Positions 1 to 54,203 of a stretch of DNA of 54,203 bases are shown piece by piece. The DNA is from Bacteroidota bacterium (GTDB lineage: Bacteria > Bacteroidota > Bacteroidia > B-17B0 > Aurantibacillaceae). Position numbers and translations under genes: made by a program. The number at the start of each line of letters is the position of its first letter. Within the stretch, counting starts at the first letter, position 1. The stretch lies in contig JACQAK010000042.1 in the NCBI GenBank assembly GCA_016194985.1, forward strand, positions 1-54,203. The letters run 5' to 3'. Below the pieces are notes generated by a model. That model was not told the origin of the DNA and searched no databases. It saw nothing but the letters and a program-made list of their open reading frames with translations.

Positions 1-155
1 AAGCTTTCGGTAACTGATACATCTGATTTTATGACATACCGTATACTCTTATTAAATAAGGCTTTGGCTGCAAAGGGACAAAAATTACAATCTATAACCA
101 CTGATTTTATCCAGTTGTTGGTTTGTTCTATGATTTTTTCATCGGTTAGTTTCAT
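1..155 (-). CDS. DUF1415 family protein, N-terminal part (runs off the window)
   Basis: Reading the reverse strand from an ATG at 155 gives an open frame of 51 codons to the window edge. The product starts MKLTDEKIIEQ and contains W15 and a Cys-Pro-Phe-Ala stretch at residues 26-29, the conserved opening of DUF1415 proteins. The biochemical role of that family is not known to me. The gene lies 13 bp downstream of the YdcF-like gene on the same strand, so the two are probably cotranscribed. Only the N-terminus is visible, so the assignment rests on this one motif. Confidence 0.65.
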   Translation of the reverse strand, partial: MKLTDEKIIEQTNNWIKSVVIDCNFCPFAAKALFNKSIRYVIKSDVSVTES

Positions 156-168
156 TATAAACGATATG

Positions 169-870
169 TTAAGAGTGTTGGCGTTTTAATTTTCGTGCAC
201 GACGTATGTCTTTCTTTACACGGTGTCCCCGGGAGCCGCGTAAATTTTCAAAAATACTTTCCCGTTTTTCTAAAGGAATAAAATTTGGGATAAATTCAGC
301 CTGCTCGGCAATGGGGTTAATAGGCTTTAATTGCAGGGGTAATTTCCAGAGGCTATCTGCTACTACCGGAATAAAATCAACTTGTAAGTTGAACTTGCGC
401 TTGAATGGTTTCATAAAACTGGCCTGAGCAGGTTCGGTAGCAAAACCAATAGTTTTAAAGCCTAATTGCGAAGCCAAAACACATGAATAGTATAAGTTTT
501 CGGTTGTGTGTTCTGCTTTTGTTTCTGTAAATATATTCTCGTTTTTAACGCCCAGTTGAAGTGCGAATAACCGCATCATGTTTGCCTCAATGTAAGGGCT
601 GTGAACAGCCGCTCCCGAGAAAATAATGTTTTTGGTGTATCCGTTTTTGTAAAGATAGTAGGCCCATTTTACACGTTGTGACACTACCATATTGACGTTT
701 CCTGAGTCGTGCGGAAAACCCGGTACGATAATAACATCATACGGTTTTCGTTGTTCAGCTATTTTAAAACATTTGGCGGGATCAGTATAAAATAAATTGT
801 AATATGACTGGCAGCCATTTAAGATGAATAGCCCCAGCGATATAGTTATGATGTAAATGAATTGTTTCAT
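169..870 (-). CDS. YdcF/SanA-like DUF218 lipoprotein
   Basis: 233 residues. The N-terminus is a lipoprotein signal: a hydrophobic run from residue 4 to 17, then L-N-G-C with the lipidated cysteine at position 20. The body matches the DUF218 (YdcF/ElyC/SanA) fold: a buried strand DVIIVPG, a second strand IIFSGAAV and the motif ETKAEHTTENL, which in this family lines the putative active pocket. Family members are linked to envelope integrity, but no reaction is established. It is the first gene of a short reverse-strand unit with the DUF1415 gene. The C-terminus is strongly basic (RRARKLKRQHS), suggesting contact with nucleic acid or anionic lipid; that is inference. Confidence 0.72.
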   Translation of the reverse strand: MKQFIYIITISLGLFILNGCQSYYNLFYTDPAKCFKIAEQRKPYDVIIVPGFPHDSGNVNMVVSQRVKWAYYLYKNGYTKNIIFSGAAVHSPYIEANMMRLFALQLGVKNENIFTETKAEHTTENLYYSCVLASQLGFKTIGFATEPAQASFMKPFKRKFNLQVDFIPVVADSLWKLPLQLKPINPIAEQAEFIPNFIPLEKRESIFENLRGSRGHRVKKDIRRARKLKRQHS

Positions 871-934
871 TGCTATTCAAAGCTAAATAAAAATTGTAGC
901 TTCGTTACAAATAGTTTTGCTTCTGGTAAAAAAA

Positions 935-1405
935 ATGAACGAATTTGTGGAAATATATACTGATGGCTCTTGTCATACACAATTATGTGTTGGGGCATGG
1001 GCAGCAGTGCTACTGGTAGGCAATGAAAAAATAGTATTAAACGGAACGGAAACACATACGACTCATAACCGAATGGAAATTTTAGGAGTAATCAATGCCA
1101 TAAAATATATTCAACGGCAGTTTAAGCATATTACAGAACTTAGAATTATTTCTGATAGTCAATATGTAATTGGACTGGTTGGGCGCCAGACAAAATTTAT
1201 GGCCAGTGATTTTACAACCAAAGCCGGAAAAGAAATTCGTAATGTGGATTTGGTGAAAGAGTTATTGCAATTGCTGTTAACGATGAATGTGCAGTTTGTG
1301 AAGATAAAAGCCCATCAAAAAGCAACAGACATCATTAATTACAATATCGAAGTAGATAAATTATCCAGGCAATTAGTAAGAGACGCTGTAAAGGCCTTGA
1401 AATAA
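935..1405 (+). CDS. rnhA: Ribonuclease HI
   Basis: 156 residues from the ATG at 935; an upstream in-frame TTG at 917 adds six residues but is less likely. The enzyme cleaves the RNA strand of RNA-DNA hybrids during replication and repair. The RNase H fold is clear: D10 in YTDGS, E48 in RMEI, D74 in SDSQYV and D141 are the four metal-binding acidic residues, and H127 in KAHQ is the catalytic histidine. Length agrees with the usual 150-160 residues of single-domain bacterial RNase HI. It is divergent from the YdcF-like gene, and no operon partner follows before the tRNA-Lys region on the opposite strand. Confidence 0.93.
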   Translation: MNEFVEIYTDGSCHTQLCVGAWAAVLLVGNEKIVLNGTETHTTHNRMEILGVINAIKYIQRQFKHITELRIISDSQYVIGLVGRQTKFMASDFTTKAGKEIRNVDLVKELLQLLLTMNVQFVKIKAHQKATDIINYNIEVDKLSRQLVRDAVKALK

Positions 1406-1465
1406 TTTTACGTATTGCTGTATCATAATGTACGTTATTCTAATACAGTTGGAGGTTTTATACAA

Positions 1466-1500
1466 TAAAAAAGCCCTTAAAAATAAATTTAAGGGCTTTA
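1466..1500 (-). terminator. Rho-independent terminator of tRNA-Lys
   Basis: An 11-bp perfect stem (AAGCCCTTAAA at 1471-1481 with its complement at 1488-1498) is followed on the reverse strand by a run of six T. It lies 25 bp beyond the 3' end of the reverse-strand tRNA-Lys and fits termination of that transcript. On the forward strand the T-run is short, so it is a weaker stop for rnhA. Confidence 0.8.
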
Positions 1501-1525
1501 GTACCGAAGATAGTCATCATTCTAG

Positions 1526-1598
1526 TGATCCTGCTGGGACTCGAACCCAGGGCCCATACATTAAAAGTGTATTGCTCTACCAACTGAGCTACAGAATC
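1526..1598 (-). tRNA. tRNA-Lys (anticodon TTT)
   Basis: 73 nt. Seven acceptor pairs (GATTCTG with CAGGATC, one G-T), a D-arm with GCTC/GAGC, a five-pair anticodon stem ATACA/TGTAT around the loop CTTTTAA (anticodon TTT, lysine) and a T-arm GGTTCGAGTCC. The discriminator is A and the 3' CCA is not encoded. It stands alone, with its own promoter and terminator. Confidence 0.96.
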
Positions 1599-1632
1599 AT
1601 GAATTTAAGAACGTTTCTACCTTTTCGGGCTG

Positions 1633-1663
1633 CAAATATATAAACCAATTCCTAACTAGCAAA
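1633..1663 (-). promoter_or_regulatory. Bacteroidota-type promoter of tRNA-Lys
   Basis: On the reverse strand, TTTG (1660-1663) is separated by exactly 19 bp from TATATTTG (1633-1640), a perfect TAnnTTTG -7 element, followed at once by CAGCCCG. The same start-region sequence follows both rRNA promoters in this window. Confidence 0.8.
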
Positions 1664-1738
1664 ACTTTTTTTATTTTTTTTTTAATTTATTTACATGGCT
1701 TGTTTTTACTGGTGATTAGCCTTATTTTTATATCAGTT

Positions 1739-2200
1739 ATGGACTTTACACCTCAAATAAATTTATTAAAAGGCTTTTGCACATTAAATTTTGGAGTATC
1801 GGCAGTGGATGCAGAGTTAGTTTTTGGAAAACCGGAAGAAATTCAGGTATTGGATGATCCTATTTTAGAAACATCCTGCACCGTATATCATTATTGGGAT
1901 TCGGGCTTCTCTTTGTTTTTTGATAATAAAAACTCTATGAAATTTGGTAGTGTGGAAGTAGATAATGAAGATACCTTATTATTTTCTAAAAAAATATTTT
2001 CATTAAAAGAACAGGAATTAGTGGAGTTGATGAAGCAAAACAACTATGTCTTAACCGATTCTGAAAAGCAGGAATGGGGAGAAAAACGTCTGAGCTTTGA
2101 TGAAGCCGGTCTTGATTGCTATTTCGAAAACGGAAGATTAACGTCTATTAACTTTGGGGTGATTGACGAATTGAATACCTTTGAGTTCTTACCCAATTAG
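1739..2200 (+). CDS. Hypothetical protein, 153 residues
   Basis: No family recognised. The ATG at 1739 (MDFTPQINLLKG) is preferred over the earlier in-frame TTG at 1700, which would add a hydrophobic stretch coming out of a poly-T region. The product is soluble and acidic, with no signal peptide in this reading. The motif LVFGKPEEI followed by YHYWDSGFSLFFD looks like an alternating beta sheet, and a second half ends in two short strands (CYFENGRLTSINFG). It sits alone between the tRNA-Lys promoter and kdnA. Codon usage resembles its neighbours, supporting a real gene. Confidence 0.6.
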   Translation: MDFTPQINLLKGFCTLNFGVSAVDAELVFGKPEEIQVLDDPILETSCTVYHYWDSGFSLFFDNKNSMKFGSVEVDNEDTLLFSKKIFSLKEQELVELMKQNNYVLTDSEKQEWGEKRLSFDEAGLDCYFENGRLTSINFGVIDELNTFEFLPN

Positions 2201-2309
2201 CTTTGTTGAATTGGTGAAATCAAGAATAAACAAATAAAAAGTACTTACCCCTAAGAAATAAAATCTAAAATTAATAACTCATTAACCATAAAAATCATTA
2301 ACTGAAATC

Positions 2310-3518
2310 ATGCCTGGAACAGAATTATTTGGCGCAGAAGAGCGCAAGGAAATTGAAGATGTGTTATCAACCGGAATTATGTTCCGTTTTAATCATGATG
2401 CACAACGCAATAATATTTGGAAAGCAAAAGATTTTGAAGCAGAAGCTAAAAAAATCACAGGAGCAAAATATGCATTAGCCGTATCTAATGGATCGGCAGC
2501 TATATTAGCTGCATTAGCAGCCAGTGGAATCGGAACAGGTGATGAAGTCATTTGTCCTCCGTTTACCTACATTGCTACTATTGAAGCCGTTCTCATGTTA
2601 GGAGCTTTGCCTGTATTTGCTTAAATTGATGAGACCTTATGTTTAAGTGCAGAAGGTATCAAAAAAGCTATTACACCTAAAACAAAAGCCGTGTGCTTAG
2701 TACATATGTGTGGTGGGAATGCGAATATGGATGAAATTATGGCTGTTGTAAAAGAACATAATTTAAAATTAGTGGAAGATGCAGGACAGGCATTTGCCGC
2801 TTCTTACAAAGGAACTGCCACGGGGTTATTTGGTAGCGCCGGAGCGTATTCGTTCGACTTCTTTAAAATAGCAACAGCCGGAGAAGGCGGTATTTTTGTA
2901 ACGAACGATGAAAATACCTATAAATTGGCGGACAGTTACTGTGATCACGGTCACGACCATATTGGTAACAACCGTGGTATGGAAAATCATCCTATTATAG
3001 GATTTAACTACCGCATTTCTGAATTACATGCCGCAGTAGGAGCAGCCCAAACCCGCAAAGTGCCGGCTATTCGTACAGCTAACTTAAAACACAAAGCCTT
3101 TCTTCAAAAAGAGTTATCTAAAGTACAAGGCATTAGCTTTTCTAAATTAGGGGATGATAATGGAGATTCAGGTACCTTCTTAAATATCTTAATGCCTGAT
3201 ACTGAGACAGCTAAACGTACAGTGGATGAATTTAATAAAGCGGGTGTTGGTGGATTTAATTATTGGTTCACAAATATGTATCACTTTATTAATCAGTGGG
3301 AACACATCAAAGGATTAAAAACAGCCTCTAAATTGCCAATACAAGTGTTAGGAGCACCTCAGGATTATAACAATCTGCAGTTGCCTAAAACTCAGGCTGT
3401 GGTTGGACGTTTAATTTCTTTTGGTATACGTTGTACATGGACAGAGGAAGAGTTAAAAAACCTGGCGTCTAAAATTTCAGAATGTGCTACTAAGGCTTTA
3501 AAGCCTGTTAATGCTTAA
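2310..3518 (+). pseudogene. kdnA: kdnA: 8-amino-3,8-dideoxy-manno-octulosonate (Kdo8N) transaminase, interrupted by one TAA
   Basis: A DegT/DnrJ/EryC1/StrS-type PLP aminotransferase of 402 codons, intact in one frame except for TAA at 2622-2624 (codon 105). Around it the frame reads PVFA-stop-IDETLCLSAEGIKKA, where the family expects a Glu; GAA to TAA is a single change. The remainder keeps the PLP lysine (about residue 186, in SFDFFK) and the following GEGG. In Shewanella, KdnA transfers an amino group to 8-oxo-Kdo made by KdnB; that pairing, directly followed here by kdnB and kdsA, identifies it. It may be a recent inactivation, a sequencing error or a readthrough gene. The fragment from 2691 has ATG but lacks the cofactor-binding N-domain, so two separate functional genes are unlikely. 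Confidence 0.85.
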
Positions 3519-3524
3519 TAAAAA

Positions 3525-4607
3525 ATGTTACACAAGAATTTTAAAAACATAGATAAAGTAACCTACGGACGTGGTTCTTTCTCTCAATTAGCAGAAACGG
3601 TAGAACCGATCCGTAAAGAGAATAAAAATTACTTTGTATATGTGGTGGATAATTATTTTAAAGGGAAGCCTTTATCCAACAAGTTACAAAACAAACCGGA
3701 GGATTTAATTTATTATATCGATGTTGATCCTCATGAGCCTAAAACAGAACAAATAGATTCATTACGGGATGAAATATTAGCGAAACAAGGTTTACCAAGT
3801 GGCGTGATTGGCATTGGTGGCGGTAGTATTATGGATATTGCGAAGGCTTTATCATTGATGCTGACGAATGAAGGATCATCAACGTTGTATCAGGGATTAA
3901 ATTTAGTGAAGAAGCCCGGCATTTATCACTTAGGAGTCCCAACGATTTCCGGTACAGGTGCAGAAGTATCAATGACAGCTGTATTAACAGGACCGGAAAA
4001 AAAATTAGGACTGAAATGCGATTGGACTGTTTTTAACCAAGTAATACTTGATCCTGAATTAATAGCGTCTGTTCCTACCGATTGGTGGTTTTATACCGGA
4101 ATGGATACGTATATTCACTGTATTGAATCGGAAACAGGAATTCGTAATAATGCGTTTAGCCTGGCCTACGGTGAGCAATCGTTAAAACTTTGCAGAGAAG
4201 TGTATTTAGGTCCAAATGCCGGTCGTACACCTGAAAACGACGATAAGTTGATGGTGGCGTCTTTAATGGGAGGATTAAGTTTAACGTATAGTGAAGTGGG
4301 GGTATGCCACGCGTTAAGCTATGGTCTATCAATGGTTTTGGGAACCCGTCACTGTTATGCCAATTGTTTGATCTTTCAACACCTGGGGGATGTTTATTTA
4401 AAAGGTCATAGCGAGTTTATGCAAATGATTGAAAAACATCAAATTAAATTACCTCAAAATTTAAGTAAAGACTGGACCGAAGAACAAATTACCGCGATGG
4501 CGCAAGTGTCTTATAATTTACCATTTATGTGGAACCATGCATTTGGTGATAATTACAGAGAGATTGCCACAATGGATTATATAAAAGATTTATTCAGAAG
4601 ATTATAA
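3525..4607 (+). CDS. kdnB: 3-deoxy-manno-octulosonate 8-oxidase, iron-type alcohol dehydrogenase family
   Basis: 360 residues. Oxidises the C8 hydroxyl of Kdo to the aldehyde that KdnA aminates, giving 8-amino-Kdo for the LPS inner core. The group III metal-dependent alcohol dehydrogenase fold is evident: nucleotide-binding GIGGGSIMD at 97-104, SGTGAEVS at 142-149, and metal ligands D194 and H198 (in DTYIHCIES), H262 and H276. The start ATG lies 6 bp after the kdnA stop, indicating one transcript. The enzyme itself is intact although its partner kdnA carries a stop codon. Specificity for Kdo is inferred from the kdnA/kdsA context; by sequence alone it is an iron-type dehydrogenase. Confidence 0.85.
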   Translation: MLHKNFKNIDKVTYGRGSFSQLAETVEPIRKENKNYFVYVVDNYFKGKPLSNKLQNKPEDLIYYIDVDPHEPKTEQIDSLRDEILAKQGLPSGVIGIGGGSIMDIAKALSLMLTNEGSSTLYQGLNLVKKPGIYHLGVPTISGTGAEVSMTAVLTGPEKKLGLKCDWTVFNQVILDPELIASVPTDWWFYTGMDTYIHCIESETGIRNNAFSLAYGEQSLKLCREVYLGPNAGRTPENDDKLMVASLMGGLSLTYSEVGVCHALSYGLSMVLGTRHCYANCLIFQHLGDVYLKGHSEFMQMIEKHQIKLPQNLSKDWTEEQITAMAQVSYNLPFMWNHAFGDNYREIATMDYIKDLFRRL

Positions 4608-4613
4608 AAAGTT

Positions 4614-4691
4614 TCCCGCAGATCTCGCAAATCTTGCGGAAATAAATAAACATAAAACAAACAATCAGCGCAATCTGCGAAATCAGCGGGA
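4614..4691. repeat. Intergenic hairpin repeat, CCCGCAGATTTCGC family, copy 1
   Basis: The gap between kdnB and kdsA is an imperfect inverted repeat: TCCCGCAGATCTCGC at the left edge and the near-complement ending in AATCAGCGGGA at the right. Each arm is built from degenerate 7-9 nt units (GCAGATCT, GCAAATCT). A second copy lies before gpsA at 6825-6904. There is no T-run, so it is not a classical terminator; a transcript could fold into a long hairpin. Confidence 0.75.
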
Positions 4692-4707
4692 GCAAAAAAT
4701 AAATAAA

Positions 4708-5538
4708 ATGAGCAAAAAAATAGTAAAAGTAGGAGATATAGAGTGTGGAAGTAAAGACTTATTTCTGATCTCAGGACCTTGTGTGATTGAGGAAGAAAGT
4801 ATTATGATGAAAACAGCGGAGAAATTGAAAGAAGTTTCTGAGCGTTTAAAGATCAAAATTATTTATAAGTCGTCTTTCACCAAAGATAATCGTAGTAGCT
4901 TAAGTTACTACCAGGGGCCCGGTTTGGCAGAAGGTGTTAAACTGTTGGGCAAAATCAAAGAACAATTTGGATTTCCTGTATTAACCGATATCCATTCTCA
5001 TGATCAGGCTGCCGCTGCAGCAGAAGTGTGTGATGTGATTCAGATTCCTGCTTATTTATGTATGCAGTCATCTTTATTGGTGGCTTCAGCAAAAACAGGA
5101 CGAGTAATTAATATCAAGCACGGACAGTTTTTAGCGCCGGATAATATGAAGCATCCCGTACAAAAATGTGTTGAAAGCGGAAACGACCAGATCATTTTAA
5201 CGGAGCGTGGATACTCATTCGGATACAATGATCTGATTGTTGATCCCCGTGCATTTTATCATATGAATAATATTGGCTATCCTGTAGTATTTGACGTAAC
5301 ACACTGTGTGCGTAAATACGGTATTCCTAGTTCTGATAAAAAAGGTGGAGCGCGTGAGTTTTTACCTGTATTAGCCAGAGCCGGTGTGGCAAGTGGTATA
5401 GATGGTATGTTCATCGAAACCCATCCCGATCCGGAAAAAGCATTATGTGATGCAGCTTCTCAGTTATGTGTATACGATTTGGAAGAATTCTTAAAACCAA
5501 TTATCGAGCTGCATCATGTTGAAGTAAAATACAGGTAA
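4708..5538 (+). CDS. kdsA: 3-deoxy-8-phosphooctulonate synthase (Kdo-8-phosphate synthase)
   Basis: 276 residues, the usual length. Condenses phosphoenolpyruvate with arabinose 5-phosphate to Kdo 8-phosphate, the first committed step to Kdo for LPS. Family signatures are in order: SGPCVIEEES near the N-terminus, YKSSFTKDNRSS (phosphoenolpyruvate site), PVLTDIHS, INIKHGQFLAP, ERGYSFGYNDLIVDPR, FDVTHCVRKYG and a C-terminal ETHPDPEKALCD. The cysteine in GPC indicates the metal-dependent class. It follows kdnB after the hairpin repeat and completes a Kdo/Kdo8N set. Confidence 0.95.
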   Translation: MSKKIVKVGDIECGSKDLFLISGPCVIEEESIMMKTAEKLKEVSERLKIKIIYKSSFTKDNRSSLSYYQGPGLAEGVKLLGKIKEQFGFPVLTDIHSHDQAAAAAEVCDVIQIPAYLCMQSSLLVASAKTGRVINIKHGQFLAPDNMKHPVQKCVESGNDQIILTERGYSFGYNDLIVDPRAFYHMNNIGYPVVFDVTHCVRKYGIPSSDKKGGAREFLPVLARAGVASGIDGMFIETHPDPEKALCDAASQLCVYDLEEFLKPIIELHHVEVKYR

Positions 5539-5626
5539 TAATTAGTCAATTTGTTTATGGGTCAATTAGATAATTATACACCTCATTTACATTGTCAAAT
5601 AGACTAATTGGCAAATTAACTAATTA
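5539..5626. repeat. AT-rich intergenic hairpin built from ATTAGTCA-like units
   Basis: Left arm AATTAGTCAATTTG (from 5540) is mirrored by the right arm CAAATTAACTAATT (ending near 5625), with internal repeats of GTCAATTAG and GACTAATTGG. It fills the whole kdsA-folA gap. It has the architecture of the repeats at 4614, 44792 and 53142 but a different unit sequence. Confidence 0.55.
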
Positions 5627-5631
5627 AGTAT

Positions 5632-6126
5632 ATGATATTATCAAGCATAGTAGCAACATCATTAAATCGTGCCATTGGTAAGGATAATCAATTATTGTGG
5701 CACTTGCCTGCTGATTTAAAGTTTTTTAAAAATACCACCATGGGTTGTCCTGTTATAATGGGACGTAAAACATTTCAGTCTATTGGACGAACATTACCCG
5801 GAAGAAAAAATGTGGTGATTACCAGAGACAAAAATTTTAACTCGGATCATCAATTTGATATTTTGCTTGTTGGTAGCCTGGATGAGGCTTTGGTGAAACT
5901 ACATGCTGAAAATGAAGTTTTTATTATTGGAGGAGGAGAGATCTATAAGCAATCTATGGATTCTGTTGATAATATATATTTGACGTTAGTGAATATGACA
6001 ACCGAGGCAGATGTGTATTTTCCTGAAATTGATAAATCGAAATTTAATTTGGTTTGGGAAGAGAAACATTTGGCTGATGAAAAAAATAAATTTGATTATA
6101 CCTTTCAAAAATTCGAGAGAAAATGA
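5632..6126 (+). CDS. folA: Dihydrofolate reductase
   Basis: 164 residues. Reduces dihydrofolate to tetrahydrofolate with NADPH. Landmarks: N-terminal SIVATSLNRAIGKDNQLLWHLPADLKFFK containing the substrate-binding W-x-L-P-x-D loop, VIMGRKTFQSIGRTLPGRKNVVITR (NADPH site), FIIGGGEIYKQ and the C-terminal FDYTFQKFERK strand. Length matches chromosomal DHFR. The start ATG follows immediately on the AT-rich hairpin. The 3' end overlaps the next gene by 4 bp (ATGA), indicating translational coupling. Confidence 0.96.
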   Translation: MILSSIVATSLNRAIGKDNQLLWHLPADLKFFKNTTMGCPVIMGRKTFQSIGRTLPGRKNVVITRDKNFNSDHQFDILLVGSLDEALVKLHAENEVFIIGGGEIYKQSMDSVDNIYLTLVNMTTEADVYFPEIDKSKFNLVWEEKHLADEKNKFDYTFQKFERK

Positions 6127-6818
6127 GTTCCATTAAATTAGAAAACATTTTGTTTATTGATATTGAAACGGCCCCCATTCATTATCAATATAGTGCTTTA
6201 TCCTTAACGGAAAAAGAGTTGTGGGATAAAAAATGGATGTATAGTAAAGACATTACCCCTGAACAGCAATATGCCAAAGCCGGTATTTATGCCGAATTTG
6301 CCAAAGTAGTTTGCATTGGCCTGGGTTATATGAGTGAAGGGAAATTCAGAACAAAAACCATTGCGGGAGATAATGAGCATGATATTTTAACAGAGTTTTC
6401 CAGGTTATTGGAACAATTCTTTCATACCAGAGATCATTTTTTATGTGCTCATAACGGGAAAGAATTTGATTTTCCTTTCTTGTGCCGTCGTTTATTGGTA
6501 AATAGAATTGCTTTGCCGAAACTATTGCAATTACAAGGGATGAAGCCCTGGGAAGTAAAACATTTGGATACGATGGAGATGTGGCGTTTTGGAGATATTA
6601 AAAATTTTACATCGCTTAATTTATTGGCTCATATATTTGGAGTTCCTTCTCCTAAAGATGATATTGATGGAAGCCAAATTGCCAAAGTGTATTACGAAGA
6701 AAAAAACATTGAACGCATTAAAACGTATTGCATCAAAGATGTGATTACTTTAATACGTATTTATCAATCGTTAAAAGGATTGCAGGTGTTGAAGGATGAT
6801 GATATAGTTTATGCTTAA
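6123..6818 (+). CDS. DEDDy-type 3'-5' exonuclease, PolB-like
   Basis: 231 residues. The three exonuclease motifs of the DnaQ-like superfamily are visible: Exo I FIDIETAP near residue 12, Exo II AHNGKEFDFPFLCRRLL in the middle, and Exo III YCIKDVITLIRIYQSL near the C-terminus, where the Y-x-x-x-D spacing gives the DEDDy subtype seen in predicted PolB-like exonucleases. It should remove nucleotides from 3' ends; the natural substrate is unknown. It starts inside the folA stop codon (4-bp overlap) and so is made from the folA transcript. Confidence 0.82.
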   Translation: MSSIKLENILFIDIETAPIHYQYSALSLTEKELWDKKWMYSKDITPEQQYAKAGIYAEFAKVVCIGLGYMSEGKFRTKTIAGDNEHDILTEFSRLLEQFFHTRDHFLCAHNGKEFDFPFLCRRLLVNRIALPKLLQLQGMKPWEVKHLDTMEMWRFGDIKNFTSLNLLAHIFGVPSPKDDIDGSQIAKVYYEEKNIERIKTYCIKDVITLIRIYQSLKGLQVLKDDDIVYA

Positions 6819-6824
6819 AAACAT

Positions 6825-6904
6825 TGCCCGCAGATTTCGCAAATGAGCGCAGATTTGTTTGGGAGGATAAAATAATCCGCGGTAATCTGTGAGATCCGCG
6901 GGCA
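6825..6904. repeat. Intergenic hairpin repeat, CCCGCAGATTTCGC family, copy 2
   Basis: Left arm TGCCCGCAGATTTCGCA (6825-6841) and right arm ending GATCCGCGGGCA (6893-6904) are near-complements, giving a hairpin of about 80 nt. It shares its left-arm sequence with copy 1 at 4614-4691. An open frame running through it towards gpsA is accidental. Confidence 0.78.
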
Positions 6905-6915
6905 AAAAAAATAAA

Positions 6916-7914
6916 ATGACAAACGAAAAAAAAATAGCAGTAATAGGAAGTGGAAGTTGGGCAACCGCTATTGTAAAAATATTAAGTAATAACGCCGGTA
7001 AAATTGGTTGGTATTTCAGAAATCAATCGGATATAGAACATATGAAGCAATATGGGCATAACCCACGTTACTTAAGTTCCGTGCAATTTGATTTGCATAA
7101 ACTGGAACTGTCTTCTGACTTATCCACAACACTTACGGGAGCGGATATTATTATACTGGCCGTACCATCAGCGTTTATCAATAACACAATCAAAGATATT
7201 CCCGCAGAAGTATTTGCCGGAAAGACCGTGTTTTCAGCTATTAAAGGAATTGTACCCGAATATAATTTGATTGTTGGTGAATATTTGAATACGGTATTTA
7301 ATGTTCCTTTAGAAAATATCGGTGTTATTACAGGGCCCTGCCATGCCGAAGAAGTGGCCTTGGAAAAATTATCGTATTTAACACTGGCGTGCAGAGATAT
7401 TACCAAAGCGGATGAATTGTGTGGATACATGCGTTGTCGCTATATCAAATGCTCGAGTAGTGATGATATTTACGGTACTGAATTATCAGCAGTATTAAAA
7501 AATGTGATTGCTGTTGCCGGTGGTATTTGTCATGGGTTGGGCTATGGAGATAATTTTTTATCAGTATTAGTTAGTAATGCTATTCAGGAAATAGATCGTT
7601 TTGTAGCCGCAGTGCATCCTATCGACAGAGATACCAAAGCCTCTGCTTATCTTGGAGATTTACTGGTAACGGCCTACTCGCAATTTAGCCGTAACCGTAT
7701 GTTTGGCACCATGCTCGGAAAAGGTTATAGCGTAAAACAGGCGCAATTGGAAATGAATATGATTGCCGAAGGATATTATGCGGTGAAATGTGTCGCAGAG
7801 ATCAATAAAAAATACCATGTGCACATGCCAATTACCAATGCGGTAAACAATATCATTTACGGAAATAAAGACGCTAAACACGAAATGGAGTTATTAGCGG
7901 AACAGTTGAGCTAA
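6916..7914 (+). CDS. gpsA: NAD(P)-dependent glycerol-3-phosphate dehydrogenase
   Basis: 332 residues from the ATG at 6916; an earlier ATG at 6889 lies inside the hairpin repeat and is rejected. Interconverts dihydroxyacetone phosphate and sn-glycerol 3-phosphate for phospholipid synthesis. The Rossmann loop is IGSGSWATA at the N-terminus; ITGPCHAEEVAL, ELSAVLKNVIAVAGGICHGLGYGDN with its catalytic lysine, and DLLVTAYSQFSRNRMFG are diagnostic. It is the last gene of the kdn-kds-folA run, with convergent gldD downstream. Confidence 0.95.
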   Translation: MTNEKKIAVIGSGSWATAIVKILSNNAGKIGWYFRNQSDIEHMKQYGHNPRYLSSVQFDLHKLELSSDLSTTLTGADIIILAVPSAFINNTIKDIPAEVFAGKTVFSAIKGIVPEYNLIVGEYLNTVFNVPLENIGVITGPCHAEEVALEKLSYLTLACRDITKADELCGYMRCRYIKCSSSDDIYGTELSAVLKNVIAVAGGICHGLGYGDNFLSVLVSNAIQEIDRFVAAVHPIDRDTKASAYLGDLLVTAYSQFSRNRMFGTMLGKGYSVKQAQLEMNMIAEGYYAVKCVAEINKKYHVHMPITNAVNNIIYGNKDAKHEMELLAEQLS

Positions 7915-7957
7915 ATTCTATTTTATATTGCCCGTATTTAAATAATGTTATTTCATT

Positions 7958-8055
7958 TGGGCGTTTCCGGCGGTAGCCGGATCGGGCTGTCGTTTCAATC
8001 TTTTGTTCGTTCCTCACAAAAGGATTTCCACTTGCATCCCTAACGCAGGTAAACG
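7958..8055 (-). ncRNA. Structured RNA element, copy A (possible Flavo-1-like RNA)
   Basis: Read on the reverse strand the element begins TGCGTTAGGGATGCAAGTGG and ends in AACGCCC. It shows the conserved layout of five copies in this window: outer stem GCGTT/AACGC, a hairpin ATCCTTTTGT/ACAAAAGAT, the internal line CAGCCCG and a 3' hairpin TCCGGC/GCCGGA. The stems differ from copy to copy with pairing kept. It resembles what I remember of the Rfam Flavo-1 motif; that name is unverified. Copies A and B start back to back. Confidence 0.65.
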
Positions 8056-8070
8056 TTTTTTTAAGTTTTA

Positions 8071-8177
8071 TTGCGTAAGGGCTAGAGGCATTGTTTGAGC
8101 TCTTTTTATTTGTTCCGCAGGGCAAATAAAAAAGCGAGTGCCGAAAGCCCGACCCGCCTGCTGGCGGGGTACGCCCA
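8071..8177 (+). ncRNA. Structured RNA element, copy B (divergent sequence)
   Basis: Same layout as copy A on the other strand: outer stem GCGTA/TACGC, a long hairpin CTCTTTTTATTTG with its complement CAAATAAAAAAGCGAG, AAGCCCG, and a 3' hairpin ACCCGCC/GGCGGGGT. Its loop regions differ most from the other copies (GGGCTAGAGGCATTG instead of GGGATGCAAGCGG). Together A and B fill the 313-bp convergent gap between gpsA and gldD. Confidence 0.58.
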
Positions 8178-8227
8178 GATACTTAAATAACACTACATTA
8201 TTATATTGGAAAAGGTTTTAAATGAAT

Positions 8228-8857
8228 TTACTTCTTTACGTTTCCTTTCTCAATCCCCTTCCATTCAAAGGTTTGTATCATGTGCACAATGTCTTTTCTT
8301 AAAAAATCCACGACGATTTTTAAAGAATCAATATTAGGAACGACATTGAAATACAAGGCTCCGCGCATAAAGTGATGAGTACTGTCGGTTAAATAGAATT
8401 GAACATTTGAGGCTGTATTGCCACTGATATCATATACTAAACCATAAACTTTTGAGCTATCCCTCACAATAATAGTTTCGTCCATTCCGGTGGCTTTTAT
8501 CTGATGTTTAATCGCAAAATCACGGCTGTCAGTTAAAAACGTATCCAGATTATTGGTAACCGTTTTATAGCTTAAGTGTATCTGAGCATTGTATTTCGGA
8601 AAATCCACATTAATCCAGCATGGGTCGGCACCTTTATGCTTGTCATTACTGATTCTTGAATAGGTAGGGATTTCAAAGCTGTATGGACATAAACTGTCAT
8701 ATAAGCGATACGCTTTTTTTGGAAAATCAATTCTTGGATATCCCTTTGGTTTAGGAATATATACTTCATCTTCATCATCTCCGCAAGAAGAAAATGCAAT
8801 CAACGAAATACTAATAACCAGAAGTGCTAATATGCTTTTAAATGATGGTGTTCTCAT
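8228..8857 (-). CDS. gldD: Gliding motility lipoprotein GldD
   Basis: 209 residues from the ATG at 8857 (an in-frame TTG upstream is rejected). Lipoprotein signal with the modified cysteine at 25 (FSSC). The body carries GldD hallmarks: YIPKPKGYPRIDFPKKAYR after the signal, CPYSFEIPTYS, then CWINVDFPKYNAQIHLSYK and the C-terminal DSLKIVVDFLRKDI. GldD is needed for gliding and T9SS function in Flavobacterium; its exact role is unresolved. It lies 68 bp after ssb with a terminator between. In many relatives gldE separates ssb and gldD; it is absent here. Confidence 0.92.
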   Translation of the reverse strand: MRTPSFKSILALLVISISLIAFSSCGDDEDEVYIPKPKGYPRIDFPKKAYRLYDSLCPYSFEIPTYSRISNDKHKGADPCWINVDFPKYNAQIHLSYKTVTNNLDTFLTDSRDFAIKHQIKATGMDETIIVRDSSKVYGLVYDISGNTASNVQFYLTDSTHHFMRGALYFNVVPNIDSLKIVVDFLRKDIVHMIQTFEWKGIEKGNVKK

Positions 8858-8876
8858 AGATACAAATTTAATCAAT

Positions 8877-8903
8877 AAAAAACCCCGATAAACGACCGGG
8901 GTT
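8877..8903 (-). terminator. Rho-independent terminator after ssb
   Basis: On the reverse strand AACCCCG (8897-8903) pairs with CGGGGTT (8881-8887) and is followed by a T-run. It lies between ssb and gldD, so ssb transcripts can end before gldD; the gldD start codon is only 20 bp further on. Confidence 0.82.
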
Positions 8904-8925
8904 AAAATTGATAACGGAGTGTTGT

Positions 8926-9348
8926 TTAAAAAGGCAATCCGTCCTTTTTGCCTAAATCATCAAAACTAACATTACTCGATTCGTCAATGGCGTTTGGAGT
9001 GCTTGTGTTGCCATTTTCTTTTCGTTGCAGTACCAAAAAGGATTCGCCTACAACTTCAGTAATATTACGTTTATGCCCATCTTTATCTATCCATTGGCGG
9101 GTTTGTAATTTTCCTTCCAGATAAATCTGAGTACCTTTTTTTAATAATTTCTCGGCGCTTTCGGCCATACTACGCCATAATACAATATTATGCCATTCGG
9201 TTTGCTCAATTTTATTGCCGCTTTTATCTTTATGAAATTCGCTGGTTGCTATGCTGAAATTAGCACGGGCAATATTTCCTTCCAGATATTTTAACTCAGG
9301 GTCTTTACCCAGATTTCCTACTAAAATAACTTTGTTAACGCCTGCCAT
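8926..9348 (-). CDS. ssb: Single-stranded DNA-binding protein
   Basis: 140 residues. Binds single-stranded DNA in replication, recombination and repair. OB-fold signatures: NKVILVGNLGKDPELKYLEG at the N-terminus, FSIATSE, TEWHNIVLWRSMAESAEKLLKKG and IYLEGKLQTRQW. The flexible C-tail ends in GKKDGLPF, the tip that recruits partner proteins; it is less acidic than the usual DDDLPF. Transcribed divergently from the helicase gene. Confidence 0.96.
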   Translation of the reverse strand: MAGVNKVILVGNLGKDPELKYLEGNIARANFSIATSEFHKDKSGNKIEQTEWHNIVLWRSMAESAEKLLKKGTQIYLEGKLQTRQWIDKDGHKRNITEVVGESFLVLQRKENGNTSTPNAIDESSNVSFDDLGKKDGLPF

Positions 9349-9522
9349 GTTCTTTAAAAATTAGGTCTATATTCTACTATGGCAAACAAAACAAATTGTT
9401 TTTGCTTTTGCAACTCATTCATCTAAATAAAAGTTAAGTTCATACTGATAAAACTGTTTTTCTGAGTATAAAATTTTAAACAACCTACCAATCAAGCCTA
9501 CATAATACGTATTTTTGTAAGG

Positions 9523-11952
9523 ATGAGTGATTATTTAAATGAACTGAATCCGGTGCAGCGAATGGCTGCCGAAACAACCGAAGGCCCTGTCATGATTATT
9601 GCCGGTGCGGGTTCCGGAAAAACGCGTGTGTTAACCTACCGCATTGCACATATTATGGAAAAAGGCGTTGATGCCTTTAATATATTATCATTGACCTTTA
9701 CCAATAAAGCTGCACGTGAAATGAAGGAGCGTATCGGTAAAATTGTTGGACATAAAGAAGCCAAGAATATATGGATGGGAACATTTCACTCCATTTTTGC
9801 GAAAATATTACGTTTTGAAGCAGATAAATTGGGATACCCCAGCAACTTTACGATATATGACACAGATGATAGTAAAGGTGTTATCAAAGATATTTTAAAG
9901 CAATTGAATTTAGATGATAAAGTGTACAAACCTTCTTTGGTGTTGAATAGAATATCCTCTGCTAAAAACAGTTTGATCTCGGCGGCACAATATGCCAATA
10001 ATCCTATTACACAGGCGGAAGACAGAGCTTCTAACAAGCCTTTATTAGGGCAGGTATATTTGGCCTATCAAAAGCGTAACTTCAAATCGGGCGCTATGGA
10101 CTTTGATGATTTGTTGTTTAATACCAACATTTTAATGCGCGATTTTCCGGAGGTACTGATCAAATACCAAAGCAAGTTTAAATACATTTTGGTGGATGAG
10201 TACCAGGATACCAACTTTTCACAATATGTGATTGTGAAGCAATTAGCAGCCCGTTTTCAAAATATTTGTGTGGTGGGTGATGACGCACAAAGTATCTATT
10301 CTTTTCGTGGCGCCAATATTCAAAATATTTTAAATTTTGAAAAAGATTATCCGGATCTGAAGACATTTAAACTCGAACAAAATTACAGAAGCACTCAAAC
10401 GATTGTGAAAGCTGCCAGCGCTGTCATAGCCATTAATAAAGATCAGTTTAAGAAAAATATCTTTACCGATAACGAAGAAGGCGAGAAGATCAAAATCATT
10501 AAATCGAATACAGATAATGAAGAAGGTCAAAAAGTAGCCGCTTCGATTTATGAGACTCATTATACCCAGCAGGCACACTATAAGGATTTTGCAATTCTTT
10601 ACCGAACCAATGCGCAGTCCCGTTCTTTTGAGGAGGCTTTACGTAAATTGAATATCCCTTATAAAATATACGGAGGTGTATCTTTCTACCAGCGTAAAGA
10701 AATCAAAGATGCCTTATCTTATTTCCGTTTATCGATCAATCATAACGATGATGAATCACTGAAACGAATTATCAATTATCCTACACGTGGAATTGGCCAG
10801 ACAACCATTGATAAAATAATGTTGGCCGCTATGGAGCACGACATCAGCATGTGGCAGGTGCTGGATAATTTAAAGGATTTCAATGTAGGCATTAATAGTG
10901 GTACGGCCTTAAAAATATCGGAGTTTACAACGATGATAAAAACGTTCTCTGCTATGATACCCTATAAGGATGCTTTTGAATGTGCCAATCATATTGCGGT
11001 AGCCAGTGGAGTTGTAAAAGATCTGTATCACGATAAAACACCGGAAGGCGTGAGTCGCTATGAAAATATTCAGGAATTATTAAATGGTATTAAAGATTTT
11101 GTTGAGCAGGAGAGAACGCCACAGGAAGAAGAATTGAAAGATGCCATCTTTAATAGCACAGAAGCTAATCCTGTTGAATTATTTGATGCTCCCGAGCAAA
11201 GCGCCACACTTAAAACCCTGGATGAATTTATGCAGGAGATTACGTTATTAACGGACGTAGATAAAGAAAAAGAAGATGAGAAAGATGCAGATCGTGTGTC
11301 TATGATGACCATACATGCTTCTAAAGGATTGGAGTTCCCTTATGTGCACATTGTTGGATTGGAAGAAAATCTCTTTCCGTCTCAAATGGCTTTGAATAGC
11401 AGAAGCGAACTGGAAGAAGAACGTCGGTTATTTTATGTAGCCATTACCCGTGCCGAGAAAAAAGCAACCATTAGCTATGCCACGACACGCTATCGTTTTG
11501 GCAATATTATCTATTGCGAACCTAGCCGTTTTATTGATGAATTAGATGAAAATTGTGTAGACTTCCCTCAGGAACCTGTTGCCAATAAGTTCAGTGATGA
11601 TACGTTTAGCAAATACCGGAAGAGCTTTAATGAAACATCTACTACGTCGTCTATTAATTTTGGAGAAAAGGGCTTAGGCTTTAATAAAGCGGAACCTAAG
11701 CAGATTAATTTTGCCCCTCCTAAAAAATTAATCCCACTGGCTAAACGTATGGCGGAAACCAATGCACCAACAGATAACCGGGCTAATGCTGATTTAAGAG
11801 TAGGGAGCGTGGTTGAACACGAGAAATTTGGTATTGGTGAGATAACAGCTATAGAAGGTGTTTATCCTGAATCGAAGGCTTGTATTCAATTCAGAAACTC
11901 AGGAGAAAAAAATCTCCTGTTGAAATATGCCAAGCTCAAGGTGGTGATGTAA
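9523..11952 (+). CDS. UvrD/PcrA-type superfamily 1 DNA helicase
   Basis: 809 residues, 3'-5' helicase for repair and replication restart. Motifs in order: NPVQRMAAE (Q motif), Walker A GAGSGKTRVLTYR near residue 28, LTFTNKAAREMKER (Ia), LVDEYQDTN (Walker B), VVGDDAQSIYSFRGA (III), LEQNYRST (IV), MTIHASKGLEFPYVHIVG (V) and EERRLFYVAITRA (VI). The C-terminal 60 residues, starting RVGSVVEHEKFGIGEI, form the Tudor-like domain of PcrA/UvrD that contacts RNA polymerase. A near TAnnTTTG element (TATTTTTG, 9510-9517) lies 5 bp before the ATG, so the mRNA may be leaderless. Confidence 0.93.
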   Translation: MSDYLNELNPVQRMAAETTEGPVMIIAGAGSGKTRVLTYRIAHIMEKGVDAFNILSLTFTNKAAREMKERIGKIVGHKEAKNIWMGTFHSIFAKILRFEADKLGYPSNFTIYDTDDSKGVIKDILKQLNLDDKVYKPSLVLNRISSAKNSLISAAQYANNPITQAEDRASNKPLLGQVYLAYQKRNFKSGAMDFDDLLFNTNILMRDFPEVLIKYQSKFKYILVDEYQDTNFSQYVIVKQLAARFQNICVVGDDAQSIYSFRGANIQNILNFEKDYPDLKTFKLEQNYRSTQTIVKAASAVIAINKDQFKKNIFTDNEEGEKIKIIKSNTDNEEGQKVAASIYETHYTQQAHYKDFAILYRTNAQSRSFEEALRKLNIPYKIYGGVSFYQRKEIKDALSYFRLSINHNDDESLKRIINYPTRGIGQTTIDKIMLAAMEHDISMWQVLDNLKDFNVGINSGTALKISEFTTMIKTFSAMIPYKDAFECANHIAVASGVVKDLYHDKTPEGVSRYENIQELLNGIKDFVEQERTPQEEELKDAIFNSTEANPVELFDAPEQSATLKTLDEFMQEITLLTDVDKEKEDEKDADRVSMMTIHASKGLEFPYVHIVGLEENLFPSQMALNSRSELEEERRLFYVAITRAEKKATISYATTRYRFGNIIYCEPSRFIDELDENCVDFPQEPVANKFSDDTFSKYRKSFNETSTTSSINFGEKGLGFNKAEPKQINFAPPKKLIPLAKRMAETNAPTDNRANADLRVGSVVEHEKFGIGEITAIEGVYPESKACIQFRNSGEKNLLLKYAKLKVVM

Positions 11953-12007
11953 CGCTTGCTTATTTATAATTTCAGTTCAAACAAACAGGCCGGTTTCTAA
12001 TTGATAT

Positions 12008-12042
12008 GTGGATAATGAGTTTTTATAAGAACTCATTCCCAC
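12008..12042. terminator. Weak bidirectional hairpin between convergent genes
   Basis: AATGAGTT (12014-12021) and AACTCATT (12030-12037) pair perfectly and the flanks GTGG/CCAC extend the stem. No T-run follows on either strand, so termination is only probable from the position between the convergent helicase and RND genes. Confidence 0.4.
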
Positions 12043-12056
12043 GTATGTTATTCCCT

Positions 12057-14408
12057 CTAATCCAAACTATCTTCAATATCAATCAAAGGCGTTTCAATGA
12101 TTTCTTTTTTCATTGATTTTTTATGAATAGATAATAAAATAGCCGGTAATAAAATGATATTGGTAAACATCGATATCAATAACGTTAAGGATACCAAAAT
12201 ACCTAAAGCAACCGTGCCTCCAAAGCTGGATGCAGAGAAAATAGAGAATCCCGAAAACAAAATGATGGATGTATACACCATACTTAAGCCCGTATCTTTA
12301 ATAGCGGCAGAAATAGCAGTAGGAGCATCACTGTATTTTTTTAATTCCTGTCTGTATTTGGTGAGAAAGTATATCGTTCCGTCGGAACTGATCCCAAAGG
12401 CAATACTAAAAATTAAAATCGTGGAAGGTTTGAAACGTATATCTAAAAAGCCCATAATACCGGCAGTTATAACCAACGGAATTAAACAAGGCAGCTTGGA
12501 TAAGATGATGATACGTACCGAACGGAACAAGGCAATACCCACAATGGCAATTAAAATAATTTCGATCAGCAAACTCTCCAGTAAATTTGACAACAGATAA
12601 TCATTGTTCTTTAAGAACACAAGGCTATGTCCGGTTAAACTTACTTTATAATCAGCAGGAGGAAAAATGGAATCAATCTTCGGGCGGAGTACTTTCATTA
12701 ATTCTTTCATTTTTTTAGATCCAATATCTGCTACCTGATAACTAACGCGGGTAGTTTGTTTGGTACTATCAATGAATTTGGCCAGTTTATTATTTTGTCC
12801 TTTTAGTGAACCGGTGTATTCGGAGAGTGTTTTAAGATCAGATACTCCCGGCAAACGATAATACTTAGGATTGCCATCGTTATAGGCCTGATAGGAGAAT
12901 TTGATAGCTTCAACTATGGATATGGGTTTAGAAAAAATAGGATAGCCTTCAAACACTTTTTGCATGGCTTTGATTTTATACAAAGCTTTGGCATTATTTG
13001 CAAATAACCCATTTTCCTTTTTGGTATCCACTGATATCTCGAAAGGCAAAACACCATTAAAATTTTTCTCGAAAAAATGTAAGTCGGTATAGATAGGATC
13101 TTTTTTCGGCAAATCGTCTACAACAAAACCGTTCATGTCAATAAAAGACATACCCCAAAAGCATATACCGGTAATAATGGTCGTTGTAATGTAAATAGCA
13201 AGGCGACGTCTTTGTACCAAATGGTCAACCATGTCGAGGGCTTTATTGATGATTTTTCCATCCTGATGTTTTGTGTGCTTAGGTTTAGGCGTAGGAAGTA
13301 CATTCAGGATAATAGGTACCAATATCAGAGTAATGAAATAAGTGGCCATAACACTGATAGATGCTACCACTCCAAACTCTACCAACATTAAACTTTTGGT
13401 AAAGTATAATACTCCAAAGCCGATAGCTGTTGTAATGTTCGCTAAAAATAAGGTAACTCCAATGGTTTCGATACTGCGGGTAATCGACTTGATCTTATTA
13501 CCATGAGACACAAACTCACTCTGGTATTTATTAATCAAGAAGATACAGTTTGGTAAACCAATAACCATGATCAATGGCGGAATTAAGCCCGAGAGGATGG
13601 TAATTTTATATCCAAATAAATGCATGATTCCCATAGACCATAAGACGCCTACAGCGGTAATGATTAAAGAGAAGAATACCACATTGCCCGAACGGAAGAA
13701 TACCCAAAGAATTAATGCGGTTACCAAGATAGCTAAAATCAAAAATAAGGTCATTTCGTGCGATACCTTGGTCATAACCTGAGAGCGGATATATGGCATA
13801 CCGGAGTAATGCATTTCTACGTGATGTTTCTTGGAAAAGGCATCTGACAATATTCTGATCTGAGCAACAATTTCCAAACGACGTTTAGAGTTCAGATCTT
13901 TTTTAGTAAAGGTAATTGCCATCACATTGGCGCCGGTTTCTTTATTATAAATAATACCTTCGTAAAATGGCAAGGCTAAAAAATCAGCCTTAATGCTATC
14001 TACATCCTGTTGGTTGGTAATGGGATGTTTAATTAAAGGAACAAAGTCAAATTTTTGAAGGCTATCATTTTTTACAAATTTATACACAGTAGGTACCGAC
14101 ATTAAATCTTTTATGCCCTGAATATTTTTAATGGTTTTGCTAAGTTCATACCAGTCCTTAAATTTTTCGTATTGAAAGAGGTTCTTATCTTCAAAGCCCA
14201 TCACCATCACATTACCATCTTCGCCAAAATGTTTTTTGAAGTTTTGGTATTCAATAAAGGTGCTGTCGGTATCTGGTAATATCTGGGCAAAGTCATAGGA
14301 TAGTTCAACTTTAGAGGTCTCGTAGGCCATTAATGCCGTAATTAAAAGCACCACACTTGCAAAAATGGCTTTATTTCTTAATAGTACTCCTGAAAAATAT
14401 TTCCACAT
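12057..14408 (-). CDS. RND superfamily exporter, MMPL/HAE3-like
   Basis: 783 residues with the duplicated RND layout: one N-terminal membrane segment (residues 13-29), a periplasmic loop of about 190 residues, five membrane segments, then the same pattern again from about residue 400 to the C-terminus, twelve segments in all. Single-protein exporters of this size (hydrophobe/amphiphile efflux-3, MMPL domain) export lipids, hopanoids or similar substrates with the proton gradient; the substrate here is unknown. The C-terminal membrane block contains FGISSDGTIYFLTKYRQE. It stands alone, with no membrane-fusion protein nearby. Confidence 0.85.
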   Translation of the reverse strand: MWKYFSGVLLRNKAIFASVVLLITALMAYETSKVELSYDFAQILPDTDSTFIEYQNFKKHFGEDGNVMVMGFEDKNLFQYEKFKDWYELSKTIKNIQGIKDLMSVPTVYKFVKNDSLQKFDFVPLIKHPITNQQDVDSIKADFLALPFYEGIIYNKETGANVMAITFTKKDLNSKRRLEIVAQIRILSDAFSKKHHVEMHYSGMPYIRSQVMTKVSHEMTLFLILAILVTALILWVFFRSGNVVFFSLIITAVGVLWSMGIMHLFGYKITILSGLIPPLIMVIGLPNCIFLINKYQSEFVSHGNKIKSITRSIETIGVTLFLANITTAIGFGVLYFTKSLMLVEFGVVASISVMATYFITLILVPIILNVLPTPKPKHTKHQDGKIINKALDMVDHLVQRRRLAIYITTTIITGICFWGMSFIDMNGFVVDDLPKKDPIYTDLHFFEKNFNGVLPFEISVDTKKENGLFANNAKALYKIKAMQKVFEGYPIFSKPISIVEAIKFSYQAYNDGNPKYYRLPGVSDLKTLSEYTGSLKGQNNKLAKFIDSTKQTTRVSYQVADIGSKKMKELMKVLRPKIDSIFPPADYKVSLTGHSLVFLKNNDYLLSNLLESLLIEIILIAIVGIALFRSVRIIILSKLPCLIPLVITAGIMGFLDIRFKPSTILIFSIAFGISSDGTIYFLTKYRQELKKYSDAPTAISAAIKDTGLSMVYTSIILFSGFSIFSASSFGGTVALGILVSLTLLISMFTNIILLPAILLSIHKKSMKKEIIETPLIDIEDSLD

Positions 14409-14696
14409 AATTTATTGCTTTTAGTAAACATTTTGGATTTTGAGTTTAATGCCATTTACTTAAAAAGCAGTAACACGACAAAATCACAAAAGGTTAAATT
14501 TAACGATAAATGACCTTATAACAAGAAATTATTTTTCACGAAATAAAGGATTATTTAACAGGTATGCTGTTAAATAAAAGCACAAAAACAGACAATTCAT
14601 GAATATACTTAGCACGTTTCTTAAAATGGGTGGTTGCCAATCCCAGGGAGTATTCATTATATAGTCCGGAGTTTATTCATTAAATTTACTGTAATC

Positions 14697-14808
14697 CTGC
14701 GTGAGGGATGCAAGCGGAAATCCTTTTATGCATTATGCATCAGCGTAAGGCATAAAAGATTGAAGCGACAGCCCGACGGCGCGGTTCTTTTTTTGCGCCG
14801 GCACGCCC
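14697..14808 (+). ncRNA. Structured RNA element, copy C
   Basis: Begins TGCGTGAGGGATGCAAGCGG and ends CACGCCC. Outer stem GCGTG/CACGC; second hairpin CCTTTTATGC with GCATAAAAG closing a variable loop; CAGCCCG; 3' hairpin CGGCGC/GCGCCG around a T-rich loop. It is the single copy in the 431-bp gap between the divergent promoter region of the RND gene and the end of the peptide-binding gene. I see nothing else supported in that gap. Confidence 0.68.
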
Positions 14809-14839
14809 TACTACTTTCATTAAATTAAAGATTCATAAA

Positions 14840-16507
14840 CTAATCCTTCTTCAACTCTTTTTTCACGAGCTTCAGGTTAAGCAGGTTCATTGGGTTGGTA
14901 GTCAGATCCTTAATATTTTTGTGCACTAAGCGGATTACCTGATCATAATATAAAGGTACAATAGGGGCATCATCAATTAACATCTGATCCATCTGGCGAT
15001 ACAAAGCATTTTTTACATCACGGTTTTGCTCTTTGATTACTTTTTCAAATAATACATCAAATTCCGGATTTTTGTAATGGGTATAATTAGAACCAACCGG
15101 CGCAAAATTTTTGCTGTAAAATAAACTCATAAAATTCTCTTCGTCGGCATAATCACCCACCCATGATTTTTTAAAGAGGTTATATTCACAGCTGGCTACG
15201 GCTTGTCTTAGTACTACAGGCTTGTCAACGCTTATTTTTACTTTAATATTATTATCTGCTAATTGCGATTGGATAAATTCTGTTTGTTCTAAATAATTAT
15301 CCGTGGTATGCAATACAATCTCAGGAATGCCTTTGCCATCAGGGAATCCGGCTTCGATAAGGAGTTGTCTTACTTTTTCAGGGTCGTAGGTATAACCTTT
15401 CACGATCTTCTCATCAAACGACGGTAACCCGTTTGGAATAAATCCGGCAGTAGCAGGATAGCCGATGTTATTTCTGAAAAATTTTACCATTTTTACTCTG
15501 TCAAAACCATAGTTAATGGCTTTTCTCAGAGCTTTGATGCGTAAAGGTGATTTTCTGACAATATCAATGTTCTCATCCACTAAAATACCCAAATAGTCTG
15601 TTTTCAGGAAGTTTTGTTTTTGCAGGATAAACTTCTCGGCATACACGCTTTGCAGGTTCCCGTTCTTGTCTAATACTTCATTAATATTAAATGCATCGGC
15701 TCCGCTAAGCATGTCATATTTTCCGTTCAATAACTCCATAAAGGCCGTTTCCCGGTCTTTTACAAAAGAGATGGTTACGGCATCCAGATAGGGTAACCGG
15801 TTTTTACCGTCAAACTCAAAGTAATTTTCGTTTTTCAATAACACCAATTTGGTACCTTCTTCCCATAACTTGAATTTAAAAGGACCTGTTCCAACGGGGT
15901 TTCTTCTAAAATCCTGACCATAGAAATCAGCAGCTTCGTAAGGGATTACCGAAAAATATTTCATGGTTAATACACTTAAAAATGCACTAAAAGGTTCTTT
16001 AAGGTATACCACAAAGGTAGAGTCATTTGTAGCCGAAAAGCCTTTATAACCTGTTTTCTCTGTGCGGTCAATATTGGCTAATAATGATACGGCGCTGCTA
16101 ACACGGGCATCATACAGGCGGTTAAATGAGATCACAAAATCTTTAGCCGTTACTTTTCTGCCTTTTTTATTCTCAAAGCACGGATTATCATGAAAATACA
16201 CATCATCTCTTAAAATAAATGTATAAGTCAGTCCATCGTCACTGATCCACCATTTTTTGGCAATACAGGGGATTACTTTTAAAGAATCATTGAGTTGAAC
16301 TAAACCGTTAAACAGCTGATTTACCCCCCAGATATCTTCTGTATTATTGGCGGAAGCAGGATCAAGACTTGATATACCTGCCATCTCATTATAGTTAAAT
16401 ACAGTACGGTTGTCGCTATCTTGCTTGTTGTCGGAGCAGGTTGTAGTTATGGCAATCGTAACTGCACAAATCACAACTAATCTGACAAATTTGATAAATG
16501 GAATCAT
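14840..16507 (-). CDS. ABC transporter substrate-binding lipoprotein, OppA/DppA family
   Basis: 555 residues from the ATG at 16507, chosen because it gives a clean lipoprotein signal with cysteine at 24 (ITTTC); two further in-frame upstream starts give an awkward 21-residue extension. Family 5 solute-binding domain: AGISSLDPASANNTEDIWGVNQLFNGLVQ, the signature KDFVISFNRL, GTGPFKFKLWEEG, KALRKAINYGFDRVKMV and APIVPLYYD near the C-terminus. Such proteins capture oligopeptides or similar ligands for an ABC importer. No permease or ATPase gene is nearby, so it is an orphan in this window. Confidence 0.88.
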   Translation of the reverse strand: MIPFIKFVRLVVICAVTIAITTTCSDNKQDSDNRTVFNYNEMAGISSLDPASANNTEDIWGVNQLFNGLVQLNDSLKVIPCIAKKWWISDDGLTYTFILRDDVYFHDNPCFENKKGRKVTAKDFVISFNRLYDARVSSAVSLLANIDRTEKTGYKGFSATNDSTFVVYLKEPFSAFLSVLTMKYFSVIPYEAADFYGQDFRRNPVGTGPFKFKLWEEGTKLVLLKNENYFEFDGKNRLPYLDAVTISFVKDRETAFMELLNGKYDMLSGADAFNINEVLDKNGNLQSVYAEKFILQKQNFLKTDYLGILVDENIDIVRKSPLRIKALRKAINYGFDRVKMVKFFRNNIGYPATAGFIPNGLPSFDEKIVKGYTYDPEKVRQLLIEAGFPDGKGIPEIVLHTTDNYLEQTEFIQSQLADNNIKVKISVDKPVVLRQAVASCEYNLFKKSWVGDYADEENFMSLFYSKNFAPVGSNYTHYKNPEFDVLFEKVIKEQNRDVKNALYRQMDQMLIDDAPIVPLYYDQVIRLVHKNIKDLTTNPMNLLNLKLVKKELKKD

Positions 16508-16655
16508 TGGTTTAAGGTTTAAGAAGTACTTAATTATCAATATTAAGCAAATAGGGGGCATTTTTTTCAAACTAATTCAACAGTTTTTCACATTAGTGTG
16601 TCAATTCTCACAAATTGTATAAATTAGTGTTCTATTAAATAAAAACCACCTAAAA

Positions 16656-18218
16656 ATGAAAAAACATTTTTTATTGCTTGCACTAACCTGCGTTTCTACT
16701 TTTTACTATGCACAAGATGAAGGATTAACAAAAGTGAGCCCCGAGGTAGCAGCGAATAAAATGAAAATGGGTAACTACGAAGATGCCCTGGTTGATTTTT
16801 TGCAATTATTAAATGAAGACCCCAGAAATGAATCGTACAACTACAATGTAGGTGTATGCTATTTGAATAATAACACCAACAAAGCAAAAGCCGTTCCTTA
16901 TCTGGAAATTGTAACCCGTAAAGAAAAACATGATCCAAATGCCGATTATTTATTGGGAAGAGCATATCAGTACGCAAATCGTTTTGATGATGCTGTAGCC
17001 GCATTTAAAAAATTTAAGGCAGATGCTAAAGGCACCGTGTTTAATTTAGTGGATGCTGATTTGCAGATACAACATTGCATTAATGCAAAAGAATTAATGA
17101 AATTCCCTGTTGATGTCATGTTTCAGAATTTAGGAGCTAATATTAATTCCGAGTACAGTGATTATTATCCATTTGTTACCTCTAACGAATCGTTTATTGT
17201 GTATAACACCAAACGTCCGGAAAAAGGGGCTGAGAAAATGGAAAATGGCAATTATAACAACTCCATTTATTTATCAAGAGTGGTGAACGGGGAATACATG
17301 AAAGCGGGGCCTATTGGCGCACCTATTAACGCCGGAAATGCAGGAATGGAAGTTATAGGCTTAAGCGAAACAGGGGATAATATTTTGTTGTATATGCCTG
17401 AAGGTTTAGGGAAAGGAAATATTTATATCAGTAAAATTGACGAACATGGCATGTATTCAAAACCTGAAAAACTGGATGCCAAAATAAATTCAGGCGGAGA
17501 TGAAATTGCAGCTTCTATTTCTTCTGATGGAAATACTTTATTCTTTGCCAGTAGCCGTAAAGGCGGCTTAGGAGGAACAGATATTTACATTTGTAAAAAA
17601 GTAGGTAAAAAATGGTCAGAGCCAAAAAACGCCGGACCGGAGGTTAATACACCGTATGATGAGGATTTCCCTAATATCTCTCCTGATGGAAAAATATTAT
17701 ACTTCTCTTCAAAAGGACATACCAGTATGGGTGGTTACGATATCTTTAAATCAAATTATGACGAATCCAACAGCACGTTCTCAAGCCCTAAAAATATTGG
17801 ATACCCTATTAATACCACCGATGATGATATGAATTTTCGTATTTCTAAAAACGGTAAATACGGATACATTGCTTCAGCAAAGGCTGGTGGGCAAGGAGAC
17901 TTTGATATTTACCGTGTAACATTCAATGAAGTGGAAAATGATTACTCGGTTGTGATAGGAGAGTTTTCTACAAAAGACAATGCAGAGATTAATTATGCAG
18001 ATGTATTTATTTCGGTAAATGATAATATTACAAAAGAACTGGTAGGAAATTATTTACCAAATCCTTCTACGGGAAGATTTGTGGTAATTTTGCCTCCCGG
18101 TAAATATCAAATGAGTATTGAAGCTCCCGGCTTTAAATCAGTAACTAAAAATATTGAAGTATTTGATAAGGTCTCTTATCAGGCAGAGATCAATATGAAT
18201 ATCGAATTGTCCAAGTAA
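16656..18218 (+). CDS. Exported TPR and PD40 beta-propeller protein
   Basis: 520 residues with a type I signal peptide (MKKHFLLLALTCVSTFYYAQ). Domain order: two or three TPR units at about 35-135, then PD40/WD40-like blades each with S-DG-LYFSS or similar (for example DGNTLFFASSRKGGLGGTDIY and DGKILYFSSKGHTSMGGYDIF), then a carboxypeptidase-regulatory or prealbumin-like beta domain at about 430-510. This resembles T9SS-linked periplasmic proteins such as PorE but lacks their C-terminal OmpA peptidoglycan-binding domain. The function here is not known. recR follows after 20 bp in the same direction. Confidence 0.75.
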   Translation: MKKHFLLLALTCVSTFYYAQDEGLTKVSPEVAANKMKMGNYEDALVDFLQLLNEDPRNESYNYNVGVCYLNNNTNKAKAVPYLEIVTRKEKHDPNADYLLGRAYQYANRFDDAVAAFKKFKADAKGTVFNLVDADLQIQHCINAKELMKFPVDVMFQNLGANINSEYSDYYPFVTSNESFIVYNTKRPEKGAEKMENGNYNNSIYLSRVVNGEYMKAGPIGAPINAGNAGMEVIGLSETGDNILLYMPEGLGKGNIYISKIDEHGMYSKPEKLDAKINSGGDEIAASISSDGNTLFFASSRKGGLGGTDIYICKKVGKKWSEPKNAGPEVNTPYDEDFPNISPDGKILYFSSKGHTSMGGYDIFKSNYDESNSTFSSPKNIGYPINTTDDDMNFRISKNGKYGYIASAKAGGQGDFDIYRVTFNEVENDYSVVIGEFSTKDNAEINYADVFISVNDNITKELVGNYLPNPSTGRFVVILPPGKYQMSIEAPGFKSVTKNIEVFDKVSYQAEINMNIELSK

Positions 18219-18238
18219 TTTCAAAATACAGGCACTAA

Positions 18239-18856
18239 GTGGAATTTACGTCAAAATTAATAGAACAGGCCGTTGGGCATTTTTCGAGCTTGCCGGGTGT
18301 TGGTAAAAAATCGGCATTACGTTATGTATTGCATCTGATTAAACAAGACGAACAAGACGTTAATCATTTCTCGGAAGTTATTAAAGCCTTAAAGCATGAT
18401 CTGAAATTTTGTAAAAATTGCCATACCATATCCGATCATGACATTTGTGAAGTATGTTCTAATACCTCCAGAAACCAGCAGGTTGTTTGTGTAGTGCAGG
18501 ATTACAGAGATGTAATGGCTATTGAAAATACAGGCCTGTACAAAGGCGTTTATCATGTATTGGGAGGATTGATCTCTCCAATGGAAGGCATAGGCCCGGG
18601 TAACTTAACCATCGATTCCTTAGTTGCTAAAGTATCCCGCCAGGAAGTAACCGAAATTATCTTAGCATTAAATGCAACGATGGAAGGCGAAACCACCAGT
18701 TTCTTTATCTTTAAAAAATTAGCACAATACAATTTAACCTTATCTGCTATTGCCCGTGGTATTGCCGTTGGCGATGAACTGGAGTATACAGATGAAGTAA
18801 CCTTAGGGCGTTCTATTGTTAATCGCATTCCTTACAACAATAGTTTAGCAAGGTAA
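18239..18856 (+). CDS. recR: Recombination protein RecR
   Basis: 205 residues, the usual length. Works with RecF and RecO to load RecA at gaps. Helix-hairpin-helix LPGVGKKSALRYVLHL near the N-terminus, Cys4 zinc finger C-x2-C...C-x2-C (residues about 59-74), Toprim domain VVCVVQDYRDVMAIE and the C-terminal LSAIARGIAVGDELEYTDEVTLGRSI. The start is GTG at 18239; no in-frame ATG is close enough to preserve the helix-hairpin-helix. It is 20 bp downstream of the TPR-PD40 gene. Confidence 0.96.
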   Translation: MEFTSKLIEQAVGHFSSLPGVGKKSALRYVLHLIKQDEQDVNHFSEVIKALKHDLKFCKNCHTISDHDICEVCSNTSRNQQVVCVVQDYRDVMAIENTGLYKGVYHVLGGLISPMEGIGPGNLTIDSLVAKVSRQEVTEIILALNATMEGETTSFFIFKKLAQYNLTLSAIARGIAVGDELEYTDEVTLGRSIVNRIPYNNSLAR

Positions 18857-18865
18857 TTTAAATAA

Positions 18866-18967
18866 GGGCGTGCTGGCGCAAAGAGCCCGCGCCGTCAGGC
18901 TTTACGTTACAATCTTTTGCATCAGAAAATGATGCAAAAGGATTTTCACTTCAATCCTTCACGCAAA
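18866..18967 (-). ncRNA. Structured RNA element, copy D1
   Basis: Reverse-strand copy beginning TGCGTGAAGGATTGAAGTG and ending CACGCCC. Outer stem GCGTG/CACGC, hairpin CCTTTTGCATCA/TGATGCAAAAG (an uninterrupted 11-12 bp stem), GCCTGACG in place of CAGCCCGACG, and 3' hairpin GGCGC/GCGCC. It lies 10 bp after recR, in antisense orientation to it. Confidence 0.68.
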
Positions 18968-19008
18968 TTATTCTTTATATTCCTCATTAGTTTCGCTTTT
19001 GGTGATCA

Positions 19009-19121
19009 TGCACGAGGGATGCAAACGAAAATCCTTTTGTTAATGGCGGAGTCACTCGACGCCATAACAAAAGATTGTAGTGACAGCCCGGTTCCTGCCT
19101 GTCTCTTGCAGGAACGTGCCC
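19009..19121 (+). ncRNA. Structured RNA element, copy D2
   Basis: Forward copy beginning TGCACGAGGGATGCAAACG and ending CGTGCCC. Here the outer stem has changed to GCACG/CGTGC, with both strands altered relative to the other copies. The hairpin is CCTTTTGTTAATGGCG with CGCCATAACAAAAG, and the 3' hairpin is GGTTCCTGC/GCAGGAAC. D1 and D2 lie head to head as A and B do, and fill most of the 353-bp gap before the MuiA-like gene. Confidence 0.68.
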
Positions 19122-19209
19122 AAATAATCACTAACCCTAAATAATAATATAAAATAATTTATGGAATTTTTATATTCTGTGTATCTCAATAGAAATTAAA
19201 AATCTATTT

Positions 19210-20886
19210 ATGAAAAATCTACTCATATTGGCTTTATGTTTTACGATCGTTAAAACTCAGGCAACAGAAACCGAAAAAACAATTAAAACAAAACCCGAAA
19301 AAATTATTGTCTACACCCAAGGCGCGCAGGTTCACCGAAACACAACTCTTAATTTAATAGCCGGGCAAAACACTATTATTTTTTCAGGGTTGGAAAACTG
19401 CATTAATGCCGCCGCCATTCAGGCATCAGGGAATGGTAACTTTATCATTGCAGATATTCAACATGAAGTACATTATCCCGAATTGGATAAAGCCAAATTA
19501 AATGGTGACGTACGTTACCGGAAATTATTGAAACAGGTAAATGATAGCTTACAGGAGATCAATTATCTGATAGAAGATATCACTTCCAAATCAGACGCTT
19601 TAGCCACTGAAAAAAACGTATTACTGAATTACAATTTATACAAGGGACAATCTAAAAAAGATAGCATTGCTTTTTTAAAAGATGGGCTGGCGTATTTGAG
19701 GGAAAAATTATTTAATATCAATGCTGAACAATTAAAACTAAAACGGGAACGGGAAAAGCTGGAAGTGAGAAAACAAAATCTGAACGAACGGTTAACGAGC
19801 GTGAGCAATGAATTATCCAACGAAAATACCTCAGGTGACGAAGAGAAAGTAGATTACAGAATTTTGGTACATGTTATTGCCGACCAGCCAACAACAGCCA
19901 CCATCAATTTAAATTACTATATAACCAATGCCGGCTGGATACCATCTTATGATTTAAGAGCGATATCAAACGAACAAAATGTAAAGCTGACTTATAAAGC
20001 ACAAATCCATCAGGAATCAGGGATTGATTGGGGAAATGTGAAGTTGGTGTTGTCTACCGCTAATCCAAACCGTTCTTATAATTTACCACAACTATCGCCC
20101 TGGTATTTAGGATATAATCCTTACCAGCAAACTAATAAAGATTATAAGATGCAATCGCCTGCAGCACTTGGTGCCGTAACTATGGATAAAGCGAAAAAGA
20201 CAGATGATTATAATAGCATTTCTCAGGAACAAGTTGCCGCACAAAATGCGTATGATTATACAACCGTGAGCGAGAATGTGATTGAAACAGAATATGAGAT
20301 CAAATTAAATTACAACATACCCAGTGACGGTAAAGAACACTTTGCCGCCATTATGGTGAAAGATTTGAAAACCCTGTATCGTTATAAAGCCATCCCTAAA
20401 CTAAATAATAATGTGTACTTAACAGCTGTGTTGCCTGATTGGGAAGATGTCATCACTATGAGTGGAGAAGCCTCTGTTTATTATGATGGGTCTTATGTGG
20501 GTGAAACAAGCCTTGCGCCCGGCGGAACAGAAGACACGATCCAGTTGTCCTTAGGAATTGATAAAAGCATTGCGATTAAGCGTCAAAAAATAAAAGATAA
20601 GTGCTCTCAAAAAGTATTGGATAATGATATTTTGCATCAATACACATTTGAAATCACGATGAAAAATTCGAGAGCTACAAAAATAGACATTGAAGTAGAA
20701 GACCAGTTACCATTATCGCAGGATAAAACAGTGTTGATAGACAGAAAAGAATTGTCAGGAGCTAAATACGATGAAGTAACAGGTATTTTAAAATGGCGTT
20801 CAACGGTTCAGGCAAAGGATAGCAAAAAGCTCACATTGATGTACCAGATTAAAGCGCCTAAGTATATGGCGGTGGCGGCTAATTAG
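19210..20886 (+). CDS. MuiA-like DUF4139/DUF4140 exported protein
   Basis: 558 residues with a signal peptide ending near TQATE. The N-terminal DUF4140 is seen in EKIIVYTQGAQVHRNTTLNL and IIFSGLENCINAAAIQASGNG; a charged coiled-coil segment spans about residues 100-205; the DUF4139 domain begins at about 215 with YYITNAGWIPSYDLRA and ends KLTLMYQIKAPKYM. The family was named after a mucoidy inhibitor and occurs widely in Bacteroidota; no molecular function is established. The long Asn/Gln/Tyr-rich insert at 300-350 is typical of variable loops. A strong terminator follows. Confidence 0.85.
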   Translation: MKNLLILALCFTIVKTQATETEKTIKTKPEKIIVYTQGAQVHRNTTLNLIAGQNTIIFSGLENCINAAAIQASGNGNFIIADIQHEVHYPELDKAKLNGDVRYRKLLKQVNDSLQEINYLIEDITSKSDALATEKNVLLNYNLYKGQSKKDSIAFLKDGLAYLREKLFNINAEQLKLKREREKLEVRKQNLNERLTSVSNELSNENTSGDEEKVDYRILVHVIADQPTTATINLNYYITNAGWIPSYDLRAISNEQNVKLTYKAQIHQESGIDWGNVKLVLSTANPNRSYNLPQLSPWYLGYNPYQQTNKDYKMQSPAALGAVTMDKAKKTDDYNSISQEQVAAQNAYDYTTVSENVIETEYEIKLNYNIPSDGKEHFAAIMVKDLKTLYRYKAIPKLNNNVYLTAVLPDWEDVITMSGEASVYYDGSYVGETSLAPGGTEDTIQLSLGIDKSIAIKRQKIKDKCSQKVLDNDILHQYTFEITMKNSRATKIDIEVEDQLPLSQDKTVLIDRKELSGAKYDEVTGILKWRSTVQAKDSKKLTLMYQIKAPKYMAVAAN

Positions 20887-20905
20887 AACATAATTGCCGG
20901 GAAAT

Positions 20906-20941
20906 AAAAAGAGTTTACAGAATCATTTGTAAACTCTTTTT
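20906..20941. terminator. Rho-independent terminator after the MuiA-like gene
   Basis: Perfect 14-bp stem: AAAAAGAGTTTACA (20906-20919) pairs with TGTAAACTCTTTTT (20928-20941). Both strands end in T-runs, so it can work bidirectionally. The next gene starts 28 bp beyond. Confidence 0.88.
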
Positions 20942-20968
20942 ATTTGTACTTTAGTAACCACAAGTAGT

Positions 20969-21202
20969 ATGAGTGATAGACTAAATACATATTCCAAGCA
21001 TGAGCCTAAACATTGCCCGCGTTGCAATAAAGAATTTGTATGTAACCCGTTCAATATCTCTTCTTGCGATTGCAATAACATACAATTATCTCCCGAAGAG
21101 ACAACATTTATAGCCAATCAATTCAGCGATTGTGTTTGTAATGCCTGCCTGAAGGAATTAAAACACGCATACGATCTAATACAACACCATGACAAAACCT
21201 AA
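20969..21202 (+). CDS. Cysteine-rich CWC family protein
   Basis: 77 residues, no signal peptide. Cysteines at HCPRCNKEFVC, CDC and CVCNAC follow the C-x2-C pattern of the CWC family of small bacterial zinc-ribbon-like proteins; their role is unknown. The stop codon lies 14 bp inside the next gene, so the two are translationally coupled. The pairing suggests joint function with the ATP_bind_4 protein, which is an inference. Confidence 0.75.
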   Translation: MSDRLNTYSKHEPKHCPRCNKEFVCNPFNISSCDCNNIQLSPEETTFIANQFSDCVCNACLKELKHAYDLIQHHDKT

Positions 21203-21905
21203 GGCCATATTTAGTTGGAGTGGAGGTAAAGACTCTGCTTACTGTTTGCATAAAGTATTAACCGAAAATTACTTTGAGATAACCTATCTATTAACGACAG
21301 TGAATGCCACTTTTAAAAGAGTGTCGATGCATGGTGTGCGGGAAGAATTATTGGAAAAACAAGCCGAATCTATTGGGATTCCCTTATTGAAAGTAATGGT
21401 AAGTGAAGGTACTAATGAAGAATATGAACAACAGATGAAGACCTTGTTATTAAAGGCAAAATCGGAAGGAATAGAGCACGTTATTTTTGGCGATATTTTT
21501 TTGGAAGATTTGAGAACATACCGGGAAGCGAATATGGCTAAAGTTAATATGAAAGCAGTATTCCCTTTATGGAAAACCGATACCACATTTTTGATCAATG
21601 ATTTTATCAATCAAAAATTCAAAACACTAACCTGCTGTGTAAATGATGGCTACTTTAATGAAGAATGGGTGGGCAAGGAAATTGATTCGGCCTTTGTAAA
21701 AGAGTTGCCGGAGAATGTGGATCCTTGTGGTGAGAATGGCGAATACCATACGTTTTGCTATGAAGGCCCCATTTTTAAAAAACAAATTCGGTTTACGGTT
21801 GGAGAAAAAGTATACAAACCATTGCAGATTAAAACAACGGATGATTCTACATGTACTTCAAATACTGTTACCAAAGGTTTTTGGTTTGTTGAATTGATTC
21901 CTTGA
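21189..21905 (+). CDS. ATP_bind_4 domain protein, diphthine-ammonia-ligase (Dph6)-like
   Basis: 238 residues. The PP-loop SWSGGKDSAYCLHK at residues 9-22 identifies the N-type ATP pyrophosphatase fold. VSMHGVREELLEKQAESIGIP, GIEHVIFGDIFLEDLRTYRE and DPCGENGEYHTFCYEGPIF are family signatures of the Dph6-like group. In eukaryotes and archaea the enzyme amidates diphthine on elongation factor 2; bacteria lack diphthamide, so the bacterial substrate is unknown. Overlaps the CWC gene by 14 bp; convergent with the dtxR-type gene. Confidence 0.85.
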   Translation: MTKPKAIFSWSGGKDSAYCLHKVLTENYFEITYLLTTVNATFKRVSMHGVREELLEKQAESIGIPLLKVMVSEGTNEEYEQQMKTLLLKAKSEGIEHVIFGDIFLEDLRTYREANMAKVNMKAVFPLWKTDTTFLINDFINQKFKTLTCCVNDGYFNEEWVGKEIDSAFVKELPENVDPCGENGEYHTFCYEGPIFKKQIRFTVGEKVYKPLQIKTTDDSTCTSNTVTKGFWFVELIP

Positions 21906-21960
21906 GTTATTAATGAAAATTAATTTCTGGGACAGCGTGTATTATTGTTTGGTTGTAGAT

Positions 21961-22036
21961 ATTCGACCCCGAAGGGGTCGTATGTAAATAAAAATCACCA
22001 ATATCTATTGATATACGACACCTTCGGGGTCGAACG
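21961..22036. repeat. CGACCCC-GAA-GGGGTCG palindromic repeat, copy 1
   Basis: Two facing hairpins. The left one, 21964-21980, is a 7-bp stem CGACCCC/GGGGTCG with a GAA loop; the right one, 22016-22032, is its inverted near-copy, and the full 76-nt unit is itself an inverted repeat. It lies between the convergent ATP_bind_4 and repressor genes and could end both transcripts. A second copy is at 25863-25935. Confidence 0.8.
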
Positions 22037-22051
22037 AAATGATGATGATTA

Positions 22052-22735
22052 TTATCTGCAACCACAATTTGGTTTTAAACATTGTACTAATATTTGTTGC
22101 GCTGCTTTCGACGACATCAATATAGGTTCTTTGGTTTTAGTACTGAGTTTTAAGGTATCATCATAAGCATTGATTTGCTCAACAATCAGTTTATCATTCA
22201 ATCCAATATTTAGGTCTGTTAAGTAATTTAAAAACACTTCGCTGTGTTCGCTAACACCCAGTACCACACATTTACAACCCTTGATGCTTTGAGATAAGGG
22301 CCTTCTGTCTGATTTAGGTAATTTGCCTTGTTTGTTGGGAATAGGATCTCCGTGAGGATCAAAATCAGGTTTGCCAATAACATCATAAATGCGGTCAATT
22401 AATTTATCGGAATTCACATGTTCCAACTGTTCGGCAATTTCATGTACTTCGCTCCAGCTAAATTTTAATTGCTTGTATAAATAGGTTTCCCAAATTCTGT
22501 GTCGGCGAACAATATTAAGCGCTATTTCCTTTCCTGAAGTTGTTAATTGAGCACCGTCAAACTTATTATAGGTAACATAGTCCTTCTTGACTAAAATGGC
22601 CAGTTTTTCAAGTACTGTAGGCGGTTTTATTTCCAACCAATGAGCAATATCCGTGGCGCTAACCACCTTACTTTTATCATGATTTGCCAATTGATAGATC
22701 GCTTTTAAATAGTTTTCTTCCCGATAAGTTTTCAT
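22052..22735 (-). CDS. DtxR/MntR-family metal-dependent transcriptional repressor
   Basis: 227 residues. N-terminal winged helix (NYLKAIYQLAN...SATDIAHWLEIKPPTVLEKLAILVKKDYV), a dimerisation domain with metal-ligand candidates H79, E83, H98, E99, E102, E105 and H106, then DPHGDPIP, and a C-terminal FeoA/SH3-like domain ending in CLKPNCGCR. Position 102 is Glu as in manganese-sensing MntR rather than the Cys of DtxR, but N8 replaces the usual Asp or Met, so metal preference is uncertain. It is divergent from a TonB receptor across a perfect palindrome, implying control of itself and the receptor. The C-terminal Cys pair is unusual. Confidence 0.9.
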   Translation of the reverse strand: MKTYREENYLKAIYQLANHDKSKVVSATDIAHWLEIKPPTVLEKLAILVKKDYVTYNKFDGAQLTTSGKEIALNIVRRHRIWETYLYKQLKFSWSEVHEIAEQLEHVNSDKLIDRIYDVIGKPDFDPHGDPIPNKQGKLPKSDRRPLSQSIKGCKCVVLGVSEHSEVFLNYLTDLNIGLNDKLIVEQINAYDDTLKLSTKTKEPILMSSKAAQQILVQCLKPNCGCR

Positions 22736-22739
22736 GTGA

Positions 22740-22747
22740 TAAATGTA
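22740..22747 (-). promoter_or_regulatory. Putative -7 element of the DtxR-type gene
   Basis: TACATTTA on the reverse strand matches TAnnTTTG in seven of eight positions, 4 bp before the ATG; the transcript would be nearly leaderless. The palindrome at 22764 falls 16 bp upstream, where the -33 region would be. Confidence 0.45.
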
Positions 22748-22763
22748 GTTATTTTTTTTAATT

Positions 22764-22779
22764 ATTAGGTTAACCTAAT
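22764..22779. promoter_or_regulatory. Palindromic operator for the DtxR/MntR-type repressor
   Basis: ATTAGGTTAACCTAAT is a perfect 16-bp palindrome in the 76-bp gap between the repressor and receptor start codons. Its halves (TTAGGT/ACCTAA) resemble the known DtxR/IdeR operator core. It covers the presumed -33 regions of both divergent promoters, a classical position for repression of both. Confidence 0.8.
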
Positions 22780-22782
22780 TTT

Positions 22783-22803
22783 ATTAAGTAGTGAGTACTT
22801 ATT
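22783..22803. promoter_or_regulatory. Second inverted repeat at the TonB receptor promoter
   Basis: ATTAAGTA (22783-22790) and TACTTATT (22796-22803) form an inverted repeat around GTGAG. The half TTAAGTA also occurs as one half of the NarL-like site at 26087. Overlap with the -7 candidate TATTTTTG (22800-22807) suggests a regulatory site, but composition is AT-rich and chance cannot be excluded. Confidence 0.35.
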
Positions 22804-22811
22804 TTTGTGGC

Positions 22812-25091
22812 ATGTTAAAAATTGCCCCAATCATTAGTTTACTATTTTGCTTTAGGATTCTTTGTAGTCAGAATTCGGGAATACTTAGCGGAACTGTTCA
22901 TTCAAACGGTCAGCCCGTTCCTTTTGTAACGGTGGGACTAAAGAACACAACCTATGGCGCAAGTACCAATACCAATGGTTATTTCGAAATTAAACAGATT
23001 GCTTTTGGAACGTATGAGGTCGTAATTTCTGCGATAGGCTATGCCAAACAATCTAAATCTGTTACTATTAGCAACTCGAAGCCAAGTGTAGCTTTGTCTT
23101 TTGAATTAAAGGAAAATCAATCAAATTTGGAGGAAGTGGTTGTCTCGGGAACCATGAAAGAAGTATCTAAAACCGAAAGCCCTGTTCCTGTAGAAGTATA
23201 TACACCGGCTTTGTTTAAGAAAAATCCTACTCCCAGTATTTTTGATGCATTACAAAACGTTAATGGTGTCCGTCCACAGCTGAACTGTAATGTGTGTAAC
23301 ACCGGAGATATTCACATCAATGGGTTGGAAGGACCTTACACTATGATTATGATTGATGGGATGCCTATTGTAAGTGGCTTATCTTCTGTATATGGTTTAT
23401 CAGGTATTCCTAATAGTCTGGTAGAACGTATAGAAATCGTGAAAGGGCCTGCTTCTTCTTTATACGGTAGTGAAGCTGTTGGAGGGTTGATTAACATTAT
23501 CACTAAAAAAACGGCCAATGCCGATAAGTTATCATTGGATGTCATGGCCACGTCTTATCAGGAATATAATGTGGATGCCGGATTCAAATACAAGCCCGGA
23601 AAAAAAGCGGATGCCTTATTAGGTGTTAATTATTATAACTATCAAAAACCGGTAGATCATAATAACGATGGATTTACTGATGTGACCTTACAACACCGTA
23701 TTTCTGTATTCAATAAATTAAACTTTGAACGAAAAGATAATCGTGAAGCCTCTGTGGCTTTGCGTTATTATTACGAAGACCGCTGGGGCGGCGATATGAA
23801 ATGGAATAAGAACTGGCGCGGCACCGACAGTATTTATGGTGAAAGTATTTTTACCGGCAGGTATGAGGTCATTGGAAAATACCAATTGCCAATAAAAGAA
23901 CGCATTTTTTATAATGTATCGTTTAATAGTCATGATCAGAATTCCTACTATGGAAAAGTGAAGTTTTACGCTCAGCAAAAAATACTGTTCAATCAATTGT
24001 ATTGGGAGAAAGAACTGAGCAAGCATTCGTTATTGGCAGGAGTGGCATATCGTTATACATGGTATGATGATAATACAGTCATTACACAAACCAATGATAC
24101 TATTAATCCTAAAAACAAACCCAATAATGTATCTCTTCCCGGTGTATTTATACAGGATGAAATTAAATTTAATTGTAATCACAAATTATTAGTTGGGTTC
24201 AGGTATGATTATAATGAAGCACATGGCAATATATACACACCACGTGTTGCCTATAAATGGACATTGAATGCTAAAAACATCTTAAGGTTAAATGCAGGAA
24301 CAGGTTACAGAGTGGCTAATGTGTTTAGCGAAGATCATGCGGCATTAACCGGCTCCCGCGAAGTGATTGTTGTTGATAATTTAAAACCCGAACAAAGTGT
24401 AAATGCGAATTTGAATTACGTGACTAAATTTTATAAAGAAAGTTTTGTCTTGGGAATTGATATGTCGGCATTTTATACACGCTTTAGTAACCGCATCATT
24501 GCTGATTATGACACGGATCCTAATAAAATTTATTTTAATAATTTGAATGGATATGCTATTTCGCAGGGCGCCAGTGCCAATATTGATTTAGTATTACAAA
24601 AAATCCCTTTAAAATTATTGGTTGGCGGAACTTACATGGATAATTATAAAGTAGAAAACGGAACCCGCGCCCGGCAGATTTTAACGGAACATTTTACAGG
24701 TACCTGGGCGCTTAGCTACGAATGGAAAAAAATGGGATTAAGTTTTGATTACACAGGAAACATCTACAGTCCTATGCGTTTACCGCTTTTGGGGCCATTG
24801 GATCCCCGCAAAGAATATTCACCGTGGTGGAGTATTCAAAACATTCAGATCACTAAAAAAATAAAATGTTTTGAGATATACGGGGGTGTGAAAAATCTGT
24901 TGAACTTTACACCACCGGCCAATAGTATTGCCCGTTCATTTGACCCATTTGATAAAGGCGTACAATATAACAGTGCAGGGCAAATTATAGCTACACCTAA
25001 TAATCCATATGCCCAAAGCTTTGATCCAACGTATATGTTTGCACCAAATCAGGGTATCCGAGGATTTTTAGGGTTACGATTCAAAATTTGA
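22812..25091 (+). CDS. TonB-dependent outer-membrane receptor, metal/heme type, plug with C-x2-C
   Basis: 759 residues from the ATG at 22812; an in-frame GTG at 22791 would spoil the signal peptide. Order: signal peptide to about residue 19, carboxypeptidase-regulatory beta domain (GTVHSNGQPVPFVTVGLKN), TonB box region, plug (SIFDALQNVNGVRPQLNC to GSEAVGGLINIITKK), then a 22-strand barrel ending in the aromatic-terminal GLRFKI. C159 and C162 in NCNVCNTGD give the plug a metal- or heme-ligand candidate. Divergent from the DtxR-type repressor, so its substrate is probably iron, manganese or a metal complex. TATTTTTG lies 4 bp before the ATG, suggesting a leaderless mRNA. Confidence 0.88.
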   Translation: MLKIAPIISLLFCFRILCSQNSGILSGTVHSNGQPVPFVTVGLKNTTYGASTNTNGYFEIKQIAFGTYEVVISAIGYAKQSKSVTISNSKPSVALSFELKENQSNLEEVVVSGTMKEVSKTESPVPVEVYTPALFKKNPTPSIFDALQNVNGVRPQLNCNVCNTGDIHINGLEGPYTMIMIDGMPIVSGLSSVYGLSGIPNSLVERIEIVKGPASSLYGSEAVGGLINIITKKTANADKLSLDVMATSYQEYNVDAGFKYKPGKKADALLGVNYYNYQKPVDHNNDGFTDVTLQHRISVFNKLNFERKDNREASVALRYYYEDRWGGDMKWNKNWRGTDSIYGESIFTGRYEVIGKYQLPIKERIFYNVSFNSHDQNSYYGKVKFYAQQKILFNQLYWEKELSKHSLLAGVAYRYTWYDDNTVITQTNDTINPKNKPNNVSLPGVFIQDEIKFNCNHKLLVGFRYDYNEAHGNIYTPRVAYKWTLNAKNILRLNAGTGYRVANVFSEDHAALTGSREVIVVDNLKPEQSVNANLNYVTKFYKESFVLGIDMSAFYTRFSNRIIADYDTDPNKIYFNNLNGYAISQGASANIDLVLQKIPLKLLVGGTYMDNYKVENGTRARQILTEHFTGTWALSYEWKKMGLSFDYTGNIYSPMRLPLLGPLDPRKEYSPWWSIQNIQITKKIKCFEIYGGVKNLLNFTPPANSIARSFDPFDKGVQYNSAGQIIATPNNPYAQSFDPTYMFAPNQGIRGFLGLRFKI

Positions 25092-25095
25092 ATTA

Positions 25096-25111
25096 TACCC
25101 TAATTTAGGTA
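25096..25111. promoter_or_regulatory. NarL-type 7-2-7 site I upstream of the response-regulator gene
   Basis: TACCCTAATTTAGGTA: heptamers TACCCTA and (reverse) TACCTAA separated by 2 bp, as in NarL/FixJ-family operators. It ends 23 bp before the -7 element TATGTTTG. A weaker inverted repeat (TTCCTAA/TTTAGTA) follows at 25118-25134. Confidence 0.62.
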
Positions 25112-25134
25112 TTACAATTCCTAAGTATTTAGTA

Positions 25135-25142
25135 TATGTTTG
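25135..25142 (+). promoter_or_regulatory. -7 promoter element of the response-regulator gene
   Basis: TATGTTTG is a perfect TAnnTTTG, 27 bp before the TTG start codon. No TTG lies at the -33 spacing, which fits an activator-dependent promoter served by site I. Confidence 0.6.
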
Positions 25143-25169
25143 TTGTTTAGAATTAATCTAAATTAAATT

Positions 25170-25817
25170 TTGAACCAACAACGCCCTATAAAAGTCATTA
25201 TTGCCGATACAGCCTTTTTAATCAGAAAGGGGCTGAGAACGCTGGTAAAAGAGAATCCGGATTTTGAGTATATTACCGAAGTAGAGGATACCAAAAGCCT
25301 CAATTCTTCCTTAAAAAAACAATTACCCGATGTATTGATTGTAGATCATTGTTGTGACGATTGTTTTTCCTTAAAGGTCATCAGCACAATAAAACAATCC
25401 TATCCAAATTTGAATATCCTGGTTATTTCTCATGAAAAAACTGCTGAGGAGATCAAAAAAGTCATTGGCATCGGGATCAAAAATTATTTATTGAAAGACT
25501 GCGATGAGCAGGAAATAATTGATGCTATTAGATCCTGTGCCAAAGGAGAAAAATATTTCTGCGGACAGATCATCGATGTGTTATTAGAGAAGGAAATCTC
25601 TATTAAAGATCATTGTTCCACAGGCGGTATTACTGAACGTGAAGTCGATGTGATCAAAGAATTGGTATCCGGTAAGCGTCCCAAAGAAATTGCGGACAGT
25701 TTGAGCATCAGTTATTATACGGTTGTGACTCATAAAAAAAATATCTACAAAAAATTGGGCATCAACCATAGCATTGAATTAGCTCAATATGCCATTAAAA
25801 CAGGCTTGATGAAATGA
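25170..25817 (+). CDS. NarL/LuxR-family response regulator
   Basis: 215 residues. Receiver domain: acidic pocket around D13 (IIADTAF), phospho-acceptor D59 (VLIVDH), the conserved switch Ser in LVISHE and Lys in YLLKD. A LuxR-type helix-turn-helix occupies about 148-210 (TEREVDVIKELVSGKRPKEIADSLSISYYTVVTHKKNIYKKLG). The start is TTG at 25170; no in-frame ATG precedes D13. No histidine kinase gene is in the window. NarL-type inverted repeats upstream of this gene and of the following heme operon suggest that it controls both, including itself; that is inference from position and symmetry. Confidence 0.92.
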   Translation: MNQQRPIKVIIADTAFLIRKGLRTLVKENPDFEYITEVEDTKSLNSSLKKQLPDVLIVDHCCDDCFSLKVISTIKQSYPNLNILVISHEKTAEEIKKVIGIGIKNYLLKDCDEQEIIDAIRSCAKGEKYFCGQIIDVLLEKEISIKDHCSTGGITEREVDVIKELVSGKRPKEIADSLSISYYTVVTHKKNIYKKLGINHSIELAQYAIKTGLMK

Positions 25818-25862
25818 ATTAGTTTTATTTAAGCAGTAGTTTAGTTACAATCTTATTTATTG

Positions 25863-25935
25863 TTCGACCCTGAAAGGGTCGCATATTAATAGAATGGATG
25901 TTTTGTTATTAGTGTACGACCCTTTCAGGGTCGAA
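25863..25935. repeat. CGACCCT-GAA-AGGGTCG palindromic repeat, copy 2
   Basis: Same plan as the repeat at 21961. Two facing 7-bp hairpins with GAA or TTC loops: CGACCCT/AGGGTCG at 25865-25881 and its inverted partner at the right end. Compared with copy 1 the last base pair has changed from C-G to T-A on both sides, keeping the stem. It lies between the response regulator and the heme operon promoter. Confidence 0.8.
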
Positions 25936-26062
25936 TGTCCTTTATACACCTCTCATGTAATTGTGCTCTTTCAGGAACGAATTGAATGCTTATTTAAACT
26001 TTAGGAATTAAGTGTTTTTATATATTTTACGTAATACCCTCTACTCATTATTGGCTATCACA

Positions 26063-26102
26063 TACCTAAACTTTGGTAGTACAATTTACCCTCATTTAAG
26101 TA
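26063..26102. promoter_or_regulatory. NarL-type 7-2-7 sites II and III upstream of the heme operon
   Basis: Site II TACCTAAACTTTGGTA (26063-26078) and site III TACCCTCATTTAAGTA (26087-26102) are spaced exactly 24 bp apart, so they face nearly the same side of the helix. Site III ends 23 bp before the -7 element, the same distance as site I at the response-regulator promoter. TACAATT follows both site I and site II at the same offset. Confidence 0.65.
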
Positions 26103-26133
26103 TTGCCGTTCGAACTTACGTCACCCATCTTTG
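26103..26133 (+). promoter_or_regulatory. Promoter of the HmuY-like/DUF6607/TonB receptor operon
   Basis: TTG at 26103-26105 and CATCTTTG at 26126-26133 (one mismatch to TAnnTTTG) are 20 bp apart. The TTG touches the right edge of NarL-type site III, a class II activator position. The ATG is 35 bp downstream. Confidence 0.58.
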
Positions 26134-26168
26134 CAAAAATTATTTATAATCATTCTAAACAATATAAT

Positions 26169-27440
26169 ATGAACAAGCCACTACTTTCCCTCGCATTACT
26201 AACGCTGGGAACACTGAGTCTAAAAGCTCAAACAATAGTCAATGATTCAGTCATGATAGGAAGCGCCAACGAATCATGGTATAAATTATCAGACGGAACA
26301 AGAACCACACAGGCACGCGCTAATTGGGAGCTTGGATTTACAACAGATGGATACGAAGTAACCGTATTATTTAATCATGCTGCAGGAAATAACGTATATA
26401 TTGCTACAGGAGCAACCCCGGCAACATTTACGGCAGTTACCCAGGCCGATGCTGCCACCACACCGCTCTATAACAGCGATTCTACATGGACATTAGGAGC
26501 ACTGAATCAGCAACCTGTAGGTTCTTATAACTATGGCTGGGGAAGTTATAATCCTTCTACTCATAATATTACAGGAAACAGAGTGTTTATTGCACAGTTA
26601 AGCGGAGGGGCTTACAAAAAGTTCTATATTCAGGATTTAACTAATTCAGGCACACCTTATATCTATACATTAGTTTATTCTGATATTGATAACTCAAACT
26701 TACACACGGTTACAATTCCCAAACAAACTTACGGAACCAAAAATTTCATTTACTATTCATTAACGACGGATGCGATCGTAGACAGAGAACCTGCTTCCGC
26801 AGACTGGGATCTGTTATTCACAAAATATACTTCTACATCAGAATTATATCAGGGCTCCGCCAATCAGGTTGTAGCCGGTGTTATTCAAAATATGGATGTA
26901 TTGGCAGCTCAGGCCAACTCGGTAGCAGCTCCTTCAACTTACACCACTTATGCCGCACATACGTTTAGCACAGCAACAAATGTTTTGGGTTGGGATTGGA
27001 AAGGATTAAATGCTTCTTTTCAATACACGGTTGAACCGGCTCGTGTTTATTTTGTAAAAACCCGGGATAACACTATCTATAAGATCGTTTTTACATCTTA
27101 TACCGGAAGCACTTCAGGGAAATTCAAATTTACAAAAGAAGTATTGCAAACATCAACTTCTGTGAATGAAGTAGGGGCAACTATCTCAGCAATGGCCTTA
27201 TATCCAAATCCTGCTAACGGAGATCATACCACATTATTATTTTCAACAACCGGTCAGGTATCCAATGTTTCAGTTTCTGTAACAGATATCACCGGTAAAT
27301 TGTTGTATACAGAGCAATTGGTTATGACGTCAGGATTGAATCAACATCATTTATATACAGGCGGTTTTAACACAGGTGTTTATTTCGTTTCTATAAATGC
27401 CGGTGGATATAGCACAACACAAAAATTAATAAAACAATAA
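26169..27440 (+). CDS. HmuY-like heme-binding protein with T9SS type A sorting domain
   Basis: 423 residues from the ATG at 26169, which opens a signal peptide ending in LKAQ. Two HmuY-like halves are suggested by NWELGFTTDGYEV and ADWDLLFTKYTS, each a W-x-(L/D)-x-F turn seen in HmuY-family hemophores. The last 75 residues (ALYPNPANGD...GLNQHHLYTGGFNTGVYFVSI...QKLIKQ) form a type A sorting domain recognised by the type IX secretion system, so the protein is exported to the cell surface or medium. The second half aligns by eye with the HmuY-like lipoprotein at 30706. First gene of the operon, under the NarL-type sites. Confidence 0.75.
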   Translation: MNKPLLSLALLTLGTLSLKAQTIVNDSVMIGSANESWYKLSDGTRTTQARANWELGFTTDGYEVTVLFNHAAGNNVYIATGATPATFTAVTQADAATTPLYNSDSTWTLGALNQQPVGSYNYGWGSYNPSTHNITGNRVFIAQLSGGAYKKFYIQDLTNSGTPYIYTLVYSDIDNSNLHTVTIPKQTYGTKNFIYYSLTTDAIVDREPASADWDLLFTKYTSTSELYQGSANQVVAGVIQNMDVLAAQANSVAAPSTYTTYAAHTFSTATNVLGWDWKGLNASFQYTVEPARVYFVKTRDNTIYKIVFTSYTGSTSGKFKFTKEVLQTSTSVNEVGATISAMALYPNPANGDHTTLLFSTTGQVSNVSVSVTDITGKLLYTEQLVMTSGLNQHHLYTGGFNTGVYFVSINAGGYSTTQKLIKQ

Positions 27441-27460
27441 AACCTATTCCGGTCTATAAT

Positions 27461-27489
27461 GCCTGCAAAGGTTTGTTGGTTGCGGGCAT
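27461..27489 (+). promoter_or_regulatory. Hairpin between the HmuY-like and DUF6607 genes
   Basis: TGCCTGCAA pairs with TTGCGGGCA (one G-T) across an 11-nt loop, 20 bp after the first stop codon. No T-run follows, so it is more likely an mRNA-stabilising or processing stem that changes the relative amounts of the products than a terminator. Confidence 0.45.
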
Positions 27490-27521
27490 TAGCCGGAAAC
27501 AAAAAACGTAAAAAAAACACT

Positions 27522-28454
27522 ATGAAAACACTCATGATTATTGCCGGATGCTTATTTGCCGGAACATTATTTTCACAATCAAAATCTACTGCTAATAAAT
27601 TAGATCAGGACAGAGAGAGCATTAAAGCCATGTGTGGCATCTATAAAGTATCATTCGATTTCGCGGAAACATTTGCGCCCGATACCGCTTATAAATTTCA
27701 TGAAAGATACAGTGAGCATGGAATAGAGCAGGTATCATTGATAGAAGAAACCCCTACTAAAATCGTATTACAACATTTATTGATTATTGACGACTCTACC
27801 ATTATCAAACACTGGAGACAGGATTGGGTATATGAAAATAAAGAGATCTATAATTTTGTGAAGGATAATGAATGGTTAAGAACTAATCTCACTTCGGAAC
27901 AGGCAAAAGGAACCTGGACACAAAAAGTATATCAGGTAGACGATAGCCCCCGCTACGAAAGCTACGGAACATGGGTTCATGTAGATGGAAAACATTTTTG
28001 GGAAGGAACCAATGACTCGCCTTTACCACGTCGCGAATTTACCAAACGAAAAGATTATAATGTAATGAGACGACACATACGCATGGAAATATTCAATAAC
28101 GGAAACTGGGCTTACATTCAGGATAACGAAAAAATTATTCGGGAAAATGGCAAAGATAAATTGTTGGTTTGGGAAAAAGGAATGGAATATTTTTCGAAAG
28201 GAAAATATGATGCCTCTCCGGCCCTGAAATATTGGGAAAAACAAAAGGCCTACTGGGCTGATGTTCGCAAAGTATGGGAAGAAGTGTATGCAAAATATCC
28301 CGACTTAAAATTGGCTGCTAAAGTGGATAATAAACGCTTGTATGAAAGTTTATTCGAATTGGGCGACGAAACATGCAATAGCAAAACCTATGTAAAAGGC
28401 ACAGCTAATGCCGAAATCAAAAAAATAATAGATTCATTTTTAAAAGCGTCATAA
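27522..28454 (+). CDS. DUF6607 family exported protein
   Basis: 310 residues from the ATG at 27522; an upstream in-frame ATG at 27459 falls on the intergenic hairpin. A signal peptide ends at FSQS. The body is rich in Trp and charged residues: MCGIYKVSFDFAETFAPD, IKHWRQDWVYENKEIYNFV, GTWTQKVYQVDDSPRYE, GTWVHVDGKHFWEGTNDSPLPRREFTKR and a C-terminal helical region. These match what I know of DUF6607, commonly found beside HmuY and TonB receptors in Bacteroidota; its role in heme uptake is unknown. The next start lies 5 bp after the stop. Confidence 0.8.
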   Translation: MKTLMIIAGCLFAGTLFSQSKSTANKLDQDRESIKAMCGIYKVSFDFAETFAPDTAYKFHERYSEHGIEQVSLIEETPTKIVLQHLLIIDDSTIIKHWRQDWVYENKEIYNFVKDNEWLRTNLTSEQAKGTWTQKVYQVDDSPRYESYGTWVHVDGKHFWEGTNDSPLPRREFTKRKDYNVMRRHIRMEIFNNGNWAYIQDNEKIIRENGKDKLLVWEKGMEYFSKGKYDASPALKYWEKQKAYWADVRKVWEEVYAKYPDLKLAAKVDNKRLYESLFELGDETCNSKTYVKGTANAEIKKIIDSFLKAS

Positions 28455-28459
28455 AATAC

Positions 28460-30709
28460 GTGAGAATTTTCATCACTATTCTGATCTTATGTGCAGGCAA
28501 AGGATGGTCGCAGCAACTACAGGTATGCTCTTCCAGAGATTCTTTGCCTGTGCCTTTTGCTACTATTTATATTAAGAACAGCTTTTTAAGCTTTGGTAAA
28601 GTAGCCGATGCTAAAGGAAAAATAGAATACCATCAGGCTGAAGATGACGATAGTAGTAATTACACATTAATTATTCAGGCAGTTGGCTACGATAAATTGG
28701 TGAAAGTAATAACAGGCATAGGATTGAATAAACTGAAAAGAATTTATATCACACCGTCAAACTTAAACCTGAACGAAGTTGTTATTACAGCTCAATATGC
28801 ACCAACAGCCACCGAACAATCCGTTCAAAAGATTCAGGTGATTGATAAAGAAAAAATTCAGCAAATGGGCGCCGTTAATATGCGCGACGTGTTATCCAAT
28901 CAATTGAATGTGAGGCTTCAGCAGGATAATGTGTTAGGAGCTGGAATGAGTCTGCAGGGCATCAGTGGCGAGAATGTCAAACTATTAATGGATGGTGTGC
29001 CAATGATTGGCCGTTTAAATGGCAATATCGATTTATCTCAGATCAACGTGAATAATGTAGAGCGTGTTGAATTTATTGAAGGCCCGCTTTCTGTTCAGTA
29101 TGGAACGAATGCCTTAGCAGGAACCATTAATATCATTACTAAAAATCCGGGTACAAAAAAACTTACGCTTGCAACAACAGGTTATTATGAAAGCATTGGC
29201 ACCTACAACATATCCGCAGATGCTAATGTGCATTATAAGAAACATAATATTCAGATAAATGGAGGAAGGAATTATTTTGATGGGTGGAACACCATGGATC
29301 ATGCGTTTTATTTTCCGAAGCCTCAAATAGCCGATAGTTCCCGTTATAAGAAATGGAAGCCGAAAGAACAATATTTTGCCACATTGGGCTATAGCTATAC
29401 ATTTAATAAATTAAATGCGGGATTAAAGACCTCTTTTTTTGATGAAAAAATAACCAACAGAGGTTACCCGAGAGCACCATATGCCGAATCATCGTTTGAT
29501 GACTACTATTATACCAGGCGTTTTGATAATAATGCGTATCTGAACGGAAAAATTTCTAAGAACTGGACAGTTAATGCACTGGCAGCATACAATTATTACA
29601 GCCGGATAAAAAAAACGGTTTATAAAGATTTAACCACTTTGGATGAAACCTTGTCATTAAACAATTCCGATCAGGATACCAGCACATTTACTTTATTAAT
29701 GAGCAGAGCCTCTTTTGTTCACAGAATCGATTCTTCCAGATTAAACTATGAAATAGGTTATGATATAAATTACGAATCGGCTTTTGGGAAACGCATCAAT
29801 AATCAGTTACAATACATGGGAGATTATGCCGGCTTTGCAACCCTGGAGTATAAACCAATCCCAAAGCTTATTATAAAACCGGGAGTGAGATATGCCTATA
29901 ATACATTATACAAAACACCGCTTATTCCATCCTTAAATTTAAAATGGACATTAAACAATAAGCATACTGTCAGAGGCAGTTATGCCAGAGGATTCAGAGC
30001 ACCCGCCTTAAAAGAATTATATTTTTTATTTGTTGACATTAACCACAATATTGTGGGAAACATGAATTTAAGATCAGAACAATCAGATAATTTTTCGGTG
30101 TCTTACAACTACAAAACCACTATTAATAATTGCAGATTTAAACTGGATGTAAATGCCTTTTACAATGATATTTACAACCTCATTACACTGGCTCAAACCA
30201 CGGCTACAGAGTATTCTTACATCAATATAGGAAAATACAAAACCTTCGGCGTGCAACTTAACAATACACTTAAATTCAAAAAACTGACCTTTCAAACAGG
30301 CTTTAATTATACAGGACGTTATAATGATTTGTCGGAAACACAGGCTGTTCCTCAGTTTAATTATTCTCCCGAAGTATCAGAAAATATAGCTTATCGGCTC
30401 ATAAAGAAGAAGATCAGTATTTCCATGTTCTATAAATATAATGGTAAATTACCTGGTTATATATTGGTAGACAATAAAGTACAACAAACCAGTTTATCAG
30501 ATTATCATACCCTTGATGTAACCGTTTCTAAACTATGGTATAAAGACCGGATAGGAATTACAGTGGGATGCAAAAATATGTTTGATGTGAAGAATATTAA
30601 TTCCACAGCTGTTTCAGGAGGTGTTCACAGTACATCGTCATCAACAGTGCCATTATCAACAGGCCGTAATTATTTTATTAAACTAACACTAAGCTTAACA
30701 AAAGAATGA
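28460..30709 (+). CDS. TonB-dependent outer-membrane receptor of the heme operon
   Basis: 749 residues starting at GTG 28460. Signal peptide to about residue 18 (GWSQ), carboxypeptidase-regulatory domain (SLPVPFATIYIKNSFLSFG), then the plug (VNMRDVLSNQLNVRLQQDN to ALAGTINIITKNPG) and a beta barrel ending KLTLSLTKE. The barrel contains the receptor motif NLRSEQSDNFSVSYNYK. Position between DUF6607 and a HmuY-like lipoprotein supports heme or hemoprotein as ligand, by analogy with HmuR-HmuY of Porphyromonas gingivalis. Its last 4 bp overlap the following gene (ATGA). It is distinct from the receptor at 22812, which has the plug cysteines. Confidence 0.87.
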   Translation: MRIFITILILCAGKGWSQQLQVCSSRDSLPVPFATIYIKNSFLSFGKVADAKGKIEYHQAEDDDSSNYTLIIQAVGYDKLVKVITGIGLNKLKRIYITPSNLNLNEVVITAQYAPTATEQSVQKIQVIDKEKIQQMGAVNMRDVLSNQLNVRLQQDNVLGAGMSLQGISGENVKLLMDGVPMIGRLNGNIDLSQINVNNVERVEFIEGPLSVQYGTNALAGTINIITKNPGTKKLTLATTGYYESIGTYNISADANVHYKKHNIQINGGRNYFDGWNTMDHAFYFPKPQIADSSRYKKWKPKEQYFATLGYSYTFNKLNAGLKTSFFDEKITNRGYPRAPYAESSFDDYYYTRRFDNNAYLNGKISKNWTVNALAAYNYYSRIKKTVYKDLTTLDETLSLNNSDQDTSTFTLLMSRASFVHRIDSSRLNYEIGYDINYESAFGKRINNQLQYMGDYAGFATLEYKPIPKLIIKPGVRYAYNTLYKTPLIPSLNLKWTLNNKHTVRGSYARGFRAPALKELYFLFVDINHNIVGNMNLRSEQSDNFSVSYNYKTTINNCRFKLDVNAFYNDIYNLITLAQTTATEYSYINIGKYKTFGVQLNNTLKFKKLTFQTGFNYTGRYNDLSETQAVPQFNYSPEVSENIAYRLIKKKISISMFYKYNGKLPGYILVDNKVQQTSLSDYHTLDVTVSKLWYKDRIGITVGCKNMFDVKNINSTAVSGGVHSTSSSTVPLSTGRNYFIKLTLSLTKE

Positions 30710-31668
30710 GAATAGTCATTGCATTAGGTATGGTAGCAACTTTTTTTTCATGCGAAAAAAAGGAACTACCGGCACCAAAATACGATAGGGGAGATGTAAT
30801 GACCGCTCAGGTAGAAATGACGTCTAATTACAAAAACCAGATCTGGTTTAGCTTAAGCGAAAACAAAGTAGTTGCTACAAATCTTAAAACCGATTGGGAT
30901 ATTGCTTTTGAATCTTCGGAAAATGGCGATCACATTATTTTAAACACCTCATTAGGAATGAGAGTATATAAAACAAATAAAACTCAGCTTTCTCAGGTAA
31001 CGGATACTGCAGGCCTGGGAGCACACGAAACAGTCGATTCCCCAACGGGCAATTTGGATAGTACTGCCATTGATTGGAAAACAGGAAATAATGTGTTTAT
31101 TATCAACAGAGGCTATAGCGAAACAGGGCAGGAGTTAGGGTTTTATAAGTTAAAAATCATATCTGCCTCTGCTACACAATTTATGTTTGAATACGCGGAT
31201 ATATATGGAACACAAACCTATCAGGGAACAGTGAATAAAAACAGTGAGCGAAGTTTCAATGCCTACTCCTTAACATTACACACACCCGTTAATATCGAAC
31301 CCTTAAAAACCGGCTACGACCTTTGCTTCACGCAATATACACATATATTTTATGATCCCTTTCAGTATTACCAGGTCATGGGTGTATTAACAAATACATT
31401 TAATACCAGAATGATAAAAATATCCGACAGACCATTTTCTGATATTACCATCAATGATACTTTGGGAAGATCATTTTTAACGGCAAAAAACGCAATTGGG
31501 TACGACTGGAAAGCATTTAATCTGAATACAAACATGTATACCGTAAACACGAACTTATGTTATATCATTAACGACAGCAAAGGCTTTTATTACAAATTGC
31601 ATTTCATCGACTTTTATAATTCAAGCGGAGTAAAAGGCTATCCTACTTTTGAATTTAAAAGATTATAA
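30706..31668 (+). CDS. HmuY-like heme-binding lipoprotein
   Basis: 320 residues with a lipoprotein signal, cysteine 16 in TFFSCEKKE. The E-K-K-E after the cysteine resembles acidic lipoprotein export signals for surface exposure in Bacteroidota. TDWDIAFESSENGDHIILNT, VFIINRGYS, YKLKIISASATQFMFEYAD and YDLCFTQYTH follow the HmuY-family pattern. Its second half aligns with that of the T9SS-exported protein of the same operon (YDWKAFNLNTNMYTV with WDWKGLNASFQYTV). HmuY binds heme and passes it to the TonB receptor; the receptor gene overlaps this one. No Cys or His ligand could be assigned with confidence. Confidence 0.78.
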   Translation: MRIVIALGMVATFFSCEKKELPAPKYDRGDVMTAQVEMTSNYKNQIWFSLSENKVVATNLKTDWDIAFESSENGDHIILNTSLGMRVYKTNKTQLSQVTDTAGLGAHETVDSPTGNLDSTAIDWKTGNNVFIINRGYSETGQELGFYKLKIISASATQFMFEYADIYGTQTYQGTVNKNSERSFNAYSLTLHTPVNIEPLKTGYDLCFTQYTHIFYDPFQYYQVMGVLTNTFNTRMIKISDRPFSDITINDTLGRSFLTAKNAIGYDWKAFNLNTNMYTVNTNLCYIINDSKGFYYKLHFIDFYNSSGVKGYPTFEFKRL

Positions 31669-31699
31669 GCGCAGTGATTTAGCCGAAGACCTTCCTCGT

Positions 31700-31733
31700 C
31701 CCGCCACTTGAGCTTGCTTGCTGTTAGCGGCTG
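31700..31733. repeat. Cassette boundary repeat, left half-site
   Basis: CTGTTAGCGGCTG (31721-31733) lies immediately after the CoiA-like gene stop on the reverse strand, where it reads GCCGCTAAC. The same GTTAGCGGC core occurs twice between the two cassette genes and once before the second gene. The left flank CGCCACTTGAGC may pair imperfectly with the partner at 33920-33950. Confidence 0.55.
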
Positions 31734-31735
31734 CT

Positions 31736-32812
31736 TTACACACAATGCTTGTGTTCTGGTGAATAGCACCAATGATGACCTTCTTCTGTAACTGTCCCGA
31801 GGTCGACTTTAACTTTAAATGTGTGATTACGAGGACCATTAAGAGCCTCCATTTTTTCAGTTTGTAAGTGGAAATCGCCCAAGATTACATCGCAGCTATA
31901 ACAACCAAATGAAAGAAATCTGTGAAAAGCAGTTTTACTAAATCTATTTTTTACGGTACCAATTTTAAATTCAGGATTTGCTTTTACTATTTCTAATACA
32001 GCTTTTATAACATTTGGATGCTTATCAATACCCTTGTTATCCCACATTTCACTTTCTAAATACATTTCAGTCTTGCAACGAGATTGAATTCGAGTGTCGA
32101 CTGTGTATAGATGTTGTATTTCATGACATCTCCAGCAAGATGTTTCAAAAAATACAATTTCAATTTCTTGATTTGTTTCTGCGCGATAGTTTTCGCAAAA
32201 TTTTATTTGTTTATTTAAAAGACTGCTAACGAAGTCACCGATTGGTAATTCTGACTTATTGAAGTTCACAATCATGCTATCGTCGTCAGATTTGTTTATT
32301 TTAAAAAACGGAATTTCTTTTATAGCGTAATAATTATCTTTCCATTTCCGATATTCCTTCGGCACGGTTCTGAAAAACCAACAACCCCTTACTTTAGATT
32401 CTTTGTAACGGTCTTGTCGGAATTGTGTTGTTGCGGCTGTCTGAGAGCTCCATTGTATTTCAAATGCTATTCTAGCGTCATTTTTAACAGCTAACACATC
32501 TGCACGCCAGTCATTTTCGGAATGTTCTGGAATTGCCTTCCAACCGTTTTCTATGCAAGCATTAACGACTTCAACTTTCGCTTTCAAGTGTTCTGGAGTT
32601 TCAGGTTTCCAATCACAAGAATTTTGTCCCTTTGCGTGAATAAAATGTTTTAGCCCTTTTGAACTTGTTCGCAAAAAACCGTGTTGTTGGCAACATGGCA
32701 ATATAATTTTAACGCTGTCCGTTTTAATGCCTTCCTTTATAGAAATCCACTCATCGTCTGAATAACAAATTGAGATTTTCTCCTGTCCGTTTACAAAGGC
32801 TCTTAGTGGCAT
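31736..32812 (-). CDS. Competence protein CoiA-like nuclease-domain protein
   Basis: 358 residues from the ATG at 32812 (MPLRAFVNGQ); 53 residues of upstream frame run through the palindromic repeat and are rejected. HFIHAKGQ near residue 60 and WRADVLAVKNDARIAFEIQWSSQT at 102-124 give the CoiA-type nuclease core, with D105, E118 and Q120 as catalytic candidates. C-terminal cysteines (TSCWRCHE, FGCYSCDV) suggest a metal-binding extension. CoiA proteins act on DNA or on RecA loading in Gram-positive competence; here the role is unknown. The gene sits inside a GTTAGCGGC-bounded unit, apparently a mobile cassette. Confidence 0.7.
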   Translation of the reverse strand: MPLRAFVNGQEKISICYSDDEWISIKEGIKTDSVKIILPCCQQHGFLRTSSKGLKHFIHAKGQNSCDWKPETPEHLKAKVEVVNACIENGWKAIPEHSENDWRADVLAVKNDARIAFEIQWSSQTAATTQFRQDRYKESKVRGCWFFRTVPKEYRKWKDNYYAIKEIPFFKINKSDDDSMIVNFNKSELPIGDFVSSLLNKQIKFCENYRAETNQEIEIVFFETSCWRCHEIQHLYTVDTRIQSRCKTEMYLESEMWDNKGIDKHPNVIKAVLEIVKANPEFKIGTVKNRFSKTAFHRFLSFGCYSCDVILGDFHLQTEKMEALNGPRNHTFKVKVDLGTVTEEGHHWCYSPEHKHCV

Positions 32813-32834
32813 GATAATCTGTTGTTTCTCTGTC

Positions 32835-33018
32835 TGTAAAGTTGCCGCTAACGGATTGCGGCTACAACTTGTGCGTGTTTGAAACAATGTCTGCCGAAAT
32901 GTTTGGTTAAAGATAAATGTTTGGTAGCCATTTGCAAAATGAAAATAATTGTCTGCCGCTGATTTTTGCAAATGCCACAGATGTCTGTACGCATAAGTTG
33001 TAGGCGCTGTTAGCGGCT
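32835..33018 (-). repeat. attC-like long palindrome between the two cassette genes
   Basis: Reading on the reverse strand: GCCGCTAACAGCGCC, then TACAACTTATGCG, an inner palindrome (TGGCATTTGCAAAA facing TTTTGCAAATGGC), CGCACAAGTTGTAG, CCGCAATCC and GTTAGCGGC. Nested arms GCCGCTAAC/GTTAGCGGC and CTACAACTT/AAGTTGTAG with unpaired spacers reproduce the R-L-L-R plan of integron attC sites. The core GTTAGCG differs from the textbook GTTRRRY. It runs from just after one gene's stop to about 20 bp before the next gene's start. Confidence 0.65.
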
Positions 33019-33022
33019 GGCT

Positions 33023-33904
33023 TTATATTTTTCTAAATGCCTTATTAATCCCAATAATTTCGTGTCTAGTGTTGTCGGATAAATTCAAAAAAGCTTTTTG
33101 TGCGTTTGTGTCAATTGAACAGATGTCTTTAATTAAAAATATTGTCAAAATGTTAGCTTGGTTAACTAAGGGATTTACATAATCGTCGGAGACTTGCTTG
33201 CCACGCATTTTTTCAAAATGCTCGATTGAAACATAGCCTGAATGAGTATGGGTCGACGTGTATTTGTACAAATTGATAAAAGTCCTTGATACGCAAGTGA
33301 GTTCAACCAACTCTATTATTTTTAACGGTATAATTCTATTGTCCTCTGTAATTTTAAATTTCCAATTAGTTTTTCTTTTATCAGTATCAAATATTTTAAC
33401 TAGCTCTGTTTTAGTAATAGTTTTATAGAAAGCTGTTGCTGTAATCTGGTCGAACAAACTATCAATTTTTGTTTTATTGGCATTTAATATGGATTCAACT
33501 TCCTCAAAGTCGTCATTGTTGATTTTAAACTTTTTTTGCTCAAGGAGTCCGTCTAATTGCCACAATAGGAAACGAAACTCTTTTTCATCTTCCGATTTAC
33601 CTAATACAAAAATGTGATTGAAGGTTATGTACGTTTCTATTAAAACTCTTAGTAAGGAATTTACTGAAAACAAATCAAATGAAAATTTTCGAACATTTGG
33701 GTCTACGCTCTTATGTTCAATTATTCCATCAATTAACTGAAATAATGTTGAGGAGTGAATCGCAAACTTGTCAATTAGAAGGTCTGAATGTTTAGTCCAG
33801 TCAGTTCTAATAACCTCCTTTCTTGCAGAATATATTTTTGTCAAGTGATTGAGCAAATATACTTCATAGGTCTGTAAGGGATATTTTTCTAATTCAGTCA
33901 ACAT
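33023..33904 (-). CDS. Hypothetical helical protein, cassette gene
   Basis: 293 residues from the ATG at 33904 (MLTELEKYPLQTYEVYLLNH); an in-frame TTG at 33919 is less likely. No family recognised with certainty. The sequence is largely helical, with no signal peptide or membrane segment. LLRVLIETYITFNHIFVLGKSEDEKEFRFLLW and a C-terminal THTHSGYVSIEHF resemble the DUF5677-like group of proteins often found in defence or cassette contexts; that is tentative. The gene lies between GTTAGCGGC repeats and is upstream of the CoiA-like gene in the same orientation, as successive cassettes would be. Confidence 0.6.
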   Translation of the reverse strand: MLTELEKYPLQTYEVYLLNHLTKIYSARKEVIRTDWTKHSDLLIDKFAIHSSTLFQLIDGIIEHKSVDPNVRKFSFDLFSVNSLLRVLIETYITFNHIFVLGKSEDEKEFRFLLWQLDGLLEQKKFKINNDDFEEVESILNANKTKIDSLFDQITATAFYKTITKTELVKIFDTDKRKTNWKFKITEDNRIIPLKIIELVELTCVSRTFINLYKYTSTHTHSGYVSIEHFEKMRGKQVSDDYVNPLVNQANILTIFLIKDICSIDTNAQKAFLNLSDNTRHEIIGINKAFRKI

Positions 33905-33919
33905 TTTGTTTTTTGTCAA

Positions 33920-33950
33920 GCTTGCCGCTAACTACCCGCTTGGCGCGATT
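33920..33950. repeat. Cassette boundary repeat, right half-site
   Basis: GCCGCTAACTACCCGCTTGG (33925-33944) upstream of the cassette gene; on the reverse strand it reads CCAAGCGGGTAGTTAGCGGC. It carries the same core as the other boundaries and marks where the first cassette begins. Confidence 0.5.
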
Positions 33951-34018
33951 TATCCGTTTGTAAATACTTACCATCAACAGCAAACAATTACAAGCGATCC
34001 TTAATCAAATATAATAAA

Positions 34019-34049
34019 AAATCCCTTTAAGTTTTACTTAAAGGGATTT
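34019..34049 (-). terminator. Rho-independent terminator of the 1,499-residue protein gene
   Basis: A perfect 13-bp stem AAATCCCTTTAAG/CTTAAAGGGATTT with a 5-nt loop is followed on the reverse strand by a T-rich tract. It lies 19 bp after the stop codon at 34068. Confidence 0.88.
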
Positions 34050-34067
34050 GAATTATTACTTAATGTC

Positions 34068-37000
34068 TTATTCCTCATTGCCGGCATTAGCCTGTTTCAT
34101 TTTTCTTAAGAACATATCTCGTTTGGTTGGGCTACAAATCGTGTACTGAAAGCCCGGACCACTTTTAACCTCTTGTTTTTTGTCTTTGGATTTCAACTCT
34201 TTAATGGTGTTATTAAATTCAGCGTTACTACTTACCACACTCATTACACCTTTAAAATAGTAGAAGTAGTACCATGTTTGAGGGTCTAACTCAAAATACA
34301 AGGTAAAATTATCCCCACCTTTTTTTCGTTGAATCTGAATGTATCCCGGTACTTGTTTATACACTTCATTTTTGTTGATCGCTCCCAAACCTATTTTTCC
34401 AACAGAGAGGAATGAACGGCTGGTTTTGTCGTAACGCATTTCGGTATTGGTAATTAAAAAGGTTTTTTCAAATTCATCCGGAAACTTTTTAATCGCGCCA
34501 TTTAAGTTTAAATCTGCAATAACCTTATCACCTTTTTCTTTACCAAGAATTTCTGTAATCCCTTTTGTAAATACTTTATTACTAAAATCAATCGGTTCAA
34601 GAGTGTTCGTATATACTTCAACATCTTTCACCATTTTTTTCAAAGCACCCTTATCAAAAAAGAAATCAATGGTCGACATTAATTCAAAAGTCGCTGAGTC
34701 ATTAATGGTGCTGTGAGTAGCAATACCAATCGAGTTGAATTGTACTTGTCCTAAATCAGCACCCAAATCCATTTTACCTTCAGCATACACCTTACAATTT
34801 TCGGTATTCAAACTAATGTAATTTCCAGGTAAGGATTGCTCCACCATTTTTTCTTTGTTTGTAATTCGGTATTCTTTGCTTTCCTTATCAAAACCTAAGA
34901 AACCACTGGCACCAATCACATCCACGTCCTTTCTGCCCCCTCTTAATGATACAAACGACGAATACACCATATTGGTATCCTGCCCGTAAATAATAGCGGA
35001 GCCAACGGGTTTTCCGTTCATGTCCGTTGTGTTTTCCGGTAACGGAATCAAGATGTCGTTGGGATCGATCTCGCCATTAAACTTCAGATAGGCTTTTCCA
35101 ATTTTACCACAGGAATGTACTATTTTGGTACCTCCATCATAGGTCAAAAATTTGTTGGACGCAAATAAGTATACTTTTCCCGCAAAACTAAAATAATCAT
35201 TGAACTGAAATTTCGATTCTTCCGAAATAATACCCTCCGATACCGTTTGCCCCGCAGTATCAGGTTTAATGGTATTGAACTTAATTAAATAAGGTTTTTT
35301 GTTCTCATCCAGATATTGGTATTCCCCATTCGCCAGATAACTATACCTGCCAAAAAGATTAGCCGTTACGTTTCGGATGGTATGATATTTTGTAACCGTA
35401 TTAGCTAAGATGTTGGCATTTCTTAAAGTATCGATTACCGCATTTCTGTAAATGATCACTTTTCCCGAATCAGGAAATACCCTTGCATCGGCCACATTAA
35501 TAAACGGAACATTGATACAACTGATAATACATTTCCTTAAATTATATTTAGCCGCAGGAGCAAGGAAACGCAATGAATCCTGTTTAGGATGCACGGATAT
35601 AAACTGTGGCCCCTCTAAATCCAGGGCATTTTCAACGCTGCCATCCAGTTTTTTATTCTCATCACCTAACTGTATCTCTTCCGTATCCATAAACCATTTA
35701 AAACGCTCCATATAAGCGATGTATTGGTTTTTCGGGAACTTCACAATGGAGGCATTACCATTGGCAACAAACTCTCCCACACGTTTCTCTAAGTCCATTT
35801 TCGCATTCACATTATCCGACGCAAAGGTTAAGCCTTCTTCCCCTATAGCCTTTAAATGAAAGTTGGCAGTGTCTGAAAAGAATTGGTGTTGCTTAAATAA
35901 AATATTGACGGCTTCCAGGTCAGCTTTAACCATATCCACTACACCATTCCCATGTAACTCTTGCGGACTTAAAGAATAACGTCCTTTGAATGTACAGCTT
36001 TTATTATAGGTTTTGAATGGACTGGCTTTATCAGTAGCATTCATCAGATCTTTATAAGGCATCCAATGCACATAAACAGTGTCGCCATGTGATTGAGGAA
36101 ATTCAATAGGGTCTATTTGTTCTTTAATATCAAAGGTATTGGCTAGCGTATTCATACTATCCGGAAAGAAAATAAAATCTTTCGATCTGGTTGTTGATGT
36201 AACATAATTCAAATCTCCATCAGCCCTTAACCCTTTATTACTTAAACGGATTTCATTTTCAAATTTAGCCTTGCCGCCATATACCTGAAAACCTCCGGGC
36301 GGAGTATTCCTGACAAAACCCAGCGAGTAATCTTTTTGAAGTGATAGTTGCTCTCTGAACGTTGGAAAAATGCCGGCCGAAGAAAACTCGCCTTCAAATA
36401 TCAACCCTTCATTTCTAAAGTTATCTAAACTATCCATCGTAAACGGATCGAGTTTATAGTAGAATTTATCACGGTTATAAACCCCTTTAAAGATCGTTTT
36501 CTTATCATAAAACGTATAACTTTCTTTGAAGCTCTGGAATTGAGGAAAGGTTGTTGCTTTACCATAACCACTATGATTTTTAGGAGCATCAATCCGTAAT
36601 TCCCCGTTCAGATTCTCTATAACGGTTTGCACTCTGCGGTATGGATAATTTCCGTTAATGTCCGGTTCACGGGATACAACATAAATGCGGCACGAATCAA
36701 TCGTTTTCATTTTTAATTTAAACATATCATAGTCAAACACAAAATCCTTTCCATGAAACTCAAACTTACCCGATGCTACAGTACCTGAAAAATCAATGGT
36801 TCTGTTCTTCTTTAAAATCAATTCCTGGCGTTTAGGAAAAATAAATACTTTTTGAGTATCACTTAATAAAATATTTTCTACACCTCTGATTGTAATATCA
36901 TAAGAGTTATTTACCAAACTCATCGTGGCATTATTCAAATTCGCATTAGGAACTGCTTTTTTAAATTCCTCTGTAAAAAACGAGTGAATGGTTAAAATAT

Positions 37001-38567
37001 CGTAATCCCTTTCATGCTTCAGATTCTTGATATAATCAAACAAGCGGGGTTTAATGGTTACCAAATCCGTTTCAGGCTCATAATAAATCAATCCAAAAAT
37101 GGCCATCTTAAAAATGATTGGCCTTAGATCAACCGCTAAGTATTTTATATACTTGGCAAAATCAACTACGGTAAAGGTTAATAGATTCCCGTTATTGTTA
37201 TAATAATCATTCATTTTCTGAACCGGATTTACTGTTTCCTGGCCTTTAATAGCCTCTAAACGACCTCTGGAGAAGAAATCCTGAGATTCAAAAAAAGCTT
37301 CGCCCTGAGTGTTGTTAGGAAGAAAATTAAATTCAATTTTTGGTTCATCTGTTTTCCATACCAACTGTTCAAAGTACATATCCACTTTATGGTACGTATT
37401 AAAGTAAGGCGATTTCTCTAAACCATCATCAGTTCTTAATAACGTTACTGTTTTTTTATCTACCTGATAAACAAAACTCAATCCCGGATGGATGATAGAA
37501 TCTTTATCTAAATAGAATTTCACGCCGGCAGGCTTGGCATTAATTTTTTCCTTGGTCATGGCAAACGAACGGGCCGATATTTCTAAAAACCGGGCATTGT
37601 TGCGTTTAAACAATAATTTAGCCGGATTCTGAGCATTTCCCGTACCCACAAATTTGTTACCGCGCATTCCAAATCCACCATCATAATCAACGTCAGGATA
37701 AATATTTTTAATAACCAATCGCTTGCTGTATGAATCGAAGCGGGGATAGGTAGGATCCCCGTTTTCTGTAACAATCTTATCCGATACTCTTCCTTTTTGA
37801 GGAACATCAAAATAGCGCTTTCCTACAAATGTTGCAGAGTCAGACGTATAGCCACCTGTTTTGCAATCCAGATTAATTCGGATCAGATCAGCATAAACAT
37901 CGTCGCCTACACCCGTGCGCTTCCAGCTCAGGCGCCCGCCTTTTCCCACAAATTTTCCCCACGACGGATAATAAACACCTTGAATATTCTCAACAGAAAT
38001 CGAATCCCCTCTGGGACTGGAACCAATCAGGGTGATTTTAGGAAATACAACTTTGGGAACCGAGTCAAACTCAAACTTATAGCTGCTTTCAACACTTCGG
38101 TAGCTGTATGTTGGCGATTTATAAAAAATGTTTTCCGAAAAAATAGTTTCGCTCATCTCCAGATATTCCCCGAAATTTTTAAGATTTTTAGAATTAAATA
38201 TTTTCTCGATACATAACTGCCAGTTATCAAACACTTCAGGGTTTTGTTTAGAATCAATGAAGTTTACAACAGAATTCAAATAGCTGATAAAATAGGGATA
38301 AGGCTTTAATTTCCGCTGCAACATCGTATTACTGGTCTTGTAAATCGCCGCTCTGTATTTGCTCGAAAAATCAGGAGATTTCCATACTTTTTGAAAATTT
38401 AAAACGTATTCCTCCGCATCTTTTTTATTAGCCGAATTATCATAAAAGTATTCACCCAATTCTTTGATGTACTTAACAGAGTCGGAACTGAATTGAGTTA
38501 ATTTTTGAGCATTGGCAATATGCATTGCCAATATAAATAAGGAACTTAGCGTGATTTTTTTGATCAT
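34068..38567 (-). CDS. Very large exported protein of unknown function
   Basis: 1,499 residues from the ATG at 38567, which opens a signal peptide (LSSLFILAMHIANAQ). No family recognised. The N-terminal 150 residues are helical; the remainder is beta-rich with repeated units of aromatic-flanked strands (for example ADLNYVTSTTRSKDFIFFP, GNGVVDMVKADLEAVNILFK, GVYNRDKFYYKLDPFTMDS). Recurrent phrases of a strand, a glycine turn and a polar strand suggest stacked beta units like those of OstA- or LptD-like periplasmic bridges; this is inference. The C-terminus is charged and helical, ending MKQANAGNEE. Monocistronic: its own terminator, with yajQ divergent. Confidence 0.7.
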   Translation of the reverse strand: MIKKITLSSLFILAMHIANAQKLTQFSSDSVKYIKELGEYFYDNSANKKDAEEYVLNFQKVWKSPDFSSKYRAAIYKTSNTMLQRKLKPYPYFISYLNSVVNFIDSKQNPEVFDNWQLCIEKIFNSKNLKNFGEYLEMSETIFSENIFYKSPTYSYRSVESSYKFEFDSVPKVVFPKITLIGSSPRGDSISVENIQGVYYPSWGKFVGKGGRLSWKRTGVGDDVYADLIRINLDCKTGGYTSDSATFVGKRYFDVPQKGRVSDKIVTENGDPTYPRFDSYSKRLVIKNIYPDVDYDGGFGMRGNKFVGTGNAQNPAKLLFKRNNARFLEISARSFAMTKEKINAKPAGVKFYLDKDSIIHPGLSFVYQVDKKTVTLLRTDDGLEKSPYFNTYHKVDMYFEQLVWKTDEPKIEFNFLPNNTQGEAFFESQDFFSRGRLEAIKGQETVNPVQKMNDYYNNNGNLLTFTVVDFAKYIKYLAVDLRPIIFKMAIFGLIYYEPETDLVTIKPRLFDYIKNLKHERDYDILTIHSFFTEEFKKAVPNANLNNATMSLVNNSYDITIRGVENILLSDTQKVFIFPKRQELILKKNRTIDFSGTVASGKFEFHGKDFVFDYDMFKLKMKTIDSCRIYVVSREPDINGNYPYRRVQTVIENLNGELRIDAPKNHSGYGKATTFPQFQSFKESYTFYDKKTIFKGVYNRDKFYYKLDPFTMDSLDNFRNEGLIFEGEFSSAGIFPTFREQLSLQKDYSLGFVRNTPPGGFQVYGGKAKFENEIRLSNKGLRADGDLNYVTSTTRSKDFIFFPDSMNTLANTFDIKEQIDPIEFPQSHGDTVYVHWMPYKDLMNATDKASPFKTYNKSCTFKGRYSLSPQELHGNGVVDMVKADLEAVNILFKQHQFFSDTANFHLKAIGEEGLTFASDNVNAKMDLEKRVGEFVANGNASIVKFPKNQYIAYMERFKWFMDTEEIQLGDENKKLDGSVENALDLEGPQFISVHPKQDSLRFLAPAAKYNLRKCIISCINVPFINVADARVFPDSGKVIIYRNAVIDTLRNANILANTVTKYHTIRNVTANLFGRYSYLANGEYQYLDENKKPYLIKFNTIKPDTAGQTVSEGIISEESKFQFNDYFSFAGKVYLFASNKFLTYDGGTKIVHSCGKIGKAYLKFNGEIDPNDILIPLPENTTDMNGKPVGSAIIYGQDTNMVYSSFVSLRGGRKDVDVIGASGFLGFDKESKEYRITNKEKMVEQSLPGNYISLNTENCKVYAEGKMDLGADLGQVQFNSIGIATHSTINDSATFELMSTIDFFFDKGALKKMVKDVEVYTNTLEPIDFSNKVFTKGITEILGKEKGDKVIADLNLNGAIKKFPDEFEKTFLITNTEMRYDKTSRSFLSVGKIGLGAINKNEVYKQVPGYIQIQRKKGGDNFTLYFELDPQTWYYFYYFKGVMSVVSSNAEFNNTIKELKSKDKKQEVKSGPGFQYTICSPTKRDMFLRKMKQANAGNEE

Positions 38568-38739
38568 AATAGTGTTGTTATCACTCAAATATATCGATAG
38601 CAAACCATAAAAGACACAGATTTTTACAAACAAATAAATAAACTTTTCAAACACATTCAGGCACCGTCATTTCATTTTAATTTTTTGTTGTACATTTATC
38701 ATACTAGAAATACGTAATAAATAACCACAACCACAGAGT

Positions 38740-39228
38740 ATGCCGTCATTTGATATTGCCAGTAAAGCAGATCCTCAAACCCTTGATAATGCTATAAACG
38801 TAGCTAAAAAAGAAATTTTAAACCGCTTTGATTTCAGGGACTCTAAAAGCGAGGTAGATTTTAATAAAAAAGATTTGATAATTAATATCACAACCGAACA
38901 CGATATGCGGTTAAATGCTATTATTGATGCCATTCACAGTCGTATGATCAAGCAGGGGCTGGATCCGCGTTGTTTGGATGAAAGTAAAAAACATTACCCA
39001 TCAGGAATGGTTATTAAAAAGGAAATTAGAATCCGACAGGGTATCGAAAAAGAAGCTTCCAAAAAAATATTAAAAGACATAAAAGATAGTAAAATCAAGG
39101 TAACCGCTCAGGTTATGGATGATATTATCCGTGTATCAAGTAAGAGTATTAATGATTTACAGGCAGTAATTGCTCTTTGCAGAAAAGGAGATTACGAAGT
39201 ACCGTTACAATTCATAAATATGAAATAG
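38740..39228 (+). CDS. yajQ: YajQ family nucleotide-binding protein
   Basis: 162 residues, the usual length. Two ferredoxin-like halves: MPSFDIASKADPQTLDNAINVAKKEI at the N-terminus and KILKDIKDSKIKVTAQVMDDIIRVSSKSINDLQAVIALC at the C-terminus, with the connecting IRIRQGIEKEASKK. YajQ proteins bind cyclic di-GMP in Xanthomonas and nucleotides elsewhere; the role here is unproven. TACATTTA (near 38690) is a near -7 element about 45 bp upstream. Divergent from the large exported protein. Confidence 0.93.
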   Translation: MPSFDIASKADPQTLDNAINVAKKEILNRFDFRDSKSEVDFNKKDLIINITTEHDMRLNAIIDAIHSRMIKQGLDPRCLDESKKHYPSGMVIKKEIRIRQGIEKEASKKILKDIKDSKIKVTAQVMDDIIRVSSKSINDLQAVIALCRKGDYEVPLQFINMK

Positions 39229-39365
39229 CCTTTAAAGAAGTACAAATTCCTCCCATAACCTTATTTTTAGCGGTTAATAACCCACTAAGTAGTAAAAATA
39301 ATACTCAGTAAATCAATCAATTACGAGAATCATTTAATTTTTTCAAAAAAAGAATATTTTTTTTC

Positions 39366-39395
39366 TTGTAGGTAAAGAAAAGATTATTACATTTG
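39366..39395 (+). promoter_or_regulatory. rRNA operon promoter P1
   Basis: TTG at 39366-39368, 19 bp, then TACATTTG at 39388-39395, a perfect -7 element, followed by CAGCCCG. It lies 385 bp before 16S. Confidence 0.85.
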
Positions 39396-39483
39396 CAGCC
39401 CGTTAATTGATAAGGCTGAGGAGTATTGAGAGGTTGAGGTTTATTTGGTAGAAAAAAATAATTAATTTTTTTTTGCAAATAAA

Positions 39484-39515
39484 TTTGGTGGTTAAGAAAA
39501 GGATATGTACTTTTG
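39484..39515 (+). promoter_or_regulatory. rRNA operon promoter P2
   Basis: TTTG at 39484-39487, 20 bp, then TACTTTTG at 39508-39515, again followed by CAGCCCG. The -7 elements of P1 and P2 are exactly 120 bp apart. The stretch 39229-39365 upstream of P1 is AT-rich and may act as an UP element. Confidence 0.85.
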
Positions 39516-39618
39516 CAGCCCGCAAATGAAAATAGCGGACGTTCATTAAGAGATTTATTAGTTGAAAAGCTTTCGGGTAATGAGACTAAAAGATATATTA
39601 GGTTAAGAAATTAGCCGA

Positions 39619-39627
39619 GTTCTTTGA
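39619..39627 (+). promoter_or_regulatory. boxA-like antitermination element before 16S
   Basis: GTTCTTTGA recurs at 41798-41806 before 23S. Its place in the leader and its similarity to E. coli boxA (TGCTCTTTA) suggest NusB/NusE binding; inferred. Confidence 0.5.
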
Positions 39628-39778
39628 AAAGATTGAAACCAAAAAATGTAGCAGGTAACTCTAAAAATAAAAGAGAGTACATCTGAAATATCCGACGTAG
39701 TGATACGAAGGATAATAAAATACATGCTAGACCCTGAACAGACATTCCTAGATATGAATATCTAGATCAAATTACTTT

Positions 39779-41316
<1,538 letters not shown>

Positions 41317-41467
41317 TAGAGTTATTTGAACACTCTAATGATAATTATATTATCAGATAATGAGTCGATAGTTTTTTATCTGCCTTTCCCATTTTTTTTC
41401 TCAACGCGAGGCACCCAAAACGAGCAGCAGTGAGACAGCTTGCCAAAGGGCAGCGGAAACTCAATTC

Positions 41468-41541
41468 AGTCCCGTAGCTCAGTTGGTTAGAGCGCTACAC
41501 TGATAATGTAGAGGTCAGCGGTTCAACTCCGCTCGGGACTA
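41468..41541 (+). tRNA. tRNA-Ile (anticodon GAT)
   Basis: 74 nt. Seven acceptor pairs AGTCCCG/CGGGACT, D-arm GCTCAGTTGGTTAGAGC, anticodon stem CTACA/TGTAG with loop CTGATAA (GAT) and T-arm with loop TTCAACT. Discriminator A; CCA not encoded. It lies in the 16S-23S spacer as usual. Confidence 0.97.
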
Positions 41542-41589
41542 CTACAATATGCTTCGTTGAAGGTTAAACCATTTGGCTACCTCACATTT

Positions 41590-41663
41590 GGGGGTGTAGC
41601 TCAGCTGGCTAGAGCACCTGCTTTGCAAGCAGGGGGTCATCGGTTCGACTCCGTTCACCTCCA
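41590..41663 (+). tRNA. tRNA-Ala (anticodon TGC)
   Basis: 74 nt. Acceptor GGGGGTG/CACCTCC (one G-T), anticodon stem CCTGC/GCAGG with loop TTTGCAA (TGC). The T-stem has one mismatch. Discriminator A; CCA not encoded. Second tRNA of the rRNA spacer. Confidence 0.96.
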
Positions 41664-41697
41664 CAAGTTATGTTGTAATACAACGTTCTTTTTTATT

Positions 41698-41774
41698 GAT
41701 GAATAAGCTCATTGGATGAGCAATCCCACTTAACATTAAGGGATAGGAAGCCGGTTCAATTCCGGTATTTATCA
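41698..41774 (+). pseudogene. tRNA-like sequence with abnormal anticodon arm in the rRNA spacer
   Basis: The sequence folds as a tRNA: acceptor GATGAAT/ATTTATC (7 pairs, one G-T), D-arm GCTC-ATTGGAT-GAGC, a 5-bp anticodon stem ATCCC/GGGAT, variable loop AGGAA and T-arm GCCGG-TTCAATT-CCGGT with a normal T-loop. The anticodon loop is 12 nt (ACTTAACATTAA) instead of 7, and position 8 is A instead of T. It cannot serve as an ordinary tRNA; probably a decayed third spacer tRNA or an element used in rRNA processing. Confidence 0.6.
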
Positions 41775-41797
41775 CGCTCTTCGGTTAACGAAGAAAC

Positions 41798-41806
41798 GTT
41801 CTTTGA
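41798..41806 (+). promoter_or_regulatory. boxA-like antitermination element before 23S
   Basis: Second GTTCTTTGA, about 38 bp before the 23S 5' end, matching the copy in the 16S leader. Confidence 0.5.
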
Positions 41807-41843
41807 CATATTGGATAGGAAATACAACAGAAGTATAATACAA

Positions 41844-44716
<2,873 letters not shown>

Positions 44717-44791
44717 GTTATGCGCATCCAATATTTTTTATCATTAATCTGATTAACTCGTGTCTTTTTTCAAATATGTATTTATTAAAAA

Positions 44792-44870
44792 ACTACGAAT
44801 TACGAAATTCGAGTCACGATTATAGGTTCTAAATCTAAAATTGTCAATCTCAAATCGTAAATCGTGATCC
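44792..44870. repeat. Hairpin repeat of ACGATT/AATCGT units in the 23S-5S spacer
   Basis: The left arm carries ACGAATTACGAAATTCGAG and CACGATTATAGG; the right arm carries CTCAAATCGTAAATCGTG, its near-complement. It has the same design as the repeats at 4614, 5539 and 53142 and may assist processing of 23S and 5S. Confidence 0.5.
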
Positions 44871-44875
44871 CTTTA

Positions 44876-44983
<108 letters not shown>

Positions 44984-45027
44984 ATTTTAAAATATTAGCC
45001 CTTTACAGTGATGAACAATCACGAAAC

Positions 45028-45516
45028 ATGGCGCTGCATTACCTCATTCAAAAATATCAACAAAAATTATACTGGCATATCCGCAAGATTGTGATCAGTC
45101 ACGATGATACTGATGATGTATTGCAAAATACTTTTATTAAAGTATGGAAAGGTTTGGCGGGCTTTAAAGAAGAATCTCAACTATTTACCTGGCTGTATCG
45201 CATTGCTACAAATGAATCATTAACATTTTTAAAACAAAAATCCAGAGCTAATACAACCTCTATACATCCTATAGAATATCAATTATCGAAATCATTGGAA
45301 AGTGACACTTTTTTTAGCGGAGATGAAATACAGCTAAAACTTCAAAAAGCCATTTTAACCTTGCCGGAAAAACAAAGAATTGTCTTTAATATGAGGTATT
45401 ATGATGAAATGCCTTATGAACAAATGTCAGAAGTACTTGAAACTTCTGTAGGGGCTCTAAAAGCATCATATCATATAGCAGCAAAAAAGATCGAAGAATT
45501 TTTAGTGTCAAATTAA
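45028..45516 (+). CDS. ECF sigma factor (sigma-70 family), start uncertain
   Basis: 162 residues from the first available ATG. Sigma region 2 spans YLIQKYQQKLYWHIRKI, DDTDDVLQNTFIKVWKG and FTWLYRIATNESLTFLK; region 4 spans LPEKQRIVFNMRYYDEMPYEQMSEVL and the C-terminal helix. The frame stays open upstream of the ATG into the 5S gene, and the residues ILALYSDEQSRN just before it look like the missing start of region 2, so the present ATG may be internal or the original 5' end was lost. No ATG, GTG or TTG is in frame there. Downstream genes suggest a sigma/anti-sigma envelope-stress operon. Confidence 0.88.
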   Translation: MALHYLIQKYQQKLYWHIRKIVISHDDTDDVLQNTFIKVWKGLAGFKEESQLFTWLYRIATNESLTFLKQKSRANTTSIHPIEYQLSKSLESDTFFSGDEIQLKLQKAILTLPEKQRIVFNMRYYDEMPYEQMSEVLETSVGALKASYHIAAKKIEEFLVSN

Positions 45517-45548
45517 ACTTTTACAGTAAACAAGAGTCAAAACAACAA

Positions 45549-46382
45549 ATGAAAAACAACGACTATAATTTAAATGATGAATCAAACCTTCCATTAGACA
45601 ATAATGGTAAGAATCCGTTTGGTTTACCGATGGATTATTTTTCGAAGTTTGAAGATAACTTGAAACGCAAAATCGAGTTCGAAGATGAATTAAAAGAATT
45701 CCCGTTATTGTCTTCTATACAAAAAACAAACCTGTTTACTACCCCTGAAACTTATTTTAATTCGGTTACTAATCGTTTGGAATATCAAGCAGAACTGGAA
45801 TCTTATTCTACATTATATACAGCTAAAAAACCTGTATTTACTGATCTGGAAGAAGAGTATGTAAAACAGTTTCACTCATCTTTGGATTATAAAATTGAAT
45901 TAACTGAAGAATTAAAATCTTACAACATGCTCTATTCAATGGATAAAGTATATCCATTTACAGTTTCAGAGGATTATTTTGAAAATGTTGCAACAACTAT
46001 AAAAGAACGTATTTATTCAGCCGGAAAAACTAAGCACTCTGTTTTAGACAAAGTGTTGGATTTGATTTTTGGCAAAACAATGGCTTTCTCTTTTGGTTTG
46101 GCATTTATTATTGGTTTAGCTTTTTGTTTTAATCAACATTCTGAAACCATTGTAGAATCAGGTGAAGGTGATTGCAAAACTCTGGCTTGTTTAGAAAGGC
46201 AAGAGATTTTAAATAATAATAAAGTGATTACAAATTTAGATGAAGATCAATTGATGGATTTGGTTGATGTTAATACGTTAAATAAACAATTGAATTCGAA
46301 AAAAGAAAATACAAATTCTTCTGTTACTAAAAAGGTGAACCTGGATAGTATTAATGAAGAAGATGTATTAGATGAGTTATAA
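45549..46382 (+). CDS. Putative anti-sigma factor with repeated N-terminal motif
   Basis: 277 residues. One membrane segment at about 178-195 (TMAFSFGLAFIIGLAFCF) separates an N-terminal cytoplasmic part from a short periplasmic tail with two cysteines. The N-part contains three and a half repeats (about 27-63, 65-97, 100-137, 139-155) of the plan Y-F-x3-x-x-L-x3-E...L-x-S, with ends in a Phe. Position directly after an ECF sigma gene and single-pass topology suggest an anti-sigma factor, but no zinc anti-sigma motif is present. The stop overlaps the next start by one base (TAATG). Confidence 0.65.
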   Translation: MKNNDYNLNDESNLPLDNNGKNPFGLPMDYFSKFEDNLKRKIEFEDELKEFPLLSSIQKTNLFTTPETYFNSVTNRLEYQAELESYSTLYTAKKPVFTDLEEEYVKQFHSSLDYKIELTEELKSYNMLYSMDKVYPFTVSEDYFENVATTIKERIYSAGKTKHSVLDKVLDLIFGKTMAFSFGLAFIIGLAFCFNQHSETIVESGEGDCKTLACLERQEILNNNKVITNLDEDQLMDLVDVNTLNKQLNSKKENTNSSVTKKVNLDSINEEDVLDEL

Positions 46383-46825
46383 TGAGTCAGTTTAAAAAGT
46401 ACATATTTGTTTGTTTGTTTGTGGTTGTTGCTATAGTCTCTATAGCTCAACCGGCAAGCAAGCGCGATAAAATAGAGGCTTTGCGTGTAACATTTATTAA
46501 TGAAAAAGTAAATTTTACAGCGCAGGAGGCTCAATTATTCTGGCCATTATATAATGAGTATAATGACAAACTGGATAATGTCAGAAAATCGTTCAGGCAG
46601 CAATATATTAAAAGTACTGATTTTACTACACTTACAGATAAAGAAGCTGATGCATATATTAATGCAGAAATGGCATTGAAACAAAAGGAATATGAATTGT
46701 TTAAAGAATATTTTGAGCGATTTAAAAAAATATTGCCTATCAAAAAAGTAGCATTATTGAGGAGGGCAGAGGAGGAATTTAAAAGAGAGTTAATAAAAAA
46801 CATTAAGGGTAATTCTTCTGAATAA
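46382..46825 (+). CDS. Spy/CpxP-like periplasmic helical protein
   Basis: 147 residues with a signal peptide (VVVAIVSIAQPASK). The mature part is a long helical hairpin: RDKIEALRVTFINEKVNFTAQEAQLFWPLYNEYNDKLDNVRKSFRQ and a second half ending LLRRAEEEFKRELI, similar to LTXXQ/Spy chaperone or stress-sensor proteins, with the motif FTAQEAQLFWPLYNEY typical of Bacteroidota members. Likely an output or feedback component of the sigma system. One-base overlaps with both neighbours (TAATG). Confidence 0.75.
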   Translation: MSQFKKYIFVCLFVVVAIVSIAQPASKRDKIEALRVTFINEKVNFTAQEAQLFWPLYNEYNDKLDNVRKSFRQQYIKSTDFTTLTDKEADAYINAEMALKQKEYELFKEYFERFKKILPIKKVALLRRAEEEFKRELIKNIKGNSSE

Positions 46826-47997
46826 TGCAACTTATCGCTAAAATAGTTTTGTTGATAGGCTTTGTACTGTTTGGTACAAAGTTTTTGGCATTAAATCACG
46901 ATAGTTTAAAAGTTACCAAGCCTTTAAAACCAGCCAAGCATTATTTCAACACGATTATTTATTCTGATTTGTATGGTACGGGTCAGCGTGATTTATCAGG
47001 GAAAACCTTCGTTTCTAAAAAATTAAAGACCTATCAGGTTAATCAATTTGTATTGGGATTTAATACGCCGGTATTCACAAAAGATTTTTACAAGAAAGAT
47101 AGTACCGTAATTTCAAACTTCCATTTATTATTAACGGGTAGTTATTCTGTTGTAACGCCTAAGTTTTCAGGAATTGATACGGATCATCATTTAAGTAAAA
47201 CATCATTTGGTGTAAGAATGATTTATAATACCGGTAAGAAGAGTATTTTTTACATGGAGTTTTCTCCTTTTATGACACAGGACAGAGGCTATGCCTATAC
47301 TCAGCGATATCGAATAGCGTCAACCGTTGTTTATAATTACACTCTTAACAGGTACTTTAGTTTCAGAGCCGGTTATTCGCGTTCATTTATGTTTGGAAAT
47401 CGGTTAGATTTGCCTTATGTGGGAATTCGTGTTGGGAGATTGGATGGCATTAACTTAAGCATTCAGTTTCCTAGAAGTGTGAGTTTTAATGTGCCGATTG
47501 GAAAATATGTGAAAACGAGCTTATATACTAAACCTCAGGGAGGGATGTATTCATTTGCCAACACGGACACCATTTATTATTTGAATAATGATAAGAGCTT
47601 GAATTTTGGGAGGTATGAATTTTTAGGAGGTGCCAGAGTGGATGTATTTCCAAGCCATTTTTTTAATTTTTACGTGAGTAGCGGATTAACTACACAAAAT
47701 AATATCGTATTGTTTTCTGAAACATATAACAGAGGCAATAGAGGGCAATTAAATTCGTTTTACAAAGAACGATTGAAGGGTTCTCTTTTTGTGAATTTTG
47801 GTCTGGTATTTAAATTTGGTAAGACGAAATCTATCTATAATAATTATAATATGTATAATGCTCAGGATCTCAATTCTGTGGATCATAGTAATAATGTGAA
47901 TACGGGGAATACTCAAATCCCGGCCAGGGAGAAAACAATCAAACATCTTCAACCTAATGAGGTTCAGGATTTGATAGACACTCAGGATTTTTATTAA
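46825..47997 (+). CDS. Outer-membrane beta-barrel protein of unknown function
   Basis: 390 residues. After an N-terminal hydrophobic signal-like segment (IAKIVLLIGFVLFGTKFLAL) the sequence alternates amphipathic strands: FNTIIYSDLYGTGQRDLSGK, FHLLLTGSYSVVTP, SFGVRMIYNTGKKSIFYMEFSPF, YRIASTVVYNYTLNRYFSFRAGYSR and FVNFGLVFKFG, which is typical of an outer-membrane barrel. The C-terminal 60 residues are Asn-rich and polar. Last gene of the ECF operon, coupled by TAATG to the Spy-like gene. A role in envelope stress is inferred from context only. Confidence 0.65.
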   Translation: MQLIAKIVLLIGFVLFGTKFLALNHDSLKVTKPLKPAKHYFNTIIYSDLYGTGQRDLSGKTFVSKKLKTYQVNQFVLGFNTPVFTKDFYKKDSTVISNFHLLLTGSYSVVTPKFSGIDTDHHLSKTSFGVRMIYNTGKKSIFYMEFSPFMTQDRGYAYTQRYRIASTVVYNYTLNRYFSFRAGYSRSFMFGNRLDLPYVGIRVGRLDGINLSIQFPRSVSFNVPIGKYVKTSLYTKPQGGMYSFANTDTIYYLNNDKSLNFGRYEFLGGARVDVFPSHFFNFYVSSGLTTQNNIVLFSETYNRGNRGQLNSFYKERLKGSLFVNFGLVFKFGKTKSIYNNYNMYNAQDLNSVDHSNNVNTGNTQIPAREKTIKHLQPNEVQDLIDTQDFY

Positions 47998-48073
47998 GTT
48001 TTTTATTGGGGCGTGTCGGCGCCTTTATTTAGCAACGGGAAGCCCAACATGGGTTTTATTTTTAAAAATAAAA

Positions 48074-48826
48074 TTAATCTTCAAACTTTTTTAGTTCGAG
48101 GTTAGTTCCGTCGAACTCAGCATAGGTGCAGTAGTTGATCCACTCTCCTAAATTAATGTAACGGGATGTTTCAGATGCCTTCAAATCTAATGGTAAATGA
48201 CGATGTCCGAAAATAAAATAGTCGGTATGTTGTTTCTTTAGATCTTCTTTACAAAAGCTCATTAGCCATTCATTATCCTCACCCAAAAATTCTTTATCAG
48301 AATCACCAGTGTTTATTCGGCTGCGTTTGCTGGATCGGCGGGCAATCCAAAAGCCTAAATTAGGATGGAGCATTTTAAAGCACCAGATAAGAAAAGGGTT
48401 GGTAAAACATTTTTTTAAAAATTTATACCAGTTATCGCCCGGACCTAATCCGTCTCCATGTCCAATTAAAAAGGTTTTTCCGTTATATATTTTCCGTACG
48501 GGTTCATGATTAACGGTTACGCCTAATTCCTGAACAAAATAATCTTTCATCCATAAATCGTGGTTACCGGTGAAAAAATGAACGGGAATGCCATTGTCGG
48601 TTAACTCCGCAATTTTGCCTAAAAGGCGGGTTTGACCTTTAGGAATCGTGTATTTATATTCCCACCAAAAATCAAAAATATCACCTACCAAATATATTTC
48701 TTCAGCTGTATGCTTAATGGAATCTAACCAACGTACCACTTTTTTTTCGCGCGCCAGACTTAATTCAAAGGTAGGAACCCCTAAGTGAAAATCGGAAGCG
48801 AAATATATTTTTTTACCGGGCTGCAT
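48074..48826 (-). CDS. lpxH: UDP-2,3-diacylglucosamine diphosphatase, LpxH family
   Basis: 250 residues. Hydrolyses UDP-2,3-diacylglucosamine to lipid X, a lipid A step. Metallophosphatase motifs: FASDFHLG (D and H), VGDIFDFWWE, FTGNHDLWM, LIGHGDGLG, FGHRHLPL. The conserved length and W-rich motif FDFWWEYKY support LpxH rather than a general phosphoesterase. The start ATG overlaps the stop of the M1 peptidase gene by one base (TAATG), so the two are coupled. With kdnB and kdsA it belongs to the LPS inventory of this window. Confidence 0.9.
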   Translation of the reverse strand: MQPGKKIYFASDFHLGVPTFELSLAREKKVVRWLDSIKHTAEEIYLVGDIFDFWWEYKYTIPKGQTRLLGKIAELTDNGIPVHFFTGNHDLWMKDYFVQELGVTVNHEPVRKIYNGKTFLIGHGDGLGPGDNWYKFLKKCFTNPFLIWCFKMLHPNLGFWIARRSSKRSRINTGDSDKEFLGEDNEWLMSFCKEDLKKQHTDYFIFGHRHLPLDLKASETSRYINLGEWINYCTYAEFDGTNLELKKFED

Positions 48827-51800
48827 TACAAAAAGCTATTGGTTATAAAGTTACGTGGGTTAATGTTATGCAAATTTAGTGTAAATCGGATAGTATCAAA
48901 AAAACCTTTATTATTGGCAGTTAAAGCGGTTTTAATATCGTTGCTGTAAACAAAGGGCACGTAGATCTCGAATATGTTTTTCCATAAGCAAATATCCACA
49001 CCGGCATTATATAAGATACGGTCTTTTAATAAACTTTCCTTGAATTCGCTGGCACCAATATCGGCATATAGTTTTAAAGGAAGTTTCCCCACTTTGGGTG
49101 ATTTGATGTTTAAGGCGATGAGCCATTTGGAGGTTTGCCCTAAAGGAGTCCATATTTTAAAGGCCCCGTCTTTTTCTACCATTTGTGCAGCTCCAACCCC
49201 ATTAATTTCGTTTCGCCCAACATAGTTGTAATCAAATAAATAATCCTGTGTTCCATTGAAACCACTCATTCTAAAACGGTAATCCTGTTTTAAGTTACTG
49301 TTTTGAAACACAAATGCTCCGGCAAATAATCTGAAATCCAAACTGTTTTTGTTTTTAAATGTGATGGAGTAGTTGAGCGAGGCACTTGCTTTTCCAAACA
49401 AATCGTTGTGTTGAAAATTGAAAGCTACATCAAAAGGGTTAATAACTCTGGTGTTTTGTAAGGTGTAATAGAAATTATTGATGATCGTAGCTTTGTTTTG
49501 CGCGCCAATACTCGATTGAGATGAATCAGTTCTGTTAATTTTAAAGGTTTCATTATCTGTAAACAGGTAATTGCTGGTATAACCAATATGTTGTGTAATC
49601 TTGCTGCGGGCTACACGTTTCTTCAATTCAAAATCCAGTGTAGCAGATATTTTATAATAATTTAAATTAAAAGATTTGATGTTTGTGCTATTGGCTTCGT
49701 TGAAAAACTTAGTATCTACATAATTATAGGCAAATGATTTTGCTTTTGCTGTAAACGTAATTTGTTGTAGGACATTATTATTTTGAGTAAAATATTTATT
49801 AAAATCAGCAAAGCCCACGGGAGTCTTACTTCCAAAGGCATACATAGGAGCAATGGTAAATTCCATTTTGCGCTGCAAAAAACTATAATTGTAAAAGGCA
49901 CAACCTAACATAAATTTATTGTATTGATTGTAACCTGCAATTGGTAAGTAATTTATCTGACTATAGTTTGGATCGTCTAATTTTCCTAAGAACACAAATT
50001 TTACAGGGTCTGTTGTTCTGAAGATACCATGTGTTCTTATATTATTGTTTTTTCGTTTTACATCGGGCATAAACTCTTCATAATCTATTTTAAATTCATC
50101 TACATCCGAAGGAGGAAATTCAAATACGCGCTTACCTTTAAAGCCATTGTACCAAACGGTTCCAACGAGTCTCCCGTCTTTTAATCCGGATACAGATACA
50201 GGCCCTAATAGTTTGTTTTTGTTTTTTACTAAAATGGCATGACTATGGTCTTCGAGTTGTTTGTGCCCAACCATTTTGTAATCCAGTTTATTATTGGTAA
50301 CAATCAATTCTTCTACAAACCAGTGTAAATCAGCATTAAGATGATATTGTAGTGTTTTGATCAAATCTTCCGGTGTGGGATGTTCAAATTTCCATTGTTC
50401 AAAATAAAAGCGCATGGCTTCATCAAATTTTTCTTTCCCTAAATAGTTCATTAGATAATCAAAGGCTAATGCAGATTTACTATAAACAATGGCGCCATAG
50501 TTATAGGGGGTGAAATCTTCTGAGGCTGTAGCGATAGGTTGATCCGTATTTTTTCGGGCAGCTAAGAGATATGAAAACTCATATTCTGCTTTGTGTTTGA
50601 ATTTATTTAATCCAAAAAATTTAAAAGTACTGTCTCTTCCAATTAAACTGGCTAATGTTTGGTTAGGGTATTTTGCCCGGATGTAGCGCATTTCGTAAAA
50701 GGAGTTTAATCCTTCATCCATAAAAGGATAGTCACGCTCATTACTTCCTAAAATGCCATAAAACCAGTTATGTCCCACTTCGTGCATAATGGTTGTTTCT
50801 AATGTAAAGGCGTTGCCACTTTCACCTATAATAGTGATGTTGGGATATTCCATTCCGCCGCCGGCACTAATGGTGCCATCAACAGCCGTTACATGGTTAT
50901 AGGGATAATCCCCATTCATGTCAGAATAAAACAGGGTTGCATCGTTGATGTATTCCAATGATTTACTCCATAGTTCGGGTTCGCTGTTAGTGAAAAAGGC
51001 CCAGGTATCTACTTCTTTCAAACTACGCGGTAATGTAATAGTTCCTTTCAATACATGAAATCGCTTATCGGCAAACCAGGCGAAATCGTGCACTCTGTAT
51101 TGTTTGAATTGAATGGTTTTGTATTCCTTACTTGATTCAGGAAATGAATTGTCGTGCGAGTATTTTTTATCGGCAATCAGTTTTTTAGTTTCTTCCACTT
51201 TGGATAATAGCCAGTTTTCTTCTTCGGCTTCATCAATTCTATCACCGGTAGCGGCCAGTACATAGTTTTTGGGCAATGTAATTTTTACATTGTAAGAACC
51301 AAACTCACTGTAAAATTCTCCCTGATTTAAATAGGGCATCGGATGCCAGCCGTCTCTGTCGAATACGGCCGGTTTTGGATACCATTGTGTAATGGCATAA
51401 GCCTGGCCAATATGCCCTAGTCGGGAAATTTTAGCAGACGGCAATTTAACATGAAAAGGAGTGGTAATGATGATTGTGTCTCCCGGATTAATCGGTTTAT
51501 TTAATATGAGTTTACAAATGTCGATATGTTCTTTATCAAATTCCCAGGTAATGGTTTTGCCATTTACTAAGAAATTTAAACTATCGATATAGCCCAAATC
51601 AGAAGGCTTGGCAAAATACATTTCGGTTTCACCGTTTTCCAGTAATTGTCTGGCTAAAGCAGTTTCCTGATTTTTGTAAGCATTGGCCCATAAATGAAAG
51701 TAAATAAAATCGAGCGGTTGTTTTGAATTATTGATGTAGGTAATCTTTTCAAAAGCGCTTAACTCATGAGAAACATCATTTAATGTAACATCGATCGTGT

Positions 51801-51888
51801 AATTAACTTCCTGTTGAAAGTAATTTTGCTGGGAGTAAAAAAACGAACACGTAAATAAAAAACTAATGATGTAAAAAAATCTCAACAT
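48826..51888 (-). CDS. M1 family metallopeptidase with long C-terminal domain
   Basis: 1,020 residues with a signal peptide. The N-terminal beta domain is followed by the gluzincin core: GGGMEYPN at 343-350, zinc-binding H369-E370...H373 (HEVGHNWFYG) and E392 (DEGLNSFYE). The C-terminal 450 residues are beta-rich with aromatic strands (FMLGCAFYNYSFLQRKMEFTIAPM, NNFYYTLQNTRVINPFDVAFNF), resembling a barrel or bidomain anchor rather than the usual ERAP-like helix domain. It cleaves N-terminal residues of peptides, probably at the cell surface. Overlaps lpxH by one base. Confidence 0.85.
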   Translation of the reverse strand: MLRFFYIISFLFTCSFFYSQQNYFQQEVNYTIDVTLNDVSHELSAFEKITYINNSKQPLDFIYFHLWANAYKNQETALARQLLENGETEMYFAKPSDLGYIDSLNFLVNGKTITWEFDKEHIDICKLILNKPINPGDTIIITTPFHVKLPSAKISRLGHIGQAYAITQWYPKPAVFDRDGWHPMPYLNQGEFYSEFGSYNVKITLPKNYVLAATGDRIDEAEEENWLLSKVEETKKLIADKKYSHDNSFPESSKEYKTIQFKQYRVHDFAWFADKRFHVLKGTITLPRSLKEVDTWAFFTNSEPELWSKSLEYINDATLFYSDMNGDYPYNHVTAVDGTISAGGGMEYPNITIIGESGNAFTLETTIMHEVGHNWFYGILGSNERDYPFMDEGLNSFYEMRYIRAKYPNQTLASLIGRDSTFKFFGLNKFKHKAEYEFSYLLAARKNTDQPIATASEDFTPYNYGAIVYSKSALAFDYLMNYLGKEKFDEAMRFYFEQWKFEHPTPEDLIKTLQYHLNADLHWFVEELIVTNNKLDYKMVGHKQLEDHSHAILVKNKNKLLGPVSVSGLKDGRLVGTVWYNGFKGKRVFEFPPSDVDEFKIDYEEFMPDVKRKNNNIRTHGIFRTTDPVKFVFLGKLDDPNYSQINYLPIAGYNQYNKFMLGCAFYNYSFLQRKMEFTIAPMYAFGSKTPVGFADFNKYFTQNNNVLQQITFTAKAKSFAYNYVDTKFFNEANSTNIKSFNLNYYKISATLDFELKKRVARSKITQHIGYTSNYLFTDNETFKINRTDSSQSSIGAQNKATIINNFYYTLQNTRVINPFDVAFNFQHNDLFGKASASLNYSITFKNKNSLDFRLFAGAFVFQNSNLKQDYRFRMSGFNGTQDYLFDYNYVGRNEINGVGAAQMVEKDGAFKIWTPLGQTSKWLIALNIKSPKVGKLPLKLYADIGASEFKESLLKDRILYNAGVDICLWKNIFEIYVPFVYSNDIKTALTANNKGFFDTIRFTLNLHNINPRNFITNSFL

Positions 51889-51957
51889 ACGTTAAAAAAA
51901 TATTAGTTATTTTCTCTCTGCCTCCCCCACAGAGAATGGAATAAAAACCAGCAAAAG

Positions 51958-53109
51958 CTATTTTAAAACTTCGGCTAATTTTTTTTCTAATTCGGCTCCT
52001 CTTAAATCAGTAGCAATGATTTTTCCTTCTTTATCAATTAAAACGGTATAAGGAATAGATTGTACGGCATAAATAGAGCAGGCTTCGCTTTGCCAGAATT
52101 TTAAATCGCTAACCTGCGGCCATGTTAAACCTTCTTTAGAAATGGCTTCTAACCAGGCAGTACGATCTTTATCAAGGGAAACGCCTAAGATCTCAAAGCC
52201 TTTACTTTTATATTTTTCGTAGGCATGTTTTACGTTAGGTAATTCTTTACGGCAGGGTGCACACCAGCTGGCCCAAAAATCAATTAATACTACTTTCCCT
52301 CTTAAAGAAGATAAGGCTAAGTCTTTATCGTTAGGCATTGGTAAAATCAATTCAGGAGCTTCGGCCCCAACCTTAATAGCCTGTGTTCTGGCAACCATCA
52401 TTTCGGCTTGCTGAACCATTGCATGATATGATTTAATGTCTTTATTATCAGGGTATCTTTCGCTTAAGCCTTTATCCAATGCTTTATAAACATCTAAATA
52501 ATTCTCAGGCCGTAATTGTTGGATTGCCATAATAGAGGCAAAGGAATTTGAGTTTTCTTTAATTTTTTTGGCAACAATGTCGCTGTACTGACCAATCATT
52601 ACTTCATAAGGTTTTTGTAATTCTTTGGATAATGAATCGGCCCGTATAGAATCCAATTTCATCACTACCATGGCTGTTCTGAAAATGTTTTCCAATGAAT
52701 CGGTTCTTACTTTTTGTCCCTGAGCTAATTTATTATAGTCTAAAAATAATTGGGTATCTGGCGATCCTTCTGCTTTGAATGTGTTTCCTAAATCGCGGGC
52801 ATCCGCTGTTACTGTTACTTTTTGGGCAGAATCCAGTACTAACATGGCAAAGTTAGAATTAGAAATCCGTAATCTGTAAAATCCAACGGATGGGGAATAA
52901 TGATTGATCAAAAATTCGCCTTTTTCATTAATAACAGCACTATCAACAGCTGTAACGCCTGATTGTGCCAGTTTTTCCAAATAAATAGATTCGCCTTTAG
53001 AGTTAGATAAGGTTCCTTTTAGTTCAAAACCTGAAGTGTTTCCTGAATTTGAAGGGCCACAAGAATATAATGCAATGGATGCTAATGCAAGAAGTGTTAT
53101 TTTTTTCAT
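51958..53109 (-). CDS. TlpA-like thioredoxin-family lipoprotein with N-terminal DUF4369
   Basis: 383 residues. Lipoprotein signal with cysteine 17 (ALYSCGPSN). The N-terminal 110 residues (GFELKGTLSNSKGESIYLEK...AMLVLDSAQKVTVTADARDL) match DUF4369; a helical linker follows; the C-terminal thioredoxin domain has the redox pair C283/C286 in WASWCAPCRKEL and the cis-proline in IPYTVLIDKEGKI. It keeps periplasmic or surface protein thiols reduced, or takes part in cytochrome maturation. No cytochrome genes are nearby. Upstream are a hairpin repeat and apaG. Confidence 0.9.
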   Translation of the reverse strand: MKKITLLALASIALYSCGPSNSGNTSGFELKGTLSNSKGESIYLEKLAQSGVTAVDSAVINEKGEFLINHYSPSVGFYRLRISNSNFAMLVLDSAQKVTVTADARDLGNTFKAEGSPDTQLFLDYNKLAQGQKVRTDSLENIFRTAMVVMKLDSIRADSLSKELQKPYEVMIGQYSDIVAKKIKENSNSFASIMAIQQLRPENYLDVYKALDKGLSERYPDNKDIKSYHAMVQQAEMMVARTQAIKVGAEAPELILPMPNDKDLALSSLRGKVVLIDFWASWCAPCRKELPNVKHAYEKYKSKGFEILGVSLDKDRTAWLEAISKEGLTWPQVSDLKFWQSEACSIYAVQSIPYTVLIDKEGKIIATDLRGAELEKKLAEVLK

Positions 53110-53141
53110 TAATGAAGTTATTTATAAGGCGTCAAATATAC

Positions 53142-53204
53142 AATTAGATACGAGATTTGAGATGTTAAGATATGAGAAAAAAATCTCACATCTCACATCT
53201 AATT
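53142..53204. repeat. Hairpin repeat of AGATTTG/TCTCACA units
   Basis: Left arm AATTAGATACGAGATTTGAG and right arm CTCACATCTCACATCTAATT are near-complements. They fill the 104-bp gap between the TlpA-like gene and apaG. Same architecture as the other degenerate-unit hairpins. Confidence 0.6.
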
Positions 53205-53213
53205 TTCTCTCTT

Positions 53214-53606
53214 CTAATTAAGTTTTGCAGGAAGCACCATATTAAATTCAGGGATCAGAACATTAAATTCTGAGAGGTCCACCAGTTTTTTCATCACATA
53301 GTAACCACTCATTTTCCCAATTTCGGTTACAAAATCACAGCCACTGTTATAAGCAAATGATTCTCCCGGTTCAAGAGTAGGGGTTTCGCCCACCACTCCG
53401 TCTCCTTCTACCTGTCTTTTTTCGCCAAAGCCGTCGGTAATATCCCAGTGACGTTTTAACAGTTTTACGGTATAGTCGCTTTTATTGGTGATGGTAATTT
53501 CGTAAACAAAAAAATAATGGTTGTTTTTGGGGTCTGATTGAGGAGCATAATAGCGAGTTTTAACCGAAATCTCTATGCCATGTGTAATTATAGAATTCAT
53601 ACCCAT
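53214..53606 (-). CDS. apaG: ApaG protein
   Basis: 130 residues, the usual length. Single fibronectin-III-like beta sandwich: VKTRYYAPQSDPKNNHYFFVYEITITNKSDYTVKLLKRHWDITDGFG followed by VEGDGVVGETPTLEPGESFAYNSGC and GYYVMKKL. ApaG is linked to cobalt/magnesium resistance and to binding of diadenosine polyphosphates; its mechanism is unresolved. Starts at ATG 53606; a second ATG two codons later is possible. Divergent from rpsA. Confidence 0.93.
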   Translation of the reverse strand: MGMNSIITHGIEISVKTRYYAPQSDPKNNHYFFVYEITITNKSDYTVKLLKRHWDITDGFGEKRQVEGDGVVGETPTLEPGESFAYNSGCDFVTEIGKMSGYYVMKKLVDLSEFNVLIPEFNMVLPAKLN

Positions 53607-53745
53607 TTATTTGCCGGAATTTATCGAAATATAGAACATATAATGATAGAAACAAAGCTTTATATTTAAATTAAAATGCTGATTTTCAGTAATTTAAAAA
53701 TAAAATTATTTTACAATTTCATAATATAGGCAGCTTTAAATATCG

Positions 53746-53753
53746 TATATTTG
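53746..53753 (+). promoter_or_regulatory. -7 promoter element of rpsA
   Basis: TATATTTG, a perfect -7 element, followed by TAGCCCA, a variant of the CAGCCCG after the rRNA and tRNA-Lys promoters. No TTG lies at the -33 spacing. The leader to the ATG is about 90 nt and AT-rich; it could carry a ribosomal-protein autoregulatory site, but no structure is clear enough to annotate. Confidence 0.6.
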
Positions 53754-53846
53754 TAGCCCACTTTTTAATCAGGGTAAAAATTGGGCTAAAAATTAAAAAC
53801 TAACCACTTCGGTAGCCTTGAAATGCTGAATACAATTATTAAATAA

Positions 53847-54203
53847 ATGGCAGACAAAAATGCAACAGTTGGGAATCCGGATTTTGACTGGAACTCAATT
53901 GGAAAGAAAAACGACAATTACTCATCAGACGAACGTACAAAGTTAGATGAAATGTATGGTAAATCATTAAGCACTATTGCTGATGCTCAAACTATGCAAG
54001 GAACTGTAGTATCTAAAAACTCTCGTGAGGTTGTTGTAAACATTGGTTACAAATCAGACGGTGTTGTAGCTTTATCAGAATTCCGTTACAACCCGGATTT
54101 AAAAGTTGGTGATTCTATTGAAGTTTTTATTGAAAAAGCAGAAGATACAAATGGCCAGTTAATTTTATCTCACAAAAAAGCCCGTGCCGGTAAATCCTGG
54201 GAT
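53847..54203 (+). CDS. rpsA: 30S ribosomal protein S1, N-terminal part (runs off the window)
   Basis: 119 codons to the window end. The sequence MADKNATVGNPDFDWNSIGK leads into the first S1 repeat: GTVVSKNSREVVVNIGYKSDG, then VVALSEFRYNPDLKVGDSIEVFIEKAEDTNGQLILSHKKAR. Bacteroidota S1 proteins have about 600 residues and begin with a similar acidic extension. S1 helps mRNA binding where Shine-Dalgarno sequences are rare, as here. Transcribed from the promoter at 53746 and divergent from apaG. Confidence 0.93.
   Translation, partial: MADKNATVGNPDFDWNSIGKKNDNYSSDERTKLDEMYGKSLSTIADAQTMQGTVVSKNSREVVVNIGYKSDGVVALSEFRYNPDLKVGDSIEVFIEKAEDTNGQLILSHKKARAGKSWD

What the first reader, a model, noticed from the sequence alone, without database searches (positions are those of the whole stretch)
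25096..26133. NarL-type 7-2-7 operator sites shared by a response regulator and a heme operon, with identical promoter spacing
TACCCTAATTTAGGTA (25096), TACCTAAACTTTGGTA (26063) and TACCCTCATTTAAGTA (26087) all have TACC-N8-(G/A)GTA symmetry with 7-2-7 geometry, as for NarL/FixJ regulators. The promoter-proximal site ends exactly 23 bp before the -7 element at both promoters; the two heme sites are 24 bp apart. The gene between them encodes a LuxR-type response regulator. This predicts autoregulation plus control of heme uptake by a two-component system, without a kinase nearby.
Basis: partly seen in the sequence, partly recalled or inferred. Interest (0 to 1): 0.7.

Follow-up and report, generated by a model that had tools for sequence, protein, structure and literature searches.

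The report
Three-cysteine regulator of heme and iron uptake

Summary
In detail: sites, 23-bp gaps and 24-bp step are as stated, and operator plus spacing exceeds chance in the window (2 matches; 0 of 100 shuffles reach 2). The bare motif is at chance genome-wide (4 vs 4 control); with promoter spacing it is enriched: 152 vs 7 in 87 family genomes, 180 vs 10 in 198 class genomes (summed in 105, 82). The operator precedes the regulator gene in 9 of 9 orthologs. Distant regulator relatives lie within 1.1 kb of a site 17 times (0.1 expected), some beside HmuY, FTR1, TonB-receptor or DUF4856/imelysin genes. 'Two-component' is weaker: no kinase among 28 window proteins scanned; one ortholog lost D13, D59 and K109; three cysteines are invariant in 41 of 41. 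Best reading: a family-wide, probably phosphorylation-independent NarL-type activator of iron/heme uptake under Fur control, with a heme-dedicated, autoregulated paralog here. Binding, activation and cysteine sensing are inferred; no structure could be run.

The parts
25096..25111 (+). Regulator operator O1 (TACC-N8-GGTA) of the regulator's own promoter
   Evidence: identical in L051, TACC-N8-GGTA in 9 of 9 orthologs
25112..25114 (+). Position of the -33 element (TTA here; TTG in 16 of 17 RR-linked sites)
   Evidence: inference
25135..25142 (+). -7 element TATGTTTG
   Evidence: -7/-33 promoter type mentioned in PMC5609570 (passage)
25146..25162 (+). Fur box TTTAGAATTAATCTAAA (1 mismatch to TTTAGAATNATTCTAAA)
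   Evidence: consensus equals the R. anatipestifer Fur box
25170..25817 (+). NarL/LuxR-type regulator, 215 aa, TTG start, cysteine-rich (H60 C61 C62 C65 C111 C123 C131 C149)
   Evidence: Pfam Response_reg + GerE; alignments; TTG start in 9 of 9 orthologs
26063..26078 (+). Distal operator of the heme promoter
   Evidence: counterparts
26087..26102 (+). Proximal operator of the heme promoter, 23 bp before -7
26103..26105 (+). Candidate -33 element TTG
   Evidence: inference from position
26126..26133 (+). -7 element CATCTTTG
26143..26159 (+). Fur box TTTATAATCATTCTAAA
   Evidence: box with at most 2 mismatches at 7 of 7 heme promoters
26169..27440 (+). HmuY-like protein with T9SS sorting tail
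   Evidence: Pfam HmuY 2e-7 and Por_Secre_tail 5.5e-12
27522..28454 (+). DUF6607 protein
   Evidence: Pfam 8.1e-109
28460..30709 (+). TonB-dependent receptor (heme/hemoglobin or B12 receptor-like)
   Evidence: all NCBIfam matches are below their cut-offs
30706..31668 (+). Second HmuY protein
   Evidence: Pfam HmuY 2.3e-19

Best explanation
The sites are operators of the NarL-type regulator encoded between them. The regulator belongs to a family ('Cys3-RR', name used here) spread through the class of this organism. A dimer binds TACC-N8-GGTA directly upstream of a TTG -33 element, 23 bp from the -7 element, the place of a class II activator (recalled), and switches on its own gene and the hmuY-DUF6607-TonB receptor-hmuY operon (positive loop plus output). 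Iron-loaded Fur, bound next to the -7 element, shuts both promoters when iron is plentiful; when iron is short Fur leaves and the regulator drives transcription. More distant family members do the same for FeoAB, FecA-like receptors, FTR1 permease, DUF4856/imelysin and HmuY operons. The regulator's input is probably not, or not only, a histidine kinase; three invariant cysteines in the receiver and linker (plus an H-C-C-x-x-C cluster beside the old phosphorylation site in the heme-dedicated members) most likely sense iron, heme, an Fe-S cluster or redox state. Shown by sequence: sites, spacing, conservation, linkage, match to the published Fur box. Inferred: binding itself, activation rather than repression, nature of the signal.
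For: Footprint in 9 of 9 regulator promoters. 152 sites vs 7 reversed-control in 87 family genomes (summed); 180 vs 10 in 198 class genomes (summed). Site present in 69 of 98 genomes with a family member of at least 184.5 bits and in 22 of 100 others (Fisher p 8e-12; genomes are related, so p is too small). 17 of 150 listed sites lie within 1.1 kb of one of 106 such genes, 0.10 expected; none within 1.1 kb of 44 lower-scoring regulators. Positions that the pattern did not fix are conserved in the 17: second T 17 of 17, the G of TTG 16 of 17, then C 13 of 17. Genes behind 30 sites read: FeoA-FeoB 4, FecA-like receptor 3, another TonB receptor 1, DUF4856 5, small Cys-rich protein 7, heme regulator 1, others 9 (one representative each of FeoB, DUF4856 and receptor confirmed by Pfam, the rest by eye). 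Next to the regulator: HmuY, FTR1, TonB receptors, DUF4856-imelysin. Fur box: EMSA-backed consensus in R. anatipestifer (PMC5609570 passages); at most 1 mismatch upstream of 22 of 28 family genes, shuffle mean 0.09, max 2. C111/C131/C149 in 41 of 41; D59 in 38, D13 in 34, K109 in 34 of 41.
Against: No binding or expression data. The bare 16-mer is not enriched. Some genomes have many sites but no high-scoring family member (G208 with 9, G267 with 8), so other regulators share the motif; two of the 44 control regulators have a site 2.4 kb away. The 184.5-bit cut and the 1.1-kb limit were set after seeing the lists (16 of the 17 lie within 0.7 kb). 9 of 30 sites read precede genes with no evident iron link, and the iron link of the small Cys-rich protein (7) is by association only. 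Half of the 16 parsed neighbourhoods show no iron/heme gene next to the regulator. The Fur box is not evident at the regulator promoter in 4 of 9 orthologs (L054-L056, L065) and displaced in L053. L050 has the regulator without a heme operon behind it. D59 is kept in 38 of 41. No structure could be predicted.
Confidence: 0.78

Rival explanations
1. Canonical two-component system: an unlinked histidine kinase phosphorylates D59 in response to heme or iron, and the cysteines are incidental or structural.
For: D59 kept in 38 of 41, S/T87 in 40 of 41, K109 in 34 of 41; NarL-type heme response regulators with kinases (HrrA, ChrA) are known (recalled).
Against: A12 replaces the first acidic residue in 40 of 41; L065 lost D13, D59 and K109 together yet keeps operators and cysteines; no kinase among the 28 window proteins scanned; an ordinary NarL-type paralog of the same genome (L225) lies beside a gene that looks like a kinase by eye.
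Confidence: 0.25
2. The regulator is a repressor, or an activator only at some sites, and Fur alone gives iron control.
For: Fur boxes sit at the promoter core at 7 of 7 heme promoters examined.
Against: The operator abuts the -33 element at 22-23 bp from -7 and does not overlap -7, a placing usual for class II activators (recalled); fixed spacing is not needed for repression.
Confidence: 0.15
3. The TACC-N8-GGTA sites belong to another transcription factor and the regulator's proximity is secondary.
For: Genomes with sites but no high-scoring family member exist; a second palindromic class TACCC-N6-GGGTA at 22 bp precedes small secreted-protein genes; another iron activator of Bacteroidetes, the MerR-like MliR, is known (PMC9478572, passages).
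Against: Linkage 17 observed vs 0.1 expected, none for 44 control regulators; autoregulatory position in 9 of 9 heme regulators.
Confidence: 0.1
4. Chance palindromes in AT-rich promoters.
For: Bare motif at chance level genome-wide.
Against: Conserved across orthologs with spacing, enriched about 20-fold over reversed control.
Confidence: 0.01

Closest known systems
RitR of Streptococcus pneumoniae (orphan, phosphorylation-independent response regulator of iron transport)
   Same: Orphan response regulator controlling iron uptake; substitutions in its acidic triad did not affect function (PMC4395418, passages); a redox-sensing cysteine is recalled, not read here
   Different: RitR represses iron transport and belongs to another phylum; its receiver lacks the Asp, whereas 38 of 41 members here keep D59; a three-cysteine signature was not looked for in RitR
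CdhR (PG1237) of Porphyromonas gingivalis
   Same: Regulator of hmuYR in the same phylum; its operon is up under iron limitation and it has not been shown to bind iron (PMC10434189, passages)
   Different: Encoded with a hemerythrin-domain protein, not with hmuY; whether it carries the three cysteines was not tested
SsoR of Shewanella oneidensis
   Same: Phosphorylation-independent response regulator acting with Fur in iron and heme homeostasis (PMC12442407, abstract and passages)
   Different: Acts through Fur abundance according to the abstract; homology or a shared operator was not tested
HrrA/ChrA of Corynebacterium (recalled; the ChrA structure 4yn8 is a sequence match)
   Same: NarL-type regulators of heme genes (recalled)
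   Different: Phosphorylated by heme-sensing kinases (recalled)
Fur of Riemerella anatipestifer
   Same: Its predicted box ATTTAGAATTATTCTAAAT, with EMSA on four promoters including hmuR, matches the second element here (PMC5609570, passages)
   Different: No companion response-regulator operator in the passages seen; 'response regulator' and 'LuxR' do not occur in its main text
MliR of Bizionia argentinensis
   Same: Activator of iron homeostasis in a Bacteroidetes (PMC9478572, passages)
   Different: MerR-like rather than a response regulator

Membership tests
NarL/FixJ (LuxR-type) response regulators | Receiver domain plus GerE/LuxR HTH | tested here: met
   Pfam PF00072 2.7e-15 and PF00196 2e-15; VraR, NarL, DesR among the closest solved structures
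NarL/FixJ (LuxR-type) response regulators | Inverted-repeat operator, 7-2-7 type | tested here: met
   TACC-N8-GGTA 16 bp in 9 of 9 regulator promoters; the NarL 7-2-7 rule is recalled; binding not tested
Canonical two-component response regulators | Complete acidic pocket (DD), phospho-Asp, T/S, Lys | tested here: not met
   First D is A12 in 40 of 41; D13, D59 and K109 variable
Canonical two-component response regulators | Cognate histidine kinase | tested here: inconclusive
   None among 28 window proteins scanned; an unlinked kinase cannot be excluded
Aspartate-less receivers (RitR type) | Phospho-Asp replaced | tested here: not met
   Window protein keeps D59; only L065, L014 and L202 of 41 lack it
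Cys3-RR family proposed here | C111, C131, C149 | tested here: met
   41 of 41
CdhR type | Adjacent hemerythrin-domain gene | tested here: not met
   Neighbours are a TonB receptor and HmuY
Fur-regulated promoters | TTTAGAATNATTCTAAA-type box at the promoter | tested here: met
   25146 and 26143, 1 mismatch each; one Fur-family match in the draft genome
HmuYR-type heme operon | HmuY protein with TonB-dependent receptor | tested here: met
   heme binding itself not testable with these tools

The most novel reading that the evidence does not exclude
A class-wide family of kinase-free response regulators has turned its receiver/linker into a cysteine-based sensor of iron, heme or Fe-S status and serves, beside Fur, as the general activator of iron and heme acquisition in this large part of the Bacteroidota; the window carries a heme-dedicated paralog with an extra H-C-C-x-x-C cluster beside the former phosphorylation site.
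Probability: 0.4. Interest if true: 0.8.

Novelty: new variant of a known kind. Interest (0 to 1): 0.62.

Why it matters
Knowledge of the iron response of Bacteroidetes is called sparse in PMC10434189 (abstract, passages). A regulator family with a predicted operator, fixed promoter geometry, a Fur partner and a testable cysteine signature would give an entry point to iron and heme control in these bacteria, and would be a further case of a response regulator that seems to have left phosphorelay signalling, here perhaps for metal or redox sensing.

Tried and rejected
DtxR/MntR as binder of the second element: rejected, because the DtxR-type gene at 22052-22735 has its own palindrome TTAGGTTAACCTAA upstream and the element matches the published Fur box instead. 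The bare-motif genome scan gave nothing above control, and a wide gap range little (7 vs 4). The attempt to recognise CdhR-like proteins among lower-scoring hits gave regulators that look ordinary by eye, and no hemerythrin gene was looked for by a family search. Exact-box counts per genome (33 of 60 genomes) were too sparse to decide whether Fur or the regulator owns the box; the paper decided for Fur. Structure prediction was asked for 14 times and never accepted, so the closeness of the cysteines in space is untested. Literature: the listings of searches showed no paper on this regulator family (one search listed 12 of 39 papers, 15 of 16); the library lacks most subscription journals.

The tree groups the nine heme regulators with those of L199, L212 and four others (98/96), but the program warned of long branches; it is used only as a hint. 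Five near-identical rows (L024, L026, L027, L029, L032) were left out of the 41-row count; all five have the three cysteines. In one search the script failed to find the regulator in 4 of 20 neighbourhoods (L200, L203, L207, L208), which were left out of the gene tally; of the 20, 16 were chosen because a site lay near the regulator. The linkage count uses the 150 of 180 sites that one search listed; the control count was given 44 of these 150, among them the listed sites of the genomes that hold a control regulator. The 30 sites whose genes were read are those of the 152 for which one search returned loci.

Full report
OBSERVATION. The three sites, the two 23-bp gaps and the 24-bp step are in the sequence as described. 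In the window, TACC-N8-(A/G)GTA placed 23 bp before nAnnTTTG occurs only at these two promoters; 0 of 100 shuffles gave two (the GGTA form alone: 1 match, mean 0.01). The 16-mer by itself is at chance level in the whole genome (4 vs 4 for the pattern read backwards). So the promoter geometry, not the palindrome, is the signal.

SURROUNDINGS. 25170-25817 encodes a 215-aa receiver plus LuxR-HTH protein with a TTG start. Downstream lie HmuY with a type IX secretion tail, DUF6607, a TonB-dependent receptor and a second HmuY. Upstream are another TonB receptor and, divergently, a DtxR-type regulator. No kinase domain was found in the 28 window proteins scanned; some ORFs were not scanned. The genome is an unnamed draft of 4.2 Mb; the nearest named relatives are titled Bacteroidetes/Bacteroidia MAGs, so class Bacteroidia is inferred.

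FOOTPRINT. Eight orthologs were found (seven named loci; L065 from genome G061). TACC-N8-GGTA stands upstream of the regulator in 9 of 9, 23 bp from -7 in 7 and 22 bp in 2. A HmuY gene follows the regulator in 7 of 9; L050 has other genes and the L052 contig ends. Of the 7 heme promoters, 6 carry two or three TACC-type sites; in L053 the sites are degenerate and seen by eye only. Each of the 7 has a TTTAtAATCATTCTAAA-type box with at most 2 mismatches just downstream of -7.

THE SECOND ELEMENT. TTTAGAATNATTCTAAA matches the Fur box predicted for Riemerella anatipestifer, ATTTAGAATTATTCTAAAT; purified Fur was reported to bind the four promoters tested, hmuR among them (PMC5609570, passages). 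The genome has one Fur-family match. With at most 2 mismatches the box occurs 19 times against 4 for the control (palindromes counted once); neighbours include a HesB/SufA gene ahead of SufB, a TonB receptor, and the own-genome regulator paralog on contig 15, but also genes without an iron link. At the regulator's own promoter the box is seen in the window, L050, L051 and L052, displaced in L053, and not evident in L054-L056 and L065.

FAMILY AND REGULON. The regulator is a branch of a larger family. In 28 further members (27 from other genomes, one paralog from this genome) three cysteines are invariant, and a Fur box with at most 1 mismatch lies within 150 bp upstream in 22 of 28 (shuffle mean 0.09, maximum 2). 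Operator plus spacing gave 152 hits vs 7 control in 87 family genomes (70 of 87 have one) and 180 vs 10 in 198 class genomes (91 of 198). Only 7 of the 87 family genomes hold the heme branch at E 1e-60, so most of these sites must serve other family members or other factors. Many family hits are composite: TACC-N8-GGTATTG, then a Fur box, then TTTG; the own genome has one before a TonB receptor on contig 164. Of 30 loci read, 21 precede FeoAB, FecA-like or other TonB receptors, DUF4856, the heme regulator, or a small Cys-rich protein (7 of the 21) whose iron link is only by association; 9 precede other genes (representatives by Pfam, the rest by eye).

WHO BINDS. In the class set, 106 family members of at least 184.5 bits in 98 genomes were compared with the 150 listed sites: 17 sites lie within 1.1 kb of such a gene, 16 of them outside the own genome; 0.10 expected. 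None of 44 lower-scoring NarL-type regulators has a site that close, though two have one at 2.4 kb. Genomes with the family have a site in 69 of 98 cases, others in 22 of 100. Of 16 neighbourhoods parsed, 8 have HmuY, TonB receptor, FTR1 or DUF4856-imelysin next to the regulator (6 of the 8 confirmed by Pfam, L201 and L209 by eye) and 8 do not; the neighbourhoods were chosen mostly for having a site. In the 17 linked sites TTG follows GGTA in 16, though the pattern asked only for the first T: the operator abuts the -33 element, which would explain the 23-bp gap.

SIGNAL. C111, C131 and C149 are present in 41 of 41; D59 in 38, D13 in 34 and K109 in 34; the first acidic residue is Ala in 40. L065 has N13, E59 and N109 but keeps the cysteines and operators. 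The heme branch alone has C61, C62, C65 and C123 (9 of 9 vs 0 of 32) and nearly alone H60 (9 of 9 vs 2 of 32). This points to cysteine-based sensing, but no cofactor, structure or experiment supports it yet.

COMPARISON. It works like the orphan regulators RitR and SsoR (PMC4395418 and PMC12442407, passages) in linking a probably phosphorylation-independent response regulator to iron, and like CdhR (PMC10434189, passages) in controlling hmu genes. It is a NarL-family member by domains, but fails the canonical acidic-pocket test and is not an aspartate-less receiver. Hence: a new variant of a known kind.

Noticed in passing
25865-25933 and 21964-22032: Paired REP-like palindromes CGACCC-N5-GGGTCG, about 35 bp apart, in two intergenic regions; 7 matches (both strands counted) vs 0 expected.
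   Followed up: partly
25170: TTG start codon of the heme regulator is conserved in 9 of 9 orthologs, possibly a translational brake.
   Followed up: partly
L068, L070, L071, L073, L074, L078 (own genome): TACC-N8-GGTA palindromes, mostly TACCC-N6-GGGTA, 22 bp before the -7 of small secreted or lipoprotein-like genes: probably another regulon with similar geometry.
   Followed up: no
L079/L081 (own genome contig 219) and L086, L093, L094, L098, L101, L110, L114: A small Cys-rich protein (CCKKKKDCC...CKKCPGRK type; one member tested, no Pfam family) recurs behind the operator.
   Followed up: partly
22766-22779: TTAGGTTAACCTAA palindrome between the DtxR-type gene and the TonB receptor 22791-25091, likely the DtxR-type operator.
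   Followed up: no
L198, L201, L204-L206, L215; L198, L204, L205, L209-L211: By eye, an RNase Z-like gene lies upstream of the family member in the first set and an N-acetylglucosamine-kinase-like gene downstream in the second.
   Followed up: no
G208 and G267: Nine and eight operator-plus-promoter matches without a high-scoring family member; another binder is likely there.
   Followed up: no
39780-44986: rRNA operon (16S, three tRNA hits, 23S, 5S) explains the stretch without long ORFs.
   Followed up: yes
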